DNA from: Holophagaceae bacterium | GTDB lineage: Bacteria; Acidobacteriota; Holophagae; Holophagales; Holophagaceae | Length of the DNA stretch: 64,000 nt | Direction of reading: 5' to 3' | Assembly (NCBI GenBank): GCA_021286765.1 | Contig: JAJTBS010000001.1 | Span: forward strand, 682,001 to 746,000 | In this document: piece after piece, positions 1-64,000 of the stretch | Layout of the letters: every line of letters begins with the position of its first letter | Position numbering within the stretch: the first letter of the stretch is position 1 | The notes under the pieces: model-generated | The model's input: the letters and a program-made list of their open reading frames with translations, nothing else | Database searches by the model: none | What the model was told of the DNA's origin: nothing | Program-made: the position numbers and the translations under genes

Positions 1-117
1 GATCACGAAGGACATTCCGGCGATTAGGAGGGGAACGCCCCGGCGCACCAGGAGGAACGCCAGGCCCCGCTCATCCGGCAGGGGGCCGGGGAGGGCGGGG
101 GCGCGGGGTTCCTTCAC
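1..117 (-). CDS. 5' end of a membrane protein gene downstream of mlaD (partial)
   Basis: A GTG codon at 117-115 overlaps the TGA stop of mlaD (GTGA arrangement). From it the frame stays open for 39 codons to the window edge, so the gene is cut at its 3' end. The first 17 residues are Pro/Arg-rich. They are followed by a hydrophobic stretch (residues 19-39, with an Arg-Arg pair in the middle) that looks like the start of a membrane segment. Translational coupling to mlaD suggests it belongs to the glmU-mla operon. The family cannot be identified from this fragment. The start is inferred only from the overlap and the open frame. Confidence 0.5.
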   Translation of the reverse strand, partial: MKEPRAPALPGPLPDERGLAFLLVRRGVPLLIAGMSFVI

Positions 118-1580
118 TTGGCGGCTCCGGCGAGGCCGACCATCTTCTTGAGATCATCATCCTTCCAGCGCAGGCCGCCCCCGAAGAAGATCGTGCGCAG
201 GTCCTTGTTCCCGATGTCCTGGACGCCGGCCTGGATGTAGGCGCCCTTCCAGAACTGGTAGCTGCTGGTGAAGCGGTAGCGGGGGTTCGGCTTGTCATCA
301 CGCTTGGTGAAGTCATAGGCCAGGATGCCCAGCCGTAGGCGGTCATCCTCCAGCAAGCGGAACTCCAGCCCCCCGCCGCCCTTGTTCTCGACGATGCCCG
401 CGGAGAAGATCGCAGGTCCCAGCCGCTTGGCGAACTGGGCCGAGGCGGTGAACGTCTGGTCCGTGGTGACGGTCTTGGTACGCTCCAGGACGCTGACCGG
501 CTTGCCCGTGACGGGGTCGATCTGGGTGACCGTCCGCGAGCTTTCGCTGAGCTTGCCATCCGGCGTGGACGCGAAGCCCAGGGAGTACCAGTAGTCGGGC
601 CTGGGGGCGATTTCGAGGCCCAGACCCACGCGGCTGTCCTTGCGCTTTTCCCACTGGGCCGCGTTCATGTCGAGGCGGAAGTCCATCTTGTTGAAGCCGC
701 CCAGCAGGCCGTTCACGTTGTCCACGGCCTCGTTGATCTTCTTGATGGTGGTCTCGTCATTCAGCAGCTTGCCGATGGTGCCCTCGCCCTTGTTGACCCG
801 ATCGGTGAGGACCTTCAGGTTCTCGGCGGTGCCCTGGAAGCTCTGGGCCAGCTTGCGCACGTCGCCCACGACGCCCTTCAGCTCGGGCCGGTTCTCCTCG
901 AGGATGGCGTTGAGGTTCTTGCCCACGGCCTCGAACTGCTGGGCCAGTTTGGGCAGCTTGTCCCGAAGGTCGGAGGAGAGGGCCTCCACGTTGGCCATGG
1001 TGTGGTTGATGGCGCCGTGGTTCTCCTGGGCCATGGAGCGGAACTCAGCGGTCAGCACGCGGATGTTGTCCACGATCTCGTCGAGTTTCTGCCGGCCCTG
1101 CTCGCCGCCGATGGACTGGTTCAGGGCCTGGGTGACGCCCTTCACGTTGGCGCCGATCTCGGAAAGGGTTTCCATGAGGTTGTCGAGGCTGACACCGGCC
1201 TTGCTGGGCAGCGGCTTCCCTTCGGGAAAGGGTCCCTTGGCGCTGTGGCCCGGATCGAGGTCGATGAACTTCTCGCCCAGGATGCCGATGGAACCGAGGG
1301 AGACGACCGCGTCGGCGTAGACCGGCACCTCGTTCGAGAGGCCCAGGACCACCCGGGCCTTGCCATCCTCCAGCGCGATGGTGCGGACGTCGCCCACCTT
1401 GACGCCGGCGATGCGCACCGCGCTCTGCAGGTTGAGTCCCGCCACCTGCTGGAAGTAGGTGTATCGCTCGTTCTGGTTGCGCTTGCCGCCGAATTCCAGC
1501 TTCTCCGTGCGGAAGATCAGCACGGCCGCGAGGACGATGCCACCGGTGAAGAAGAGGCCGACCTTGGTTTCGAGCTTCAT
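114..1580 (-). CDS. mlaD: MlaD-like MCE-domain lipid transport protein
   Basis: This is the substrate-binding MCE component of an Mla-type ABC system that moves phospholipids between inner and outer membrane. The 488-residue protein starts with a short cytoplasmic stretch and one N-terminal membrane anchor (about residues 7-24). An MCE domain follows (about 37-115), with the typical pattern of V-x-G-V-x-V-G-D-V and later G-I-L-G-E-K. The middle (about 125-300) is predicted helical. The C-terminal ~180 residues look like beta-strand repeats ending near GGGLRWKDDD. The length exceeds E. coli MlaD (183 aa), as is usual for MCE proteins outside Proteobacteria. The ATG overlaps the mlaF stop (ATGA). 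Confidence 0.88.
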   Translation of the reverse strand: MKLETKVGLFFTGGIVLAAVLIFRTEKLEFGGKRNQNERYTYFQQVAGLNLQSAVRIAGVKVGDVRTIALEDGKARVVLGLSNEVPVYADAVVSLGSIGILGEKFIDLDPGHSAKGPFPEGKPLPSKAGVSLDNLMETLSEIGANVKGVTQALNQSIGGEQGRQKLDEIVDNIRVLTAEFRSMAQENHGAINHTMANVEALSSDLRDKLPKLAQQFEAVGKNLNAILEENRPELKGVVGDVRKLAQSFQGTAENLKVLTDRVNKGEGTIGKLLNDETTIKKINEAVDNVNGLLGGFNKMDFRLDMNAAQWEKRKDSRVGLGLEIAPRPDYWYSLGFASTPDGKLSESSRTVTQIDPVTGKPVSVLERTKTVTTDQTFTASAQFAKRLGPAIFSAGIVENKGGGGLEFRLLEDDRLRLGILAYDFTKRDDKPNPRYRFTSSYQFWKGAYIQAGVQDIGNKDLRTIFFGGGLRWKDDDLKKMVGLAGAAK

Positions 1581-2368
1581 GATGGGGCCTCCTGAGTCTT
1601 GCGCTTGGGGGGGGGAGGGTCCTGAAGAAAGGGACCATCCGCGTCGCCCCGGAGGAACTGCTGGATGACCGGGTGCGGGTTGACCTTGAAGTCGGCCGGG
1701 GATTCACAGGCGATGCACTCTCCCCGGAAGATCAGAGCGATGCGGTCGGCAATCTCGAAGGCGGACTTGAGGTCGTGGGTGATGGTGATGCTGGTGATGC
1801 CCAGTTCGTGCTTGAGGTCCAGAATGATCCGCCCGATCACATCGGTCATCACGGGGTCGAGGCCCGTTGTGGGCTCGTCGAAGAGGAGGATCTTGGGCTT
1901 GAGGGCGATGGCGCGGGCGAACCCCACCCGCCGCTTCATGCCGCCGGAGAGCTCGGCGGGCTTGAGCTGATCGGTGCCCTTCATGCCGACCATGGCCAGG
2001 CATTCCTCCACCCGGGCGCGGACCTCGGCTTCGGTCATCCGGCGATGCCTCCGGAGGCCGAAGGCCACGTTCTCGAAGACGGTCATGGAATCGAAGAGGG
2101 CCGCCATCTGGAAGCACATGCCGATGCTCTGCCGGACGTCGAAGAGCTCGTCCCGGGAGAGCTGGGCGATGACCTTGCCTTCGACGGCCACGTGGCCGGA
2201 GTCCGGGGTGAGGAGCCCCATGATGTTGCGGAGCAGCACGGTCTTGCCGGTCCCGGAGCCACCCAGCACGACCAGGCTTTCGCCCTCCTGCACCTGGAGG
2301 TTCACGTTGGACAGCACGACCTTGGGGCCGAAAGCCTTGGAGAGGTTGACGACATCGATCACGGCCAT
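1577..2368 (-). CDS. mlaF: MlaF-like ABC transporter ATPase
   Basis: Cytoplasmic ATPase of the Mla lipid transporter. The 263 residues carry a Walker A motif GGSGTGKT (residues 36-43), a Q-loop region near residue 87, the signature LSGGMKRR (140-147), and a Walker B with catalytic Glu, LLFDEPTTGLDP (about 161-172). A switch His lies in TITHDLKS further on. The C-terminus ends in a short Pro/Lys-rich tail. It lies 4 bases after mlaE and overlaps mlaD by 4 bases, giving the order mlaE-mlaF-mlaD. The LSGGM form of the signature is typical of MlaF/Ttg2A proteins. Confidence 0.92.
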   Translation of the reverse strand: MAVIDVVNLSKAFGPKVVLSNVNLQVQEGESLVVLGGSGTGKTVLLRNIMGLLTPDSGHVAVEGKVIAQLSRDELFDVRQSIGMCFQMAALFDSMTVFENVAFGLRRHRRMTEAEVRARVEECLAMVGMKGTDQLKPAELSGGMKRRVGFARAIALKPKILLFDEPTTGLDPVMTDVIGRIILDLKHELGITSITITHDLKSAFEIADRIALIFRGECIACESPADFKVNPHPVIQQFLRGDADGPFLQDPPPPKRKTQEAPS

Positions 2369-2372
2369 GTCG

Positions 2373-3149
2373 TCAGACCAGCAGCAGCTTGGTTAGGAAG
2401 AAGTCTGAGATCAGAATCCACAGCGAGCTGGTCACGACGCTGCTGGTGGGGGCATTGCCCACGCCCTCGGCGCCACCCTTGGTCCGGTAGCCCTTCCAGC
2501 AGCCCACCAGCGCGATGATCATGCCGAAGACGAAGGCCTTGTAGAGGGCGATGCGGAGGTCTCGGAAGGCGAGGAGCTTGTAGAACTCATTGCCGTAGAC
2601 GTAGGCGCTCTGGCCTTCGACGCCCACGAGGATCAGGTAGCCACCCCAGAACCCGACGTAGATCGACACAACCGTGAGGATGGGGACCATCACCATGGAG
2701 GCCAGCAGTCGCGGCACGAACAGGTAGTGGATCGGATCCGTGGCCAGGCACTCGAGGGCGTCGATCTGCTCGGTGACCTGCATGGTGCCCAGCTCCGCGG
2801 CCATGGCGGAGCCGATGCGGCCGGACAGCATCAATCCCGTGATCACCGGCGCGAGCTCGCGCATGATCGCCAACCCCTCCACCTGGGACGCCAGCCCTTC
2901 GGCCTGGAATTGCTTGAAGCCGAAGGCCAACTGCACGGCGAACACCATGCTCACAGCCAGGCTGGTGAGGACCACCACGGGGATCGAATTGACCCCCACG
3001 GACTGGAACTGGAACAGCAGGTTCTTGCCGTCGAAGGGGCGCTTGAAAATGGCGGCGAAGGTCCGGCCCGCCAGGACCGCGAAATCGCCGAACGTATCCG
3101 TGGCCTTGAGCACGCCTGCGCCGGCCTTGTCGAATAAAGTCAGGACCAT
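2373..3149 (-). CDS. mlaE: MlaE-like ABC transporter permease
   Basis: Inner-membrane permease of the Mla phospholipid transport system (258 aa, the usual length for MlaE). It has an amphipathic N-terminus and about five hydrophobic segments. The family motif region, GLMLSGRIGSAMAAELGTM followed by EQIDALE, lies at about residues 105-135. It starts 20 bases after the glmU stop with a GGAG ribosome site 6 bases before the ATG, so it is probably cotranscribed with glmU. Peptidoglycan/LPS precursor synthesis and outer-membrane lipid asymmetry are thus linked in one transcription unit. Confidence 0.92.
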   Translation of the reverse strand: MVLTLFDKAGAGVLKATDTFGDFAVLAGRTFAAIFKRPFDGKNLLFQFQSVGVNSIPVVVLTSLAVSMVFAVQLAFGFKQFQAEGLASQVEGLAIMRELAPVITGLMLSGRIGSAMAAELGTMQVTEQIDALECLATDPIHYLFVPRLLASMVMVPILTVVSIYVGFWGGYLILVGVEGQSAYVYGNEFYKLLAFRDLRIALYKAFVFGMIIALVGCWKGYRTKGGAEGVGNAPTSSVVTSSLWILISDFFLTKLLLV

Positions 3150-3169
3150 GGGACTCCGAACTGAAAGGA

Positions 3170-4567
3170 TTAGCTTACCCCAGTCCCCTTCTTCTGCCGG
3201 ACCCGGAGCTTCGAGGCGCCGCCCTCGCGGGAGACCTGGGGCGTGCGGCTGAGCGCCAAGGCATCCGCGGGAACGTCCTTGGTGATGGTGCTGCCGGCCC
3301 CGATGAGGGCACCATCGCCGATGACCAGAGGGGCCACCAGCTGAGTGTCGGAGCCGACGAAGACGTTCCGGCCGATGACCGTGCGATGCTTGTTGACGCC
3401 GTCGTAGTTGCAGGTGATCACACCGGCGCCGATGTTGGTGCCTTCGCCGACGTCCGCGTCGCCGATGTAGGCCAGGTGGCTCGCCTTGGCCCCTCGATGG
3501 AACCGGGCCTTCTTGGTCTCCACGAAGTTCCCGATGCGCACGTCCTCGCCCAGTGTCGTGCCCTCACGCAGCCGGGCAAAAGGACCGACCTTGCAGCCCT
3601 CGCCCACGAGGGATTTCTCAATGACGCAGTAGGGGCGGACCTCCACGCCGGAGCCCACGGTCGAATCGACCATCACCGTGCCTTGACCGATGAGGGTGCC
3701 TTCGCCCACAGCCACGGCGCCCTCCAGCCGGACGCCAGGTTCGAGCAGAACATCCTGGCTCAGCTGAACCCGGGGGCCCACCAGGGTGCTGCCCGGATGG
3801 AGGAAGGTCACGCCTTCGGCCATCCAGTGCCGCTCGATGCGGAGCTGGGCGGCGGCCTGGAGCGCGGCCTGGTCATGCCGGGAATTCATGCCTGCCAGTT
3901 CCTCGGGATCGCAGACCTCCACCGCCACGGGGATCGCCCGGGCCACCGCCACCACGGCATCCGTGAGGTAGTACTCCCGCTGGGCGTTGTCGTTGGTGAG
4001 CCCCAGGAGCGCTTGGCGAAGGGCCGACCAGGGCAGGGAGTAGGCGCCGCCGTTGACCCGCTGCACCGCCAACTGTTCGGGGGTGGCGTCCTTGGCTTCC
4101 ACCAGGCCGGCAAGCCGCCCGTCCGGATGCTGGAGGACGCGACCGTAGGCACCCGGGGTCGGAAGATCCATGGCCAGCAGCAGGGCCTCCGCGGCGCAGA
4201 GCTGGAGGACGGTGCCGCCAGTCGTCAAGGGGACGTCCCCGCAGAGGATGACCACCTGGGTGGCCCCGAGCCGGTCAAGTTCCGGGATGCAGGCCTGGAG
4301 GGCGTGGCCGGTGCCGAGGGGAACGCCCTGATCCACGGTCGTGATGGGGCAGGGCAGGAGCCCCGCCTTCTGCCAGGTGGCCAGGGCTGCTTCGACCTGC
4401 TCCTTCCCGTGGTGGACCACCACGATGGCACCCTTGAGGTCCCCGGGAAGCGCACGGAGGACCCACAGCAGCGAGGGATCGCCGAGGATGGGGTGGAGGA
4501 CTTTGGGAAGCCGCGATTTCATGCGGGTTCCGAGGCCCGCTGCCAGGATCACCGCCACCGTGGACAT
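3170..4567 (-). CDS. glmU: Bifunctional GlmU: N-acetylglucosamine-1-P uridyltransferase / glucosamine-1-P acetyltransferase
   Basis: Makes UDP-GlcNAc, the precursor of peptidoglycan and LPS, from GlcN-1-P, acetyl-CoA and UTP. The 465-residue protein begins with the nucleotidyltransferase signature LAAGLGTRMKSRLPK. The GDVPL metal-binding stretch lies near residue 105. The C-terminal half is a left-handed beta-helix of hexapeptide repeats containing NFVETKKARF and ITCNYDGVNKH, which hold the acetyltransferase His/Lys residues. The frame extends 15 codons upstream, but the ATG at 4567 is preferred because GGGAGG lies 5 bases before it and the Rossmann strand begins immediately after. Confidence 0.95.
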   Translation of the reverse strand: MSTVAVILAAGLGTRMKSRLPKVLHPILGDPSLLWVLRALPGDLKGAIVVVHHGKEQVEAALATWQKAGLLPCPITTVDQGVPLGTGHALQACIPELDRLGATQVVILCGDVPLTTGGTVLQLCAAEALLLAMDLPTPGAYGRVLQHPDGRLAGLVEAKDATPEQLAVQRVNGGAYSLPWSALRQALLGLTNDNAQREYYLTDAVVAVARAIPVAVEVCDPEELAGMNSRHDQAALQAAAQLRIERHWMAEGVTFLHPGSTLVGPRVQLSQDVLLEPGVRLEGAVAVGEGTLIGQGTVMVDSTVGSGVEVRPYCVIEKSLVGEGCKVGPFARLREGTTLGEDVRIGNFVETKKARFHRGAKASHLAYIGDADVGEGTNIGAGVITCNYDGVNKHRTVIGRNVFVGSDTQLVAPLVIGDGALIGAGSTITKDVPADALALSRTPQVSREGGASKLRVRQKKGTGVS

Positions 4568-4628
4568 GCCACCTCCCGCAACCAGCCTACAACAGCCGGG
4601 TGTCCGGTCCATGGTGACAGGGCGAGGT

Positions 4629-5336
4629 TCAGGTCAGGACGGCCGGCCAGATGCCGCGCAGGGCATTCAAGCACCACAGGCGGCCCTCCTGGACGGCCCC
4701 GAGGGGCAGGTTGTCGACCTCGATGCGGAGGCCCCGCGAGCGGGCCCACTCCGGAAGATCCAGCCGCTCGGTCAAGCTCCCCACCCGGCCCTGGGGCGGC
4801 GGGACAACCAGAAGATGCTCCCGTTCGAGGGCCACGGAGGCGATGGCGGTTTCCGCCAGGGTCCCGTCGTTCCAGAACAAAAGCGCATCCTCGGCGCCAG
4901 CTTCCCGCGCTGCGGACAGCACGGTCTGGCTCCAGGGGCCCGCCAGCCCTTTGTGCACGATGGTGGCGTCCTGGCGCCTAGCCTGCAGGGGATGGGGGAG
5001 GGCCTGTAGCCGATAGGGTTGGGGAATTCCCGGAAGCGGTTCTAGGCGGGCCTGAAGGCAGGCGGCCTCCGGGTGGAGGATCAGGCGCAGGGCCGCATCC
5101 GTCCCAGGTGATTCAGCGCCCAGCCAGGTTTCGATCTCCGGCTGGATTCCAGCCAGCCAGGTGACCTCCACCCCCATGGCTGCCGCCCCATCCTGAAGGC
5201 GCAGCAGGTGGGCCCGGAGGTGGCGCGGCTTGCCACTTTGGATGGCCAGGGCCGTCCTGGGCAGCGCCGTCTGGATGGAGCTGACCGCACCGACAGGGCG
5301 ACCCTGTTCAGGTCCGAACCATCGGTCGGTCTTCAT
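4629..5336 (-). CDS. Class IV aminotransferase, aminodeoxychorismate lyase-like (PabC)
   Basis: PLP enzyme of fold-type IV, 235 aa. The probable Schiff-base lysine is in TIVHKGL (about residue 128). The phosphate-binding stretch WNDGTLAETAIAS matches the family pattern in which a Thr/Asn-Glu motif follows the Asp-Gly turn. The short length and lack of the branched-chain substrate loop favour 4-amino-4-deoxychorismate lyase (folate branch) over branched-chain or D-amino-acid aminotransferase, but this is family-level inference. The start codon overlaps the pdxA stop (ATGA), so it is coupled to the pyridoxal-phosphate gene that supplies its cofactor. Confidence 0.7.
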   Translation of the reverse strand: MKTDRWFGPEQGRPVGAVSSIQTALPRTALAIQSGKPRHLRAHLLRLQDGAAAMGVEVTWLAGIQPEIETWLGAESPGTDAALRLILHPEAACLQARLEPLPGIPQPYRLQALPHPLQARRQDATIVHKGLAGPWSQTVLSAAREAGAEDALLFWNDGTLAETAIASVALEREHLLVVPPPQGRVGSLTERLDLPEWARSRGLRIEVDNLPLGAVQEGRLWCLNALRGIWPAVLT

Positions 5337-6556
5337 GCGCCGGATGAGGGCAGGAGGTCCAGATCCCTGCGACCGGCCAGCCGCACGGCCAGGGCGGCGG
5401 CTTCCAGGAAGTTGCGGGAATCAGCGATCCACCTTCCCGCCTTGTCGAAAGCGGTTCCATGATCAGGGCTGGTGCGGATGAAGGGCAGCCCCAGGGTCAG
5501 GTTCACGGCCCGGGTCGGTTCCAGGAGCTTGACGGGGATCAACCCCTGATCGTGGTAGAGGGCCACCACAAGATCGAATTCACCCTTGGAGGCCCGCTGG
5601 AAGACGCTGTCAGAGGGCAGCGGGCCGAAGAACAGGGGGGCCGAGTGCGTATCTGAGGGGCCACGGGTGGAGAGCACCTCCAATCCGCGCTGCCCCGCCG
5701 GGTTCTGGTGTCGGGACCCGGTTGCCCGGGAGAGGGCGCCCTCCTCTGAACCAGGTGGGGCGGGATCGCTGGTGAAGCTCAGGAAGGCGGCTTCGGCCTG
5801 CCTGAGAGCCTCCTCCAGTAGCGCCTCCTCCCCCCCGAAGGCTCCCTGCTCTCCGGCATGAGGATTCAGCGCACAGAGGGCCACCCTGAGATCGGCTTTC
5901 CCGGTGAGCCGGATGAACTGGTCGGTGGCGAAGATGAGCGTCTCGGCGACGCCGTCCGCCGTGATGGATTCCACGACGGAACGCAGGCTCTGGTGGACCG
6001 TGTGGAGGACCACGTTCAACTGGGGGCTCACGAAGGCCATTCGGGTGTGGACGCTTCCCGAGAGGTCCCGGAGGAACTCGGTGTGCCCGGGGAGGTCATA
6101 CCCGGCCAGGTGGGCGGCGGCTTTGGCCATGGGCAAGGTCACCAGGGCGTCGGCGGTGCCCCCCATGGTCATGAGGGCAGCCACCCGGATGGCTTCCACG
6201 GTGGCCCGGCCAGAAGCCGCGGACCCCTGGCCCAGCTGCAGCTGATCAATTCCGATCTCGGGCGTCGGATCCAGCCAAAGGGCCTCGCCCAAAACCCGTG
6301 GCGCTTCGCCCGGAGCCAGCACTTGCAGTCTGTGCGACTGGCACGGAAGGGCGCCGGATGGGGCTGGATGGGGCTCCAGCCAACGCCAGGCGACCGGGGC
6401 GCCCGGTTGCCCCTCAAGCAGATCCACCCCCGCCTTGCATCCGACCACGGTGACGTCGGTCCAGGGTTGAAGGGCCGGCAGGCTTCCGAGCAGCAGCTCG
6501 GGCCCGATGCCGCAGGGGTCCCCCAAGCTGACGATGATGTGGGGGCGACGGCTCAT
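5333..6556 (-). CDS. pdxA: 4-hydroxythreonine-4-phosphate dehydrogenase PdxA with a ~52-residue insertion
   Basis: NAD-dependent oxidation of 4-phosphohydroxy-L-threonine in DXP-dependent vitamin B6 synthesis. The sequence starts IIVSLGDPCGIGPE. It has the metal-binding histidines in GHTEFL (residue 158) and ALYHDQG (335), plus LNPHAGE (230-236) and FIRTSPDHGTA (360-369). The 407 residues compare with about 330 for typical PdxA. The excess is a Pro/Gly/Ser/Arg-rich block at about residues 257-308 (5633-5788), between NPHAGE and the normally contiguous GPLPSD segment. Start chosen at 6556 because GGGAG precedes it and the upstream frame has no homology. It lies 29 bases after the Hfq-like gene. 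Confidence 0.9.
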   Translation of the reverse strand: MSRRPHIIVSLGDPCGIGPELLLGSLPALQPWTDVTVVGCKAGVDLLEGQPGAPVAWRWLEPHPAPSGALPCQSHRLQVLAPGEAPRVLGEALWLDPTPEIGIDQLQLGQGSAASGRATVEAIRVAALMTMGGTADALVTLPMAKAAAHLAGYDLPGHTEFLRDLSGSVHTRMAFVSPQLNVVLHTVHQSLRSVVESITADGVAETLIFATDQFIRLTGKADLRVALCALNPHAGEQGAFGGEEALLEEALRQAEAAFLSFTSDPAPPGSEEGALSRATGSRHQNPAGQRGLEVLSTRGPSDTHSAPLFFGPLPSDSVFQRASKGEFDLVVALYHDQGLIPVKLLEPTRAVNLTLGLPFIRTSPDHGTAFDKAGRWIADSRNFLEAAALAVRLAGRRDLDLLPSSGA

Positions 6557-6585
6557 GGGGCTCCCTGTGCTGGATGGCCCGGGGC

Positions 6586-7068
6586 TCAATCGTAAACCGG
6601 GATCTCGACTTCGGCCGCCATGGGTTCTTCCTTCTTGGCGGTGCGGCTGCGGCGGATCCTGGGTTCTTCTTCCTGCTTGTAGATGTATTTGATGTTGTGC
6701 TTGGGCACGAGGACGTTGGGTTCCTTCACCCGGTTGATCTTCAGGCAGTGCTTGTCGTACCACTCGATGACACCGCGGACCTTCTCATCGTCCTGGAGCA
6801 CGATCACCATCGGCGTCTTGGACTGCATCTGTTTGAGGTAGTAGAAACTCTCGGCATTCGTCTGCTCGGGCGGCGCGATCTTCCGCCGGGGGCTCCCCAA
6901 TCCCTGCGGTGCCGTGGCCGCCGCCGGATTCACAGCGGGATTGGGCTCGCCGCCGGCAGTCATGGCGGGAGGCACCGGAGTCATGGCTTCCGCCCCGCCG
7001 CCTTTTGCAGGGATGCCAAGCTTGTCCTTGAGTTCACTGAGATTCGGTCGGATGAGCTTCCGGTTCAT
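6586..7068 (-). CDS. hfq: Hfq-like Sm-domain RNA-binding protein with extended N- and C-termini
   Basis: Probable RNA chaperone. Residues 68-130 of the 160-residue protein fit an Hfq/Sm fold. The pattern is an N-terminal helix (SFYYLKQMQ), Sm1 strands with [20 protein letters not shown], and an Sm2-like strand [11 protein letters not shown] whose Lys-His matches the conserved KH of Hfq. Unlike the ~80-100 aa E. coli-type Hfq, it has a ~65-residue Ala/Pro/Gly-rich N-terminal extension and a charged tail. The frame begins at 7137, but ATG 7068 has an AGGA site 6-9 bases upstream. The next gene, 29 bases on, is pdxA. The family call is good; functional equivalence to Hfq is inference. Confidence 0.72.
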
Positions 7069-7263
7069 GGAGAATCCTGGTCCAGCGGGCGGTGCGGGGT
7101 TGTCAAAGGCATCGACCGTGAGTCGAACCCCGCTCAAACCCGCAGAGCCAGACCCACGTGGGGCGGACTGAACGCGTTGAAAGGGGATGAACCACTGTGG
7201 CAGGTGCCAAGTGGACCATGCAAGGGTGTATGCCGAGTTGGATGCTTGAAAGCTGGGAAAAGT

Positions 7264-8958
7264 TTACGCCTGATCCGAGGGGGGCGCCATGGCCTCTTCA
7301 TCGGCATGCACGGGCAGGGAAATCCGGATGTGCGTGCCCTCTCCCGGCGCGCTCTCGACATCGATTCGCCACGCCATCGCCTCGATGAACTTGTAGACGA
7401 GGCTCATGCCGAGCCCCGAGCCCTCCTCGAAGCTTCCCGCGAAGGGAACAAAAAGTCGCTCCAACTGATCGGCGGCCATGCCGCAGCCGTTGTCGGAAAT
7501 CGTCAGGCAGATCGTGGTGCCTGAGACCTGGCAGGACAACCGGACGGAGGGGTCCGGCAGATCCTTCACAGCTTTGCGTGCATTGCTGAGCAGGTTCATC
7601 AGCGCCCGGTGGAGACCCGTGGGATCTGAGCGGAGGTTCACTGCCGGAATGTGATCCGTGGCCAGGGGCAGGCCTGCGGTTCGTGGATCCATCTCCCAGC
7701 TGGAGCGGATCTCCTCGATGACCTTCGGCAGGGACAGCACGAACCCGCTGGGCGTCTCCGGGCGGGCGAAGTCCAGGAAATCGGACACAATGTCCCCCAC
7801 GCGGTGGGTCTCGCGCTCGAGGATGCCCAGCACCCGGGCGCGGACATCCTCAGGAGCCCCCGCCTTCTGGAGCAGCTGCACGCAGCCACTGATGGAGGCC
7901 AGGGGGTTCCGCAGCTCGTGGGCGAGACCGGCGGCGAGCTGGCCGATGGCCGCAAGCCGCTCGCTGATCCGGGTGCGCTCCTCCAACGCCTTCAGGTCCG
8001 TGAGGTCCTGGAAGAGCAGGAGCTGGCCTGACTCCCGGCCGGCGGCGCCGCGCAGCGAAGCCAGGTGCCCGCCAAGGATGCGCCGACCCCGGTCCGGAAC
8101 GGCCAGCACCACCTCGAAGCGGTGTTCCCGGCCTTGCCGCCAGGGCAGGGGATCCCTGAGCTGCAGCAGGTCCTGGATGGCGATCCCGGCATCGACGGGG
8201 CGGCCCAGGATGGCCTGGGCCGCGGGATTGGCGGAAGTGACCCGCCCTTTCAGATCCAGCGTGATCAGTCCCGAGTTCAAGGACTCCACGACCCTCTGGT
8301 GGAGGGCTGATAGCTCATCGACCGCCGCCTCGCTGACGCTCAGGTCGATCCGGAGGCGGTCGAGGTTCCGTCGGATCAGGACCACCAGGAGTGTGGCGGC
8401 GAAGACCTGGAGCGAGGCCGTGCCGAGCAGGAAGGAGAGCCGGCTGGGATCGGGATCGACAAGTTCACCGGACAGACCGAAGGGGGGGAGCACTCCGAAG
8501 GTGAACCCGAGCACCAGGACGACGTGGGTGAGCGAGGAAACGACGCCAACCCAGACGATCTCCACGGTTCCCAGGTAGAAGGCCGAGGCCAGCACCGGGA
8601 AGATGTATAGGGTCGCGAAGCGTTCCTGCACCACACCTTGGAAGGCGATCACCAGGGTCACCAGGGCCAGGTCGAGGGCTAGGTTCCACCGGATCCAGGC
8701 CGCACGGGGGGTTGGGAAGAGCTGCCCCATGGCGATGAGCCCGCGCCCGGATTCCCAGATGGCTTCAAGGAACATCAGGAGGAGGACCGACAGGTAGGCA
8801 TGCTCTCCAGGTCCCGAGGCCCGGCCCTCCGCAGGAAGGGCGGCATGCACCACCAGCAGGCCGAAGCTGGCGAAGAGTCGGAAGGAGAGAGGCAGGAAAG
8901 GGGCGCTGGCATCCGACACGCCCAACCTGCCCCAGGTGCGCTGGAGCATGGCAACCAT
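7264..8958 (-). CDS. Membrane sensor histidine kinase, PilS/NtrB-like
   Basis: The 564-residue kinase has about six membrane segments in residues 20-205. A PAS domain follows (about 225-330, LITLDLKGRVTSANPAA). Next comes a HisKA box with the phospho-acceptor His in LAAGLAHELRNPLASISG (about 370-387) and a HATPase_c domain with N box LMNLLSNARKAV and G box ISDNGCGMAA. Six helices plus PAS plus this H-box resemble PilS. No response regulator is adjacent, so the partner is unknown. Start chosen at 8958 (AGGATGG about 12 bases upstream); ATG 8976 is possible. Only 27 bases separate it from the divergent fur gene. Confidence 0.85.
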   Translation of the reverse strand: MVAMLQRTWGRLGVSDASAPFLPLSFRLFASFGLLVVHAALPAEGRASGPGEHAYLSVLLLMFLEAIWESGRGLIAMGQLFPTPRAAWIRWNLALDLALVTLVIAFQGVVQERFATLYIFPVLASAFYLGTVEIVWVGVVSSLTHVVLVLGFTFGVLPPFGLSGELVDPDPSRLSFLLGTASLQVFAATLLVVLIRRNLDRLRIDLSVSEAAVDELSALHQRVVESLNSGLITLDLKGRVTSANPAAQAILGRPVDAGIAIQDLLQLRDPLPWRQGREHRFEVVLAVPDRGRRILGGHLASLRGAAGRESGQLLLFQDLTDLKALEERTRISERLAAIGQLAAGLAHELRNPLASISGCVQLLQKAGAPEDVRARVLGILERETHRVGDIVSDFLDFARPETPSGFVLSLPKVIEEIRSSWEMDPRTAGLPLATDHIPAVNLRSDPTGLHRALMNLLSNARKAVKDLPDPSVRLSCQVSGTTICLTISDNGCGMAADQLERLFVPFAGSFEEGSGLGMSLVYKFIEAMAWRIDVESAPGEGTHIRISLPVHADEEAMAPPSDQA

Positions 8959-8985
8959 GGTGCCCGAATCTGCCATCCTGGGGCC

Positions 8986-9420
8986 ATGGCCGACTCTGCC
9001 ACTTCCCCGACCCCCTCCCTCCGTGCCGCAGGCATGCGGCAGACGCCCCAACGAGAGGGCATCCTCCGGGTCCTCAGGGACTCGGACCGCCCACTCACGG
9101 TGGAGGAGATCTGGGAGCGCATGCCCGAGCGACGATCAGGTCTTCCCACGGTCTACCGGAACCTGGAGCGCTTTGTCCAGGAAGGATGGGCCGAGAGCAT
9201 TCTCGGATCGGACCAGGTGATGCGGTTCGTCCGCTGCGAATCGCGCGACCACCACCACCACCTCCAGTGTGAGCGCTGCGGCCGCACGGTTGAGGTGGAC
9301 GCCTGCGGCCTCGATGAATCACTGAGGCATCTGGAAGCGCTGTCTGGCTTCCGGATCACGCGCCATCAGCTCCAGCTGTTCGGGCTCTGCGGGACCTGCC
9401 GATCCGAAAAAGACCGTTGA
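8986..9420 (+). CDS. Fur-family metal-dependent transcriptional regulator
   Basis: The 144-residue protein has the Fur winged-helix (MRQTPQREGILRVL, then LTVEEIWERM, then GLPTVYRNLERF). The dimerisation domain has the HHHHLQCERCG metal/histidine cluster and a second pair CGTC near the C-terminus, which together form the structural zinc site. It could sense iron, zinc (Zur) or peroxide (PerR). The residues present do not decide between them, so no gene symbol is given. The start at 8986 matches the family N-terminus; the reading frame is open upstream but has no homology there. The stop codon overlaps the -35 element of the tRNA promoter that follows. Confidence 0.85.
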   Translation: MADSATSPTPSLRAAGMRQTPQREGILRVLRDSDRPLTVEEIWERMPERRSGLPTVYRNLERFVQEGWAESILGSDQVMRFVRCESRDHHHHLQCERCGRTVEVDACGLDESLRHLEALSGFRITRHQLQLFGLCGTCRSEKDR

Positions 9421-9445
9421 CCGGATCACGCGCCATTGCTAGGCT
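9417..9445 (+). promoter_or_regulatory. Promoter of tRNA-Gly/tRNA-Cys
   Basis: TTGACC (9417-9422) and TAGGCT (9440-9445) are separated by 17 bases. They end 11 bases before the mature 5' end of tRNA-Gly, a good sigma-70 arrangement for stable RNA. The -35 box overlaps the fur stop codon. Confidence 0.65.
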
Positions 9446-9456
9446 TGATCTCTCAC

Positions 9457-9531
<75 letters not shown>

Positions 9532-9587
9532 CTGCCCGGGCCGCGCAAGCGGCCCGCACTGTTCAAAGCCACACTGCACCAACGCAA

Positions 9588-9662
9588 GGCGCCGTCGCCA
9601 AGTGGTAAGGCCCGGGACTGCAAATCCCGTATACATCGGTTCGAATCCGATCGGCGCCTCCA
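9588..9662 (+). tRNA. tRNA-Cys (GCA)
   Basis: A 75-base tRNA with encoded CCA. The acceptor GGCGCCG pairs with CGGCGCC. The anticodon loop ACTGCAAAT carries GCA, and the T-arm is CGGTTCGAATCCG. It lies 56 bases after tRNA-Gly and is followed directly by a terminator, so the two are probably cotranscribed. Confidence 0.96.
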
Positions 9663-9666
9663 GCCC

Positions 9667-9691
9667 AGCCCCCGCAAGGGGGCTTCCTTTT
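9667..9691 (+). terminator. Rho-independent terminator after the tRNA pair
   Basis: A perfect 7-bp stem AGCCCCC/GGGGGCT (9667-9673 and 9678-9684) with a GCAA tetraloop is followed by TCCTTTT. It starts 4 bases after the CCA of tRNA-Cys. Confidence 0.8.
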
Positions 9692-9710
9692 GCCGTGGCG
9701 CTCCCCCGGA

Positions 9711-10241
9711 CTATCCGCGGGACGAGGTCAGGCCCAGGATGATTCCGAGAGCCAGGGACCAGAGGGCCGCCAGGCCGACCTGGAATTCGGCAGGCAGGCT
9801 GAAGGTGAGCGTGTGCGCTGGAATCCAGAACCAAACGAGGGTCCTGATGGCGGGCATCATCCCGTCGAAGCCGCGGCGGCGGAGGATGAGGTTGTCCTCC
9901 AGGCGGTGGAACAACATCATCTGGGGCCCGAAGAAAAGGTTGGTCAGGGTCGAGAGCGAGAAAGCCCAGCCGATGCCCGAGGCCAGGCAGGCCGGGAGGA
10001 GGCGGTGCTCAAGCAGCGCCCGCGTGAACCCCTTCATGCCCACGAAGCCGGCCTTGATGACGAGTCCGAGCAGGGCCCAGGCCAGCCCCTTGAAAAGGAG
10101 TTGCAGGGGGGTGCAGGGAAGGATCGGACGGCGGGCCTTCAAGGAGGCGGCACACAGCTCGCCCAGGGTGCCAAGCAGACCGAACTGGATCGCGGCCGAG
10201 AGGAAGGGGTGGGTGGCGACCCATAGCCGGTAGCTGTTCAT
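9711..10241 (-). CDS. Small integral membrane protein, possibly Mpv17/PMP22-like
   Basis: The 176-residue protein is mostly hydrophobic, with about four to five membrane segments. Motifs include GLLGTLGELCAA near the N-terminus and NLFFGPQMMLFHRLED in the middle. The arrangement (N-terminal Y-R-L-W, a helix pair, an F-G-P segment, a final W-F-W-I-P) is reminiscent of bacterial Mpv17/PMP22-type proteins, but I cannot confirm the family. It starts 35 bases after the mnmA stop on the same strand, so it is probably the last gene of the kdsD-lptFG-mnmA transcription unit. No function is assigned. Confidence 0.65.
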   Translation of the reverse strand: MNSYRLWVATHPFLSAAIQFGLLGTLGELCAASLKARRPILPCTPLQLLFKGLAWALLGLVIKAGFVGMKGFTRALLEHRLLPACLASGIGWAFSLSTLTNLFFGPQMMLFHRLEDNLILRRRGFDGMMPAIRTLVWFWIPAHTLTFSLPAEFQVGLAALWSLALGIILGLTSSRG

Positions 10242-10276
10242 GCAGGAAGGCTAACCAGGGCCGGTGAGGGCAGGGG

Positions 10277-11413
10277 TCACAGACCAGGCCGGCCGTCGAT
10301 CCAGCCGCCACCAAGCACCTCACCCTCACGGTAGAAGACCACGGCCTGGCCAGGCGCGATGGCCCTCTGGGCCTCGGCAAAAGCGATCTTCACCCGCCCA
10401 TCGGGGAGCGGGATGACCAGGGCCTCCGCCTCCGGGGCGCGGCTGCGGATGCGCGCTTCGCAGGCCAACGGACCTTTCGGAGCGGCGCCGACCCAGTTGA
10501 GATCTCGGGCCACCAGGTCATGGGCCATCAGGTCCGACTCGAATCCGACCCACACGGTGTTCGTGGCCGGCTCGGTCCTGACCACGTAGAGAGGCTCTGA
10601 AAAGGCCACCCCCAGGCCGCGCCTCTGGCCCACGGTGTGCCGCCAGTACCCGTGGTGTCGTCCCAAGACCCGTCCATCTAGATGCCGGATGTCCCCTTCG
10701 CCGACGCCGGGATCAAAACCCTCAGCTTCGATGAAGGCGTCGTAACGGTCCTGGGTGACGAAACAGATCTCCTGGCTTTCGGGTTTCTCCGCAAGGTGGA
10801 GCCCAAGGTCCGTCCCCAGGCGCCTGACCTCGGGCTTGGTGAGGTGGGCCAGGGGGAACAGGGTGCGCGCCAACGTGGCCTGGGTGTGGTGGAAGAGAAA
10901 GTAGCTCTGGTCCTTGGCGGGATCCGAGGCCTTGCGGAGGATCCAGCGGCCACCCTCATGGGCAATGGTTGAATAATGACCCGTCGCGATGAAGGGTGCT
11001 TCCAGGGATTCGGCGCGCTCCATCAAGGCCGAGAACTTGAGGTGTTGATTGCAACGAATACAAGGGCTTGGTGTTTCGCCGTTCAAATACCCTTCGATGA
11101 ATCCATCGATGACCGTCTCGCGGAACCGGGCTTCAAAGTCCATGACGTAATGTGGAAAACCCAGTTGATGCGCAACCCTCCGCGCATCATGGAAGTCGTC
11201 GAGGGTACAGCATTTCCCTTCAGAAAGTGAAATGGCATTCTTCTCGAATAGCTGCATGGAGATGCCAATGACCTCGAAGCCTGCCCGATGAAGAAGCGCA
11301 GCCATGACCGAACTGTCCACGCCGCCGGACATGGCCGCGAGGACCCGATCCCCTGGTCGCAAGGTGGGATGCTGCTTCAGGTCAGCGATGGCCCGGTCCA
11401 GAAGGCTGCTCAC
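10277..11413 (-). CDS. mnmA: tRNA-specific 2-thiouridylase MnmA
   Basis: Inserts sulfur at C2 of wobble uridine 34 in tRNA-Lys, -Glu and -Gln. The 378 residues carry the PP-loop AAMSGGVDSSVMAALL, the first catalytic Cys in PSPCIRCNQHLKF and the second in SQEICFV. A C-terminal beta-barrel contains QAVVFYREGEVLGGGWI. A GTG start at 11413 is chosen: it lies 2 bases after the stop of the LptFG gene, with GAGGA upstream, and places the PP-loop at the usual distance from the N-terminus. A much longer upstream open frame is the antisense-like extension over lptFG and is not used. Confidence 0.93.
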   Translation of the reverse strand: MSSLLDRAIADLKQHPTLRPGDRVLAAMSGGVDSSVMAALLHRAGFEVIGISMQLFEKNAISLSEGKCCTLDDFHDARRVAHQLGFPHYVMDFEARFRETVIDGFIEGYLNGETPSPCIRCNQHLKFSALMERAESLEAPFIATGHYSTIAHEGGRWILRKASDPAKDQSYFLFHHTQATLARTLFPLAHLTKPEVRRLGTDLGLHLAEKPESQEICFVTQDRYDAFIEAEGFDPGVGEGDIRHLDGRVLGRHHGYWRHTVGQRRGLGVAFSEPLYVVRTEPATNTVWVGFESDLMAHDLVARDLNWVGAAPKGPLACEARIRSRAPEAEALVIPLPDGRVKIAFAEAQRAIAPGQAVVFYREGEVLGGGWIDGRPGL

Positions 11414-11415
11414 GG

Positions 11416-13653
11416 TCAGGTCCTCAGCCGGCGCAGGCGGAGGAGGGCGACCGCCAAGAGCAGGAGCAGGGGCGCGACCACCCCCCAGTAGGCCGGGATC
11501 TCTGAGGCCCTGGCCGCCCCTCCGAAGAGGGTCTGCAGCCCGAGGAACACCAGGCCCGCCACCAGCCCTGCACCCAGGGCCTGGCCTCGTCCCTGCCTGG
11601 GGCCGGGGAAGGCGAACGAGAGCATGGCCATGACCAGACAGGGACCTGCGAGCCAGCCCAGCAGGCGGCTCCACAGCATGTAGGCGCGTTCTGGATCTGG
11701 GGCCCACGCCTGCCAGCGAACCAGATCCAGTGTCTGAGCCTCCTCCGCGTTGGCGGTGTTCCGAAGGGCCCGGGACGGGAAGAGGCGCTCGGCCGGTGGT
11801 CCCTGGATGAGGCGCAGCCCCCCCCAGGCCAGAGCTTCGGAATGGGGATCTCCCATCCGCCACCGGAGGAGGATCGGAGCTTCCCCGGGGGCCTTGAGAG
11901 GAAAACCCCAGCGCTGCTCGGATTGGAGGTGCCAGAGCACGCCTGTGGAGCCGAGGTAGAGCCAGGGGCGCGTGGTGAACTGGCCCTGGGGTCGGTTGAG
12001 AATTTGCCGGTAAAGCATATTGGCCTTGGTCATGGCCCGTGGCGCCAAGCCAACCTGCAGGACCAGCGTGAGGGTGGCGACCAGGCCCCAGGCCCAGCGA
12101 CTGCTCCACAACCAGCGCAGCAGGCTGACGCCGCCTGCCCGGAGAGCCAGCCACTCCCGACTGAGGGCCGCCTCCGAGAGGGTCAGGAGGGTGCCGAGGA
12201 GGAACGAGATGGGCAGCGCGACAACCAGGAAGGGTGGGAGATTCCAGAACCAATACTCAATAAAAACAATGAAATGAACTCCATTCTTCGACAGATCACC
12301 GGCCAAGCTGGCGTACTCAACCAGCAGGTTCAGGACGAGCAGGCTTCCCAGGGCCGATCCCCAGTTTCGCCACCAAGCCAAGGTCGACCAGTGCCTCAGG
12401 ATCCCGTGCTGGGTCCCCTTGCCGTGGAGCCAGGCTTCGAGGGCCTCTCGACGATGCTTCACCTGGCCCAGCAGGGGGGCCAGCCGCTCCCGGATCGGGC
12501 GGAAGATGGCGTCCATTCCTCCCCCCATGGGATTGGACCGGTGGGGCTTCAGGCGTTCCCGGAGCAGCAGCCAGCCTCCGAGCAGAAACGGGAAGGGCAC
12601 CAGGAGGAGCGGAATGACCGATTTAATTTTTTCGTTCATCCACATGTTTTCAAAGTACTTCATCACAAGATAGTAGAGCATGATGATGGCGAGGCTCTTG
12701 AGAATGGCCCCGCCGCGATGGAAGCGCGGGTGGCCAAAGCCCACGGCGACACCCAGCAACAGGAGGGCCGCGGCTGCCAGGGGCAGGGTGGTCCGCCGAC
12801 AGAACTCCATGGCCGACTTGAGGCGCAGCTCCCTTGATTCGCGGTCCTGCGTGACCGTCGAAGCGGATCGGAGAATTCGCAGCAGGGCCGTCGAGCTCTC
12901 ATATCGAAGGGGGGTGGGTGGCAGGAGCCGAGTACCGGCCGGAATGCCGAACCGCAGGACCTGCTTCTCTTGGCTCAGGTGGATGACGCTTCCAAGCCCG
13001 GAAGTCTGGTAGAGCGCCCCCTGGAGGCCGGTCAGGTGGAGTTGCAACTCGGAGGAGCCATCCGGCTTGGCCTCCAGGGCATAGGTCATGGTCGTGGCCG
13101 TCAGATGCTGAACCCCCTGGGGGGTGGACTCCATGATGTGGACTTGGCCTTCGGGCGACACCCAGAAGGCCGAGTTCGGGGCCCCCGGGGGGAACCAGGG
13201 CGGAGACCCGGGCCGGAGGAACCGGGCCTTGGCATCCTCGGTCATCCGGACCCGCACCGTTTGTTGGACTCGAGCCGCGATGGGCACCAGGACGTGGGCA
13301 TTCAGGGTGGCCAGCAGGACCAGCCAGAAAGCCATCCTCAGCCAGGGGGCGGTCCAGGTCCGGCGTCCCGCCCCAAGGCCTTGGGCGGCCACCAGTTCGG
13401 AGCCCTCCATCAGCTGTTGGGTCCCGATCAGTCCCCCGAGAACCGCCGCCATGGGGAGCACCAGCCCGAGGTTTTCGGGCATGGAGGTCAGCAGCATCGG
13501 CAGCAGCCAGCGAAGGGGCGCTCCCTGGGAGAAGATTTCCTTCGAAATGGTGACCATCTCCCAGGAGAGAAGGAGGAACCCGTAGAACAGCAGGGCCCCC
13601 AGGAAGGGGGTTGCCCAGCGTCGGAGCACATATCGGGACAGAACGGATGACAC
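11416..13653 (-). CDS. LptF-LptG fusion permease of the LPS export ABC transporter
   Basis: Inner-membrane permease that extracts LPS for transport by LptB2FG. A single 745-residue protein contains two tandem LptF/LptG units. In the N-terminal unit (about 1-368) the family signature is PMAAVLGGLIGTQQ followed by GSELVAAQGLG (67-94). The C-terminal unit (about 430-745) repeats it as ALPISFLLGTLLTLSEA, then ALRAGG (479-508). Each half has membrane helices flanking a periplasmic domain (about 130-270 and 535-650). Normally LptF and LptG are separate ~360-aa proteins. It uses a GTG start with AGGA 10 bases upstream, and has its own AT-rich upstream region. Neighbours are kdsD (LPS Kdo pathway) and mnmA. 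Confidence 0.88.
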   Translation of the reverse strand: MSSVLSRYVLRRWATPFLGALLFYGFLLLSWEMVTISKEIFSQGAPLRWLLPMLLTSMPENLGLVLPMAAVLGGLIGTQQLMEGSELVAAQGLGAGRRTWTAPWLRMAFWLVLLATLNAHVLVPIAARVQQTVRVRMTEDAKARFLRPGSPPWFPPGAPNSAFWVSPEGQVHIMESTPQGVQHLTATTMTYALEAKPDGSSELQLHLTGLQGALYQTSGLGSVIHLSQEKQVLRFGIPAGTRLLPPTPLRYESSTALLRILRSASTVTQDRESRELRLKSAMEFCRRTTLPLAAAALLLLGVAVGFGHPRFHRGGAILKSLAIIMLYYLVMKYFENMWMNEKIKSVIPLLLVPFPFLLGGWLLLRERLKPHRSNPMGGGMDAIFRPIRERLAPLLGQVKHRREALEAWLHGKGTQHGILRHWSTLAWWRNWGSALGSLLVLNLLVEYASLAGDLSKNGVHFIVFIEYWFWNLPPFLVVALPISFLLGTLLTLSEAALSREWLALRAGGVSLLRWLWSSRWAWGLVATLTLVLQVGLAPRAMTKANMLYRQILNRPQGQFTTRPWLYLGSTGVLWHLQSEQRWGFPLKAPGEAPILLRWRMGDPHSEALAWGGLRLIQGPPAERLFPSRALRNTANAEEAQTLDLVRWQAWAPDPERAYMLWSRLLGWLAGPCLVMAMLSFAFPGPRQGRGQALGAGLVAGLVFLGLQTLFGGAARASEIPAYWGVVAPLLLLLAVALLRLRRLRT

Positions 13654-13730
13654 CTGGTGGGTCCTGATTTTAGTTTCGATAATGTATATTATGTAACATC
13701 AAATGTGGACTGCGGGCGCCTTCGAACGCT
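13654..13730 (-). promoter_or_regulatory. AT-rich promoter/operator region of lptFG
   Basis: The 77-base gap between kdsD and lptFG is strikingly AT-rich for this window. On the minus strand it contains TTGATG followed by AT-rich sequence with an inverted repeat ATAAT-N4-ATTAT (13679-13692). This fits an internal promoter, perhaps with a regulator site. Exact -35/-10 boxes cannot be fixed by eye. Confidence 0.4.
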
Positions 13731-14717
13731 TCATAAGACTTTGGCTGCCAACAGATCATGGATGTGAATGACGCCGCAGGGGGTCCCCTGCCTCATCACC
13801 ACCAGGAAGGTGATCTTCCGGGCCTCCATGATGCCTGCGGCCTCGATGGCCAGGGCCTGATCCTCGATGATGGCGGGAGTCCGGGTCATGACCTGGCTGG
13901 CGGAGAGGTCCAAGGGGTTCCATCCCTCCTGTTCGGCCTTTTCGAGCGACCGGCGGAGGTCCCCATCCGTGATGACTCCCGCGAGTGTCGTCTCTTCCAT
14001 GACACCCGCCATCCCGAGCCGTCCTTCGGTCATGGCCTTCAGGACCTCAGTGAGCGTGGCCTCGGGCCTGACAACTGGCCATGAAGTGTGCATTAAGGCA
14101 AAGACCTTCAAAAGCTTGGCACCAAGACTTCCACCGGGGTGATTGAGGGCAAAGAGGTCCCGGGTAAAGCCCTTCCGGGCCATCAGGCTGCTGGCCAGGA
14201 CATCGCCCCAGATCAACTGGAGGGTCGTGCTGGCCATGGGGGCCAGATCCAGGGGGCATCCCTCCCCCTCGGGGAGCCGGTAGCCGAAGGTCCACTCGGC
14301 CGCCTGGCCCAGGCTGCTCTCCGGCCGAGCGGTGATCGCGGCGATGGGAATGCCCAGTCGGAGCAGACTCGGAAGGAGGCGCACCAGTTCTTCACTCTCG
14401 CCACTGTTCGAGAGGGCGAGGATGGAATCTTCAGGCGTGACCATGCCCAGGTCCCCGTGCAGGGCCTCCGCGGGATGGAGGAAGAAGGCGGGACAACCTG
14501 TGGAGGCGAGGGTGGCCGCGATCTTCTGGGCCACAAGCCCGGACTTGCCCATCCCGGTCAGAACCACCCGACCGCTTCTGCCCGCCACCATCTGCACCCA
14601 GCCATCCACGACCTGCGGATCCCAGGTTTCCCTCAGTTCCCGGAGGGCCTCCCGGGCCGCGTCCAGCACGGCATTTCCGACCTCGAGCGATCCAGCAGCC
14701 TCGTTCTCATCCTTCAC
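13731..14717 (-). CDS. kdsD: D-arabinose-5-phosphate isomerase (Kdo pathway)
   Basis: Interconverts ribulose-5-P and arabinose-5-P, the first step of Kdo synthesis for LPS. The 328 residues contain a SIS sugar-isomerase domain (about 35-195) with TGMGKSGLVAQKIAATLAS, HPAEALHGDLGMV and ALSNSGESEEL. Two CBS domains follow (about 205-328), as in E. coli KdsD/GutQ. The GTG start at 14717 has GGAG 8 bases upstream. It lies upstream of the LptF-LptG gene on the same strand, placing LPS core synthesis and LPS export together. Only 36 bases separate it from the divergent LON-domain gene. Confidence 0.93.
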   Translation of the reverse strand: MKDENEAAGSLEVGNAVLDAAREALRELRETWDPQVVDGWVQMVAGRSGRVVLTGMGKSGLVAQKIAATLASTGCPAFFLHPAEALHGDLGMVTPEDSILALSNSGESEELVRLLPSLLRLGIPIAAITARPESSLGQAAEWTFGYRLPEGEGCPLDLAPMASTTLQLIWGDVLASSLMARKGFTRDLFALNHPGGSLGAKLLKVFALMHTSWPVVRPEATLTEVLKAMTEGRLGMAGVMEETTLAGVITDGDLRRSLEKAEQEGWNPLDLSASQVMTRTPAIIEDQALAIEAAGIMEARKITFLVVMRQGTPCGVIHIHDLLAAKVL

Positions 14718-14753
14718 TGTTTCGACTCCGATGCGTTGGCGAGCAAGGTGTTC

Positions 14754-15377
14754 ATGCTACCAGCCATTCTCCCCCTCTTCCCCCTGCCCCAGGTCGTGCT
14801 GTTCCCGCAGACCTTCCTGCCGGTGCGGATCTTCGAGCCCCGTTATCAGGAGATGACGGTGGAGGTGCTGAACTCCCACCACCACCTGGTGCTCACCCTG
14901 ATGCGGGAGACGCCGGACCCGGGCTCTCTGGGCGAGACCGCCCCCATCTTCGAGACGGGCTGTCTGGCCGAAGTGGTGAGGGCCGAGCCCCTCACCTCGG
15001 GGCGCTGGAACCTGCTGCTCCAGGGGAAGGAGGCGGTGCGGATCCAGGGCGAGGTCCCCGGCAAGCCCTTCCGCCAGTGCCGGTACGAAGCGGTTCCATT
15101 CAACGCCTCGATGCTCTGGCCGGGCCCCCATCGCCGCCACCTCATGGAGTCTCTCCATGCCTACGCGGCCGCGGAAGGCATCGAGGTCCAGCTCAAGGAG
15201 CTCCTGGACCTCCCCCTGGAAGATGCGGGCCGCCTGAACACCCTGGCCATGGCCCTGGACTTCGAACCCACCGAACGGCAGTTCCTCCTCGAGTCCGAGG
15301 ATCTGCCGACCCTTGCTGACCGCATGCTGCAGCTCCTGGATTTCGCCGTGGGTGGCCGCTCCATCCGGGGGCTGTGA
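14754..15377 (+). CDS. LON substrate-binding-domain protein
   Basis: The 207-residue protein is related to the N-terminal substrate-recognition domain of Lon protease, without the AAA+ or protease parts. The start LPLFPLPQVVLFP then LPVRIFEPRYQEM is the hallmark of this domain, and an alpha-helical segment follows (about 125-200). Such stand-alone proteins are common and of unclear role; regulated proteolysis is an inference only. The ATG at 14754 starts the conserved strand. An in-frame GTG lies two codons upstream. It is followed by a tRNA gene 36 bases downstream. Confidence 0.85.
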   Translation: MLPAILPLFPLPQVVLFPQTFLPVRIFEPRYQEMTVEVLNSHHHLVLTLMRETPDPGSLGETAPIFETGCLAEVVRAEPLTSGRWNLLLQGKEAVRIQGEVPGKPFRQCRYEAVPFNASMLWPGPHRRHLMESLHAYAAAEGIEVQLKELLDLPLEDAGRLNTLAMALDFEPTERQFLLESEDLPTLADRMLQLLDFAVGGRSIRGL

Positions 15378-15413
15378 CCCCGCGCGCCCGAAACCGTTTG
15401 CTACACTGCCTCT

Positions 15414-15489
15414 GGCCCTGTAGCTCAGCGGTCAGAGCTGGCGGCTCATAACCGCTTGGTCGTGGGTTCGAACCCCACCGGGGCCACCA
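15414..15489 (+). tRNA. tRNA with CAU anticodon, probably tRNA-Ile2 (lysidine type)
   Basis: A 76-base cloverleaf with encoded CCA. The acceptor GGCCCTG pairs with CGGGGCC and the anticodon loop is CTCATAA. It is not the initiator: it has a G1-C72 pair and no three-G/C anticodon stem. The acceptor GGCCC, the anticodon stem GCGG/CCGC and the TTGGTCG variable region resemble E. coli tRNA-Ile2, whose C34 is changed to lysidine by TilS to read AUA. A separate CAU tRNA at 24045 looks like the elongator Met. The identity is inference from resemblance. Confidence 0.85.
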
Positions 15490-15497
15490 TTTGCCAG

Positions 15498-15553
15498 AGA
15501 TGCGCCGCATCTGATTGCCAGAAGGCAAAGCGGGCGGCATCGCCAATGGCGAT
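15498..15553. repeat. Cluster of three small hairpins between converging genes
   Basis: Three short perfect inverted repeats follow each other: AGATGC/GCATCT (15498-15512), TTGCC/GGCAA (15515-15528) and ATCGCC/GGCGAT (15539-15553). They lie between the tRNA and the convergent lldR gene. None has a clear U-tract. They may serve as transcript 3' ends or be chance. Confidence 0.35.
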
Positions 15554-15586
15554 TGCGGCGAGCCGAGGTTGCAGCGCCCCTGTCAG

Positions 15587-16303
15587 CTAGACGATCCACT
15601 TCCTCAATTCGCCCTCGGCGAAAATCAGGTGCGCGAGCATGGCCTCGGAGGCGGCCTTCGGCGACCGGGAGCGGATGGCTTCGAGGATCTCGGAATGCTG
15701 GTCGATGATCTTCTGGGCGTTCTGGATGTTGTCGTGATACAGCTGCCGCCGCGCCACGGAGTTGGCCTTGGCGAACTCCTCGGAGACGGTCTTGAACAGC
15801 TTGGTCAGCAGGCTGTTGTGCGTGGACTCGGCCACGGCGTAGTGGAAGGCCGCGTCATACTCCTCGCCCTTCTCAGGGTCGAGCACGTTCAGCCGCTCCC
15901 GCATCTTCTCGAGCATGGCCCCGATGTGATCCAGTTCCTCCTCAGTGGCCCGCTCCGCGGCGAGGGCTGCCGTGGCGGTCTCGAAGATGCGGCGCATCTC
16001 GAACATGTCCAGGAGAGAACTCCGTTCCACGGCCAGGAACATGGCGAGGGGACGGATGATGTCGTCGGTCTCGGTGCCCCTGACGAAGGTGCCCTCGCCC
16101 GGGCGGATGTCGATGACGCCGAGCATCTCCAAAGTCCGGATGGCCTCTCGCACGGAGGCGCGGCTCACCTGGAACTGATCGGCCAGCTCCCGCTCTGCGA
16201 GCAGCCGATCCCCGGGCTTCAGCCTCCCCTCGGTGATGAGTTGCTTGATCTGCTCAACGATCTCCTCGTAGAGCCGCTTGGTTTTGATGGGAGAGAATTC
16301 CAT
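15587..16303 (-). CDS. lldR: FadR-subfamily GntR regulator of the lactate genes (LldR-like)
   Basis: A 238-residue regulator. It has an N-terminal winged helix (about 8-75, with LLAERELADQFQVSRASVREAIRTL and RPGEGTFV) and an FCD ligand-binding domain (about 85-230) with the usual Asp/His metal-carboxylate site (D-x-x-F-H in EYDAAFHYAVAEST). It is divergent from lldP-dld-lutABC, and a perfect TGGT-N3-ACCA site lies between them. It is therefore probably a lactate-responsive regulator of this locus. Lactate as effector is inference from context and family. Confidence 0.87.
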   Translation of the reverse strand: MEFSPIKTKRLYEEIVEQIKQLITEGRLKPGDRLLAERELADQFQVSRASVREAIRTLEMLGVIDIRPGEGTFVRGTETDDIIRPLAMFLAVERSSLLDMFEMRRIFETATAALAAERATEEELDHIGAMLEKMRERLNVLDPEKGEEYDAAFHYAVAESTHNSLLTKLFKTVSEEFAKANSVARRQLYHDNIQNAQKIIDQHSEILEAIRSRSPKAASEAMLAHLIFAEGELRKWIV

Positions 16304-16382
16304 GGGGTCACTTTGTGAAAAAATTTAACTGTTGAAAAAAATACTACATGGAAACTGTGATCAAAAATACCACTCTTCAGTA

Positions 16383-16393
16383 TGGTCTGACCA
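16383..16393. promoter_or_regulatory. LldR/FadR-type operator upstream of lldP
   Basis: TGGTCTGACCA is a perfect palindrome of the form TGGT-N3-ACCA, the core recognised by FadR-subfamily GntR proteins such as PdhR and LldR. It lies 82 bases before the lldP start in the lldR-lldP intergenic region. A possible -10 box TATGGT (16381-16386) overlaps it, consistent with repression. Confidence 0.6.
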
Positions 16394-16474
16394 CTAGACC
16401 CATTGTAACCTTCGCCAAGCTCTTTACCAAAACCCTACCCCCCCATCTTCTTCCTACCCCCCTCTGGAGGCTGC

Positions 16475-18238
16475 ATGACCCCCTGGACCCAAGTCTATTC
16501 CCCCGTCATGGGGAATATCTTCCTTTCCGCACTGGTGGCCGCGTTGCCGGTCTTCGTGCTGCTGGGTTTCCTGGCCAAGCATGTGAAGGCGCACTATTCC
16601 GCCATCCTGGGCCTGATCACCTGTCTGGCCGTGGCCATCCTCGTCTACAAGATGCCCGCCGGCATGGCCGGCATGGCCGCTGTCCACGGCGCGCTGTTCG
16701 GACTGGCCCCCATCGGCTGGATTGTCCTGAATGCCATCTTCATCTACGACATCACCGTGAAGTCGGGCGATTTCGAAGTGGTGAAGCACTCCATCGCCGG
16801 ACTGGCGGGTGATCGTCGCATCCAGGCCCTGCTGATCGCCTTCAGCTTCGGCGCCTTCATCGAGGGTGCCGCCGGGTTCGGCACCCCCGTGGCGATCTCG
16901 GCCGCCATGTTGATCGGCCTCGGCTTCAAGCCGCTCCAGGCCGCGGGTCTGGCCCTCATCGGTAACACGGCTCCCGTCGCCTACGGCGCCCTGGGCAGCC
17001 CGCTGATCGCCCTCGCCGGTGTGACGGGCCTGGACCTGAACCTGCTCAGCGCCGCCGCTGGCCGCATCCTTCCGATCTTCTCGCTGATCGTGCCCTTCTG
17101 GATCATCTGGACCATGGCCGGCCGCAAGGCGATGATGGAAGTCTGGCCGGCCTGCCTGGTGGCCGGTGGCAGCTTCGCCATCGCCCAGTTCGCGGTCAGC
17201 AACTTCCACGGTCCCTGGCTGGTGGACATCATCGGTGCCATCGTGTCCATGGTCGCCCTGGTCCTGTTCCTGAAGGTCTGGCAGCCCAAGACCATCTGGC
17301 GCTATGAGCATGAGCGGGAAGAGGCCCATGCCGCCAAGGTCGAGCAGACCACCGGCAAGGTCGTGAAGGCCTGGATGCCCTGGGTGTTCCTGTCCCTGTT
17401 CGTGTTCGCCTGGGGCACCCCCCAGGTCAAGACCTTCCTGAACGGCGGCACCAAGACCGCCCCCAATTTCCTGAACGGCTACACCGTCAAGACCTTCGAA
17501 ATCCCCCTGCTCCACAAGAATGTCATCAAGGCTCCCCCCGTGGTCGCAAAGGCTTCCCCTGAAGCCGCGGTCTGGACCTTCAACTGGCTCTCCCTCACGG
17601 GCACCAGCCTGCTGCTCGCCGGCATCTGCAGCGGCTTCCTGGCTGGCTTCGGAATCCTGGACCTGCTGAAGATCTGGGGCAACACCGTCAACCGCGTGAA
17701 GATCTCCCTGCTCACCATCGCCGCCATGCTGGGTCTGGGCTTCGTGTCCAAATCCGCCGGCCTGGATGCCACCATGGGCCTGGCCTTCGCCAGCACCGGC
17801 GTGCTGTTCCCCTTCTTCAGCGCCATGCTGGGCTGGCTGGGTGTGGCCCTCACGGGCAGTGACACCTCCGCCAACGTGCTGTTCGGCGGTCTCCAGAAGA
17901 TCACCGCCCAGCAGCTGGGCCTGAACCCGATCCTCACCGCCGCGGCCAACACCACCGGTGGCGTCATGGGCAAGATGATCGATGCCCAGAGCCTCGTGGT
18001 CGCCTCCGTGGCCACCAACCAGCAGGGTGAAGAAGGCACCATCCTGCGCTATGTGTTCTTCCACAGCCTCGCCCTGGCCTCCCTCGTCGGCGTGGTGATC
18101 TTCCTCTATGCGAAGGTCCTGCCCGCCAACTGGATGCCCCAGCAGCCTGCGGCTCCGGCCGTGGTGACTGCCCCGGCTGCCGCGCCTGCCGTTCCGGCTG
18201 CTCCCGCAGCTGCGCCCGCCCCCGCCCCGGCCAAGTAG
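16475..18238 (+). CDS. lldP: L-lactate permease LldP
   Basis: Proton-coupled lactate (glycolate) permease of the inner membrane. The 587 residues form about 12-14 membrane helices with the family motifs AFSFGAFIEGAAGFGTPVAI (about 123-142) and GSDTSANVLFGGLQ (about 463-476). GGAGG lies 4 bases before the ATG at 16475. The C-terminus carries an unusual ~30-residue Ala/Pro-rich tail after the last helix, longer than in typical ~550-aa LldP. It is the first gene of the lactate operon; a strong terminator-like hairpin separates it from dld. Confidence 0.93.
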   Translation: MTPWTQVYSPVMGNIFLSALVAALPVFVLLGFLAKHVKAHYSAILGLITCLAVAILVYKMPAGMAGMAAVHGALFGLAPIGWIVLNAIFIYDITVKSGDFEVVKHSIAGLAGDRRIQALLIAFSFGAFIEGAAGFGTPVAISAAMLIGLGFKPLQAAGLALIGNTAPVAYGALGSPLIALAGVTGLDLNLLSAAAGRILPIFSLIVPFWIIWTMAGRKAMMEVWPACLVAGGSFAIAQFAVSNFHGPWLVDIIGAIVSMVALVLFLKVWQPKTIWRYEHEREEAHAAKVEQTTGKVVKAWMPWVFLSLFVFAWGTPQVKTFLNGGTKTAPNFLNGYTVKTFEIPLLHKNVIKAPPVVAKASPEAAVWTFNWLSLTGTSLLLAGICSGFLAGFGILDLLKIWGNTVNRVKISLLTIAAMLGLGFVSKSAGLDATMGLAFASTGVLFPFFSAMLGWLGVALTGSDTSANVLFGGLQKITAQQLGLNPILTAAANTTGGVMGKMIDAQSLVVASVATNQQGEEGTILRYVFFHSLALASLVGVVIFLYAKVLPANWMPQQPAAPAVVTAPAAAPAVPAAPAAAPAPAPAK

Positions 18239-18266
18239 GCCGCGCGGACTTCAGACGAATGACCTG

Positions 18267-18303
18267 AGTCCCGCCGACATCCTGATCGTCGGCGGGACTT
18301 TTT
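18267..18303 (+). terminator. Terminator/attenuating hairpin between lldP and dld
   Basis: A perfect 12-bp stem AGTCCCGCCGAC/GTCGGCGGGACT (18267-18278, 18288-18299) with a 9-base loop is followed by a run of T. It could lower expression of dld-lutABC relative to lldP, or fully separate the two units. Confidence 0.8.
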
Positions 18304-18334
18304 ACCGCCCCCACGCGGGGAGAGGATGTTTCTC

Positions 18335-21190
18335 ATGACCACTGCCACCGCCACTTCCCTGAGGGATTCCCTTGTCGCCATCGTGGGTCCGGACCGCGTG
18401 CTGGACCGGCCGGTGGATCTGATCGCCTTCGCCTCCGACGCCAGCTTCTATCGCCTGATTCCCAAGGCTGTGGCCTTCGCGGGAAGCGTCGAGGATGTCC
18501 GCGGGCTCTTCCGGCTCAGCCACGAGGCGAAGATCCCCATGACCTTCCGGGCCGCGGGCACCAGCCTCTCGGGCCAGTCGGTCTCGGATGGCATCCTGGT
18601 GGAAGTGGCCCGCAATTGGCGCGGGATCCAGGTGCTCGAAGGCGGGGCCAAGGTGAAGGTCCAGCCCGGCGTCATCGGCGCCCACGTGAACCACGCCCTC
18701 AAGTTCTTCAAGGCCAAGATGGGCCCCGATCCGGCCTCCATCAACACCTGCACGGTGGGTGGCATCCTCTCGAACAACTCCAGCGGCATGTGCTGCGGCG
18801 TCACCCAGAACGCCTACCACACGCTTGAATCCCTGACCTTCGTCCTGCCTTCGGGTACCGTGATCGATACCGCGGCCCCCGATGCCGACGCCCGCTTCCG
18901 CGAGGCGGAGCCTGAGTTGACGCAGGGGCTGCTGAACCTCAAGGCGGACCTCCTGGCCAATCCCGCCCTGGCCGAGCGCATCCGGGCCAAGTACAAGATG
19001 AAGAACACCACGGGCTATTCCCTCAATGCCTTCATCGACTTCGACCGGCCTGTGGACATCTTCCGCAACGTGCTGGTGGGCTCCGAAGGCACTTTGGCCT
19101 TCATCGCCGAAGCCGTCCTGAAGTCCGTGCCCGACCTGCCGGTGAAGGTAACGGCCTTCCTGCTGTTCCCGGACCTGCACGCGGCCTGTGCCGCCATCAT
19201 CCCCCTGCGGGATGCCGGCGCCGCCGCGCTCGAGCTGCTGGACCGCGCCTCCCTGAAATCCGTCGAGAACCAGCCGGGCATTCCGCCCACCATCAAAACG
19301 CTGCCGGATGGCGCCGCGGCGCTGCTGGTGGAGTTCCACGGCCGGGACGAGTCCGTCCGCGCCGACCTGGAGCGCACCGCCCTGGCCACGACCGCCGGCC
19401 TCAAGCTGATGGAGCCCGCCCGCTTCACCCACGATCCGGTGGAGCAGGCCCTCTTCTGGAAGATCCGCTCCGGCACCTTCCCCTCCGTCGGCGCGGTCCG
19501 GAAGCGCGGTACCACGGTGCTCATCGAGGACGTGGCCTTCCCCATCGAGAGCTTGGCGGATGCCGCCGTGGACCTCACCAAGCTCTTCGCCAAGCACGGC
19601 TACGATGAGGCCATCATCTTCGGCCACGCCAAGGATGGGAACCTCCACTTCGTCATCACCCAGTCCTTCAACGACCAGGCCGCCGTGGACCGCTACGAGC
19701 GCTTCATCGACGACGTGGTGGAGCTGGTGGTGAAGAAATACGACGGTGCCCTGAAGGCCGAACACGGCACGGGTCGCAACATGGCCCCCTTCGTCGAGGC
19801 CGAGTGGGGCCCCGAGGCCAAGGCCGTCATGGAGAAGCTCAAGGCCCTGGTGGATCCCCTGCACCTGCTGAATCCCGGCGTCATCATCAACGCCGATCCC
19901 AAGTGCCATGTGGCCGACCTCAAACCCATGCCCGGCGTGGAGGAGGAGGTCGACAAGTGCATCGAATGCGGCTACTGCGAGCCCAAGTGCCCGAGCCGCG
20001 AGCTCACGTTGACCCCCCGCCAGCGCATCGTCGTGCGCCGCGAGATGGCCCGCCTGGAATCCAGCCGCGAGAACCCCGCCCTGCTCTCCTCACTGCAGGA
20101 GGCCTTCCCCTACATGGCCCTGGACACCTGCGCGGCCGATGGGCTCTGCGCCACGGCCTGCCCCGTGAGCATCGACACGGGCCAGCTCACCAAGCGCTTC
20201 CGCCGGGCCAGCCACAGCCGCCGGGCCCAGAAGATCGCCCTCTCCGTGGCGCGCAACTTTGCCACGGTGGAGCCGGTCATGCGCGTGGCCCTGCGCTCCG
20301 GTCACCTGGTGCAGGGCATCTTCGGCAATCGGGCCATGCCTTTCATTACCCGGATCATGAAGGCGTTCGGAGCCTCTCATCAGTGGAGCCCCGAGATGCC
20401 CAAGGCCGCCAAGGCCCCGCTGCCAGTGACGTCGCTGGAGGGCGCCCAGGCCATCTATTTCCCCGCCTGCATTTCCCGCATGATGGGTCACCTGCCTGGT
20501 GAGCCCGAGGAGCTGAGTTTGGTGGAAGCCCTCGTGAAGGTCTCCTCGCGGGCCGGCGTGCCGGTGCACATCCCCCTGGATGTCGAAGGTACCTGCTGCG
20601 GTGTGCCCTTCTCCTCCAAGGGCTTCGATCTGGCCCACAAGTACACCGTGAACCACGCCATCGAGAAGTTCTGGGAGTGGAGCCAGGAGGGCCGGCTCTC
20701 CATCGTCATGGACACCAGCCCCTGCACCTACGGCGTGGTCACCAGCCGTTCCTACCTCACACCTGAGAACCAGGCGAAGTTCGACAAGCTCAAGATCATC
20801 GACAGCACCGCCTTCGCCTACGACGTGCTGCTGCCCAAGCTGCAGGTGGCCCGCAAGGTGGGCTCCGTGGTGCTTCATCCGGTCTGCTCGCTCACCAAGA
20901 TGAACCTGCTCCCCAAGCTGGAGGGCGTGGCCCAGGCCTGCGCCGACAAGGTCGTGGTGCCCCGCGATGCGGGCTGCTGTGGCTTCGCGGGTGACCGCGG
21001 CTTCACCCACGCCGAGCTGACCGCCTCGGCCACGAAGCATGAGGCCAAGGAGGTGAAGAGCCAGGCCTTCGATGGCCACTACGCCAGCAGTCGCACGTGC
21101 GAAGTGGGCATGACCCGCTCCACGGGCGAGATCTACCGCAGCTTCCTGTACCTGCTCGAGTCCGCGACCCGTCCGGAGGTGGCCAAGTGA
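18335..21190 (+). CDS. FAD/Fe-S D-lactate dehydrogenase (Dld-II type)
   Basis: Large 951-residue oxidase expected to convert D-lactate to pyruvate and pass electrons to the respiratory chain. Domains in order are: FAD-binding PCMH (about 35-215, TFRAAGTSLSGQSVSDG and NNSSGMCCG); FAD-oxidase C-terminal domain (about 260-515, ending GTGRNMAPFVEAEWG); two 4Fe-4S motifs (CIECGYCEPKCPSREL, and CAADGLCATACPVSIDT); and a GlpC-like region with two CCG motifs (CCGVPFSSKG, CCGFAGDRGF). The ATG at 18335 is preferred over 18326 because GGAGAGG sits 9 bases upstream. It overlaps lutA by GTGA. The architecture is that of Shewanella Dld-II; the substrate is inferred from the neighbours. Confidence 0.9.
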   Translation: MTTATATSLRDSLVAIVGPDRVLDRPVDLIAFASDASFYRLIPKAVAFAGSVEDVRGLFRLSHEAKIPMTFRAAGTSLSGQSVSDGILVEVARNWRGIQVLEGGAKVKVQPGVIGAHVNHALKFFKAKMGPDPASINTCTVGGILSNNSSGMCCGVTQNAYHTLESLTFVLPSGTVIDTAAPDADARFREAEPELTQGLLNLKADLLANPALAERIRAKYKMKNTTGYSLNAFIDFDRPVDIFRNVLVGSEGTLAFIAEAVLKSVPDLPVKVTAFLLFPDLHAACAAIIPLRDAGAAALELLDRASLKSVENQPGIPPTIKTLPDGAAALLVEFHGRDESVRADLERTALATTAGLKLMEPARFTHDPVEQALFWKIRSGTFPSVGAVRKRGTTVLIEDVAFPIESLADAAVDLTKLFAKHGYDEAIIFGHAKDGNLHFVITQSFNDQAAVDRYERFIDDVVELVVKKYDGALKAEHGTGRNMAPFVEAEWGPEAKAVMEKLKALVDPLHLLNPGVIINADPKCHVADLKPMPGVEEEVDKCIECGYCEPKCPSRELTLTPRQRIVVRREMARLESSRENPALLSSLQEAFPYMALDTCAADGLCATACPVSIDTGQLTKRFRRASHSRRAQKIALSVARNFATVEPVMRVALRSGHLVQGIFGNRAMPFITRIMKAFGASHQWSPEMPKAAKAPLPVTSLEGAQAIYFPACISRMMGHLPGEPEELSLVEALVKVSSRAGVPVHIPLDVEGTCCGVPFSSKGFDLAHKYTVNHAIEKFWEWSQEGRLSIVMDTSPCTYGVVTSRSYLTPENQAKFDKLKIIDSTAFAYDVLLPKLQVARKVGSVVLHPVCSLTKMNLLPKLEGVAQACADKVVVPRDAGCCGFAGDRGFTHAELTASATKHEAKEVKSQAFDGHYASSRTCEVGMTRSTGEIYRSFLYLLESATRPEVAK

Positions 21191-21930
21191 GCGACAAGCC
21201 GACGAAAGTCTATTTCTACGGGACCTGTCTCGTGGACCTGTTCTTCCCCGATGCCGGCATGGCCGGCATCCAGCTCCTGCGTCAGGCTGGCGTGGAAGTC
21301 ATCTTCCCTGAGGGCCAGACCTGCTGTGGCCAGCCGGCCTTCAACTGCGGCTACTGGGAGGAGGCCAGGGACGTGGCCCGCACCCAGGTGGCCCTCTTCC
21401 CCAAGGATCTGCCGGTGATCCTGCCTTCGGGCAGCTGCGCCGGCATGATGAAGGTCCACTACCCCGAGCTCTTCCACAGTCAGCCGGATGAGGCCCGGGT
21501 GCGCGCCTTCAGCGCCAGGGTCTATGAGCTGACCCAGTTCCTGGTCGACGTCCTGGACGTGAAGCTGAAGGATCTGGGCGAGCCGGTGAAGGTCACCTGG
21601 CACAGCTCCTGCCACGCGGTGCGGGATCTGGGCCTGAAGGGCGAGCCCCAGGCCCTCATCGGCCAGCTCTCGAACGTGGAGCTGGCGCCGCTGGCGCGCA
21701 CCCACGAGTGCTGCGGGTTCGGGGGCACGTTCTCTGTGCGCCAGCCCGAGATCTCCGGCGCCATGTCCTGCGACAAGGCCGCGGATGCGGAGGCCACCGG
21801 GGCTTCGGTGCTCCTTTCCACGGATGGCGGCTGCCTGCTCAACGTGAATGGCACCCTGGAGGCGAAGCAGAGCCCGCTCCGCGTCCAGCACATCGCCGAG
21901 TTCCTCTGGGAGCGCACCCATGCACGCTGA
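21187..21930 (+). CDS. lutA: LutA/LldE: Fe-S subunit of L-lactate dehydrogenase complex
   Basis: One of three subunits of the LutABC L-lactate-oxidising complex. The 247 residues contain two CCG-type cysteine motifs (QTCCGQPAFNCGYWEEA and ECCGFGGTFSV) that bind an iron-sulfur cluster as in heterodisulfide reductase HdrB-like proteins. The HSSCHAVRDLG stretch is also typical. The GTG start at 21187 overlaps the dld stop, and the 3' end overlaps lutB by 11 bases, so the genes are translationally coupled. Confidence 0.92.
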   Translation: MSDKPTKVYFYGTCLVDLFFPDAGMAGIQLLRQAGVEVIFPEGQTCCGQPAFNCGYWEEARDVARTQVALFPKDLPVILPSGSCAGMMKVHYPELFHSQPDEARVRAFSARVYELTQFLVDVLDVKLKDLGEPVKVTWHSSCHAVRDLGLKGEPQALIGQLSNVELAPLARTHECCGFGGTFSVRQPEISGAMSCDKAADAEATGASVLLSTDGGCLLNVNGTLEAKQSPLRVQHIAEFLWERTHAR

Positions 21931-23353
21931 GAAGGAAATCCTCTTTCGCGATTCCGCCTCGAAGGCCCTGCTCGACCCCCAGCTCCGGGCCAACTTCCGC
22001 CGGGCCATGGACGGCCTCATCACGAAGCGCCGGAACCAGTTTCCGGATCCCCGCGACTTGCAGGACCTGCGCGACCTCAGCACGACCATCCGCTCGCGGA
22101 GCCTGCTGAGCCTGCCCGAGCTGCTGGAGCAGTTCGAGGCCAACTGCACCAAGAACGGCATCAAGGTGCATTGGGCCGAGACCTGCGAGCAGGCCAACAA
22201 CTTGGTGCTGAGCATCATGCAGGCCAAGGGCGCCAAGACGCTCGTCAAGGGCAAGAGCATGGTCTCCGAGGAGATGCACCTCAACGCCTTCCTGGAATCC
22301 AAGGGCATCGAGGCCCTGGAGTCCGACCTGGGTGAGTACATCATCCAGCTCGATGGCGAAACGCCGAGCCACATCATCATGCCGGCCATCCACAAGAACA
22401 AGGATCAGATCGCCCGGCAGTTCAGCCAGAAGATCAAGGATGCGAAGTACACCGAGGACGTGGATGAACTCACCGCCATGGCCCGGAAAGTGTTGCGCGA
22501 GAAGTTCCTGAAGGCCGACGCGGGCCTTTCCGGCGTGAACTTCGCCGTGGCCGAGACCGGGACCCTCTGCCTGGTGGAGAACGAAGGCAACGGCCGCATG
22601 AGCACCCATGTCCCACCCCTCCACATCGCTGTCATGGGCCTGGAGAAGGTGGTGGCCCGCCTCGAGGATGTGGCGCCGCTCTACGCCATCCTCACGCGCT
22701 CGGCCACGGGCCAGGCTGTGAGCACCTACTTCAACATGATCACCGGGCCCCGGGGCACGGACGAGAAAGACGGCCCCCAAGAGGTCCACCTCGTCATCCT
22801 CGACAACGGCCGTTCCCGGATGTATGCCGACCCCCAGCTCCGCGCCACCCTGCGTTGCATCCGCTGCGGGGCCTGCATGAACCACTGCCCCGTCTATACC
22901 CGCATCGGCGGCCACGCCTACGAGGCCATCTATCCCGGCCCCATCGGCAAGATGGTCACGCCGCAGATGGAGGGGGTGGGCGTTCGCCACGATCTCCTCC
23001 ACGGCTCCAGCCTCTGCGGAGCCTGTGCGGAGGTGTGTCCGGTGGAGATCCCCATCCCCGAGATCCTCGTGCGCCTGCGCCGGGAGGCCACCCACGAGGA
23101 CGTGGGCTCGAACGTGCTCGGCCGGGGCACCGGCCGGACGGGCACCGAGGACTGGGCCTGGCGCATCTGGGCGGGCGTCCTCAAGCGGCCGGCCCTCTAC
23201 CGGGTCGCGGCCTGGTTCGCCACCCGCTTCGGCAAGGCCCTGCCCGCCAGCGCCCCCCTGATCAAGAACTGGACCCGCACCCGCACCAAACCCGTTCCGG
23301 CCCGCCGCTCGCTTAGCGAGCGCATGCGCGCCGAGGGAGGCTCCCATGAGTGA
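21920..23353 (+). CDS. lutB: LutB/LldF: iron-sulfur subunit of L-lactate dehydrogenase complex
   Basis: 477-residue LutB. The N-terminal LUD domain (about 55-300) includes VKGKSMVSEEMHLN and AVAETGTLCLVENEGN. It is followed by two 4Fe-4S ferredoxin motifs, CIRCGACMNHCPVY and CGACAEVCPVEIPIP (about 314-378), and a C-terminal Lut-specific region. GGGAG precedes the ATG at 21920. It works with LutA and LutC in oxidation of L-lactate to pyruvate at the membrane. The 3' end overlaps lutC by 8 bases. Confidence 0.93.
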   Translation: MHAEKEILFRDSASKALLDPQLRANFRRAMDGLITKRRNQFPDPRDLQDLRDLSTTIRSRSLLSLPELLEQFEANCTKNGIKVHWAETCEQANNLVLSIMQAKGAKTLVKGKSMVSEEMHLNAFLESKGIEALESDLGEYIIQLDGETPSHIIMPAIHKNKDQIARQFSQKIKDAKYTEDVDELTAMARKVLREKFLKADAGLSGVNFAVAETGTLCLVENEGNGRMSTHVPPLHIAVMGLEKVVARLEDVAPLYAILTRSATGQAVSTYFNMITGPRGTDEKDGPQEVHLVILDNGRSRMYADPQLRATLRCIRCGACMNHCPVYTRIGGHAYEAIYPGPIGKMVTPQMEGVGVRHDLLHGSSLCGACAEVCPVEIPIPEILVRLRREATHEDVGSNVLGRGTGRTGTEDWAWRIWAGVLKRPALYRVAAWFATRFGKALPASAPLIKNWTRTRTKPVPARRSLSERMRAEGGSHE

Positions 23354-24008
23354 CGCCCGCACCGCCATCCTCGGCCGGCTCCGCGCCGCGGGAGGGGCCG
23401 GCCCCCTGCCCGACCTCGATACCGCCGTCCTGGAGCGCCGCCAGTGGCCCGCCGCGGAGCGCGCAGAGCGCCTCCGCAAGGGCATGGAGGCCGTCCACAC
23501 GGAATTCCTCGAGGCCACCTCCGCCACCTGGCCCGCCGTGGTTCGCGCCTTCTGCGATCGGGAGGGGTTGAAGAACCTTCTCTTCGGTCCCACCTGCGAA
23601 GACGGGGCCGAACTGGCCAGGAGTTGGGCCCCCGGGGGCACCAAGCTGATGCCCTATGACCGGCCTGTCGAGACGTTCAAAGACGAGCTGTTCACAGGCG
23701 TGGACGCCGGCTTCACCGGCACCGTGGGGGGGGTCGCTGAAACGGGTGGCCTGCTGTTGATGCCCGGCCCCGCTGAGCCGCGCCTCATGTCCCTGGTGCC
23801 CCCCATCCACATCGCCCTGCTGCGGGCCTCCACCATCCAGGACACCTTCTGGTCCGCCGTAAAGGCCCTGGGCTGGGGCCGCAGTCTCCCCCCCAATGCC
23901 CTGCTGATCTCCGGCCCCAGCAAGACTGCTGACATCGAGCAGACCCTCGCCTACGGCGTCCACGGCCCCAAGCGCCTCATCGTGGTGCTGGTGCAGGATC
24001 TCGCCTAG
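23346..24008 (+). CDS. lutC: LutC/LldG: LUD-domain subunit of L-lactate dehydrogenase complex
   Basis: 220-residue LutC consisting of a single LUD domain. The glycine-rich stretch GTVGGVAETGGLLLM and the following PPIHIALL (about 129-158) match the same region of LutB. GGAGG is 5 bases before the ATG. It closes the operon lldP-dld-lutABC, which covers uptake and oxidation of both lactate stereoisomers. The stop codon overlaps the -35 box of the downstream tRNA-Met promoter. Confidence 0.9.
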   Translation: MSDARTAILGRLRAAGGAGPLPDLDTAVLERRQWPAAERAERLRKGMEAVHTEFLEATSATWPAVVRAFCDREGLKNLLFGPTCEDGAELARSWAPGGTKLMPYDRPVETFKDELFTGVDAGFTGTVGGVAETGGLLLMPGPAEPRLMSLVPPIHIALLRASTIQDTFWSAVKALGWGRSLPPNALLISGPSKTADIEQTLAYGVHGPKRLIVVLVQDLA

Positions 24009-24034
24009 ACCCAGGCCCCCGCCCGCGCTAGACT
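24006..24034 (+). promoter_or_regulatory. Promoter of tRNA-Met
   Basis: TAGACC (24006-24011) and TAGACT (24029-24034) are spaced by exactly 17 bases and end 10 bases before the tRNA 5' end. The layout mirrors that of the fur-tRNA-Gly junction, with the -35 box on the stop codon of the upstream gene. Confidence 0.55.
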
Positions 24035-24044
24035 GTCCCTTCGT

Positions 24045-24121
24045 GGCTGGGTAGCTCAGGTGGTTAGAGCGAGGGTCTCATAATCCCTAGGTCGGCAGTT
24101 CGAGTCTGCCTCCAGCCACCA
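24045..24121 (+). tRNA. tRNA-Met (CAU), elongator
   Basis: A 77-base cloverleaf with encoded CCA. The acceptor GGCTGGG pairs with TCCAGCC and the anticodon loop is TCTCATAAT. G1-C72 pairing and the absence of a GGG/CCC anticodon stem rule out the initiator. The overall sequence resembles elongator tRNA-Met. Confidence 0.92.
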
Positions 24122-24124
24122 CTT

Positions 24125-24156
24125 AGAAGATCGGAGCCTCGGCCCCGATCTTCTTT
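24125..24156 (+). terminator. Terminator after tRNA-Met
   Basis: A 10-bp stem AGAAGATCGG/CCGATCTTCT (24125-24134, 24145-24154) is followed by TT and ends the tRNA transcript. Bases 24157-24333 beyond it hold no recognisable gene or signal. Confidence 0.75.
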
Positions 24157-24333
24157 CGTACAACGGGAACGGAACCAGACTCGTGCTGCCGAGAAGCAGT
24201 GGTGGCCCAGTAGGCTGCAGCGAGCAAGGCCCCAGTGGGGTCAGCCACGCCCCCAAGTCGAGCTGCCCCGGCCATCGGCTCAAGGCTGTTATCGACAGTG
24301 GCTGTCGAGTTGAAAGGCCCCCCTGTACAAAAC

Positions 24334-24362
24334 AAGCGGGGAGGCCGACAGCCTCCCCGCTT
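24334..24362 (-). terminator. Terminator of the HU gene
   Basis: A perfect 12-bp stem AAGCGGGGAGGC/GCCTCCCCGCTT with a 5-base loop starts 19 bases after the HU stop codon. On the minus strand it is followed by TGTTTTGT. Confidence 0.85.
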
Positions 24363-24380
24363 GCCTTTCTCAGAACGCTG

Positions 24381-24692
24381 CTACTTCTTCTTGGCAGCCT
24401 TCTTGGGGGCGGCCTTCTTGGCGGCGCCGGCCTTGGAGGCCTTGAAACCCATGGACTTGGAAGCGCCGATCTTGATCGCGGCGCCAGTCTGGGGGTTGCG
24501 GCCGGTGCGGGCCTTGCGGACCTTCTGGGAGAAGGTGCCGAAGCCGACGAGGGTCACCTTCCCGCCCTTGCCGACGTGGCCGGCGATGGTTCCGAGGAAG
24601 CAGCCGATGGCGGCGGCAGCAGCGGACTTGGTGATGTCGGCAGCCTTGGCGACCGCTTCGACGAGTTCAGCCTTGGTGAGGTTCTCGGCCAT
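24381..24692 (-). CDS. hup: HU-family DNA-binding protein with Lys/Ala tail
   Basis: Nucleoid-associated histone-like protein (103 aa). Residues 1-90 match HU: N-terminal NLTKAELVEAVA, then VTLVGFGTFSQKVRKARTGRNPQTG in the DNA-binding arm, then KIGASKSMGFKAS. The last ~15 residues are a Lys/Ala-rich tail (AAPKKAAKKK) of the kind seen in HU proteins of some Acidobacteria and other phyla, likely adding non-specific DNA or RNA affinity. AGGAG lies upstream of the ATG. The 249-base upstream gap presumably holds its promoter; I could not define boxes. Confidence 0.93.
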   Translation of the reverse strand: MAENLTKAELVEAVAKAADITKSAAAAAIGCFLGTIAGHVGKGGKVTLVGFGTFSQKVRKARTGRNPQTGAAIKIGASKSMGFKASKAGAAKKAAPKKAAKKK

Positions 24693-24941
24693 GAAATGGC
24701 TCCTGTGTAAGGGCGTGGGCCCGCACAGGATGATGCCCTCAATCTCGGCAGAATCAAGCCCGAATTGAGTTCACGAGAAAATTGCGGGGGAGCCCCGCCC
24801 TGCCAAGGGCCTCTGAAGCCGCTTCCAGGGCCCCTGCGCCGGGCCCAAACCCCAATCAGCAAAAGGCGATTTTCGCCGTGGATCAAGGCTGGGACTGGAT
24901 CCACGGCCCCGGAGATCCCCCTCCCAGAAGCCCCCCCTGGG

Positions 24942-25532
24942 CTAGTCGATGGCGATCTTCAGGTCGAACCGGGTGATCTTGTCCGACCCCATCTTGAGGA
25001 GTTCCTCGGTCTGATAGGAGAACAGGGCCTCCCGCTCGGGGTTCTGGTTGGTCCGGTTCAGGAAGTCCTCCCGCAGCTTGTCGAGCTTCCCGGCCATGTC
25101 GTTCCAGGCCGCCTCGGGTTCGAAGTCCGGGATCTTCCGGTCCCGCACCCGCTCTGCGAGGTAGGCAACCACCGTGCGGGCCAGCTTCCTGTTGGCGAAG
25201 GTCATGCGCTTGGTCTTCTGAATGTAGTGGGCCGCCTCCTCGGCCAGTTCGCCCCGCAGGTCCAGCGGTAGCGTTGCGGGCAGCAGCCTCAGCAGCTGCA
25301 TGCTGGTCAGCATGGGGGTCTGGGCCCTGGGGGTGCTGATCTGGGCCAGGGCAAGGGGCAGGGATACCGTCGCCTCGGTGATCCGGATGCGGCTGGGGGA
25401 GAACTCCTTGAGCAGGCTGTTGCTCTCATAGACCTGCCGCCAGTGCTCGCGGCTCACGTCGGCCGCCACGCCGGCTGCCTCGAACTCCTTGAGCAGGCTG
25501 GCCAGGATTTCCTTCAGGGGAAGGGCTTCCAT
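24942..25532 (-). CDS. Hypothetical protein, partner of the DUF2589 gene
   Basis: 196 residues, no recognised family. Residues 1-45 look helical and acidic. The stretch IRITEATVSLPLALAQ (about 48-63) resembles the beta-segment of DUF2589 proteins. The rest is mainly charged helices. There is no signal peptide or membrane segment, so it is probably cytoplasmic. GGGAGGA lies about 10 bases before the ATG. It lies 84 bases downstream of the DUF2589 gene on the same strand and is likely cotranscribed. No function is assigned. Confidence 0.75.
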   Translation of the reverse strand: MEALPLKEILASLLKEFEAAGVAADVSREHWRQVYESNSLLKEFSPSRIRITEATVSLPLALAQISTPRAQTPMLTSMQLLRLLPATLPLDLRGELAEEAAHYIQKTKRMTFANRKLARTVVAYLAERVRDRKIPDFEPEAAWNDMAGKLDKLREDFLNRTNQNPEREALFSYQTEELLKMGSDKITRFDLKIAID

Positions 25533-25616
25533 GAAATCAATTCCTCCCGGCCTCCGAAGGCAGTCCCCTCGGAAGCCCCCAAGCTGGCGGTGGTGGATTC
25601 AGGACCTTCGATTCGG

Positions 25617-26249
25617 TCAGGGAGCTGGCGCGGTGGCGACCTTGGTGGCGTTCTCGGCGATGCTCAGCAGGGTCTCGATGCCCTTGGGCAAAGGCGCGGA
25701 GTTGCCTTTGATGTTGATGTTCAGGTTGTACTCCTGCTCCCGCCCGGTCTTGAACCTCGATTCGAAATCGGTCTTGGTGGTGGATTCCACTTTCATGCCT
25801 CCCCCGATCTTGAGCAGGGAGAAGATGCTCAGGGAGCCCCCGACGTTACCGGTGGTGGTCGTGGTGGAACTGGTCGCGAACTTGGCGGAGAAGGACTGCA
25901 TGCTCTTCAGCTTCACGTTGAATGACCAGTCGAAGTTGTTGATCTCGAAGCTCGGGACATTGAACAGGGTGATGAAGGGGAGGTCGACGTTCGTGATGGT
26001 CTTGACGCCATCCTTGTCCACGGAGACCTGCAGCTTGGCCACGCGGACGTCGTAGTCGTTCGCGGTGCCATCGCTGGGCGCATCGAAGAGGGAGAGGGAA
26101 TCCTCGTCCTTTCGGATGAAGCCCACCTCCTCGATGAACTGGACGGTCGTCATCGCGGCCTGGGCCTGGGCCTTGATGACGGCGTTCAGGGGCGCCGAGA
26201 TCAGCTGCTCCAAGGGAAGGTTCCGGAGTTCGGTGATGTCCTCTTGCAT
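25617..26249 (-). CDS. DUF2589-family protein
   Basis: 210 residues matching the DUF2589 pattern. The N-terminal helix (LPLEQLISAPLNAVIKAQAQ, about 11-30) is followed by FIEEVGF. Beta strands then include VDLPFITLFNVPSFEINNFDWSFNV, with the L-P-L/F-x-x-L-x-x-x-P motif. A low-complexity Ser/Thr stretch and amphipathic strands come towards the C-terminus. There is no signal peptide. A strong AGGAGG site precedes the ATG. DUF2589 has no established function. The following gene (24942-25532) shares a short motif and may be a diverged relative or partner. Confidence 0.75.
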   Translation of the reverse strand: MQEDITELRNLPLEQLISAPLNAVIKAQAQAAMTTVQFIEEVGFIRKDEDSLSLFDAPSDGTANDYDVRVAKLQVSVDKDGVKTITNVDLPFITLFNVPSFEINNFDWSFNVKLKSMQSFSAKFATSSTTTTTGNVGGSLSIFSLLKIGGGMKVESTTKTDFESRFKTGREQEYNLNINIKGNSAPLPKGIETLLSIAENATKVATAPAP

Positions 26250-26477
26250 GGCGTTGATCCTCCTGAGGCGTGCCTACTCTGAGCGGTTTTCGGCGTTCCC
26301 GTGATCGGGGCCCAGGACCGCAAGGAGTGTGCCTGCAGGATTGCTTTGATAAATGATTCCATTGCCTGAAATAGGCCGGCACCCCAGCAGCCGTGGGGCG
26401 ATGCCGACCCGCTTCGCCCCGGAGTCCGGGTCCAATCGGACCCGTTTCCGATGTGGCTGAACCGCGGGAGTTGGTCC

Positions 26478-27116
26478 CTACCGGGCCTCCTCCAGGCTCG
26501 CGATCCGCTCAGTGACCTCCATGGCCAGGGCCACCAAGCTGGAGGCGAAGGCGGCGAACTGCTTCTCCTCCGGCAGCCAGGCCCGTGCGGGCCCCGTGTG
26601 CTCAAGGCAGACGACGCCCGCCAGCCTGTCTCCATGCTTGATGGGCACGTCCAGCATGGAGGTGATGCTCAGGGGGACGAGGTAGCCCTCGGTGAATTCG
26701 CGGGTCCGCGGGTCCTGTCGGGCATCCTCCGCGGCCACCACGCGGCCCCGCTCGATCTCCGCGAAGTAGGTCGGGTAGCGGCTGGCCGACAGTCGCGCGC
26801 CCTCGCTGTGCAGGCCTTCCAGCCCGTCGAAGATGCAGGCGCAGGACAGGTTCGTTCGAGTGTCGTCAAGGAACCAGACGCTGGCCCGCTGCACCTGGAC
26901 CGATAGCGCCGCCATGCGGGTGATGTCGCGCAGGGCGTTCCCGAGATCGCCTGACACGATGGACCGGTGGCGGCTGAGCAGGGTCATGGCCATGAGCAGG
27001 CGGTTGAGGAAGTTTTCCTTCTCCCGAAGCTGGTGCACCTCGAGGGTCAGGGCCTCCACATCCACCCCCTCCGCAACGTTGAAGAGGCTGAAGACAGATT
27101 GGCTGTCGGGATGCAT
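26478..27116 (-). CDS. GAF-domain signalling protein
   Basis: 212 residues. A short helical region (about 15-45) leads into a GAF domain (about 50-195) with RASVWFLDDTRTNLSC, then AEDARQDPRT, then TSMLDVPIKHGDRLAGVVCLE, which is the classical GAF core. No output domain (kinase, GGDEF, HTH) is present, so it must signal through a partner or be a redox/small-molecule sensor. The start is uncertain: ATG 27116 has no close ribosome site, while a TTG at 27128 has GGAGGGG 5 bases upstream. The 202 bases to the divergent barrel gene contain its promoter. Confidence 0.8.
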   Translation of the reverse strand: MHPDSQSVFSLFNVAEGVDVEALTLEVHQLREKENFLNRLLMAMTLLSRHRSIVSGDLGNALRDITRMAALSVQVQRASVWFLDDTRTNLSCACIFDGLEGLHSEGARLSASRYPTYFAEIERGRVVAAEDARQDPRTREFTEGYLVPLSITSMLDVPIKHGDRLAGVVCLEHTGPARAWLPEEKQFAAFASSLVALAMEVTERIASLEEAR

Positions 27117-27318
27117 CTGGCTTGGCAAGGGAGCCCCTCCGGGCAAAGGTCCAGTCTGCTCGATCGCCCATTTCCAGTGGAGTGGCAGGCATCACAGTTC
27201 GGCATCAATCGAATCATATGATTCGACTTCTGATTGCGGATCGAATTCGACCTCGCTCTCCGCATTGACAGGTGATGGCCCCTGGTCTATCCGTGGAGCA
27301 CTTCCCGGATGGTCCCTC

Positions 27319-28056
27319 ATGCTGTTTCCCTGGCTCCGCCTCCGTCTCATCCAGGCTGCCTTCGGCCTGCTGGGCCTTTCCGCATGGGCCCAGGAGGCCT
27401 CCAGTCCCTGGTCCATGACGGCCTACCTTCAGCAGAGCTGGCCCAAACAGACCGAGACGAACCGGCAGATCAGGGAGATCAACACGGCCTTCGGCGCCTC
27501 CTTCCGGACCTGGGATGATGTCCCGAACCTCAACCTGGGCCTGCACGTCTTCCGGGAGCTGAACCCGAGGTGGAAGCTGGGGCTCGGCCTGGACTATTCG
27601 CGCGGGAAGGTCGATGGGGCGGCCACGGTGGCCACGCATGCGGGCCCAGCCACCCTCAGCTTCAAGCAGGAGTATTCGATCTACGCAGACCTCTTCCTGC
27701 TGGCCCAGTACCGGCCCATGGGCTCGAACCGGCGCTGGGTGCCCTTCCTGCTGGGTGGGTTCGGCCTTGCCTACGAGAGGGACCAGACCCGCCTGGTGCT
27801 GCGCAACAGTTTGCTGGACGAATCCCTGCGGGTGGACAACAGCGGGTGGTTCCCCATCGCCACCCTCGGTGTGGGCGTGGACGCCTACCTCACCAGTCGG
27901 AGGACCTGGTACGCCGAAGCCGGCCTCAGCTACTCCTGGGCGCGCCTCAGGCACTCGGTCCCGGCCGCGGGGTCCCTGGCTCCGTCGCCTGCGGTCACGG
28001 CGGATACGGATTCCACCGGTCCCAATGTCTGGCTTGGGGTGGGTCGGCGGTTCTAG
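27319..28056 (+). CDS. Outer-membrane beta-barrel protein
   Basis: 245 residues. A signal peptide is predicted, with a cleavable hydrophobic core and AWAQE (about residues 20-24). The rest alternates short aromatic beta strands (LGLGLDYSRGKVD, YSIYADLFLLAQYRPMG, WYAEAGLSYSWARLRH) and ends with a terminal aromatic residue in GVGRRF, as expected for an outer-membrane barrel of 8-10 strands. The substrate or role is not apparent. It converges with the propeller protein gene (22-base gap). The ribosome site is weak. Confidence 0.72.
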   Translation: MLFPWLRLRLIQAAFGLLGLSAWAQEASSPWSMTAYLQQSWPKQTETNRQIREINTAFGASFRTWDDVPNLNLGLHVFRELNPRWKLGLGLDYSRGKVDGAATVATHAGPATLSFKQEYSIYADLFLLAQYRPMGSNRRWVPFLLGGFGLAYERDQTRLVLRNSLLDESLRVDNSGWFPIATLGVGVDAYLTSRRTWYAEAGLSYSWARLRHSVPAAGSLAPSPAVTADTDSTGPNVWLGVGRRF

Positions 28057-28078
28057 GTCGGGCCGGACCGGCGTTCGA

Positions 28079-30637
28079 TCAGGGCTTGTCCTTGGTCTTG
28101 ACCTTATGGCGGCCCGAGTAGTCCGGGAACAGGCTGCCCAGGCAATCCGGACAGATGCCGTGGGAGAACCCGACGTCCGAGTGGGCGCTGATGTACTGCT
28201 CCAGCTGGTTCCAGTAGCCCCGGTCATCCCGGATCTTCTTGCAGCTCGCACAAATGGGCAGCAGACCCGAGAGCTGCTTGACCCGCCCCAGCGCCTGGGT
28301 AAGGTCCGCGTTCCTGGAGCGCAATTCCTCCGTCCGCTCGGCGACCAGCGCCTCCAACGCCAGTTTGCTCTGGGCGAGGCTCGCCACTCGGAGGCGGACG
28401 ATCAAGACGACCGCCCCCGCCCCGGCCAACCCCCACAGGGTCAGGGCCCACCAGGTGCGCCACCACCGTGGCAGGACCTCGAAGGCGAGGCTGACCACGG
28501 GACCGAAGGCTCCATCAGGCTGGGCCGCCCGCACCTCGAACCGGTACTGGCCGCCGGGCAGACCCGGGTAGCGGGTGAGGGGCGCTTCGAGGTCGCGCCA
28601 ATCCTCCCCAAGGCCCACCAGGCGAACCTGCACCTTCAACTGGCCCTCGTGGCGGTAGCTGGGAACCGCCACCCGGAAGGCGAGGCTGGATTCCCGCGGG
28701 CCCACCGGCTCCAGGGAACCCGAGGGGGCCTCCAGCCGCTGTTCCCCCTTCTGCACGAACAGGATCTGGGGCCGAGGCGGCGCCAGCGGGCTCGGCCCCT
28801 CGCCAATGTCGTAGCGAACGATGCCCGCTGAGGTCCCCACCCAGATCCGGCCGTTCTCGGCCATCAGGGCCAGGAGGTCGCAGTCCTCGCTGATCATGCC
28901 CTCTCGGCGGCCAAGGTGGATGGGCCGGTCGAGGCATTCAAAGCCTTGGCTGGAACTGGCCCAGACGCGCCCGTCCGGATCAACCTCCACGGCGTAGATC
29001 CGATCCGAACGGAGGCCCTGCCCCGCCCTGCGCCGCTCGAGCACGGTGATCTGGGTCCCATCGATGCGGATCCGCTGGAGACCCTGGGGTTCGGTGTAGT
29101 GGACCCAGGCGCTCCCATCCGGCAGGAAGGCCATCCCATGCAGGCCAAAGGGCAGGATTCCATCCTTCTCATCAAAGAGGTGCCAAACCCCGGAGCGTTC
29201 CCGAAGGTAGAGGCCGCGGGTGGTCGCCACCCACAGCCGGCCCGAGGCATCCTGGCGCATCTGGAACGCACCCAGGGCCCCCGAAGCGGCCACCTCCGGC
29301 CCCACCTCCTGGACCAGGCGCTGTTGGCCCGCGTCCCAGCGCAGGATGCCCAGCAGCGAATGACCGGCCCAGATCCGGCCTGACCCATCGGCCATGACCG
29401 TATTCAGGGCGTTGCCCAGGCGGCCCAGCGGCGCCACCTTCGCCTGCGATTCGCCAGGGTCGAGCCAGAGCGTGGGACCGGTGGTTCCCACCATCCAGAG
29501 CCGTCCGGTCCCGTCGATCGCCAATCCCTTGATGCGCCGTCCCTCGGTGCCGGGAATGCGCGCGTGGGTGGTCTCACCCACCCGGAAGACACCGTCGTCT
29601 GTGCCCACCAGAAGCTGACCACGGGCGTCCCGTAGGAAGGCCCAGACGATCACGCCGGAGGGGCCCTCGGCGAGCGGATGGTTCCAGAGTTGATCGTTGC
29701 CCTGCAGCCGGGCCACCGCCGTGCCCAGCAGCCAGAGCCCCCCTTCCCGATCCCGGAAGACCTTTCGGACCCAGCGCATGGGCAGGCCTGCGGTGTCGTC
29801 CAGCGCAGCGCTCTTCGGGCCATGGAGGCAGAGCGCGCCCTTCAGGGTGGGCAGCCAGAGCGAGCCGTCCCGGTCCAAGAAGAAGTCACCGTAGGGGGTG
29901 ATCGGGGCTTTCAGGAGGCTGGATTGGTCCGTGAACCGGGCCGCGCCGGCCTCCTTCATGACCAGGGTCCGGCCTGAGCAGGCCCAGAAGCGGCCCTGGT
30001 TGTCTTCCCGGGCGAGGTCGATCTGAGTCGCAGGCAGGCCCTGGCTCGTCGTCCAGGATTCGATGGCCCCGCCTGGCCGGAAGGCGGTCAGGCCGTGCTC
30101 ACCGCCCACGAGCATGGCCCCTGACTGCCCCACGCTCACCGTGAAGAGCTGTCCGCGGGGGCCCTGGGGGTGGGGCCGGAAGGTCAGGTCCTCTGCTTCC
30201 ACGAAGAGCCCCGTCGCCGCCGCGATCCAGAGCCGCCCGGAAGGATCGTGGACCATCGCCCGGGTGCCGGTGAAGGGGCTCCCATCCGGGAAACGCGCCG
30301 CTTCAATGTGCCCGTTCCGGAGCCGCACCAGGCCCTGGGTGCTGGATACCCACACGCCTCCAGTGGGAATGGCGGCCAGCCGGTCCACATGGTCCGAGGG
30401 CATCCCCTCCTTCCGGCTCCAGTGGCTGCTCTGCCCGCCCTCGTAGCGGAAGAGCCCCACCTCACTGCCCAGCCAGATGAACCCGTCCGAATCCTGGGCG
30501 ATGCACAGAACCCCGCCATCGGGGAGGCCCTGGGCCGGTCCCAGCACCTCGAAGGGGCGCCGCCAGCCCCCAGCTGCCCAGGCCACCCCGGCCAACCCGA
30601 GGAGCAGGACCATGCGCACGATTTGCCGAACCTTCAC
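28079..30637 (-). CDS. Large sensor: regulator-propeller repeats, Y_Y_Y domain, one membrane helix, CxxC tail
   Basis: 852 residues. The signal/membrane segment near the N-terminus is followed by repeated regulator-propeller motifs (about 30-610, e.g. GLPDGGVLCIAQDSDGFIWLG, MRQDASGRLWVATTRGLYL, GRVWASSSQGF). A Y_Y_Y domain comes next (about 640-720), then one membrane helix (about 730-755). The coiled coil leads to a C-terminal motif LLPICASCKKIRDDRGYWNQ, then HGICPDC. Such proteins normally end in a kinase or GGDEF domain; here there is only the CxxC/CxxC tail. The GTG start at 30637 has AAGGAG 5 bases upstream (an ATG 24 bases further up is possible). Confidence 0.85.
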   Translation of the reverse strand: MKVRQIVRMVLLLGLAGVAWAAGGWRRPFEVLGPAQGLPDGGVLCIAQDSDGFIWLGSEVGLFRYEGGQSSHWSRKEGMPSDHVDRLAAIPTGGVWVSSTQGLVRLRNGHIEAARFPDGSPFTGTRAMVHDPSGRLWIAAATGLFVEAEDLTFRPHPQGPRGQLFTVSVGQSGAMLVGGEHGLTAFRPGGAIESWTTSQGLPATQIDLAREDNQGRFWACSGRTLVMKEAGAARFTDQSSLLKAPITPYGDFFLDRDGSLWLPTLKGALCLHGPKSAALDDTAGLPMRWVRKVFRDREGGLWLLGTAVARLQGNDQLWNHPLAEGPSGVIVWAFLRDARGQLLVGTDDGVFRVGETTHARIPGTEGRRIKGLAIDGTGRLWMVGTTGPTLWLDPGESQAKVAPLGRLGNALNTVMADGSGRIWAGHSLLGILRWDAGQQRLVQEVGPEVAASGALGAFQMRQDASGRLWVATTRGLYLRERSGVWHLFDEKDGILPFGLHGMAFLPDGSAWVHYTEPQGLQRIRIDGTQITVLERRRAGQGLRSDRIYAVEVDPDGRVWASSSQGFECLDRPIHLGRREGMISEDCDLLALMAENGRIWVGTSAGIVRYDIGEGPSPLAPPRPQILFVQKGEQRLEAPSGSLEPVGPRESSLAFRVAVPSYRHEGQLKVQVRLVGLGEDWRDLEAPLTRYPGLPGGQYRFEVRAAQPDGAFGPVVSLAFEVLPRWWRTWWALTLWGLAGAGAVVLIVRLRVASLAQSKLALEALVAERTEELRSRNADLTQALGRVKQLSGLLPICASCKKIRDDRGYWNQLEQYISAHSDVGFSHGICPDCLGSLFPDYSGRHKVKTKDKP

Positions 30638-30700
30638 CCGGACTCCTTCATTCCCTTTCATCGGCGGATAGCGCCCTTTGGCTGATTCCAGGCCGCCCGG

Positions 30701-31810
30701 TCAGTCCTGGCCCAGAACGCGACGGTACAGAGCCTCGTAGCAGTCCACGATGGGGCCTTCGGCGAAAGTGCCCAGGGCCCGCTCCCGGGCCGCCGCCCCC
30801 ATGGTCAGCCGCAGGTCCTCGTCCCGCAGCAGCCGCACCGCATCGGCAGCCATGGCATCCACATCCCCCAGTTCCTCCAGGTAGCCATCCACGCCATGCC
30901 GCACCACCTCCGGCAGGCCACCCACCCGGCTGGCGATGACCGGCACCCGGTGGCCCATGGCCTCCAGGGCTGCCAGGCCGAAGCTCTCCGTGGCGCTGGG
31001 CAGGATGAACAGGTCGGAGCAGGCCAGCACGGTGCCGATGTCCAGTTGCTTGCCCGTGAAGCGCACCTCCGCCGCGAAGCCGCGGTCCCGGCACAAGGCC
31101 TCGGCCTCCACGCGGTCGGGACCATCGCCCACCATGACGAGGCGCACGGGGACGTCCTTCCGGACCCGCTCGAAGACCTTGAGCACGTCCATGACGCGCT
31201 TCACGGCGCGGAAGTTCGAGATGTGGGTCATTACGAAGGCGGCCTTGGGGGCCAGCCAGGCCCGGCAATCGGGCCGCTCCTGGCCCGGGGGTTCGACGAA
31301 ATTGCCGATGACGTCAATGGTCCGGTCCACCCCGAAGGTCTTGACCGTCTCCTCCCGCAGGTATTCGGAGACCGCGGTGACGCCATCGCTTTCACGGATG
31401 GCCATCTTCACCATGGGCAGGTAGCTGGGATCGCTGCCGACCACCGTGATGTCCGTGCCGTGCAAGGTGGTCACCACCTTGAGGTGGGGCACCGCCATGC
31501 GCGCCAGCAGGGCCGCCATGGCATGGGGGATGGCGTAGTGGGCGTGGATGATGTCCAGGCCATTGTGCTCGGCCACGTCCGCCATCTTCGAGCCCAGGGC
31601 GATGGAATAGGGGGCATCCTCGAACAGCGGGTAGGGGCTGGCCCGCACCTCGTGGAAGGTGATGCGGTCCTCGAAGCCGATCAGGCGCGGTGGCAGGCTG
31701 GGGCTGAGGATGTGCACCTCATGGCCCCGGGCCGCCAAGGCCTTGCCCACCTCCGTGGCCACCACGCCCGAGCCGCCGAAGGTGCTGTAGCAGGAGATGC
31801 CGATGCGCAT
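30701..31810 (-). CDS. bshA: BshA: N-acetyl-alpha-D-glucosaminyl L-malate synthase
   Basis: GT4-family glycosyltransferase making GlcNAc-malate, the first step of bacillithiol synthesis. The 369 residues match BshA closely at the N-terminus (IGISCYSTFGGSGVVATEVGKALAARGHEVHILSPSLP). HAHYAIPHAMAALLAR and TTLHGTDITVVGSDPSY follow. The nucleotide-sugar site ATESFGLAALEAMGHRVPVIAS lies at about 279-300. bshB and bshC are not in this window. The ATG has GAGGA 6 bases upstream. It is divergent from yggT. Confidence 0.88.
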   Translation of the reverse strand: MRIGISCYSTFGGSGVVATEVGKALAARGHEVHILSPSLPPRLIGFEDRITFHEVRASPYPLFEDAPYSIALGSKMADVAEHNGLDIIHAHYAIPHAMAALLARMAVPHLKVVTTLHGTDITVVGSDPSYLPMVKMAIRESDGVTAVSEYLREETVKTFGVDRTIDVIGNFVEPPGQERPDCRAWLAPKAAFVMTHISNFRAVKRVMDVLKVFERVRKDVPVRLVMVGDGPDRVEAEALCRDRGFAAEVRFTGKQLDIGTVLACSDLFILPSATESFGLAALEAMGHRVPVIASRVGGLPEVVRHGVDGYLEELGDVDAMAADAVRLLRDEDLRLTMGAAARERALGTFAEGPIVDCYEALYRRVLGQD

Positions 31811-31858
31811 GGAAGATCCTCGTCCCAGCTATCATGAAGCCTTCCCAGGATCCTGCCC

Positions 31859-32116
31859 ATGCCCCTTCTGTTCACCATCGCCTACTACGCTCTCGATGCG
31901 GTCATCTACCTGCTGATCGCGACGGCCATCCTGTCCTGGTTCCCCATCGACCCCCGGAATCGCTGGGTGCGCCTGCTGCACAGCGTCACCGATCCCATCC
32001 TCCATCCCATCCGCGCCATCGTTCCGCCCATCGGGGGCTTCAGCCTCGACATCCTCATCGCCGTGCTGCTGCTCGGCGTCATCCAGCGGGTCTTCCTTCG
32101 GGCCCTGACCTCCTGA
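31859..32116 (+). CDS. yggT: YggT-family membrane protein
   Basis: 85-residue protein with two membrane helices (about 3-27 and 60-80) and the family motif ILSWFPIDPRNRWVRLL, then TDPILHPIR. YggT-family proteins often sit beside division or envelope genes, as here where a DivIVA-like gene follows 7 bases later. Its precise role is not established. AGGA lies 8 bases before the ATG. Confidence 0.88.
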   Translation: MPLLFTIAYYALDAVIYLLIATAILSWFPIDPRNRWVRLLHSVTDPILHPIRAIVPPIGGFSLDILIAVLLLGVIQRVFLRALTS

Positions 32117-32123
32117 GGCCACC

Positions 32124-32669
32124 ATGAAATACACCCCCCTCGACATCCAGCGCCGGGAATTCGAGAAGGTCTTCCGGGGCCTGGAGGAATCCGAGGTCCG
32201 CACCTTCCTCCACGAGATCGCCGGCGAGTGGGAGGAGTTGCTGGCCGAGAACCAGAAGCTGAAGGAGGAGATCCTCGACAACCGTGAGCGGCTTCGCCAG
32301 TACCAGGATCAGGACCGCATCTTCCGCGAGACCCTGCTGCAGGCCCAGCGCACCCGCGAGGACGTGCTGGACGGGGCCAATCGCGAGAAGGAGCTGATCA
32401 TCCGCGAGGCCCAGTTCAAGGCCGAGGAGGTGGTCCGCGAGGCCCAGCAGCACGTGGTGGAGCTGGAAGTGCACATCCGCAACCTGAAGATGGAGCGCCT
32501 CAAGTTCCTGCGGGAAGTGGAGGCCCTCATGGACCGCACCCGCCGCCACCTGCAGGACGAGGCCCCGGACGTCTATCTGGCCGCGCCTCCCACCTTGAAC
32601 CTCGAGAACCTCGACCTCAGCGCCCTGGACGAGACCTTCCCCACCCAGAAGCGGCCGAACCTGGGCTGA
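32124..32669 (+). CDS. DivIVA-domain coiled-coil protein
   Basis: 181 residues. The N-terminus [27 protein letters not shown] (about 3-29) is the DivIVA lipid-binding segment. A long coiled coil follows (about 30-150) with heptad Glu/Lys/Arg patterns, then a short acidic tail. DivIVA proteins bind curved membrane and organise septal or polar growth; the exact role here is unknown. It is likely cotranscribed with yggT (7-base gap, GAGG before the ATG). Confidence 0.87.
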
Positions 32670-32695
32670 TCATCCCGCGTACCCCCGGAGTCCCC

Positions 32696-33868
32696 ATGTC
32701 CCACGCCGTCATTCTCAAATCCCTCCGCAGTCCCATTGGCAAGTTCCAGGGCGCCCTGGCCCCGCTCGCGGCGCCGGATCTGGCCGCCCAGGTGGTGAAG
32801 GCCCTGCTGGCCGCGGTGCCGGGGGCCCTGCCCTCCGAGGCCATTTTCGGCAACGTGGTCGGAGCCGGCGTCGGCCAAGCCCCGGCCCGCCAGGCTGCCC
32901 TGCGTGGGGGACTGCCCGCCAGCGTGTCGGCCCTCACCATCAACAAGGTCTGCGGCAGTGGCCTCAAGGCCATCCAGCTGGCGGCCAACGCGGTGCGCCT
33001 GGGCGACCACGAGGTGGTGCTGGCGGGCGGCATGGAGTCCATGTCCAATGCGCCCTATCTCATGCCCAAGCTCCGCGCCGGCGCCCGCATGGGCCACACG
33101 GAGGCCAAGGACGCCATGATCCTCGACGGCCTCTGGTGCGCCATGACCGACCAGCACATGGGGCACACCGGTGAGCTGGTGGCTGACAAGTACGGCGTGG
33201 GCCGCGAGGCTCAGGACGCCTGGGCCGCCGAAAGCCACCGCAAGGCCCTGGCGGCCATGCAGGCTGGCGCCTTCCAGGCCGAGATCGTGCCCATCGCGGT
33301 GCCCGGCCGGAAGGGTGATCTGATCATCACGGAGGACGAGGGTCCCCGCACCGACTGCACGCGGGAATCCCTGGCCAAGCTGCGCCCGGCCTTCAAGAAG
33401 GACGGCAGCGTGACCGCGGGCAATGCCCCCAGCGTCAACGACGGCGCCGCCGCAGCCCTGGTGACGACCGAGGACTACGCCAGGGCCCACGGCCTGCCCA
33501 TCCAGGCGCGGATTCTCGGCACCGCCACGGCGGGCCTCGAGCCGGAGTGGGTGCTCATGGCCCCGGTGGAGGCCATCCGGAAGCTGCTGGCCAAGGTGGG
33601 CTGGGCTGCCAACGACGTGGACCTCTGGGAGATCAACGAGGCCTTCGCCGTCCAGCTGGTGGCCACCATGAACGAGCTGAAGCTTCCCGCCGACCGCCTC
33701 AACATCCACGGTGGCGCGGTGGCCCTGGGCCATCCCATCGGGGCATCGGGCGCCCGGGTGATGGCCACCCTGCTCCACGCCCTGGAGCGCCACGGGAAGC
33801 AGCGGGGCGTCGCGGCCCTCTGCCTGGGCGGCGGCAACGCCATCGCCATGGCGGTGGAAAGGGCCTGA
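32696..33868 (+). CDS. Acetyl-CoA C-acetyltransferase (thiolase)
   Basis: 390-residue type II thiolase. It condenses two acetyl-CoA to acetoacetyl-CoA or cleaves 3-ketoacyl-CoA. The nucleophilic Cys lies in [18 protein letters not shown] (about 83-100). The His is in [18 protein letters not shown] (about 341-358). The second catalytic Cys is in [12 protein letters not shown], with Asn at the position that is more often Met/His. It starts 26 bases after the divIVA-like gene with GGAG upstream. The adjacent FadL gene suggests fatty-acid breakdown, but that gene is convergent and separately transcribed. Confidence 0.92.
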
Positions 33869-33890
33869 TCCACCCACGAGCCCGTTCACA

Positions 33891-33930
33891 CGCAGCAAGG
33901 GGGGCCGGCTTGCCGGCCCCCCTTGCTGCG
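33891..33930. terminator. Bidirectional hairpin between thiolase and fadL-like genes
   Basis: A near-perfect inverted repeat of about 19 bp per arm, centred at 33910-33911 with GCAAGGGGGGCCGGC and its complement, lies in the convergent gap. U-tracts are absent on both sides, so termination strength is uncertain. Confidence 0.6.
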
Positions 33931-33945
33931 CAGACAAAGGTCTGA

Positions 33946-35469
33946 CTAGAAGCTGTACCGCAGGGCGGCGCCGAGGATGTTGATTTCGGCCTTGATGGTG
34001 CCGTTGAGGTTGCCGCGGGTCAGGTTCGGATCGGCCGAGGTGGTGCCGGAGGTGAGCTGGACCTTGCCGTCGGTGATGATGAGGCGGCTGTAGCCGAAGT
34101 CCAAAGTCGTCTGCTTCGAGACGGCATAGCTGGCCCCGAAGGACACCCACTTGCGGTCGTTGTCGGGAATGCGGGGCGTGCGGTGGGCATCGTCCACGGC
34201 GCTCTTGTCGAAGGCGACGCCAGCGCGGAAGGTCCAGGCCTGGTTCAGCTTCCACGTGCCGCCCAGGGACACGAAGGTGGTGTCGTTCCAGTTCTCGTCC
34301 GTGATGGATTCGGTGGTCTGGGGCGGCGTGTTGTCCGTGAATTTCACCACGAGGGTCTTGAAGGAGGACCAGGTGGTGCGGGCCACCTCACCCTGGAGGG
34401 CGAAAGTGGGGGACACCTTCCAATCGAAGCCCAGGGAGAGCGTGGAGGGCAGGTTGAGGTCGGCCTGGCCCTTGCCATTCTTGAGACCCGCGCCGGTGAG
34501 GGCGGCGTAGTCTGTGGCGGGCATGGAGGCGGGGTATTCGAAGGAGGCGTTGCCCTTCAGGGTCATGTCCATGGCCGCCTGGTAGGCCAGGCCGATGCGC
34601 AGATCCTTGGAAGGCTCGAAGATGATGCCGGCCTTCCAGCCGTAGCCCCAGCCATCGCCCTTCAGGCCGGCCTTGCCGTCCCAGGCGCCGGGGATGGCGT
34701 AGCCGGGGGTGCCGAAGGTGGCGTTGGGCAAGCCCATGGCGACGTTGGCCACAGGGCTGTTCTGCCCGGGGCCGGGCGAAACCGTGGACAACCCTGCAGC
34801 TGCCAGGCCAGCCCCCACCTTCAGCGCGAGCGCCGTGCCGTAATCCACGGCGTTGGTGAGTTCGGCATCCGCCTTGCGCGCGATGAACGCGGCGCCAATG
34901 GTGACGCTGTTGCTCACGCGGTAGGCGATGCTGGGGGAGATGTCGATGGTCTTCAGGTCGGACTTCAGGGCATGGTAGCGGCCGATCCAGTTGGCGTCGT
35001 ACTCCGTGGTGAGGCCGTAGGGCACGTTCAGCGAGAGGCCGATCTTCAGGTCCTTGTTCACGCTGTACATGATGTTGAACTCGGGCAGCACGGCGGAGAT
35101 GGCGGCGTTGCCGTGGCTGGCGGGGCCGGAGATGGTGTTCAGGTTGGCGCCGGTGTTGGGGGCGCTCTGGAAACCGAGCCCAAGCAGCGTCGGCGTGCGG
35201 GTCGCCGAGGCATTCTCGAACTTGGCGCTCAGACCGACGTAGGTGCCGCCCATGGAGAACTGCCAGCCATCGTACTGGGTCATCACCGCCGGATTGAAGA
35301 AGAGGGCGCTGATGTCGCCACCGCCCGCGCTGATGCCGGCGAAGGCGTTGCCCTGGGAAAGCGGGCTCTGCTCGCGGAGCTGGAAGCCGCTGGCCTTGGC
35401 CTGGGGCGCGAAGGCCCCGGCCGCGACCAGGGTCAGGGCGGTGAGGGTGAGACGCGAACGATGACTCAT
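33946..35469 (-). CDS. FadL/OmpP1-family outer-membrane transporter
   Basis: 507 residues. The signal peptide has a hydrophobic core and cleavage near AKAS (about 22-26). The FadL N-terminal plug signature SGFQLREQSPLSQGNAFAG, then ISALFFNPAVM (about 26-60) follows. Many amphipathic strands lead to a C-terminal LGAALRYSF barrel ending. These proteins import long-chain fatty acids or other hydrophobic compounds; the substrate here is unknown. The frame extends upstream to 35547, but ATG 35469 gives the signal peptide. AGGAG is about 11 bases upstream. Confidence 0.87.
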   Translation of the reverse strand: MSHRSRLTLTALTLVAAGAFAPQAKASGFQLREQSPLSQGNAFAGISAGGGDISALFFNPAVMTQYDGWQFSMGGTYVGLSAKFENASATRTPTLLGLGFQSAPNTGANLNTISGPASHGNAAISAVLPEFNIMYSVNKDLKIGLSLNVPYGLTTEYDANWIGRYHALKSDLKTIDISPSIAYRVSNSVTIGAAFIARKADAELTNAVDYGTALALKVGAGLAAAGLSTVSPGPGQNSPVANVAMGLPNATFGTPGYAIPGAWDGKAGLKGDGWGYGWKAGIIFEPSKDLRIGLAYQAAMDMTLKGNASFEYPASMPATDYAALTGAGLKNGKGQADLNLPSTLSLGFDWKVSPTFALQGEVARTTWSSFKTLVVKFTDNTPPQTTESITDENWNDTTFVSLGGTWKLNQAWTFRAGVAFDKSAVDDAHRTPRIPDNDRKWVSFGASYAVSKQTTLDFGYSRLIITDGKVQLTSGTTSADPNLTRGNLNGTIKAEINILGAALRYSF

Positions 35470-35611
35470 AGGGGCATAGCTCCTGACCCGGTGTCCCGGG
35501 GTGAGTGGCTGTCGCCAGCCGTTTCCGTAGGGATGAAGATGGACCACGATACCAAATCATCCCGGTCCTGCAACCTCTCTCGGCACCCGGATCCGGCCGC
35601 CCATTCACGAT

Positions 35612-36373
35612 CTAGGCATCACCAACCATTCGCGGCGAAAGCGCCTCCTGGAGGCTCTGGCCCGCGGCCAGCTCCGACACCAAGGCAGAGCCGATGACCG
35701 GGGTGGCCCCCAAGGAGCGCACGCGTGCCAGGCTGTGCGGATCCGACAGGCCGAAGCCCACCGCCAGGGGACGGTCCGTGAGCGTTCGCAGCGGATGGAT
35801 GCGCGTGGACACAGGTTCCAGGTCCATGGCCTGCCCCGTGCCAGTGACGCCAAGCCGGGCCACCACATAGGCGAAGCGCTGGGCGAAGGGCGAGACGGTC
35901 CCGGGATCCGGGCGTTCCGAGAGGATCTGCCGGGCCCGCGCCAGGGAGGTGGTCGGCGCCAGCAGGGGCACCATGGGATAGCCCGCCGTGCGCAGGTCCG
36001 CCTCGAAGACAGGCTCCTCGCCGAAGGGCAGGTCCACCACGAGCAGAGCCTTCACGGGCGTCGGTGCGAGCAGTGCCTTCAAGCGCCCTGCCCCGATCTG
36101 GAGCAGCGGATTGAGGTAGGTGAAGAGGATCAGGTCGGGGCAGTCCGTGACCCCGGCCAGGGCCTCCAGCACCCGAAGCGGCGTGGCGCCGCGGTCGATG
36201 GCCCGCTGGGCCGCAGCTTGCAGCACGGGGCCATCGGCGATGGGATCGGAGTGCGGCAGGCCCAGTTCGAGGGCTTGAAGCCCCAGGGCTTTGGCTTCCG
36301 CCAGCAGGCCGGGCAAGGCCCCCAGCGAGGGATCGCCGGCCATGAGGAAGGGCAGCAGTGGATTCAGGCTCAT
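35612..36373 (-). CDS. trpA: Tryptophan synthase alpha subunit
   Basis: Cleaves indole-3-glycerol phosphate to indole and glyceraldehyde-3-P and passes indole to TrpB. 253 residues, TIM barrel. The catalytic Glu and Asp are in LELGLPHSDPIADGP (about 37-51). The phosphate-binding loops are VGFGLSDP and VIGSALV. It is the last gene of the trp operon and starts 1 base after the trpB stop. No terminator is apparent downstream before the fadL gene. Confidence 0.94.
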   Translation of the reverse strand: MSLNPLLPFLMAGDPSLGALPGLLAEAKALGLQALELGLPHSDPIADGPVLQAAAQRAIDRGATPLRVLEALAGVTDCPDLILFTYLNPLLQIGAGRLKALLAPTPVKALLVVDLPFGEEPVFEADLRTAGYPMVPLLAPTTSLARARQILSERPDPGTVSPFAQRFAYVVARLGVTGTGQAMDLEPVSTRIHPLRTLTDRPLAVGFGLSDPHSLARVRSLGATPVIGSALVSELAAGQSLQEALSPRMVGDA

Positions 36374-36374
36374 C

Positions 36375-37555
<1,181 letters not shown>

Positions 37556-37559
<4 letters not shown>

Positions 37560-38176
37560 GGAAGCTCCAGGGCGTGGGCGGCAAGGATGAAGGCGGCGAC
37601 TTTGGAGGGGTCTTTGATGCCAGGCGAAGCCTCGAGGCGGCTGGCGGCGTCCACGCCGAGGACATTCGCGCGCACCGTTGCTGCCAGCCCGCGCACCCGC
37701 TCCCGCAGGTTCGTGGCGTCGAGGCCACCGGCGAGCAGGAAGGCCCCCGGAGGGGGATGGGCCATGGCGTGTCCCTGCCCAGAGCCGCCGGCCACGCCGG
37801 TGATCTGGGGGCTGGGTTCCCAGAGGTAGAGATCCGCGGCCACCGGGACCTGGCTGGGCTCATCGGGCCAGGGCAGCAGGACCTGGAGTCCCGCCCCACG
37901 CAGCATCTGGACACCGGCTTCCCGCGTGGCCGAGGGAAGGTAGGGCTGGACCCAACGGAAACCGTGACGGTGCGCCGTGGCCAGGATCGCCTCCGCGCAC
38001 GTGGCCACCTGAACCAGCACGGCCTTGTCCAGGTAGGGCGCGGCCACTGTCAGATCCTGACAATGCCTGGGGCTCGGAGCATGGTTCACGAAGCCGAGCA
38101 GATCGGCCCCATGCCCCGCGGCGACGGCGGCGTCTTCCGGGCGGACCAGGCCGCAGACCTTGGCGAGGGTTGTCAT
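37556..38176 (-). CDS. trpF: Phosphoribosylanthranilate isomerase
   Basis: Amadori rearrangement of PRA to CdRP. 206 residues, TIM barrel. It starts with KVCGLVRPEDA, which contains the general-base Cys, and has the SPR phosphate contact early. The C-terminal phosphate-binding segment is LAGGLDATNL followed by GVDAASRLEASPGIKDPSKV. The catalytic Asp is the D in that GVDAAS. The usual VQLHG segment is replaced by WVQPYL, a mild divergence. It is coupled to trpC and trpB by 4-base overlaps. Confidence 0.9.
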
Positions 38177-38997
38177 CGCAGGCCCGCCAGGATGCGGCTG
38201 AGGAAGTCGCGCGGATCGGGGCTGCGCATCAGGGCTTCGCCGATGAGGACGGCATCGAAACCCGCCCGCAGGGCCGCGCAGGCATCCTCGGGCGTGGCCA
38301 GGCCAGACTCCCGGATCAGCACCGCCTCGGGGAAGGCCCGCCGCAGGGGCTCGGCCGTGGGTACGCCGAGGTTGAAGGTGGAGAGATCCCGCGCGTTGAT
38401 GCCCACGAGCCTCGCACCGGCCTCCTGGGCGAAGCCCACTTCGGTCATGTCGTGCAGCTCGACCAGAGGTTCGAGGCCCCGGGCCCGCGCCGCCTCGGAG
38501 AAGGCAGCGGTGTGCTCCTTCAGCACCCGGGCGATGAGCAGGACCGCCGCGGCCCCACAGGCTTCCGCTTCGGCCAGCTGGGCCTCAGCGACCACAAACC
38601 CCTTGTAGAGCCGGGGCTGCTGCAGGGCCGAGGCAGCTCTGAGCTGGTCCGCCGAGCCCTTGAAATAGGCGGGTTCCGCCAGGATGGAGAAGGCCGCGGC
38701 GCCCCCTTCCAGGTAGGCCTGCAGCTGCGCCAGCAACGGCGTGCCCACGGCGAAGGGGCCCAGCGAGGGCGAGGCCTGCTTGAACTCGGCGATGACCGCG
38801 CCGCCCCGTGCCCGGGCCTCGCGCCGCAGGGCCGCCTCGAAGGGGCCGGGCTCGGCCAGCCGGGCGCGGCTCGGCGCGGCCGGAGATCCCAGGGTGGCCA
38901 GTCGGGCCAACTCGGAGACCAGCACCCGCTGCAGATGGGAGCGCGACCCCAGGCCGGTCCCGTGGACGAGGCCGGCCGGATCCGGCAGCCCGCTCAT
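38173..38997 (-). CDS. trpC: Indole-3-glycerol phosphate synthase
   Basis: Closes the indole ring from CdRP. 274 residues. The substrate-binding IAEFKQASPSLGPF (about 69-82) contains the conserved Glu-Lys; A replaces the more common R in K-R-x-S-P. ILAEPAYFKGS, VGINARDLSTF with Asn-Arg, and IRESGLATPEDA complete the TIM barrel. The N-terminal helix region is longer than usual by about 20 residues. It is a stand-alone enzyme, not fused to TrpF. 4-base overlaps join it to trpD and trpF. Confidence 0.94.
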   Translation of the reverse strand: MSGLPDPAGLVHGTGLGSRSHLQRVLVSELARLATLGSPAAPSRARLAEPGPFEAALRREARARGGAVIAEFKQASPSLGPFAVGTPLLAQLQAYLEGGAAAFSILAEPAYFKGSADQLRAASALQQPRLYKGFVVAEAQLAEAEACGAAAVLLIARVLKEHTAAFSEAARARGLEPLVELHDMTEVGFAQEAGARLVGINARDLSTFNLGVPTAEPLRRAFPEAVLIRESGLATPEDACAALRAGFDAVLIGEALMRSPDPRDFLSRILAGLR

Positions 38998-40028
38998 GGC
39001 TGCACCTCCGGAGCGGCGAAGGGTGGCGGGAAGCCCCGGTCGATGTGGGCCCGGGTCTCGCGGAGGGTGTCGGCCAAGCCTTCCAGCCCGGCCTGCCGGT
39101 GCAGGTGCAGGGCCAGGGCGGCCTGGAGGGCCACCGCGTCAGCCACGGCGGGGCGGAAATCCGCATGGGCGGCCCCTGCGAACAGGCCCCGGGCCACGGC
39201 GAGCGCCTCGGCCCGATCCGCCACTCGCAGGGCACTCCGAGCGGGTGTCGCCAGTCCCAGCTCCCGAGGGACCAGCACCTGGCGGTCGCCGACGCGGCCC
39301 TCGGCCACGGGCAGGATCATGGTGGGTCCCTCGATGGAGGCCTCGTCCAGCCCCCTCCCTTCTGCGTCCTTGCCATGGACAACGAAGGCCCGGCGCAGGC
39401 TCGTGCGACGCGCCAGGGCACCGGCCATGGGCGCAAGCAGTTCCTCCCGGGCGACGCCCAGCAGCTGCAGCGGCGGATGGCCTGGGTTCAGCAGGGGACC
39501 CAGCAGGTTGAAGATGGTGGGGATGCCCAGGCGCTTCCGGATCTCCCGCAAGCGGCCCAGCAGCGGATGGTAGGCCGGGGCGAAGAGGAAGGCGAAGTGG
39601 CGGGTGGCTAGGTCCCTTTCGAGGTCCGGAATGGGCCGGGAGAGGTCGTAGCCCAGAGCCTCCATGAGGTCGGCGCTGCCGCAGACACCGGTGGCGGCCC
39701 GGTTGCCGTGCTTGACGACGGGCACGCCGAAGCGGGGCAGCAGCAGGACGGAGAGGGTGCTGAGGTTGGCGGTGGAGGCGCCATCGCCCCCCGTGCCCAC
39801 CACGTCGATGGCGCCCTCAGGCACCGCCGGGAATGGCACGGCCACGGCCGAAAGGGCGTCCGCAAAGGCCGCCAGCTCATGGGCCTCGGGCACCCGCTGG
39901 GCCAGCAGGGCCAGGCAGGCGCCCACCAGGAGCGCGTCCGTGTCTTGGTCGATGAAGATGCGCATGAGCTCGGAGGCGGTGGCTTCCGGCAGGGGACGGA
40001 TGGGGTTGTGCGTCGTGAGAAGCGTCAT
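38994..40028 (-). CDS. trpD: Anthranilate phosphoribosyltransferase
   Basis: Transfers phosphoribosyl from PRPP to anthranilate. 344 residues. The PRPP-binding GTGGDGASTANLST (about 83-96) and the anthranilate-binding HGNRAATGVCGSADLMEALG (about 110-130) are clear. Later NLLGPLLNPGHP is also conserved. The start at 40028 overlaps the trpG stop; the long upstream open frame is antisense to nothing and is overlapped by trpG, so it is not used. Confidence 0.95.
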   Translation of the reverse strand: MTLLTTHNPIRPLPEATASELMRIFIDQDTDALLVGACLALLAQRVPEAHELAAFADALSAVAVPFPAVPEGAIDVVGTGGDGASTANLSTLSVLLLPRFGVPVVKHGNRAATGVCGSADLMEALGYDLSRPIPDLERDLATRHFAFLFAPAYHPLLGRLREIRKRLGIPTIFNLLGPLLNPGHPPLQLLGVAREELLAPMAGALARRTSLRRAFVVHGKDAEGRGLDEASIEGPTMILPVAEGRVGDRQVLVPRELGLATPARSALRVADRAEALAVARGLFAGAAHADFRPAVADAVALQAALALHLHRQAGLEGLADTLRETRAHIDRGFPPPFAAPEVQP

Positions 40029-40600
40029 CGGGATTCCTTGGCCAGACGAAGGAAGTTCGCAAGCATGGCCGGACCGTCCGGCGTGAGGATGCTTTCGGGA
40101 TGGAACTGCACGCCCCACCGCGGCAGCTGGCGGTGGGCCATGGCCATGATCTCGCCGCCGGGGCTGCGCCCGGTCACCCGCCAGCAGGCCGGCAGGCTGG
40201 AAGGCTCCGCGATGAGGCTGTGGTACCGGCCCACCGGCAAGCCCATCGGAAGGCCCTCGAAGAGGCCGGTGCCATCGTGCTCCAGCGCCGTGGCTTCGCC
40301 ATGCAGGGGTTCGATGGCCCGGATGACCTTCCCGCCCGTGGCCGCGGCCAGGGCCTGGTGCCCGAGGCACACGCCCAGCAGCGGCACGCCCCAGTCCGAC
40401 GCCGCCAGAGCCATGTGGGCGGGGCTTTCGGTGGGATGGCCCGGCCCAGGTGACAGCACCACGGCTTCGGGGCGAAGGGCCTTCGCCTCGGCCAGGGAGA
40501 TGGCATCGTGGCGGACCACACGCACCTCGGCGCCCAGGGTCTCGAAAGCCTGGACCAGGTTGTAAGTGAACGAATCCAGCGCGTCGATGAGCAGGATCAC
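40025..40600 (-). CDS. trpG: Anthranilate synthase glutamine amidotransferase subunit
   Basis: Supplies ammonia from glutamine to TrpE. 191 residues, class I amidotransferase. The catalytic triad comprises Cys in LGVCLGHQALA (about 75-85) and His-Glu in VQFHPESILTP (about 164-174). The oxyanion loop SPGPGHP lies near residue 50. In many bacteria this subunit also serves aminodeoxychorismate synthase, and a pabC-like gene is elsewhere in the window. Overlaps trpE and trpD by 4 bases each. Confidence 0.94.
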   Translation of the reverse strand: MILLIDALDSFTYNLVQAFETLGAEVRVVRHDAISLAEAKALRPEAVVLSPGPGHPTESPAHMALAASDWGVPLLGVCLGHQALAAATGGKVIRAIEPLHGEATALEHDGTGLFEGLPMGLPVGRYHSLIAEPSSLPACWRVTGRSPGGEIMAMAHRQLPRWGVQFHPESILTPDGPAMLANFLRLAKESR

Positions 40601-42012
40601 CGCACACCCCCTTCCAGCTTCACGCCCAGGGCCTGGGCGATGGCGCCGAGCTTGTGCAGGGTCTCGAAATACTCTGCCTCCGGACGGGAGGCTCGCACCA
40701 CGCCGGCCCCGGCCTGGATATGGGCGACGCCGCCCGCATAGACCGCCGTTCGCAGGATGAGGGCGGTATCCAGCACGCCGTCGGCTCCCAGCCGCAGCAG
40801 CACGCCACCGTAGGGACCGCGCTGTTCCCCCTCCAGCTCCGCGATGCGCTGGCAGGCCCGGAGCTTGGGCGCGCCGCTGACCGTGCCCGCCGGGAAGGCC
40901 GCAGCCAGCACATCAAGGGCATCCACGCCCGCCTTCAGTTTCGCCCGCACCGTGGTGGTCAGGTGCAGCACGTGGCTGGTGCGCTGCAGGGCCAGGGGCA
41001 GCTCCACGCGCACGCCGCCGGGTACGGCCACCCGGCCCAGATCGTTGCGGGCCAGGTCCACCAGCATTTGGTGTTCCGCCAGCTCCTTGGGGTCGCGCTT
41101 GAGGGCCTCGAAGCGTTGCGCATCCTCCTCGGCGCTGGCCCCCCGAGGCACGGTGCCCGCGATGGGCAGGGTCTCGGCCTCCCCCTCCTGGACGCGGACC
41201 AGCATCTCCGGCGAGGCGCCCACCAGGGCGAAGTCCCCCCACTCGAGCAGGTAGCCGTAGGGGCTCGGATTGAGGCGCCGCAGGCGGCGATAGGCCTCCA
41301 GCGGCAGGGGCGGGTCCTCGATGCGGAAACGCTGGCTGGGCACCAGCTGGTAGATGTCGCCATCAAGGATCAGTTCCTGGGCCGCCGCCACGGCGCTTTC
41401 GTAGGCGGCGCGGGTCAACTGGGCCTGGGCGCTGGGCTTCGCAGCCCCAGGGCCGGGATCCTTGGCCCCTTCCAGCAGCCGAGCCTTCAGGGCCGCCAGG
41501 CGGTTGAAGCCAGCTTCGGGAACCCTGGCCAGGGTCTGCAATTCGGCCACCTGGTGCAGGTGGTCGAAGACCAGGGCCGTGTCGAAGCGGCGCACCCAGA
41601 GCCCCGGGAGGCCGAGGCTGTTCTTCGCAGGCAGCGGGAGGCTGGGCTCCATGGCCCCCATGGCCTCGAACCCCAGGTATCCCGCGCAGCCCACACCCAC
41701 CGGAAGCGGCTCCCGCAGGACCGGCAGCGTGGAAGCGGGATCGTGGAGGGTCGCCGTGGGAGCGGCGCCCGCCAGGGCGCGGATGGCCTCGGCCCAGCCG
41801 GTGGCCGGGGCGGGCAGCCGGCACTCGCTGGCCCCCTCGATGAGCACGAAGCTGTGCCGTCCGACGCGCTCGCCCTGGTCGCAGGATTCCAGCAGGAGGC
41901 TCGCCCCCGAGGAGCGCAGCGCGAGGTAGGCCGCGAGGGGCGTCAGGAGGTCCGCAGGAAGCGGGTGGCGGATGAGGTGCATGGGGGACTGGGACTGGGC
42001 TTGCTCAGACAT
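40597..42012 (-). CDS. trpE: Anthranilate synthase component I
   Basis: Converts chorismate and ammonia to anthranilate. 471 residues. The N-terminal feedback-binding element ASLLLESCDQGERVGRHSFV (about 36-55) contains the LLES motif linked to Trp inhibition. The chorismate-binding C-terminal half has IYQLVPSQRF, PIAGTVPRG, LVDLARNDLGRV, GTVSGAPKLRA and IQAGAGVVRASRPE. It is the first structural gene, 17 bases after the attenuator hairpin. Confidence 0.95.
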   Translation of the reverse strand: MSEQAQSQSPMHLIRHPLPADLLTPLAAYLALRSSGASLLLESCDQGERVGRHSFVLIEGASECRLPAPATGWAEAIRALAGAAPTATLHDPASTLPVLREPLPVGVGCAGYLGFEAMGAMEPSLPLPAKNSLGLPGLWVRRFDTALVFDHLHQVAELQTLARVPEAGFNRLAALKARLLEGAKDPGPGAAKPSAQAQLTRAAYESAVAAAQELILDGDIYQLVPSQRFRIEDPPLPLEAYRRLRRLNPSPYGYLLEWGDFALVGASPEMLVRVQEGEAETLPIAGTVPRGASAEEDAQRFEALKRDPKELAEHQMLVDLARNDLGRVAVPGGVRVELPLALQRTSHVLHLTTTVRAKLKAGVDALDVLAAAFPAGTVSGAPKLRACQRIAELEGEQRGPYGGVLLRLGADGVLDTALILRTAVYAGGVAHIQAGAGVVRASRPEAEYFETLHKLGAIAQALGVKLEGGVR

Positions 42013-42029
42013 GGATTCATTCCATAACG

Positions 42030-42055
42030 AAAAAGCCCGACCGCGGGGTCGGGCT
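42030..42055 (-). terminator. trp attenuator terminator (region 3:4)
   Basis: On the minus strand, AGCCCGACC (42055-42047) pairs perfectly with GGTCGGGCT (42042-42034) across a short CCGC loop and is followed by TTTTT. It lies between the leader peptide stop and trpE. Confidence 0.88.
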
Positions 42056-42135
42056 CGGAGGGTCCGGAATGGCGTCGGCCGCTAGGCCTCGCACTGGGAG
42101 CCGTCCGAGCCCAAACGCCACCGCCAAGCCTCGGA
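42047..42135 (-). promoter_or_regulatory. trp operon attenuator: alternative RNA pairings 1:2 and 2:3
   Basis: Region 1, TCCGAG (42135-42130), just upstream of the Trp codons, can pair with CTCGGA in region 2 (within 42114-42104). Region 2, TTGGGCTCGGA (42114-42104), can instead pair over 11 bp with region 3, TCCGAGCCCGA (42059-42049), which contains the 5' arm of the terminator. A ribosome stalled on the Trp codons would cover region 1, allow 2:3 and so prevent the 3:4 terminator. This is the classical ribosome-mediated attenuation layout. The structures are seen in the sequence; the mechanism is inferred from the known E. coli model. Confidence 0.82.
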
Positions 42136-42174
42136 GGAGAGGCCCTGGCAGGGGATGGGGAAGGACAGCGGCAT
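42082..42174 (-). CDS. trpL: trp leader peptide TrpL (30 aa, two Trp codons)
   Basis: A 31-codon frame from ATG (42174-42172) to TAG (42084-42082). It encodes a 30-residue peptide with Trp at positions 17 and 19 (EAWRWR). The Trp codons lie directly upstream of antiterminator region 2. It does not overlap trpE, and its stop lies 26 bases before the terminator hairpin. No good ribosome site is seen. The distance to the TTGACA promoter suggests the transcript may begin close to the ATG. The peptide itself is not expected to have a function beyond sensing charged tRNA-Trp. Confidence 0.8.
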   Translation of the reverse strand: MPLSFPIPCQGLSSEAWRWRLGSDGSQCEA

Positions 42175-42181
42175 GGAAGCG

Positions 42182-42211
42182 ATGAAACCCCATCGGTCCA
42201 GCCCCTGTCAA
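42182..42211 (-). promoter_or_regulatory. Probable trp operon promoter
   Basis: A consensus -35 TTGACA (42211-42206) with an 18-base spacer leads to a weak -10 TTTCAT (42187-42182). The start point would then fall within a few bases of the leader-peptide ATG. The -10 assignment is tentative. Confidence 0.5.
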
Positions 42212-42245
42212 GTGTGGTTTGATGGGAGATTGCCTGTGGACGGAC

Positions 42246-43172
42246 ATGGAACCTGAGCGCCCCACCACCATTCACACCGAGGAGGAGCTGGCCCCCCGGG
42301 GACCCTGGCCCTTCTTGCGCGAGACCCTGGCCGGTGGCTTCACCCGCTGGGGCTGGGGGCTCATGGGCGGCTGGATGCTCGTGCTGCTGGGCCCGGCCCT
42401 GGGCTGGGCGGGCCACCTGCGCCGCGCCGCCGGCTGGAGCGCCCTGCCCAGCCACTGGGGCGAGAGCCTCAGCGCCCGGGACCTCTGGGAACTCTGGGAG
42501 AACGGGGGCCTGCGCCACCGCCTCACGAACTCCCCCACGGTGCACCTCTTCGGCCTCGGCCTCGTCCTCGTGCTCTGGTGCGGCTGGCGCATGCAGGCTG
42601 AGGTAGCGGGTCAGAAGGCCCGCCTGGGCCCCTGGCTGCTGGGTGCCCTGGACACCCTGCTGATCGGCGTGGTACCGCTTGGGCTCGTGGCCTGGATCGT
42701 CGATCTGGGCCTCGCCAAGGCCGGGGGTTCCGGCCTGGACGCCCTGGGCTGGGCGGCCTTCTTCGGCCGCCCGCTCGTGTGGATGTCCCTGGTCGCCGCC
42801 CTGAATGTCCAGTGGTGGCTCTGCCGCCTGGGCCGCTCGGCTGGACTGGCTCATGGCTACCGCGCTCACCTCGGGATCAGCTTCATGCGGCTCTGGTCCC
42901 ATCCCATCCAGTGGGGTCTGCTTTCCATCGGCGGCGCCGCCCTGAGGGCTCTCCCGCCCTTCCTGGTGCTGCTCCTGGCGTGGCGACTGGGTGGCGGCAC
43001 CACGTTCCGCGTGTGGCTGTTCCTCCTCCTCCAGCTTCTGGTCACCGCGGTCAACGGCTGGGTGATGAGTTGGCTGCTCCGGGCCACGGCCCGGTTCTGG
43101 AACCATGACGTCCTGGTGCAGGATGTCCGCATGACTTTGAAGGAAACACTCCGTGATGCCGAAGCCCATTAG
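42246..43172 (+). CDS. Multi-pass membrane protein of unknown function
   Basis: 308 residues with about six hydrophobic segments (Trp/Leu/Gly-rich, e.g. GGWMLVLLGPALGWAG; WLLGALDTLLIGVVPLGLVAW; FLVLLLAWRLGG). A charged N-terminus and a polar loop (about 70-110) are present. No family is recognised. The start is uncertain: ATG 42246 is used, ATG 42222 is also in frame. The 3' end overlaps the 5'-nucleotidase-domain gene by 17 bases, so it is probably in the same operon and may assist the exported phosphatase system. Confidence 0.65.
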   Translation: MEPERPTTIHTEEELAPRGPWPFLRETLAGGFTRWGWGLMGGWMLVLLGPALGWAGHLRRAAGWSALPSHWGESLSARDLWELWENGGLRHRLTNSPTVHLFGLGLVLVLWCGWRMQAEVAGQKARLGPWLLGALDTLLIGVVPLGLVAWIVDLGLAKAGGSGLDALGWAAFFGRPLVWMSLVAALNVQWWLCRLGRSAGLAHGYRAHLGISFMRLWSHPIQWGLLSIGGAALRALPPFLVLLLAWRLGGGTTFRVWLFLLLQLLVTAVNGWVMSWLLRATARFWNHDVLVQDVRMTLKETLRDAEAH

Positions 43173-43950
43173 CGCCCTGCTCTGCTCCTTCCTCACGCTG
43201 GGGCTGATGGCCCAGTCTCCGGCTGGCAAGGCCGAGGTCATCCCGGTGGCCGCCACGATTCCCGAGGACGAGGCCATCCAGAAGGTCATCGCGCCCCTGG
43301 CGGCGGAGATCAAGGCCAGCTTCGACCTGCCCCTGGTCCCAGCGCCCCAGGGGGTCTTCCGGGGCCGCCGCGGCGAGGAGAACCTGCTGGGTTACTGGGT
43401 GGCGGATGTGATGCGCAAGGCCGCCCAGGGCGTGATCGGCAGCCCAGTGCGCTTCGCCATCACCAATGCCGGCGGCCTGCGGGCCAACCTGCGCCCGGGC
43501 CAACTGAAGGTGGCCGACATCTTCGAGATGATGCCCTTCGAGAATGAACTGGTGGTGATCGAGCTCACCGGGGCCGAGGTCATCCAGGTCATGAAGGAGG
43601 GCATCGTGCGCCGTGGCGGCGAGCCCGCTTCCGGCGTGAAGACCGTGGTGGGAGGCACACCGGAGGCTGTGACCTACGCCATCACCTGGGAGGATGGCTC
43701 CCCCATCGATTCTACGGCCACGGTGAAGGTGGCCACTTCGGACTACCTGTATGGGGGCGGGGATTCCATTCCCACCCTGAAGAAGGGCCGAAAGCCCTTC
43801 ACCACCGGCCTGACCTTGCGCCAGATGCTGCTGGATGAATGTTCCGCCCTCGCGAAGGCGAAGCAGGACCTGCTCCCGCCCCCGCCGGGCCGCATCGCCA
43901 TCCCGCTGCCGATTCAGGAAGCCATCCGCGACAAGAAGCTGAAGCTGTAG
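43156..43950 (+). CDS. 5'-nucleotidase C-terminal-domain protein (substrate-binding half)
   Basis: 264 residues. A Sec signal peptide (hydrophobic core to AQS at about residue 20) is followed by a stand-alone 5_nucleotid_C domain, with ITNAGGLRANLRPGQLKVADIFEMMPFENELVVIELTGAE (about 97-136) and later YLYGGGDSIPTL. In UshA-type enzymes this domain binds the nucleoside and follows the metallophosphatase domain in one chain. Here it is a separate gene 9 bases before the phosphatase gene. ATG 43156 is used; a GTG directly upstream is possible. Confidence 0.85.
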   Translation: MPKPISALLCSFLTLGLMAQSPAGKAEVIPVAATIPEDEAIQKVIAPLAAEIKASFDLPLVPAPQGVFRGRRGEENLLGYWVADVMRKAAQGVIGSPVRFAITNAGGLRANLRPGQLKVADIFEMMPFENELVVIELTGAEVIQVMKEGIVRRGGEPASGVKTVVGGTPEAVTYAITWEDGSPIDSTATVKVATSDYLYGGGDSIPTLKKGRKPFTTGLTLRQMLLDECSALAKAKQDLLPPPPGRIAIPLPIQEAIRDKKLKL

Positions 43951-43959
43951 GGAACGACC

Positions 43960-44892
43960 ATGAAACGCCGCGATTTCCTCGCCTCGCTGGGTGCCGCCGC
44001 CCTCGCCACCCAGGTCCCCCTGAAGGCCGGAGAGGAGGGCCCCACCTCGGGGCGCATCACCCTCCTGCACACCAATGACACCCACTCCCGCATCGAGCCC
44101 TTCGGCCCCGGCAACGGGGCCATCAGCGGTCTGGGTGGCGTCGCGCGGCGGGCCACCCTGGTACGCCAGCTCAGGCAACAGCTGGGGCCGGTCCTGCTGC
44201 TGGACGCGGGCGACACCTTCCAGGGAACGCCCTACTTCAACCGCTACAAGGGACGCCTGGATTACCAGCTCATGCGCATGGTGGGCTACGATGCGGGCAC
44301 CCTGGGCAACCACGACTTCGACAACGGCGTGGCCATGCTGGTCGAGGCCATGGAATCCATGGAGAAACTCCAGCACAAGAACCCGCCCTTCGGCTTCGTG
44401 AACTGCAACTTCGACATGAAGGGCGCGCCGGCCCTCGCCAAGCGGGTGCGCCCCTACCTGATCCGCGAATTCCCGGGGCTCAAGGTCGGCATCGCCGGGG
44501 TGGGCGTGGCCTTCGCGGGCCTGGTGGCCCCGAAGAACCATGAGGGCATCGACTGGCGGGATCCCTACGAGTCCTTGCGCCCCGTGGTGAAGCGCCTGCG
44601 CGACGTGGAGAAGGTGGACCTCGTGGTGGTGCTGTCTCATCTGGGCTACAACCTGAACGGGAGCGCACCGGACGATCTCCGCATGCCTGGCGAGGTACCG
44701 GGCATCGATGCCATCATCGGCGGCCACAGCCACACCTTCCTGGAGGCCCCGACCCGGGTGGCCCAGGCCCGGGGGGAGACCCTCGTCTTCCAGGTGGGCT
44801 TTGGGGGCGTGAACCTGGGCCGGATGGACTTCGCCGTGAGCCGCGGCTCGGTCCGTGCGGCCTCAGGAGCTGCCATGCCAGTGCTGGGATAA
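43960..44892 (+). CDS. Tat-exported metallophosphatase (5'-nucleotidase catalytic half)
   Basis: 310 residues. A twin-arginine-like signal MKRRDFLASLGAAALATQ is followed by a calcineurin-like metallophosphatase domain. Metal ligands are in LLHTNDTHSRIEP, LLLDAGDTFQGTPYF, GTLGNHDFDNG, VVVLSHLGY and IIGGHSHTF. The C-terminal substrate-binding domain is missing and is supplied by the preceding gene. Together they form the equivalent of UshA/CpdB, hydrolysing nucleotides outside the cytoplasm. AGGGAA precedes the ATG. Confidence 0.9.
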   Translation: MKRRDFLASLGAAALATQVPLKAGEEGPTSGRITLLHTNDTHSRIEPFGPGNGAISGLGGVARRATLVRQLRQQLGPVLLLDAGDTFQGTPYFNRYKGRLDYQLMRMVGYDAGTLGNHDFDNGVAMLVEAMESMEKLQHKNPPFGFVNCNFDMKGAPALAKRVRPYLIREFPGLKVGIAGVGVAFAGLVAPKNHEGIDWRDPYESLRPVVKRLRDVEKVDLVVVLSHLGYNLNGSAPDDLRMPGEVPGIDAIIGGHSHTFLEAPTRVAQARGETLVFQVGFGGVNLGRMDFAVSRGSVRAASGAAMPVLG

Positions 44893-44911
44893 TCCCGGGG
44901 GCGTGACCTAA

Positions 44912-47278
<2,367 letters not shown>

Positions 47279-47318
47279 TTGATTGAATGCCGGGGGGGGC
47301 CGCCTCCCCCGAGATGCC

Positions 47319-47345
47319 AAGGGCCCGCAGTCGCGGGCCCTTGTT
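47319..47345 (+). terminator. Terminator of icd
   Basis: A perfect 10-bp stem AAGGGCCCGC/GCGGGCCCTT (47319-47328, 47333-47342) with an AGTC loop is followed by GTTG. Confidence 0.8.
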
Positions 47346-47378
47346 GATTCCACCCAGGGCCCCATCCATCCTGGATCC

Positions 47379-47987
47379 ATGCGCAGGTTGAACGAAGTCG
47401 CAGTCCATCGGTTTCGCGAGAAGGCCTCGGTCTTCCTCACAGAACTGCACCCCGCGCGGGATGCAGCAGAACGCGCGGCCGTGCTCGCCTCCCTCCGGAA
47501 GCGCGACTTCGACGCCACCCATCACTGCAGTGCCTGGCGGGAGGGCGCGCCGGTGGCGACCTTTGGCGCCGATGATGACGGCGAGCCTTCCGGCACCGCG
47601 GGTCGCCCCATGCTGGCCGTGCTGGAAGGGGCCCAGGCCACGGACCTCATCGCCATCTGCATCCGCTGGTACGGCGGCACGAAGCTTGGCACCGGCGGCC
47701 TGGTGCGTGCCTACACCGAGGGTGTGCAGGGGGCTCTGGCCGATGCGGATGCCAGAGGGCTGTGGGAGGAGGTCCGCATCGTCCGCACGGGGGAGATCCA
47801 GGTCCCGGCCGCCCAAGCCCACCTGCCCTTTGCCCTGCTGGGGGCCTACCCCGGGATCACGGTTCAGGATCAGGCCTTCGACGGAGAGCTCGCCTTGCTG
47901 CGGTTCGCGTGCCCCCCGGAGCTGGCCAAGGCCCTGGAGCACGCCTGGCAAGAACGCAGCCGGGGCGGTTCGATTCGCTGGGACTGA
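47379..47987 (+). CDS. YigZ/IMPACT-family protein
   Basis: 202 residues. The IMPACT N-terminal domain (about 15-125) has DATHHCSAWREG, FGADDDGEPSGTAGRPML and IRWYGGTKLGTGGLVRAY, the three hallmark motifs. A small C-terminal domain follows (about 135-200). The role in bacteria is unclear; ribosome- or translation-related functions have been suggested for the family. The ribosome site is weak. It is bounded by the icd terminator upstream and the LiaF/LytS operon downstream. Confidence 0.9.
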   Translation: MRRLNEVAVHRFREKASVFLTELHPARDAAERAAVLASLRKRDFDATHHCSAWREGAPVATFGADDDGEPSGTAGRPMLAVLEGAQATDLIAICIRWYGGTKLGTGGLVRAYTEGVQGALADADARGLWEEVRIVRTGEIQVPAAQAHLPFALLGAYPGITVQDQAFDGELALLRFACPPELAKALEHAWQERSRGGSIRWD

Positions 47988-48075
47988 CCGCTCGCCGACT
48001 CCCGCCCCCCGTTCGCCGATCCCCGGCCCGATCGGGGGCTGGACGCCCGTAGCTTGGTCACACGGGAGGAGACCC

Positions 48076-48189
48076 ATGGCTCAGACTGGTTGGCTCATCG
48101 ACAGCGCCTGGTGGTGGCTGGCGCTGTGGCTGCCCACCCTGGCCTTCGCGATCCCCTTCGGTGCCGGCAGAAAGGAACACCGCTCATGA
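48076..48189 (+). CDS. 37-residue Trp-rich single-span membrane peptide
   Basis: A short gene with a strong GGGAGGAG ribosome site 5 bases before the ATG. It has one hydrophobic helix (about residues 10-28, WWWLALWLPTLAFAIPF) and a basic C-terminus (GRKEHRS). The stop overlaps the next start by 4 bases (ATGA). It is the first gene of a five-gene overlapping operon with LiaF-like and LytS/LytTR genes. It is too short for family recognition. It may be a regulatory or sensing subunit of the envelope-stress module, which is inference from position. Confidence 0.7.
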   Translation: MAQTGWLIDSAWWWLALWLPTLAFAIPFGAGRKEHRS

Positions 48190-48611
48190 ACACCCAGGCA
48201 CGCCCGCCCCTCTTCTCGACCAAGCTCGTCTTCGGCCTCACGGTCATCGCCCTGGGCCTGATCTTCCTGGCTGATTCCATGCGCTGGTACGACGCCTGGC
48301 ACCTGCTGACCTGGTGGCCCCTGGTCCTGGCCGCCTTCGGCCTCGCCCGTCTGGCCCAGGACGGCATCCTCAGCCTGCGCGGCCACATCTGGCTGGTCTT
48401 CTCAGTGGCGGGCTTCATCTCGCAGTTCGGGCCGTGGGGCCTGCTGGAGCGTTGGTGGCCGGTCTTCCTGGTCTGGGGCGGCCTCATCGTCACGTTGCGC
48501 GCCATCTTCCCCCAACCCAAACGCGCCAAGCGGCCGAAGGGCGGATCCCCGTCGCCAATCCCCGCCGATTCCTGTGATCCTGGAACCGATGCCCCTCAGG
48601 TGAAACCATGA
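48186..48611 (+). CDS. LiaI/LiaF-type (DUF5668-like) membrane protein
   Basis: 141 residues with about three to four membrane segments. The repeated pattern is GLTVIALGLIFLADSM, then WHLLTWWPLVLAAFGLARL, typical of the transmembrane part of LiaF/YvqF proteins. A Lys/Arg-Pro-rich cytoplasmic tail follows. It overlaps both neighbours by 4 bases. It is probably a membrane sensor subunit; the family assignment rests on the G-L-x-x-L-D/A-x-x and W-P-L motifs. Confidence 0.72.
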   Translation: MNTQARPPLFSTKLVFGLTVIALGLIFLADSMRWYDAWHLLTWWPLVLAAFGLARLAQDGILSLRGHIWLVFSVAGFISQFGPWGLLERWWPVFLVWGGLIVTLRAIFPQPKRAKRPKGGSPSPIPADSCDPGTDAPQVKP

Positions 48612-49318
48612 ACGCCCCCGACGAAACCAAGGCCCCCAGCCCCTTCAGCCCCAAACTGGTGCTGGGCGTGGCCATCATCGTGGCGGGCCTGGTGCTCACC
48701 CTGGACAACCTCGGGCTCATCGAGGCCCACACGATCTTCAAGCTCTGGCCCCTGGTGCTGGTGGCCATGGGCATCGCGAAGATCCGCCAGGAGGGTAGCG
48801 GCGGCGGCATGGGCGGCTGGTTCCTCGTGCTGGGCGGGTCCTTCCTGCTGCTCTTCACCTTCGCCCGGGGCCATCTGGCCGAGGCCCTGGCGCCGATGCT
48901 GGTCGTGGGCGTGGGCATTCTCATCGTGATCAAGGCCCTGAAGCAGAACCGCGGCGTGCCGCCGGAGCTGGCCCGCTCCGAGGATTTCCTCCAGGGCACG
49001 GCCATCTTCGGTGGCTTCAAGCGCCGGGTGCTCACCCAGACCTTCAAGGGCGGCGAGCTGACCGCCATGTTCGGGGGCTATGAGGTCGACCTCCGCCAGG
49101 CCGCCCTGGAGTCTGGTCAGGCCCGCATCGATGTCTTCGTGCTCTTCGGCGGCGGTGAGATCCGCGTGCCCGAAGGTTGGGAGATCGCCAACCGGGCCAC
49201 CGCCATTGCCGGCGCCCTGAATGACAGTACGCACCATGGCCCCAGCCCGGCAGAGGGTCGTCCCCGCCTCGTGATCACCGGCCTGATCCTCTTCGGCGGC
49301 ACGGAAGTCAAAAGCTGA
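48608..49318 (+). CDS. LiaF-like cell-envelope stress protein
   Basis: 236 residues. The N-terminal three to four membrane helices (about 15-115) carry GLVLTLDNLGLIEAHTIFKLWPLVLVAMGIAKI. The soluble C-terminal domain (about 125-236) matches the LiaF/YvqF-type domain (FGGFKRRVLTQTFKGGELTAMFGG, then LFGGGEIRVPEGWEI). In Firmicutes LiaF restrains the LiaS kinase until antibiotic or envelope stress. Here it is coupled to a LytS-type kinase instead. It ends with TGATG overlap into the kinase gene. Confidence 0.82.
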   Translation: MNAPDETKAPSPFSPKLVLGVAIIVAGLVLTLDNLGLIEAHTIFKLWPLVLVAMGIAKIRQEGSGGGMGGWFLVLGGSFLLLFTFARGHLAEALAPMLVVGVGILIVIKALKQNRGVPPELARSEDFLQGTAIFGGFKRRVLTQTFKGGELTAMFGGYEVDLRQAALESGQARIDVFVLFGGGEIRVPEGWEIANRATAIAGALNDSTHHGPSPAEGRPRLVITGLILFGGTEVKS

Positions 49319-50382
49319 TGCACCCCCTCCTGGCCAGCCGTGCGCGCCTGGGGGCCTACCTCCTGGGGTGGGCCCCCATCGCGCTGCTGCTGACGGGCAT
49401 CGCCCGCAGCCAGGGCTGGAGCTGGGCCGAGGCGGCCTGCCTGGCCCTGCCCCTCTGCCTGCTGGCCGCCCTGCTCTTCCTCTCCGCCTGGTTCCTCTGC
49501 CGGGCCCTGCCCCTGGGGCGCACCATCGAGGGCCTGGGTGGTCACGGCGCCGCCTGGGGCATGGCCGCCGCCCTCATGGGTGGGTTGTGGGCCGGCCTGG
49601 CCTGGATCCTGGCCCGGCTGCTGGCCTGGATCCCCGGCCTGGGCGCCCTGCCCCAGCGGGTGGACACGGCCCTGCCGGTGCTTACGGGCCTGGGGGTCCT
49701 CCTCTACCTGGCCGCGGTGGCCCTCAGCTATCTGCTGCTGGCCCAGGACCGGGCCCTGGAGGCCGAGCGGAAGGGCGCCGAACTGCAGCTCCTGGCCCAG
49801 GAATCCGAGCTCAAGGCCCTGCGGGCCCAGTTGAATCCCCACTTCCTGTTCAACAGCCTCAACTCCCTCTCCGCCCTCACGGCCGTGGATCCCGTCCGGG
49901 CCCGGGAGATGTGCGTGCTGCTCTCGGACTTCCTCCGCCGCAGCCTCGGGCTGGGCGAGCGACGGCTGGTGGCCCTGCGCGAGGAGCTGGAGCTGGCCCG
50001 GGCCTACCTGGCCATCGAACAGATCCGCTTCGGAGCCCGCCTGCAGCTGGCCTGGACCGTGGATGCCGCCGCGGAACCCGCGCTGCTCCCCACCCTGCTG
50101 CTGCAGCCCCTGGTGGAGAACGCCATCAAGCATGGCATCGCCGCCCTTCCGGAAGGCGGCACCCTGAGCGTGGCCGCCGACGTGCTGGAGGGGCATGTCG
50201 TCCTGAGGGTGGACAATCCCCTGGATCCGGATTCCCCGGCCCCGCAGGGCCTGGGTCTTGGACTGCGCCAAGTCCGCCAGCGCCTGCTGGGGCGCTTCGG
50301 GAACCGCGCCCGCTTCGAAGCCGCCGTACAGGACGGCATCCATCGAGTCACCCTGGTATTCCCACTCGAGGTGGAACCATGA
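49318..50382 (+). CDS. LytS/YehU-type membrane sensor histidine kinase
   Basis: 354 residues with about four membrane helices (about 10-145). The cytoplasmic His_kinase domain has the phospho-acceptor His in LNPHFLFNSLNSLSALT (about 177-193). The ATPase domain has LLQPLVENAIKHGIAALPEGG and GLGLGLRQVRQRL. It has no separate sensor domain, so signal input probably comes from the LiaF-like neighbours. The ATG overlaps the previous stop, and the stop overlaps the response-regulator start (ATGA). Confidence 0.9.
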   Translation: MHPLLASRARLGAYLLGWAPIALLLTGIARSQGWSWAEAACLALPLCLLAALLFLSAWFLCRALPLGRTIEGLGGHGAAWGMAAALMGGLWAGLAWILARLLAWIPGLGALPQRVDTALPVLTGLGVLLYLAAVALSYLLLAQDRALEAERKGAELQLLAQESELKALRAQLNPHFLFNSLNSLSALTAVDPVRAREMCVLLSDFLRRSLGLGERRLVALREELELARAYLAIEQIRFGARLQLAWTVDAAAEPALLPTLLLQPLVENAIKHGIAALPEGGTLSVAADVLEGHVVLRVDNPLDPDSPAPQGLGLGLRQVRQRLLGRFGNRARFEAAVQDGIHRVTLVFPLEVEP

Positions 50383-51134
50383 AAACCCTGATCATCGACG
50401 ATGAGGATCTGGCCCGCGCAGTGGTGCGTGAGCACCTGGCGGCCCACCCGGATGTGGAAGTCGTGGGTGAATGCGCCAACGGCTTCGAGGCCATCAAGGC
50501 CGCCGCCCAGCACCAGCCGGACCTGATCTTCCTGGATATCCAGATGCCCAAGCTGGACGGCTTCGAGGTGCTGGAGCTGCTCGAAACCGAGGGCAGGCGC
50601 CCGGCCGTGGTCTTCGTCACGGCGTACGATCAGCACGCGCTGAGAGCCTTCGAGGCCCATGCGGTGGACTACCTGCTGAAGCCCTTCTCCAAGGAGCGGT
50701 TCGACTCGGCCTTGGCCAAGGCGAGGGCCCTGCAGGCGGCCCAGCCAGCCGCGCCACCTCCACCAGCCGCAGAACTCGCCTCCAGCGCCCGCCAGGGGCG
50801 GCCCCTGGAGCGCATCGTCGTCAAGGACGGGCCCAAGGTGACCGTGGTGCATCTCGACCGCCTCGACTGGGTGCAGGCCCAGGACGACTATGTGCTCCTG
50901 CGGACCGAGGGGAAGAACCTCCTGAAGCAGCAGACCCTGGCCAGCCTGGAAACCCAGCTCGATTCCAGTCGCTTCATCCGCATCCACCGCAGTTACATCC
51001 TGAACCTCGACCGGCTTATCCGGGTCGAGCAGGACTCCAAGGAGCACCGGGACGCCATCCTCCGGGACGGCACCCGACTGCCTGTGAGCCGGGCGGGCTT
51101 CCAGCGCCTGCGTGACCTCTGGGAAGGAGCCTGA
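50379..51134 (+). CDS. LytTR-family response regulator
   Basis: 251 residues. The receiver domain (about 1-115) has acidic pocket IIDDEDLA, the phospho-acceptor Asp in LIFLDIQMPKLDGFE (about residue 53), and T-A and K in VFVTAYDQ and LLKPFSKERF. An Ala/Pro linker leads to a LytTR DNA-binding domain (about 148-250) with WVQAQDDYVLLRTEG and RIHRSYILNLDRL. It pairs with the upstream kinase. Targets are unknown. Confidence 0.92.
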   Translation: MKTLIIDDEDLARAVVREHLAAHPDVEVVGECANGFEAIKAAAQHQPDLIFLDIQMPKLDGFEVLELLETEGRRPAVVFVTAYDQHALRAFEAHAVDYLLKPFSKERFDSALAKARALQAAQPAAPPPPAAELASSARQGRPLERIVVKDGPKVTVVHLDRLDWVQAQDDYVLLRTEGKNLLKQQTLASLETQLDSSRFIRIHRSYILNLDRLIRVEQDSKEHRDAILRDGTRLPVSRAGFQRLRDLWEGA

Positions 51135-51341
51135 TCAGATCGGCGCGTGCAGCTTGCAGGGATGGCAGTCGCAGTGCCCGCATCGTCCGCTGCAGGGCAG
51201 CCCGTTGTCCACGGGAGGGGGCAGGTCCTTCGCGGGCACAGACCGCTCCAAGGTCGGGACCGCCTTCGCCATCCGCACCACACCCGCCCCCGAGTCTGCC
51301 TTGGGGGGGAGGAGGGGTTTGCGGGTGGTGCCCCTGGGCAT
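51135..51341 (-). CDS. Small Cys-rich protein (68 aa)
   Basis: The frame runs from ATG 51341, which has AGGAG 3 bases upstream and GGAGG further up, to TGA 51135. It starts 5 bases after the stop of the SCP2-domain gene, as in an operon. The first ~45 residues are basic and Pro-rich. The C-terminus has a dense cysteine/histidine motif, CSGRCGHCDCHPCK, that could bind a metal or an Fe-S cluster. A shorter form from ATG 51272 (45 aa) keeps the motif. No family is recognised. It converges directly with the LytTR gene (stops adjacent). Confidence 0.5.
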   Translation of the reverse strand: MPRGTTRKPLLPPKADSGAGVVRMAKAVPTLERSVPAKDLPPPVDNGLPCSGRCGHCDCHPCKLHAPI

Positions 51342-51346
51342 GGCTC

Positions 51347-52561
51347 CTAGGCCTCCGGCCGCCGGAAGGACTTCGCCACCTTCTGCATAAGCAGGGGATC
51401 GCCCTCGATCTGGATCTTGCCGGTCATGAAGGCCTCCTGGGCGTTCAGCATTCCGGTGCTCAGGGCGACGAAGTCATCAGCCTTGGCTTTCAGGAGCGTA
51501 TCACAGGGCTTCAGCAGGCGCGGGAAGACCATGCAGGCGCCCATGCGAATTAACACTGTGTAAGCGATGTCGTCAATCTGGTAGCCCACGACGGCTTCCA
51601 GGTCGCCCGCCTTCTCGGCGTTGAACCGCTCTGGCATGGACTCCAGCAGACCCTGGGCCGGATTGACATCCGCATCGAAGTGGGCGGTGTAGGCCGCCAC
51701 CTGGCTCATGTCGCCCTTCACCGTGATGGCGCCACCCAGGAGGGCCGCCACGAGGTTCAGCTTGCCCGCATTGAGCGCGGCGAAATCAGCATCGGATATC
51801 CCGAGGGCAGCGCCCCCCTCCACCTCGCCGGGACGCAGGGAAAGCCCCTCAGGGCTGAAGTCAAGGCGGTAGGGCACGCCATCCACCTTCACCTCCAGGG
51901 TCCCGCTGGCCCCGCCCCGGTACCGCTTGCGCAGGGTTGCCAGGGCCTTGCCACCCGGCGTATCCGGGAAGCTGATTTCAGGTTCGGCCGACCAGGCCTT
52001 CCAAGCCCCCCGCAGCAGCGCCATGTCGCCCGTGAAGCGAAGCTGGCCACCCAGCAGGGCCGGGCCGGGATCGGAGAGACCGCAGACCAGGCCGCGCACG
52101 GCGGAGTCGTCTCCGGTCAGCTCGGCGCCTTCACCCCAGCTCTCGCCGCCCGCCGTGACCTTGAGGCCGGCCCCGGCCAGCGCCAGCCGCGCCGGCACCA
52201 GGTCCTTGAGCGGCTTCAGCGGCCCGCTCTGCTTCTGCGGCTTCTTGAAGAATTTGGGGAATTTCTGCAGCAACCCCAGGTCGCCGGTGCCCTTGAGCTT
52301 GCCGGTCATGAAGGCCTGCATGGGATCGAGCTTGCCTTCATTGAGCGCAATCCAGTCCTCGGCACCGATGGTCACCACCGACGTGGCATCCGGCTTGGCC
52401 TCACGCTTCAGGGAGAAGCCGCCGTTCTCGATGAGGCAGGTGTAGTCGCCGCCGCCCTCGCCGGTCACCTGGTAGTAGACGGAGACCGTCAAACCCTGGG
52501 CCTTCTCGGGCAGGAAAAGCTCGGGCATGAGCGCAAAAATGCCGTCCACCGTCAAAGCCAT
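51347..52561 (-). CDS. Multi-domain SCP2-like (sterol carrier) protein
   Basis: 404 residues built from repeated SCP2-type units. Unit 1 (about 1-110) contains LPEKAQGLTVSVYYQV and PMQAFMTGKLKGTGDLGLLQKF. A degenerate unit (about 125-205) contains LGGQLRFTGDMALLRGAW. Unit 3 (about 210-305) contains GTLEVKVDG and LLGGAITVKGDMSQVAAY. Unit 4 (about 305-404) contains FNAEKAGDLEAVVGYQI and AQEAFMTGKIQIEGDPLLMQKVA. SCP2 domains bind lipids or acyl-CoA; the ligand is unknown. Start 52561 has GAGGTGA upstream, and the frame is open 24 codons further. No signal peptide is seen. Confidence 0.82.
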   Translation of the reverse strand: MALTVDGIFALMPELFLPEKAQGLTVSVYYQVTGEGGGDYTCLIENGGFSLKREAKPDATSVVTIGAEDWIALNEGKLDPMQAFMTGKLKGTGDLGLLQKFPKFFKKPQKQSGPLKPLKDLVPARLALAGAGLKVTAGGESWGEGAELTGDDSAVRGLVCGLSDPGPALLGGQLRFTGDMALLRGAWKAWSAEPEISFPDTPGGKALATLRKRYRGGASGTLEVKVDGVPYRLDFSPEGLSLRPGEVEGGAALGISDADFAALNAGKLNLVAALLGGAITVKGDMSQVAAYTAHFDADVNPAQGLLESMPERFNAEKAGDLEAVVGYQIDDIAYTVLIRMGACMVFPRLLKPCDTLLKAKADDFVALSTGMLNAQEAFMTGKIQIEGDPLLMQKVAKSFRRPEA

Positions 52562-52657
52562 TGGGTCACCTCGGGATTGTGGATCGAGCATGGCCGGGCG
52601 TTCGGACTCTGTGCAACGGTTACCAGAGGTCAAGCTCCGCCATGCCCGTCCACCTGC

Positions 52658-52682
52658 GGAAAAGGGGCTTGCCAGCCCCTTT
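52658..52682 (-). terminator. Terminator downstream of the VWFA-related gene
   Basis: AAAGGGGCT/AGCCCCTTT (9 bp, 4-base loop) is followed on the minus strand by TTCC. It lies 55 bases past the stop of the gene at 52737. Confidence 0.7.
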
Positions 52683-52736
52683 CGACGCCACGGCGGACCG
52701 CCCCTTCCAATAAGCCGCCCTGTTTGGGCCGGGAGC

Positions 52737-53933
52737 CTACCGAAGCGCCTGAACCACCAGCTTCACGTCCTTCCGGGTGCTCGCGATGTCCAGCGCCACG
52801 GGTGTGGCTGGCGTTGCATCCTCCGTCCACCGCACCAGATAGCGGGACCCGAACACCTGGATGCCCTGCCCGAACTGGGCCTCCACCCCGGCGCTCAGAG
52901 GAAAGGCGAAGCCACCGGTGGCTGGAGCGACGGTGCCGATGTGCCCCATGACGTTCTGGCCCGCCCCCGCCACGGAATAAAGCGTGACGCCGGCGGCGAC
53001 AGCTTTGTTCTTCAACTCCGCCTGGAGCAGGGTCATGTCGCGGGTGGCCAGGGAGGCCGCTTCGGCGGGTCCGCCCAAGTCGCCCTTTTCTCGCACAAAA
53101 CCACGGCCACTCGTGTCGCCAGGCCTGCGATCCGGCCTCGTCGCCGCGTGTTTCACAGTCGGGTGGGACAGATCATCCGTTTCACACCTGGAGAACACAA
53201 TGAGGTGTTTCTGGCCTGCCAGGGGAGCGAGCTGGTCCAGGATCCCTCCCAGCACTTTCGACTCGCGGGCCGCAGTCGCGAGCAGTCCTGCGACAAATCC
53301 CGGGTTGTTCAAGTTGAGCCGGTCGAGAACATTGACGCCGCGCTGATCAATGGTGCCCTTGGCCCACCCTGAAGCGCCGCTTCTGAACCGGGCCAACAGG
53401 GCGGTCAGGGCCTCCTGGCCCGGAGCGCCATCGGAGGCATCCGAGAAGCCAGCCTGGAACCCTGAGCCCTGGAGCGATTCCTTGGACATCCCCACCAGGC
53501 TCTCCGGCAGCAGCTCCGGCACCTTCGCCAGCGCCTCGGCCCAGAGCGCCCTGCGGAGGGAGAAACCCGGCATGAGCGACTCCAGGGAATCCTTGCCCCG
53601 GGCCACGATGAACACCCGGTCCCCATCCGGCACCTTGGTCAGGAAATCCGCCGCCGCCACGAAGGCCGTGGCACGCATGTTCGTATCGCGGATGGGCTCG
53701 AAGACCAGCACCCAGGACTGGGCGGCGTCCGCGGTCTGGGCCGGGGTCTTCACCTGGACCAGGGCGCGGGGCTTGCCGTCGACCTTCACCCGGAACTCCT
53801 CAGGCTTCAGGTCGCCCACCATGGCGCCCCGGGCGTCCAACGCCAGCACCCAGGCCTCGTTCCTGGGCTGTCCGGGCTGGCCCGCCAGGAGACTCATGCC
53901 GAGGATCAAACCAAAGCAGCGACGGTAGAACAT
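52737..53933 (-). CDS. VWFA-related exported protein (acidobacterial type)
   Basis: 398 residues. The signal peptide has cleavage near LAGQP (about residue 17-20). It is followed by the beta-hairpin LKPEEFRVKVDGKPRAL (about 43-60) and a VWFA-like fold (QSWVLVFEPIRDTNMRATAFVAAADFL at about 71-97, LIVFSRCETDDLSH in the second half). This is the arrangement of the VWFA-related family that is expanded in Acidobacteria. The D-x-S-x-S metal site is not preserved (EPIRDTN instead), so metal binding is doubtful. GGGG lies 6 bases before the ATG. It is 58 bases downstream of the deacetylase gene. Confidence 0.78.
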   Translation of the reverse strand: MFYRRCFGLILGMSLLAGQPGQPRNEAWVLALDARGAMVGDLKPEEFRVKVDGKPRALVQVKTPAQTADAAQSWVLVFEPIRDTNMRATAFVAAADFLTKVPDGDRVFIVARGKDSLESLMPGFSLRRALWAEALAKVPELLPESLVGMSKESLQGSGFQAGFSDASDGAPGQEALTALLARFRSGASGWAKGTIDQRGVNVLDRLNLNNPGFVAGLLATAARESKVLGGILDQLAPLAGQKHLIVFSRCETDDLSHPTVKHAATRPDRRPGDTSGRGFVREKGDLGGPAEAASLATRDMTLLQAELKNKAVAAGVTLYSVAGAGQNVMGHIGTVAPATGGFAFPLSAGVEAQFGQGIQVFGSRYLVRWTEDATPATPVALDIASTRKDVKLVVQALR

Positions 53934-53991
53934 GCAGTCCCCTTCTTTGTGGATGATGGAATCCCCATTATGAGCACACCTGGTCCGGGCC

Positions 53992-54921
53992 TCACAGCCC
54001 CAGCTGGTCCAGCCGTTCCGTCAGGCGTCGTTCCGAGAACAGCAGGTCATCGGGATCCGTGGCCTTGGCCCGCCAGGCTTTCACGAAGCCCTGATCGCCA
54101 CGCTCGGCGGAGACCGCATCGGCCAGGGCCTCGCCTCCGGGCAGGTTCTTCGGCATGAGCGCATAGGCCGGATCCTGGAAAGCTTCGCCGGGGCCGATCC
54201 AGACCCAACCCTTGGCGCGGAAGAAGTCGATGACGTCGCCGAGGAAGAGGCCGTTGAGCAGGCGGCTGTGCATGAGGATGACGTGCGGGATCTCCCGGCC
54301 GAAGACCTCGCGGCTCCAGCGGTCGTAGAAGCGGGCGCAGGCCCACAGGTGCTTCAGGTAGAGGTCGCGGTAGGGGGCCAGGTCCGCGGAGGGCTCCCGC
54401 TCCAGGCGCTTCCGCAGACGTTCGTCCAGCAGCCAGTCCGCGGTGTCGATGCTCACATGGCCGATGGCGTCGCCCCGGGCTTTCAGGAAGGCGTAGAAGC
54501 CATCCCGCTTGGTCACCGTGCTGCCGGCCCGGAGGAACGGATAGCGGTAGCGCTTCGTGAACCCGGGCAGATCCCGGATCAGGGCCTCCCCCTTGAGGAC
54601 ATCCGCCTCGTAGGCTTCCAGGGTCACGTCCTCGCGGTTGAGGTCCCAGTGGCTGTAGCTGTGGTTCGCGAGCAGATGCCCGGCCTCGCCCCAGGCGCGG
54701 AGGAGGGCCAGGCCTTCGGGCGTGTCGCCGCCGTTCACGCCGTTGGTGAAGAGAATGGCCTGCACCTTCCGGGCTTTCAGGACGGCCAGCATGGCCTGAT
54801 GCTGAGCTGGCGCGGCCAGGCGGGGCGCCGGACGCAGGAAAGGGGCATCATCTAGGCTGAGGGCGACCTTCTGGGCCGGAAGCGGCAGGGTCACCAGCAG
54901 GATCAGCAGTCGCTTGAGCAA
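53992..54921 (-). CDS. Exported polysaccharide deacetylase (NodB-like)
   Basis: 309 residues. A signal peptide (about 1-17) is followed by the NodB fold. Motif 1 is SLDDAP (catalytic Asp and metal Asp). Motif 2 is HSYSHWD (H-x3-H metal ligands). Motif 3 is RYRYPFLRAG. It probably removes acetyl groups from peptidoglycan or other cell-surface glycans; the substrate is unknown. A TTG start at 54921 is chosen because GGAGGG lies 4 bases upstream and the signal peptide begins there. Confidence 0.88.
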   Translation of the reverse strand: MLKRLLILLVTLPLPAQKVALSLDDAPFLRPAPRLAAPAQHQAMLAVLKARKVQAILFTNGVNGGDTPEGLALLRAWGEAGHLLANHSYSHWDLNREDVTLEAYEADVLKGEALIRDLPGFTKRYRYPFLRAGSTVTKRDGFYAFLKARGDAIGHVSIDTADWLLDERLRKRLEREPSADLAPYRDLYLKHLWACARFYDRWSREVFGREIPHVILMHSRLLNGLFLGDVIDFFRAKGWVWIGPGEAFQDPAYALMPKNLPGGEALADAVSAERGDQGFVKAWRAKATDPDDLLFSERRLTERLDQLGL

Positions 54922-54974
54922 GGTCCCTCCAAGATTCCCGCCTCAAGGATGACGGCATTGGCCACAATCGTCCC

Positions 54975-56471
54975 ATGCGGATCGCAGCCATCGATGTCGG
55001 CTCGAACTCCATCCACATGGTGGTGGTGGAAGCCGATCCCATGGGCGGTCAGCGCGTGCTGGCCCGGGAGAAGGCCATGGTGCGCCTGGCCCGGGGCGAG
55101 GCGAAGTCCGGGGAGATCGGATCCGAGGCCTTCCGCGCCGGCCTTGAGGCCCTGGGGCAGATGGCCAGGCTCATCCAGGATTTCGGCTGCGACACCCTCA
55201 TGGCCTGCGGCACGGCGGCCCTGCGCGATGCGAACAACGCCCAGGCCTTCGTCCTGGAGGCCGAAAGTCTGGGCATCCCCATCCAGGTGATCTCCGGCGA
55301 GGAGGAGGCCCGCCTCATCCACCAGGCAGTCTCGCACGCCATCCCCTTTCCGCCGGAGCCCGTCGCCCTGGTGGACATCGGGGGCGGCAGCACAGAGCTG
55401 ACCTGGGTGCAGGGGGGCCGCGTCGCGGCGAGCATCTCCCTGCCCTGGGGTCTGCAACGGCTGGCGGACGCGGCCCAGACCGCGGATCCGCCCACGGCCC
55501 AGGACCTCAAGCGACTGCGGAAGATGATCCGCCGCATCCTCAAGAAGGCCCGCAAGGACCTGCCCTCGGAGCTGCCCGAGCCCGCCCTGATCCTCGGCAC
55601 CTCCGGCACCTTGGAGGACCTCGCCCGGGGCGCGGCCGCAGGCCAGGCCTTCACGGTCGGGCAGCTGCGGGATTTCGCCCTGAAGCTCTGGCGGGTGGAT
55701 TCCCTGCACCGGACCGATCGCCTCGGTGTGGATCCCAAGCGGTCCGAGGTCCTGCATGTGGGCGCCATCTGGGCTCTCTCGCTCATGGAGTGGCTGGGCT
55801 GCCCGCCGCTGCGCCACCTGCCCGTGGGCCTGCGCGAGGGCATGATCTGGGAGGCACTCAAGCACGGCGGCGCCGCCATCCCGCCCCTGGCGGAGCGCCG
55901 TCGGGGCTCCGTCGAACAGCTGGCCGCCCGGCTCGATCCGGACCCAGGCCACAGCCGCCACGTGGCGCGCCTGGCCGATGAGCTCTTCACCTCCCTCCAG
56001 CCCCACTTCGAGCTGGGCGACACGGAACGCCAGTGGCTGGCCTTCGCGGCCCGCCTGCATGACATCGGCTTTTCCATCTCCGAAAAGGGCCACCACAAGC
56101 ACGGCGAATACCTCATCCGCAATGCTGCCCTGCCCGGTTTCTGGCCCGAGGAGGTCGACGTGCTGGCCCAGGTGGTGCGCTTCCACCGGGGCAAAGTGCC
56201 CCACCACGCGAAGCACGAGACCTTCCGGGCCCTGGCACCTTGGCATCGCCAGGTGGTCCGCAAGCTGGCGGCCATCCTCCGCGCCGCCGATGCCCTCGAC
56301 CGGCGCCGGCGGCAGGCCGTGCGCCACCTGGCCGTGGAAGCCGACGAGCAGCGCCTGTACCTCATCCTGGATGCCGCCGGAGATGCCGGCCCGGAGATGG
56401 AGGCCTTTCTCGACAAGGGCACCCTCCTGGGAACCCTGCTGGACCGCCGGATTGAAGTCACCGTAGTCTAG
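54975..56471 (+). CDS. Ppx/GppA exopolyphosphatase/guanosine pentaphosphatase-like protein
   Basis: 498 residues. The ASKHA-type ATPase fold starts AAIDVGSNSIHMVVVEA. Phosphate loop residues are in GGGSTELTW (about 138-146), and the C-terminal HD-type helical domain (about 310-460) has H-S-R-H-V and ARLHDIGFS motifs. It removes terminal phosphates from polyphosphate or converts pppGpp to ppGpp. The two cannot be separated by inspection. The ribosome site is weak. It is followed 8 bases later by a LeuA-like gene. Confidence 0.9.
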   Translation: MRIAAIDVGSNSIHMVVVEADPMGGQRVLAREKAMVRLARGEAKSGEIGSEAFRAGLEALGQMARLIQDFGCDTLMACGTAALRDANNAQAFVLEAESLGIPIQVISGEEEARLIHQAVSHAIPFPPEPVALVDIGGGSTELTWVQGGRVAASISLPWGLQRLADAAQTADPPTAQDLKRLRKMIRRILKKARKDLPSELPEPALILGTSGTLEDLARGAAAGQAFTVGQLRDFALKLWRVDSLHRTDRLGVDPKRSEVLHVGAIWALSLMEWLGCPPLRHLPVGLREGMIWEALKHGGAAIPPLAERRRGSVEQLAARLDPDPGHSRHVARLADELFTSLQPHFELGDTERQWLAFAARLHDIGFSISEKGHHKHGEYLIRNAALPGFWPEEVDVLAQVVRFHRGKVPHHAKHETFRALAPWHRQVVRKLAAILRAADALDRRRRQAVRHLAVEADEQRLYLILDAAGDAGPEMEAFLDKGTLLGTLLDRRIEVTVV

Positions 56472-56478
56472 TCATTCC

Positions 56479-57681
56479 ATGACCCTCGACGAGCTGATCA
56501 ACGACTGGAACGGCCTGCCCGCCAAGGGCGACCGGATTCCCCTGCTGAACGACGAGACCCTCCGGGATGGCCTGCAGAGCCCCTCCGTGCGGGATCCCGA
56601 CATCTCTGCCAAGCGGGACCTCACCCACCGTCTGGCCCGCCTGGGGGTCGATGCAGTCGACCTGGGCATGCCCGGGGCGGGCCCCAAGGCCCTGGCGGCC
56701 GTTCGTGCCCTGATGGTGGAGATCCGCGACCATCGCCTGCCCATCTCGCCCAACGTGGCGGTTCGCACCCTGGAAGCCGACCTCGCCCAGGTGGCCGAGA
56801 TCCAGCAGCGCGCCGGTGTGCCCTTGGAAGCCGGGGCCTTCCTGGGCTCCAGCCCCATTCGCATGGACGTGGAGGGCTGGGATCTGGATTTCCTGGTCGG
56901 CACCGCGCGCAAGGCCATCGCCTTCTGCCGCCGCCACGAAGTCCCCGTGATGATGGTGACTGAGGACAGCACCCGGGCCCGGCCGGACGTGCTGAAGGCC
57001 ATCTATGGCGCGGCCATGGATGAGGGCGCCCAGTCCATCTGCCTGTCCGATACCTGCGGCCACGCCACCCCGTACGGCGTGCGGCGTCTGGTCCAGTTCA
57101 TCAAGGACGAGGTGGTGAAGGACCGCTCGGTCCGCATCGACTGGCACGGCCACAACGACCGGGGCCTGGGCGTGGCCAATGCCATTGCCGCCTTCGAGGC
57201 TGGCGCGGACCGCCTCCACGGCAGCATCCTGGGCATCGGCGAGCGCTGTGGCAACGTGGCCCTGGACCAGCTCATGATCAACCTGCACCTCATGGGCTAC
57301 CCCAAGGGGGACCTCTCGGACCTCCCGGCCCTGGCCGAACTGGTCGCGGAGCTCTGCGATGTGGAGATTCCCGCCAACTACCCCGTGCTGGGCCGCGACG
57401 CCTTCCGCACGGGCACCGGTGTCCATGCCGCCGCCATCGTGAAGGCGCTGCATCGAGGCGACGTGGAACTGGCCGATGCTGTCTACTCCGGCGTCCCCGC
57501 GGCCCTGGTGGGCCGCCGCCAGGAGATCGAGATCGGTCCCCTGGCCGGTCACAGCAACGTCGTCTACTGGCTGGAGATGAACGGCTACGACCCCAGTGCC
57601 GAACGCGTGGACCGCATCCTCCAGGCCGCCAAGAACAGCCCGAGGATCCTCAGCGAAGCCGAGATCCGGGCCGTGCTCTGA
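56479..57681 (+). CDS. LeuA/HMGL-like acyltransferase without regulatory domain
   Basis: 400 residues of the DRE-TIM (HMGL-like) superfamily. The catalytic motif is NDETLRDGLQSPSV (about 24-37). The metal-binding HGHNDRGLGVANAIAAFEAGA (about 222-242) and GIGERCGN (about 254-261) are intact. A short C-terminal subdomain follows, but the LeuA allosteric domain is absent. It could be a 2-isopropylmalate, citramalate or homocitrate-type synthase. The substrate cannot be fixed. It sits 8 bases after ppx/gppA. No other leucine genes are in the window. Confidence 0.82.
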   Translation: MTLDELINDWNGLPAKGDRIPLLNDETLRDGLQSPSVRDPDISAKRDLTHRLARLGVDAVDLGMPGAGPKALAAVRALMVEIRDHRLPISPNVAVRTLEADLAQVAEIQQRAGVPLEAGAFLGSSPIRMDVEGWDLDFLVGTARKAIAFCRRHEVPVMMVTEDSTRARPDVLKAIYGAAMDEGAQSICLSDTCGHATPYGVRRLVQFIKDEVVKDRSVRIDWHGHNDRGLGVANAIAAFEAGADRLHGSILGIGERCGNVALDQLMINLHLMGYPKGDLSDLPALAELVAELCDVEIPANYPVLGRDAFRTGTGVHAAAIVKALHRGDVELADAVYSGVPAALVGRRQEIEIGPLAGHSNVVYWLEMNGYDPSAERVDRILQAAKNSPRILSEAEIRAVL

Positions 57682-57690
57682 ATCACGTGG

Positions 57691-58362
57691 TCAGGCCATC
57701 CCGGTCACGTCCCCGGCGCTGAGGCGTCGGATCCCCTCGGCGGTGGCCACCTTCAGCCGCCCATCCGGCTCCCAGCCCAGACAGGTGCCCTGCCCATCCT
57801 CCCAGCGGATGGCGGCACCGGGTTCGGGCCAGCAGAAGGGAGGTTGAATGTTTCTCGTCAAATCCTTCCAAAGAGCAATGATGGATTCTCCCAGGTCAAT
57901 TGCGGCCGGCCCACCCAGGCCCAGCTCCGTCAGGCTGGCCGGTGGGAAGGCCCGGACGGGAATGGCGGGAGCCGAGGTGAGGTTCACCCCCAGTCCGAGG
58001 ATCAGGCGAGGGCCGAACTGCTCGCCCAGAATGCCCCCCACCTTGACCAGGCGGCCACCCTTCCGGGCCACGAGATCGTTGGGCCACTTCAGCCCCAGGA
58101 CCTGACCGTCCGGGTCCAGCACCTGGGTGGCGGCCACCATCGCCCGCTGGAGGATGAGCCCCGGCGCCACGCCTTCCGGGGCCGGAAGGGCCGCGGACAT
58201 CCAGAGGCCAGCCCCAGCGGCACTCTCCCATCGGTTGCCCTGACGGCCCCGCCCGTCCGTCTGGCGTTCCGCCAGCACGGCGCAGAAACCCAGGTGGGGG
58301 TTCCGCCGCAGGAAGGCCTGGGTGGAGTCCACCAGGGCCAGCCGGATCAGCGGCAGGTCCAC
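57691..58362 (-). CDS. birA: Biotin--[acetyl-CoA-carboxylase] ligase (BirA catalytic form)
   Basis: 223 residues. It attaches biotin to BCCP. The catalytic core has ALVDSTQAFLRR, the biotinyl-AMP loop TDGRGRQGNRWESAAGAGLW, LKWPNDLVARKG, and GGILGEQFGPRLILGLGVNL. It lacks the N-terminal DNA-binding domain, so it is not a repressor. A GTG start at 58362 is chosen because it directly follows the coaX stop; the upstream frame overlaps coaX and has no homology. Confidence 0.92.
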   Translation of the reverse strand: MDLPLIRLALVDSTQAFLRRNPHLGFCAVLAERQTDGRGRQGNRWESAAGAGLWMSAALPAPEGVAPGLILQRAMVAATQVLDPDGQVLGLKWPNDLVARKGGRLVKVGGILGEQFGPRLILGLGVNLTSAPAIPVRAFPPASLTELGLGGPAAIDLGESIIALWKDLTRNIQPPFCWPEPGAAIRWEDGQGTCLGWEPDGRLKVATAEGIRRLSAGDVTGMA

Positions 58363-58363
58363 G

Positions 58364-59158
58364 CTATTTCCGCCCACCCTGGTTGCGGAACCAGAGGATG
58401 CGCAGGCCATCCAGGGTCAGGTCCGGGGCGATGTGCCGGATGTGCTTGGTGTGCGGCGCGATGACCTTGGCCAGCCCGCCCGTGGCGGCCACCTTGGCCT
58501 CGGGGCACTCTTCCAGCAGGCGATCCAGGATGCCGTCCACCATGCCCACGTAGCCGTAGAAGATGCCGGACTGCATGGCCTGCACCGTGTTGCGGCCCAC
58601 CAGGCGCTCGGGTTCGGCGATCTCCACGCGGGGCAGGCGGCTGGCCCGCTGGAACAGGGCGTCGGCACTGATCTTCAGGCCGGGACAAATCAGGCCTCCC
58701 AGGTATTCCTTCTTGGCGTTGACCACGTCGAAGGTGGTCGCCGTGCCGAAGTCCACCACGATGAGGGGGGCGCCGAACTTCTCGATGCCCGCCACGGCGT
58801 TGACCAGGCGGTCCGCCCCCAACTCCGCCGGATTGTCGATGAGCACCTTCACGCCGGTCTTGACCCCCGGCTCGACATAAAAGGCGTCCACGTGGAAGAA
58901 GGTCTTGGCCAGGCTCATGAGCACGGGATGCAGGGGCGGCACCACGCAGGAAATGGCCACGTGCTTGATCTGGCTGGCCTCGATGCCCTGGTGCCGCATG
59001 AGGGCCAGGGCTGACAGTCCATACTCGTCCACGGTGCGTTCACGGCTGGTGGCCAGGCGCCAGGAGTGCAGCAAGGGCGCGTCCGGCCCCTGGTTCAGGT
59101 CGAAGATCCCCAACACCACGTTGGTATTGCCCACATCCACGGCCAGCAGAAGACTCAT
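58364..59158 (-). CDS. coaX: Type III pantothenate kinase
   Basis: First step of coenzyme A synthesis, ATP-dependent phosphorylation of pantothenate. 264 residues. It starts LLAVDVGNTNVVLGIF. The pantothenate/metal motifs are PAELGADRLVNAVA and VVDFGTATTFDVV (about 118-131). The C-terminal IAPDLTLDGL is also typical of CoaX. GGAG lies 7 bases before the ATG at 59158; the frame upstream is short and without homology. It is coupled to birA (1-base gap), so the CoA and biotin cofactor genes are paired. Confidence 0.95.
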   Translation of the reverse strand: MSLLLAVDVGNTNVVLGIFDLNQGPDAPLLHSWRLATSRERTVDEYGLSALALMRHQGIEASQIKHVAISCVVPPLHPVLMSLAKTFFHVDAFYVEPGVKTGVKVLIDNPAELGADRLVNAVAGIEKFGAPLIVVDFGTATTFDVVNAKKEYLGGLICPGLKISADALFQRASRLPRVEIAEPERLVGRNTVQAMQSGIFYGYVGMVDGILDRLLEECPEAKVAATGGLAKVIAPHTKHIRHIAPDLTLDGLRILWFRNQGGRK

Positions 59159-59268
59159 GCGCACGCTCCAAGCCATCCAGGATCGCCTAGGGTGGTCTGC
59201 GATGCCAGCCCCTTGTGATGCGGATTCCCGCCAGCCTTCGGTAGCCTGGGGGTCTGCCTGGAGCCGCC

Positions 59269-60639
59269 ATGCCCCGCACCATGATCGAACCCTTCCGCAT
59301 CAAGTCCGTCGAGCCCATCCGCATGACCAACGCCCAGGAGCGGCTGGGGATGCTGGAAGCCGCCCAGCTGAACGTGTTCAAGCTGCGGGCCGAGGACGTG
59401 CTGCTGGACTGGCTGACGGATTCGGGCACCGGCGCCATGAGCTCCGCCCAGTGGGGGGCGATCATGGTGGGCGACGAGAGCTACGCAGGTTCGCGCAGCT
59501 TCTTCCGCCTGGAATCCGTGCTGAAGGACATCACGGGCATGGACCACTTCGTTCCCACCCACCAGGGCCGGGCCGCCGAAAAGGTCCTGTTCAGCGCCGT
59601 CTGCAAGAAGGGGGACCTGGTCCCCAACAACTGCCACTTCGACACCACCCGGGCCAACCTGGAATTCAACGGTGTGGAGGCCGCGGACCTGGTGGTCCCC
59701 GAAGGCCTGCAGCCCAGCCTCGTGGCCCCCTTCAAGGGCAACATCGATCTGGCCCGCGTCGAGGCGATGCTGAAGCAGGAAGGCCACCGCATCCCCTTCG
59801 GGATGATCACCGTGACCAACAACACCGGCGGCGGCCAGCCGGTCTCCATGGCCAACATCCGCGCCTACTCGGAACTGCTCAAGCAGCACGGCAAGCCCTT
59901 CATCATGGATGTCTGCCGCTTCGCGGAAAACGCCATGTTCATCAAGCTCCGCGAGCCGGGCTATGAGAACACGCCCATCAAGGCCATCTGCCAGGAGATG
60001 TTCAGCTACGCCGACGGCTGCACCATGAGCGCCAAGAAGGACGGCATGGTGAACATCGGCGGCTTCATCATGCTGCGCAGCGACGAGTGGCTGGACCCCG
60101 TCCGCAACATGCTCATCCTCACCGAGGGTTTCCCCACTTACGGCGGCCTCGCGGGCCGCGATCTGGATGCCTTGGCCGTGGGTTTGGAAGAGGGCATGGA
60201 GGAGGACTACCTCCGCTACCGCCTCCGCACGGCGGAATACCTGGGCGAGAAGCTGGAGGCCGCGGGTGTCGGGTTCGTGAAGCCCACGGGCGGGCACGCC
60301 GTCTATATCGACGCCAAGACCGTACTGCCCGACATGCCCGTGGCGCAGTATCCCGCCTGGGCCCTGTGCAATGCCCTCTACCTGGAAGGCGGCATCCGGG
60401 GCGTGGAGATCGGCTCCGTCATGTTCGGCAAACGCCTGGATGATGGCACCGAGACCTACCACAGCATGGAGCTGGTGCGCCTGGCCTTCCCCCGCCGGAT
60501 GTACACGCAGAGCCACTTCGACTTCGCCGCCGAGGTCATCGCCGAAGTGAAGGCCAAGGCCAGAGAGATCCGCGGCGTGAAGATCGTCAAGCAGAGCAAG
60601 TATCTGCGGCACTTCACGGCGGAGATGGCCTGGGCCTAA
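59269..60639 (+). CDS. tnaA: Tryptophanase (tyrosine phenol-lyase family)
   Basis: PLP beta-eliminating lyase (456 aa) producing indole, pyruvate and ammonia from tryptophan. The N-terminus EPFRIKSVEPIRMTN, THQGRAAEKVL, TGGGQPVSMAN, FAENAMFIK and the PLP-lysine region FSYADGCTMSAKKDGMVNIGG are clear. Two positions separate the family: residue 381 is Ile (VEIGS), as in tryptophanase, where tyrosine phenol-lyase has Arg. Residue 448 is His (LRHFTA), as in tryptophanase, where TPL has Phe. GGAG is 7 bases before the ATG. No tnaB or tnaC is adjacent. Confidence 0.88.
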   Translation: MPRTMIEPFRIKSVEPIRMTNAQERLGMLEAAQLNVFKLRAEDVLLDWLTDSGTGAMSSAQWGAIMVGDESYAGSRSFFRLESVLKDITGMDHFVPTHQGRAAEKVLFSAVCKKGDLVPNNCHFDTTRANLEFNGVEAADLVVPEGLQPSLVAPFKGNIDLARVEAMLKQEGHRIPFGMITVTNNTGGGQPVSMANIRAYSELLKQHGKPFIMDVCRFAENAMFIKLREPGYENTPIKAICQEMFSYADGCTMSAKKDGMVNIGGFIMLRSDEWLDPVRNMLILTEGFPTYGGLAGRDLDALAVGLEEGMEEDYLRYRLRTAEYLGEKLEAAGVGFVKPTGGHAVYIDAKTVLPDMPVAQYPAWALCNALYLEGGIRGVEIGSVMFGKRLDDGTETYHSMELVRLAFPRRMYTQSHFDFAAEVIAEVKAKAREIRGVKIVKQSKYLRHFTAEMAWA

Positions 60640-60731
60640 GGCCCGGAAGCACCGTACCGTCCCGACTGATTCAGGGCTCATCTCCCGAGGCGAAGTCGCG
60701 TAGGCTACTCCGAACGCCGCCTGGAGTCCGC

Positions 60732-61736
60732 ATGCCCTCCCGCAAGGAGACCCTCTGGTTCATCGTCCTGGCCCTGCTGCTCAGCTGGGGTGTGGGCGCC
60801 CGGTGGCTGCTGGACGAACGCCGGTTCCTGCTCATCCGCCTGCTCATGTGCGTCCCGGCCTTCGTCGCCATGGGCTGCGCCTGGGCCTTCCGGCGGGAGG
60901 CGCCCCGGGCGGCAGGGTTCGCGTTCAGCGGCTGGCGCCCCTGGCTGCTGGCCATGGCCTACCCCTGGATCATGATCCTGGTCTGCCTGGGCCTGGCCTA
61001 CCTGTGGCGCGCCCTCTCGGGCCGGACCGACTTCATCTACCTGAGGCCCCTGGCCGAGTTCCGATTCGGAATCTCGAAGAACCTCGACTTCCATGGCTTG
61101 CGGGCCCTGGGCTTCGCGGCCGCAGCCTGGGTGGCCCTCCTGCTGCCCTGGCTGCTGGCCGCCGCGGCCTACCGGGCCCAGTGGCCGGATCGCCTGCAAG
61201 CGGCCCTGCCCTCCTCCTGGGCCTGGCTGCACCACGCCTTCCGTGCGGCGCTCTTCCTGCCCACCCTCCTCCTCCACGGAATCTTCCCCGGGGAACTCGG
61301 CGAGGAGATGGGCTGGCGGGGCTACCTGGTGCGGCGCTGGGCGGACCGTCCCCTGGTGGCCGCGGCCATCACCATGCCGGTGTGGGCGAGCTTCCACCTG
61401 CCCGTCATCTTCTCGTCAGCCCAGAAGGGCCACCCGGTGCTGAACACGGTGTTCTTGCTTTCCATCGCGGCAGCGGCGGTCCCTTTCGCAGCCCTCTACC
61501 TCTGGGGCCGCTCCGTCTGGCCCTGCGCAGTGCTGCATTTCAGCTGGAACCTGTGGAACCCCATCGTGCTCGGCAATGTCTACACCGGCCACGCCGGACT
61601 CTTCGGGGGCCAGGTGCGCATCTTCAATGGCGAGGCCCTCTTCGGGCTGATCTTCAACGCGGTGGTGGCCATCTGGCTGATCACCCGCTGGCGCCGCATG
61701 GCCTCGCAGACCCAGATGGGCCTGCGGGAGCCCTGA
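60732..61736 (+). CDS. CPBP/Rce1-type intramembrane protease
   Basis: 334 residues, about eight membrane segments. The CAAX-protease (CPBP) motifs are present: motif 1 GELGEEMGWRGYLVRRW (E-E-x3-W-R, about 188-204), motif 2 with FHLPV, and motif 3 HFSWN. In bacteria these proteases act in bacteriocin immunity or membrane proteolysis, and the substrate here is unknown. GGAG lies 6 bases before the ATG. It is followed 39 bases later by an aldehyde dehydrogenase gene. Confidence 0.85.
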   Translation: MPSRKETLWFIVLALLLSWGVGARWLLDERRFLLIRLLMCVPAFVAMGCAWAFRREAPRAAGFAFSGWRPWLLAMAYPWIMILVCLGLAYLWRALSGRTDFIYLRPLAEFRFGISKNLDFHGLRALGFAAAAWVALLLPWLLAAAAYRAQWPDRLQAALPSSWAWLHHAFRAALFLPTLLLHGIFPGELGEEMGWRGYLVRRWADRPLVAAAITMPVWASFHLPVIFSSAQKGHPVLNTVFLLSIAAAAVPFAALYLWGRSVWPCAVLHFSWNLWNPIVLGNVYTGHAGLFGGQVRIFNGEALFGLIFNAVVAIWLITRWRRMASQTQMGLREP

Positions 61737-61775
61737 ATCCTGTAGGATGGGCAGAACCTCCTGACCAGGGTCCCC

Positions 61776-63179
61776 ATGACCTCCTCCACCCTCGAAGCCC
61801 TCTTCGCCCGCCAGCAGGGCGCCCGGTGGCGGATCGCGGCCACGTCGGCCGAACAGAGGAAGGCCAAGCTCCAGGCCCTCCTGGAGGCCCTCATGGCCCA
61901 CCGTGCCGAGGCCCAGGCGGCTCTGGCGGCGGACTTCCGGAAAGCCCCCGAGGAAGTGGATCTCACGGAGCTGTATCCCGTGATCTCCGAGCTCAAGGAC
62001 GCCCTGCGCCACCTGCCCCGCTGGATGAAGCCCCGCAAGGTGCCCACTCCCATCGGCCTGCTCGGCAGCGCCGGCACCATCGTCCACGAACCCCGAGGCG
62101 TGGTGCTCATCATCGCTCCGTGGAACTACCCCATCTACCTCACCCTGGGCCCGCTGGTCTCGGCCCTCGCAGCGGGCAACTGCGCGATGATCAAGCCCTC
62201 GGAGTTCACGCCCCGCACCAACGCCTTCCTTCGCAAGCTCCTGGAAGGGCTGTTCCCAGAGGAGGAGGTCGCCCTCGTGGAGGGCGAGGTTGACACGGCC
62301 CAAGCCCTGCTGGCCCTGCCCTTCGACCACTTTTTCTTCACCGGCAGTCCCACCGTGGGCAAGGTGGTCATGAAGGCCGCCGCCGAGCACCTGGGATCCG
62401 TGACCCTTGAACTGGGCGGGAAGTCCCCGGTGCTGGTGGACGCGGATGCCGACCTGGCGAACGCCGCACGCAAGATCGCCTGGGGCAAGTGCGTGAATGC
62501 GGGCCAGACCTGCGTGGCTCCGGACTATCTGCTGGTGCATGAACGGGTACATGATGCCCTGGTGGAGGCCCTCAAAGAGGCGCTGGTGGCCTTCTACGGG
62601 GCGGAGGCCGACACCCGGAGGCTGAACCCGGATTTCGCGCGTATCATCCATGACCGCCATCACGCGCGGCTGTTGCGGCTGCTGCGGGATTCCCGCGGGC
62701 TGGTGGTCTTCGGCGGTGAGAACGATCCCGCCACGAGGTACTTGGGGCCAACCCTGCTCACAGAGGTGGATCCGGCCTCGCCCATCATGCAGGAGGAGAT
62801 CTTCGGCCCTCTGCTGCCCATCCTGAAGGTGGCCGACATGGACGCCGCCGTGGCGTTCGTGAACGCCCGGCCCAAGCCCCTGGCCCTCTACGTATTCAGC
62901 GGCAGCCGCCGGAACGCCGAGGCCCTCATCGCCCGCACCACCGCCGGTGGCGGCTGCATCAACGATACGCTTCTGCATTTCGCCCACACGGGCCTGCCCA
63001 CGGGGGGGGTGAATACGTCGGGCTTCGGCAAGGCCCACGGCCGCCATGGCTTCGAGGCCTTCTCCAATGCCCGAGGCATCCTGCGCCAGCGGAGCCGGTT
63101 CTCCGCACTCCGCCTCATGTATCCGCCCTACACGGGCTTCGTGCGACGGATGATCGACCTGACGCTGAAATACTTCTAG
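61776..63179 (+). CDS. Class-3-like NAD(P) aldehyde dehydrogenase
   Basis: 467 residues. The catalytic Cys is in NAGQTCVAPDYLLV (about 240-253). The general base Glu is in VTLELGGKSPVLVD (about 209-222). The cofactor region is IIAPWNYPIYLTLGPLV and FTGSPTVGKVVMKAA. The length and hydrophobic C-terminal segment FVRRMIDLTLKYF resemble fatty-aldehyde dehydrogenases of the class 3 group, which are often membrane associated. The substrate is probably an aliphatic or aromatic aldehyde. It converges on the ABC-F gene. Confidence 0.92.
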   Translation: MTSSTLEALFARQQGARWRIAATSAEQRKAKLQALLEALMAHRAEAQAALAADFRKAPEEVDLTELYPVISELKDALRHLPRWMKPRKVPTPIGLLGSAGTIVHEPRGVVLIIAPWNYPIYLTLGPLVSALAAGNCAMIKPSEFTPRTNAFLRKLLEGLFPEEEVALVEGEVDTAQALLALPFDHFFFTGSPTVGKVVMKAAAEHLGSVTLELGGKSPVLVDADADLANAARKIAWGKCVNAGQTCVAPDYLLVHERVHDALVEALKEALVAFYGAEADTRRLNPDFARIIHDRHHARLLRLLRDSRGLVVFGGENDPATRYLGPTLLTEVDPASPIMQEEIFGPLLPILKVADMDAAVAFVNARPKPLALYVFSGSRRNAEALIARTTAGGGCINDTLLHFAHTGLPTGGVNTSGFGKAHGRHGFEAFSNARGILRQRSRFSALRLMYPPYTGFVRRMIDLTLKYF

Positions 63180-63195
63180 CCCCTCCGGCCGCGCC

Positions 63196-64000
63196 TCAGC
63201 GCTGGGCGTCTTCCAGGGCCCCCTGGGCCGCTTCCCAGTCGCTCATGGCATAGGCCAGGTCACCTTCCAAGGCCTTCTGGGCATCCAGGCGGGCGCTGAA
63301 GGCCTGCCAGTCCGTGGGGTCCATGGCGGCCATCTCCTTCTGGAGTCCTGCCAGCTGGGCTTCCAGATCAGCCACCTTGGCCTCGGCTTCGGCGACCTGC
63401 TTCTCGAACCGCTTGATGGCCCGCTGCTTGTCTTTGTCGATGGCCGCGGGTTTCGGTGACGCGGGGCTCTGCGGCTTCACCGCGGCGGCAGGCTTCGCCT
63501 GCACGGATGCCACTTTCCTAGAGGCCTCGGGTTCCTGGCTGCCCGCCTCGTCCTCGCTGCCCAAGTCAAGGTCGACCCAGGCCTGGTGGTCCTCGTAGCC
63601 GCCTTCGCGGAACTCCGCCCTGCCGTCATGGATGCGCAGCAGGGAGTCCGCCACACGGCCCAGTAGGTAGCGGTCGTGGGTCACCACGATGGCAGCCCCC
63701 GTGAAGCTCAGGATGGTGTCCTCCATGGCCTCCATGCTGGGGATGTCCATGTGGTTGGTGGGCTCGTCCAGCAGCAGCAGGTTCACACCATGACGGATCA
63801 GGGTGGCGATGCTGAGCCGCGCCCGCTCGCCGCCGGACAGCGCCGTGACCGGCTTGTCCACCTCGTCGCCGCGGAACTGGAACTTGGCCAGGAAGCCCAG
63901 CACGTCCTGCTTCACGGCCTGCGGCGTCACGGCGTGGATCTGCTGGAACACGGTATTGCGGGGATCCAGGTTGCGGTGGTGCTGGTCGAAGTAGCCCAGC
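63196..64000 (-). CDS. ABC-F family ATPase, C-terminal part (5' end outside window)
   Basis: The last 267 codons of an ABC-F translation factor. The visible part contains the second ATPase signature LSGGERARLSIATLI, Walker B LLLLDEPTNHMDIPS, the switch region IVVTHDRYLLGRV, and a long charged C-terminal coiled coil (about the last 100 residues, QVAEAEAKVADLEAQL). The C-terminal coil with an Ala/Pro linker resembles Uup-type proteins that act at the ribosome. The subfamily cannot be fixed without the N-terminal half. Confidence 0.88.
   Translation of the reverse strand, partial: LGYFDQHHRNLDPRNTVFQQIHAVTPQAVKQDVLGFLAKFQFRGDEVDKPVTALSGGERARLSIATLIRHGVNLLLLDEPTNHMDIPSMEAMEDTILSFTGAAIVVTHDRYLLGRVADSLLRIHDGRAEFREGGYEDHQAWVDLDLGSEDEAGSQEPEASRKVASVQAKPAAAVKPQSPASPKPAAIDKDKQRAIKRFEKQVAEAEAKVADLEAQLAGLQKEMAAMDPTDWQAFSARLDAQKALEGDLAYAMSDWEAAQGALEDAQR

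Follow-up and report, generated by a model that had tools for sequence, protein, structure and literature searches.

The window, i.e., the whole 64,000-nt stretch of Holophagaceae DNA that was analysed, carries on its minus strand a run of open reading frames (ORFs) that match the TrpE, TrpG, TrpD, TrpC, TrpF, TrpB, and TrpA models, preceded by a short leader ORF, an intrinsic terminator, and a predicted promoter (Table 1). The TrpE protein scores 400.8 bits against TIGR00564, below the curated cut-off of 517.7, and is for this reason regarded as a divergent type of TrpE. At the two ends of the locus, an ORF directly 3' of trpA (33946-35547, minus strand) resembles by eye a FadL/OmpP1-type outer-membrane protein, and an ORF divergent from the trp promoter (42246-43172, plus strand) is without an NCBIfam match. 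A preliminary description of the leader had proposed an attenuator of the Escherichia coli trp type, with TCCGAG as region 1, TTGGGCTCGGA as region 2 (42114-42104), TCCGAGCCCGA as region 3 (42059-42049), and a terminator ahead of trpE; each of these elements, as well as the leader ORF, is found on the minus strand where it had been placed. The 145-nt region folds with a z-score of -3.29, and none of 200 dinucleotide shuffles reached as low an energy.

Table 1. Features of the trp leader and operon, listed from the distal genes to the promoter (positions in the window).
Feature	Position	Strand	Remarks
trpG, trpD, trpC, trpF, trpB, trpA	35612..40600	-	closely packed or overlapping; model matches
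trpE	40597..42012	-	ATG at 42012; TIGR00564 match 8.6e-120
Intrinsic terminator (3:4)	42030..42055	-	9-bp stem (42055-42034, AGCCCGACC/GGTCGGGCT), then U-tract; 99.4% paired over 60 sequences
Region 3, antiterminator 3' arm	42051..42059	-	UCCGAGCCC
Stop-codon hairpin	42077..42088	-	GGCC-UAGC-GGCC, leader stop codon in loop; from RNAalifold; inside extended antiterminator
Leader ORF	42082..42174	-	30 aa, MPLSFPIPCQGLSSEAWRWRLGSDGSQCEA*; predicted leaderless
Region 2	42100..42112	-	GGGCUCGGA for 2:3, overlapping GGACGGC for 1:2
Trp codon 19	42118..42120	-	
Trp codon 17	42124..42126	-	Trp in 33/46 Geothrix
Inner hairpin	42128..42143	-	GCCUC(N6)GAGGC, immediately 5' of the Trp codons; 96.1% of cells paired
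Region 1 of the preliminary description	42130..42135	-	TCCGAG; exists in this genome, helix with region 2 not conserved
Revised region 1	42163..42169	-	GCUGUCC, codons 2-4; pairs with GGACGGC 42106-42100
-10 box	42182..42187	-	TTTCAT; spacer 18, ends 7 nt before leader ATG
-35 box	42206..42211	-	TTGACA; predicted trp promoter

Searches with TrpE place the genome in a genus with 46 other species; named matches of equal identity belong to Geothrix (among them G. limicola, G. paludis, G. terrae, and G. fermentans) and to other Holophagaceae. For comparison, the DNA upstream of trpE was extracted from 62 loci. A leader ORF of 28-31 aa with a Trp cluster, followed by a terminator, is found in 46/46 Geothrix regions and in 8/8 regions from three further genera (g4, g5, and g6). 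The leader frame is open in all 46 Geothrix regions, as the preliminary description would predict, and the sole indel within it is 3 nt long (i.e., one whole codon); the non-coding part downstream is shorter, yet it has accumulated several 1-nt indels among the same species. Conservation of the Trp codons, the second expectation, holds for codon 19, which is Trp in 46/46 Geothrix, but not throughout for codon 17, which has been replaced by Tyr or Ser in 13 of them. The intervening position 18 is itself Trp in 37/46, such that W-W-W is commoner in the genus than the W-R-W variant of this genome; the resulting pair of non-adjacent Trp codons counts against an attenuator here. Outside the Trp cluster the amino acids are weakly constrained (pN/pS = 0.81 in Geothrix), a value that fits constraint acting mainly on the RNA and the Trp codons and is weak as evidence of translation.

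Both helices that involve region 3 have been maintained by compensatory change. For the terminator (3:4), double changes affect four pairs, in 27 cells over 60 sequences, a count above all 500 shuffles; for the antiterminator (2:3), 95.2% of cells are paired over the same 60 sequences with 11 double-changed cells, and within Geothrix alone 97.6% are paired with seven C-G to U-A double changes. Uncompensated substitutions in these two pairings had been named beforehand as the result that would speak against an attenuator, and the proposal withstood that test. The stop-codon hairpin (98.9% of cells paired) is nearly invariant, and covariation therefore cannot test it; likewise, the extended antiterminator that includes it is 97% paired with no covariation. 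A reading in which the terminator is constitutive and merely sets a fixed level of expression, the short ORF being non-functional and its translation irrelevant, would be in keeping with the low constraint on the amino acids around the Trp cluster, but it is very improbable given the invariance of Trp19, the frame-preserving indel, the covariation of the antiterminator, and the recurrence of Trp clusters in the corresponding position of distant leaders that differ in sequence.

Region 1 had to be reassigned. The pairing of TCCGAG with CTCGGA exists in this genome, but as a conserved 1:2 helix it was rejected: only 82.2% of cells are paired, of its outer two pairs one is broken in 25 and the other in 22 of the 46 sequences, and no double change occurs. 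A better-kept partner of region 2 is GCUGUCC, near the beginning of the ORF, whose helix with GGACGGC is paired in 97.8% of cells and shows modest covariation, with two pairs double-changed in three cells (at most 1/500 shuffles scored as high). In other genera, duplex shuffling gave mostly non-significant values for this revised helix (p 0.008-0.70).

Folding with ribosome footprints masked, averaged over 46 species, put the probability of the terminator at 0.91 for ribosome-free RNA, 0.64 when a ribosome is stalled at the first Trp codon, and 0.97 when it is at the stop codon, the corresponding values for 2:3 being 0.08, 0.47, and 0.02; in these models, both helices thus shift in the direction expected of an attenuator. 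If the RNA extends no further than region 3, equilibrium folding favours 2:3 whichever of the three ribosome states is assumed (mean 0.85-0.93), and since such an RNA is blind to the state of the ribosome, the decision would have to be kinetic and co-transcriptional, or else taken on the full transcript. The 1:2 helix is weak in the energy calculations (0.00-0.05).

The promoter stands at a constant distance from the leader ORF. All 54 Holophagaceae leaders have TTGACA 35-39 nt ahead of their ATG, the distance being 37 nt in 45 of them, and TTTCAT recurs at a spacer of 17-18, 6-7 nt before the ATG, in 41/65 leaders; the best -10 match to TATAAT averages 3.7/6 in leaders compared with 2.0 in shuffles. 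From these two positions, the transcript is predicted to begin with the A of the ATG or with a nucleotide adjoining it. A duplex with the anti-Shine-Dalgarno sequence of -5 kcal/mol or lower at -15 to -4 was found in 0/54 Holophagaceae leaders, as opposed to 13% of shuffles, and the lack of a Shine-Dalgarno site together with the TTGACA spacing suggests that the Geothrix trp leader mRNA is probably leaderless. The same attenuator could instead lie behind a conventional 5' untranslated region transcribed from a more distant upstream promoter, in which case the spacing of TTGACA would be incidental. In favour of this arrangement, once the search range is extended to -20, a run rich in G some 14-17 nt 5' of the ATG shows some pairing with the anti-Shine-Dalgarno sequence, although as a candidate ribosome-binding site this run was rejected as too far from the start; the fixed TTGACA-ATG distance, the recurrent -10-like box, and the usual Shine-Dalgarno interval, empty in all 54 leaders, make the conventional arrangement unlikely. 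Further against it, Holophagaceae leaders with another TrpE type (g3, g7, and g9) do have Shine-Dalgarno-like sites (-4.7 to -7.3 kcal/mol), and these are the leaders in which the Geothrix-type TTGACA-ATG spacing is absent. A leaderless start is also suggested more widely, as TTGAC occurs 37-39 nt before an ATG in 10/24 trp leaders of other acidobacterial families, where 300 shuffles gave 0.16 on average and never more than 2; -10-like boxes lie 7-10 nt ahead of the ATG. Approximately 13% of acidobacterial genes were predicted to be leaderless in a survey (PMC3160421). Two side observations concern promoters of this kind: most Geothrix share a block (ATCAAACCACAC) immediately 5' of the trp -35 box that may be part of the trp promoter, and four other loci of the same genome (L250, L253, L254, and L256; by eye two TetR-like, one MarR-like, and one response regulator) have TTGACA 34-38 nt before an ATG and are probably transcribed into leaderless mRNAs.

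Control of the operon chiefly by TRAP, a T-box, or TrpR repression, with the leader in a secondary role, would gain some plausibility from the TrpR-family genes present in 13/47 Geothrix genomes (G008, G013, G017, G038-G043, G045, G046, G048, and G049). Such a gene was, however, not found in the genome studied here (95.6% complete), and neither the gathering thresholds nor relaxed ones gave a credible match in the window to an Rfam regulatory family, be it the trp leader, the T-box, or another, so that main control of this type has very little probability.

In E. coli, ribosome-mediated trp attenuation relies on a leader ORF in which Trp codons are clustered, antiterminator and terminator structures that overlap, a U-tract, and a biosynthetic operon downstream. 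The Geothrix region has the same components: a short leader ORF with its Trp cluster, an antiterminator that shares region 3 with the terminator and is supported by covariation, an intrinsic terminator with its U-tract ahead of the first structural gene, and trp biosynthesis genes behind it. With the leader frame and the Trp cluster conserved and 2:3 and 3:4 covarying, the E. coli-type attenuator first proposed for this acidobacterium is upheld, and we infer from the sequence that a ribosome-mediated transcription attenuator sensing charged tRNA-Trp very probably controls trpEGDCFBA in this Geothrix species. Transcription would start within one or two nt of the leader AUG, and the leader ORF would be translated leaderless. 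When charged tRNA-Trp is scarce, a ribosome would stall at Trp17-Trp19 and cover the middle of the ORF, allowing region 2 (42112-42104) to pair with region 3 (42059-42051) and take up the 5' arm of the terminator, whereupon polymerase would read through into trpE. When charged tRNA-Trp is plentiful, the ribosome would reach the stop codon and disturb the hairpin within the antiterminator, region 2 would pair again with the beginning of the ORF, and the 3:4 terminator would form.

Several traits set this putative switch apart from that of E. coli, viz., the probably leaderless leader, the placing of the better-kept region 2 partner in the opening codons of the ORF, a stop codon 3' of region 2 and within a hairpin, the lack of a detected TrpR in this genome, and the lack of a match to any Rfam regulatory family. 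Leaderless trp leaders have precedents. The Sinorhizobium meliloti trpL/rnTrpL RNA begins with the trpL ATG according to mapped transcripts, transcriptional repression of that trp operon is absent, and trans functions have been reported for both the trpL peptide and the RNA (PMC7298713); its 14-aa leader before trpE(G) is shorter than the 30-aa Geothrix leader, which resembles it as a predicted leaderless trp attenuator. Similarly, trpL1 of Streptomyces lividans, a trpE leader with WWW, is leaderless as judged from mapped transcripts (PMC8079986); trpL1 and other actinobacterial leaders share with Geothrix the position before trpE and the (here predicted) leaderless start, whereas trpL1 encodes 18 aa ahead of a monocistronic trpE in a different phylum and differs in sequence. 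In the three-hairpin model for Corynebacterium glutamicum ilvBNC, the first hairpin is proposed to be an anti-antiterminator that blocks leaderless initiation (PMC11857589); the revised 1:2 helix of Geothrix could act likewise on its own leaderless ORF, although the C. glutamicum system concerns branched-chain amino acids and has a different sequence. Given that leaderless trp leaders are already known from Sinorhizobium and Streptomyces, the probable leaderless start is the most interesting trait of the Geothrix attenuator rather than a novelty in itself.

Comparable leaders appear to be widespread in the phylum. Up to 28/90 sampled acidobacterial trpE upstream regions have an ORF with a Trp cluster and a terminator behind it, compared with 8/900 shuffles (0.9%); the former figure is an upper estimate, as a few of the ORFs (e.g., L148 and L167) resemble the ends of ordinary proteins, and none of the 28 comes from the sampled genomes of family f9. 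Upstream of trpE in three other Acidobacteriota (L159, L165, and L202), the leaders contain runs of Tyr, Phe, and Trp (HPYYTYYWWFKR, HPRYYYWWYMR, and NYYFWWYYLSGW, respectively), and it is possible that a single leader senses several aromatic amino acids in these cases. Homologous leaders with a promoter spacing of 35-38 nt also precede trpE in Lysobacteraceae and Opitutaceae (L105, L108-L110, L112, and L113), where the operons are homologous to that of Geothrix and trpG, trpD, and trpC follow with 57-75% identity (no trpC match was found in L113, a shorter locus). The TrpE proteins of Geothrix, g4, g5, g6, Lysobacteraceae, and Opitutaceae form one clade (100/100), outside which those of g3, g7, and g9 fall, and the Lysobacteraceae TrpE is nested beside a sequence from the Holophagaceae genus g5 (94/92). 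Because leader module and operon are homologous and TrpE forms a single clade, the trp operon has most likely moved between phyla together with its attenuator; the Lysobacteraceae nesting hints at export from Holophagaceae, a direction that rooting and sampling leave unproven.

According to a survey of 2010, hardly any of the attenuators predicted in Acidobacteriota had a function associated with them (PMC2965389), and literature searches returned no described acidobacterial trp attenuator. A bolder and distinctly tentative reading, possible though on present grounds somewhat doubtful, would be that the leaderless mRNA is doubly locked, the 1:2 helix both hiding region 2 and closing the start codon to ribosomes, that promoter, leader, and trp operon have been exchanged as a module between Acidobacteriota, Gammaproteobacteria, and Verrucomicrobiota, and that leaderless trp leaders are an old and frequent acidobacterial design. 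Acidobacteriota are abundant in soils, and Geothrix is a culturable genus of soils and sediments; with its 46 covarying sequences, it provides a testable case that would extend classical trp attenuation to another phylum. Moreover, a single family in which the switch appears to occur both leaderless and behind a Shine-Dalgarno site would offer a natural comparison between the two.
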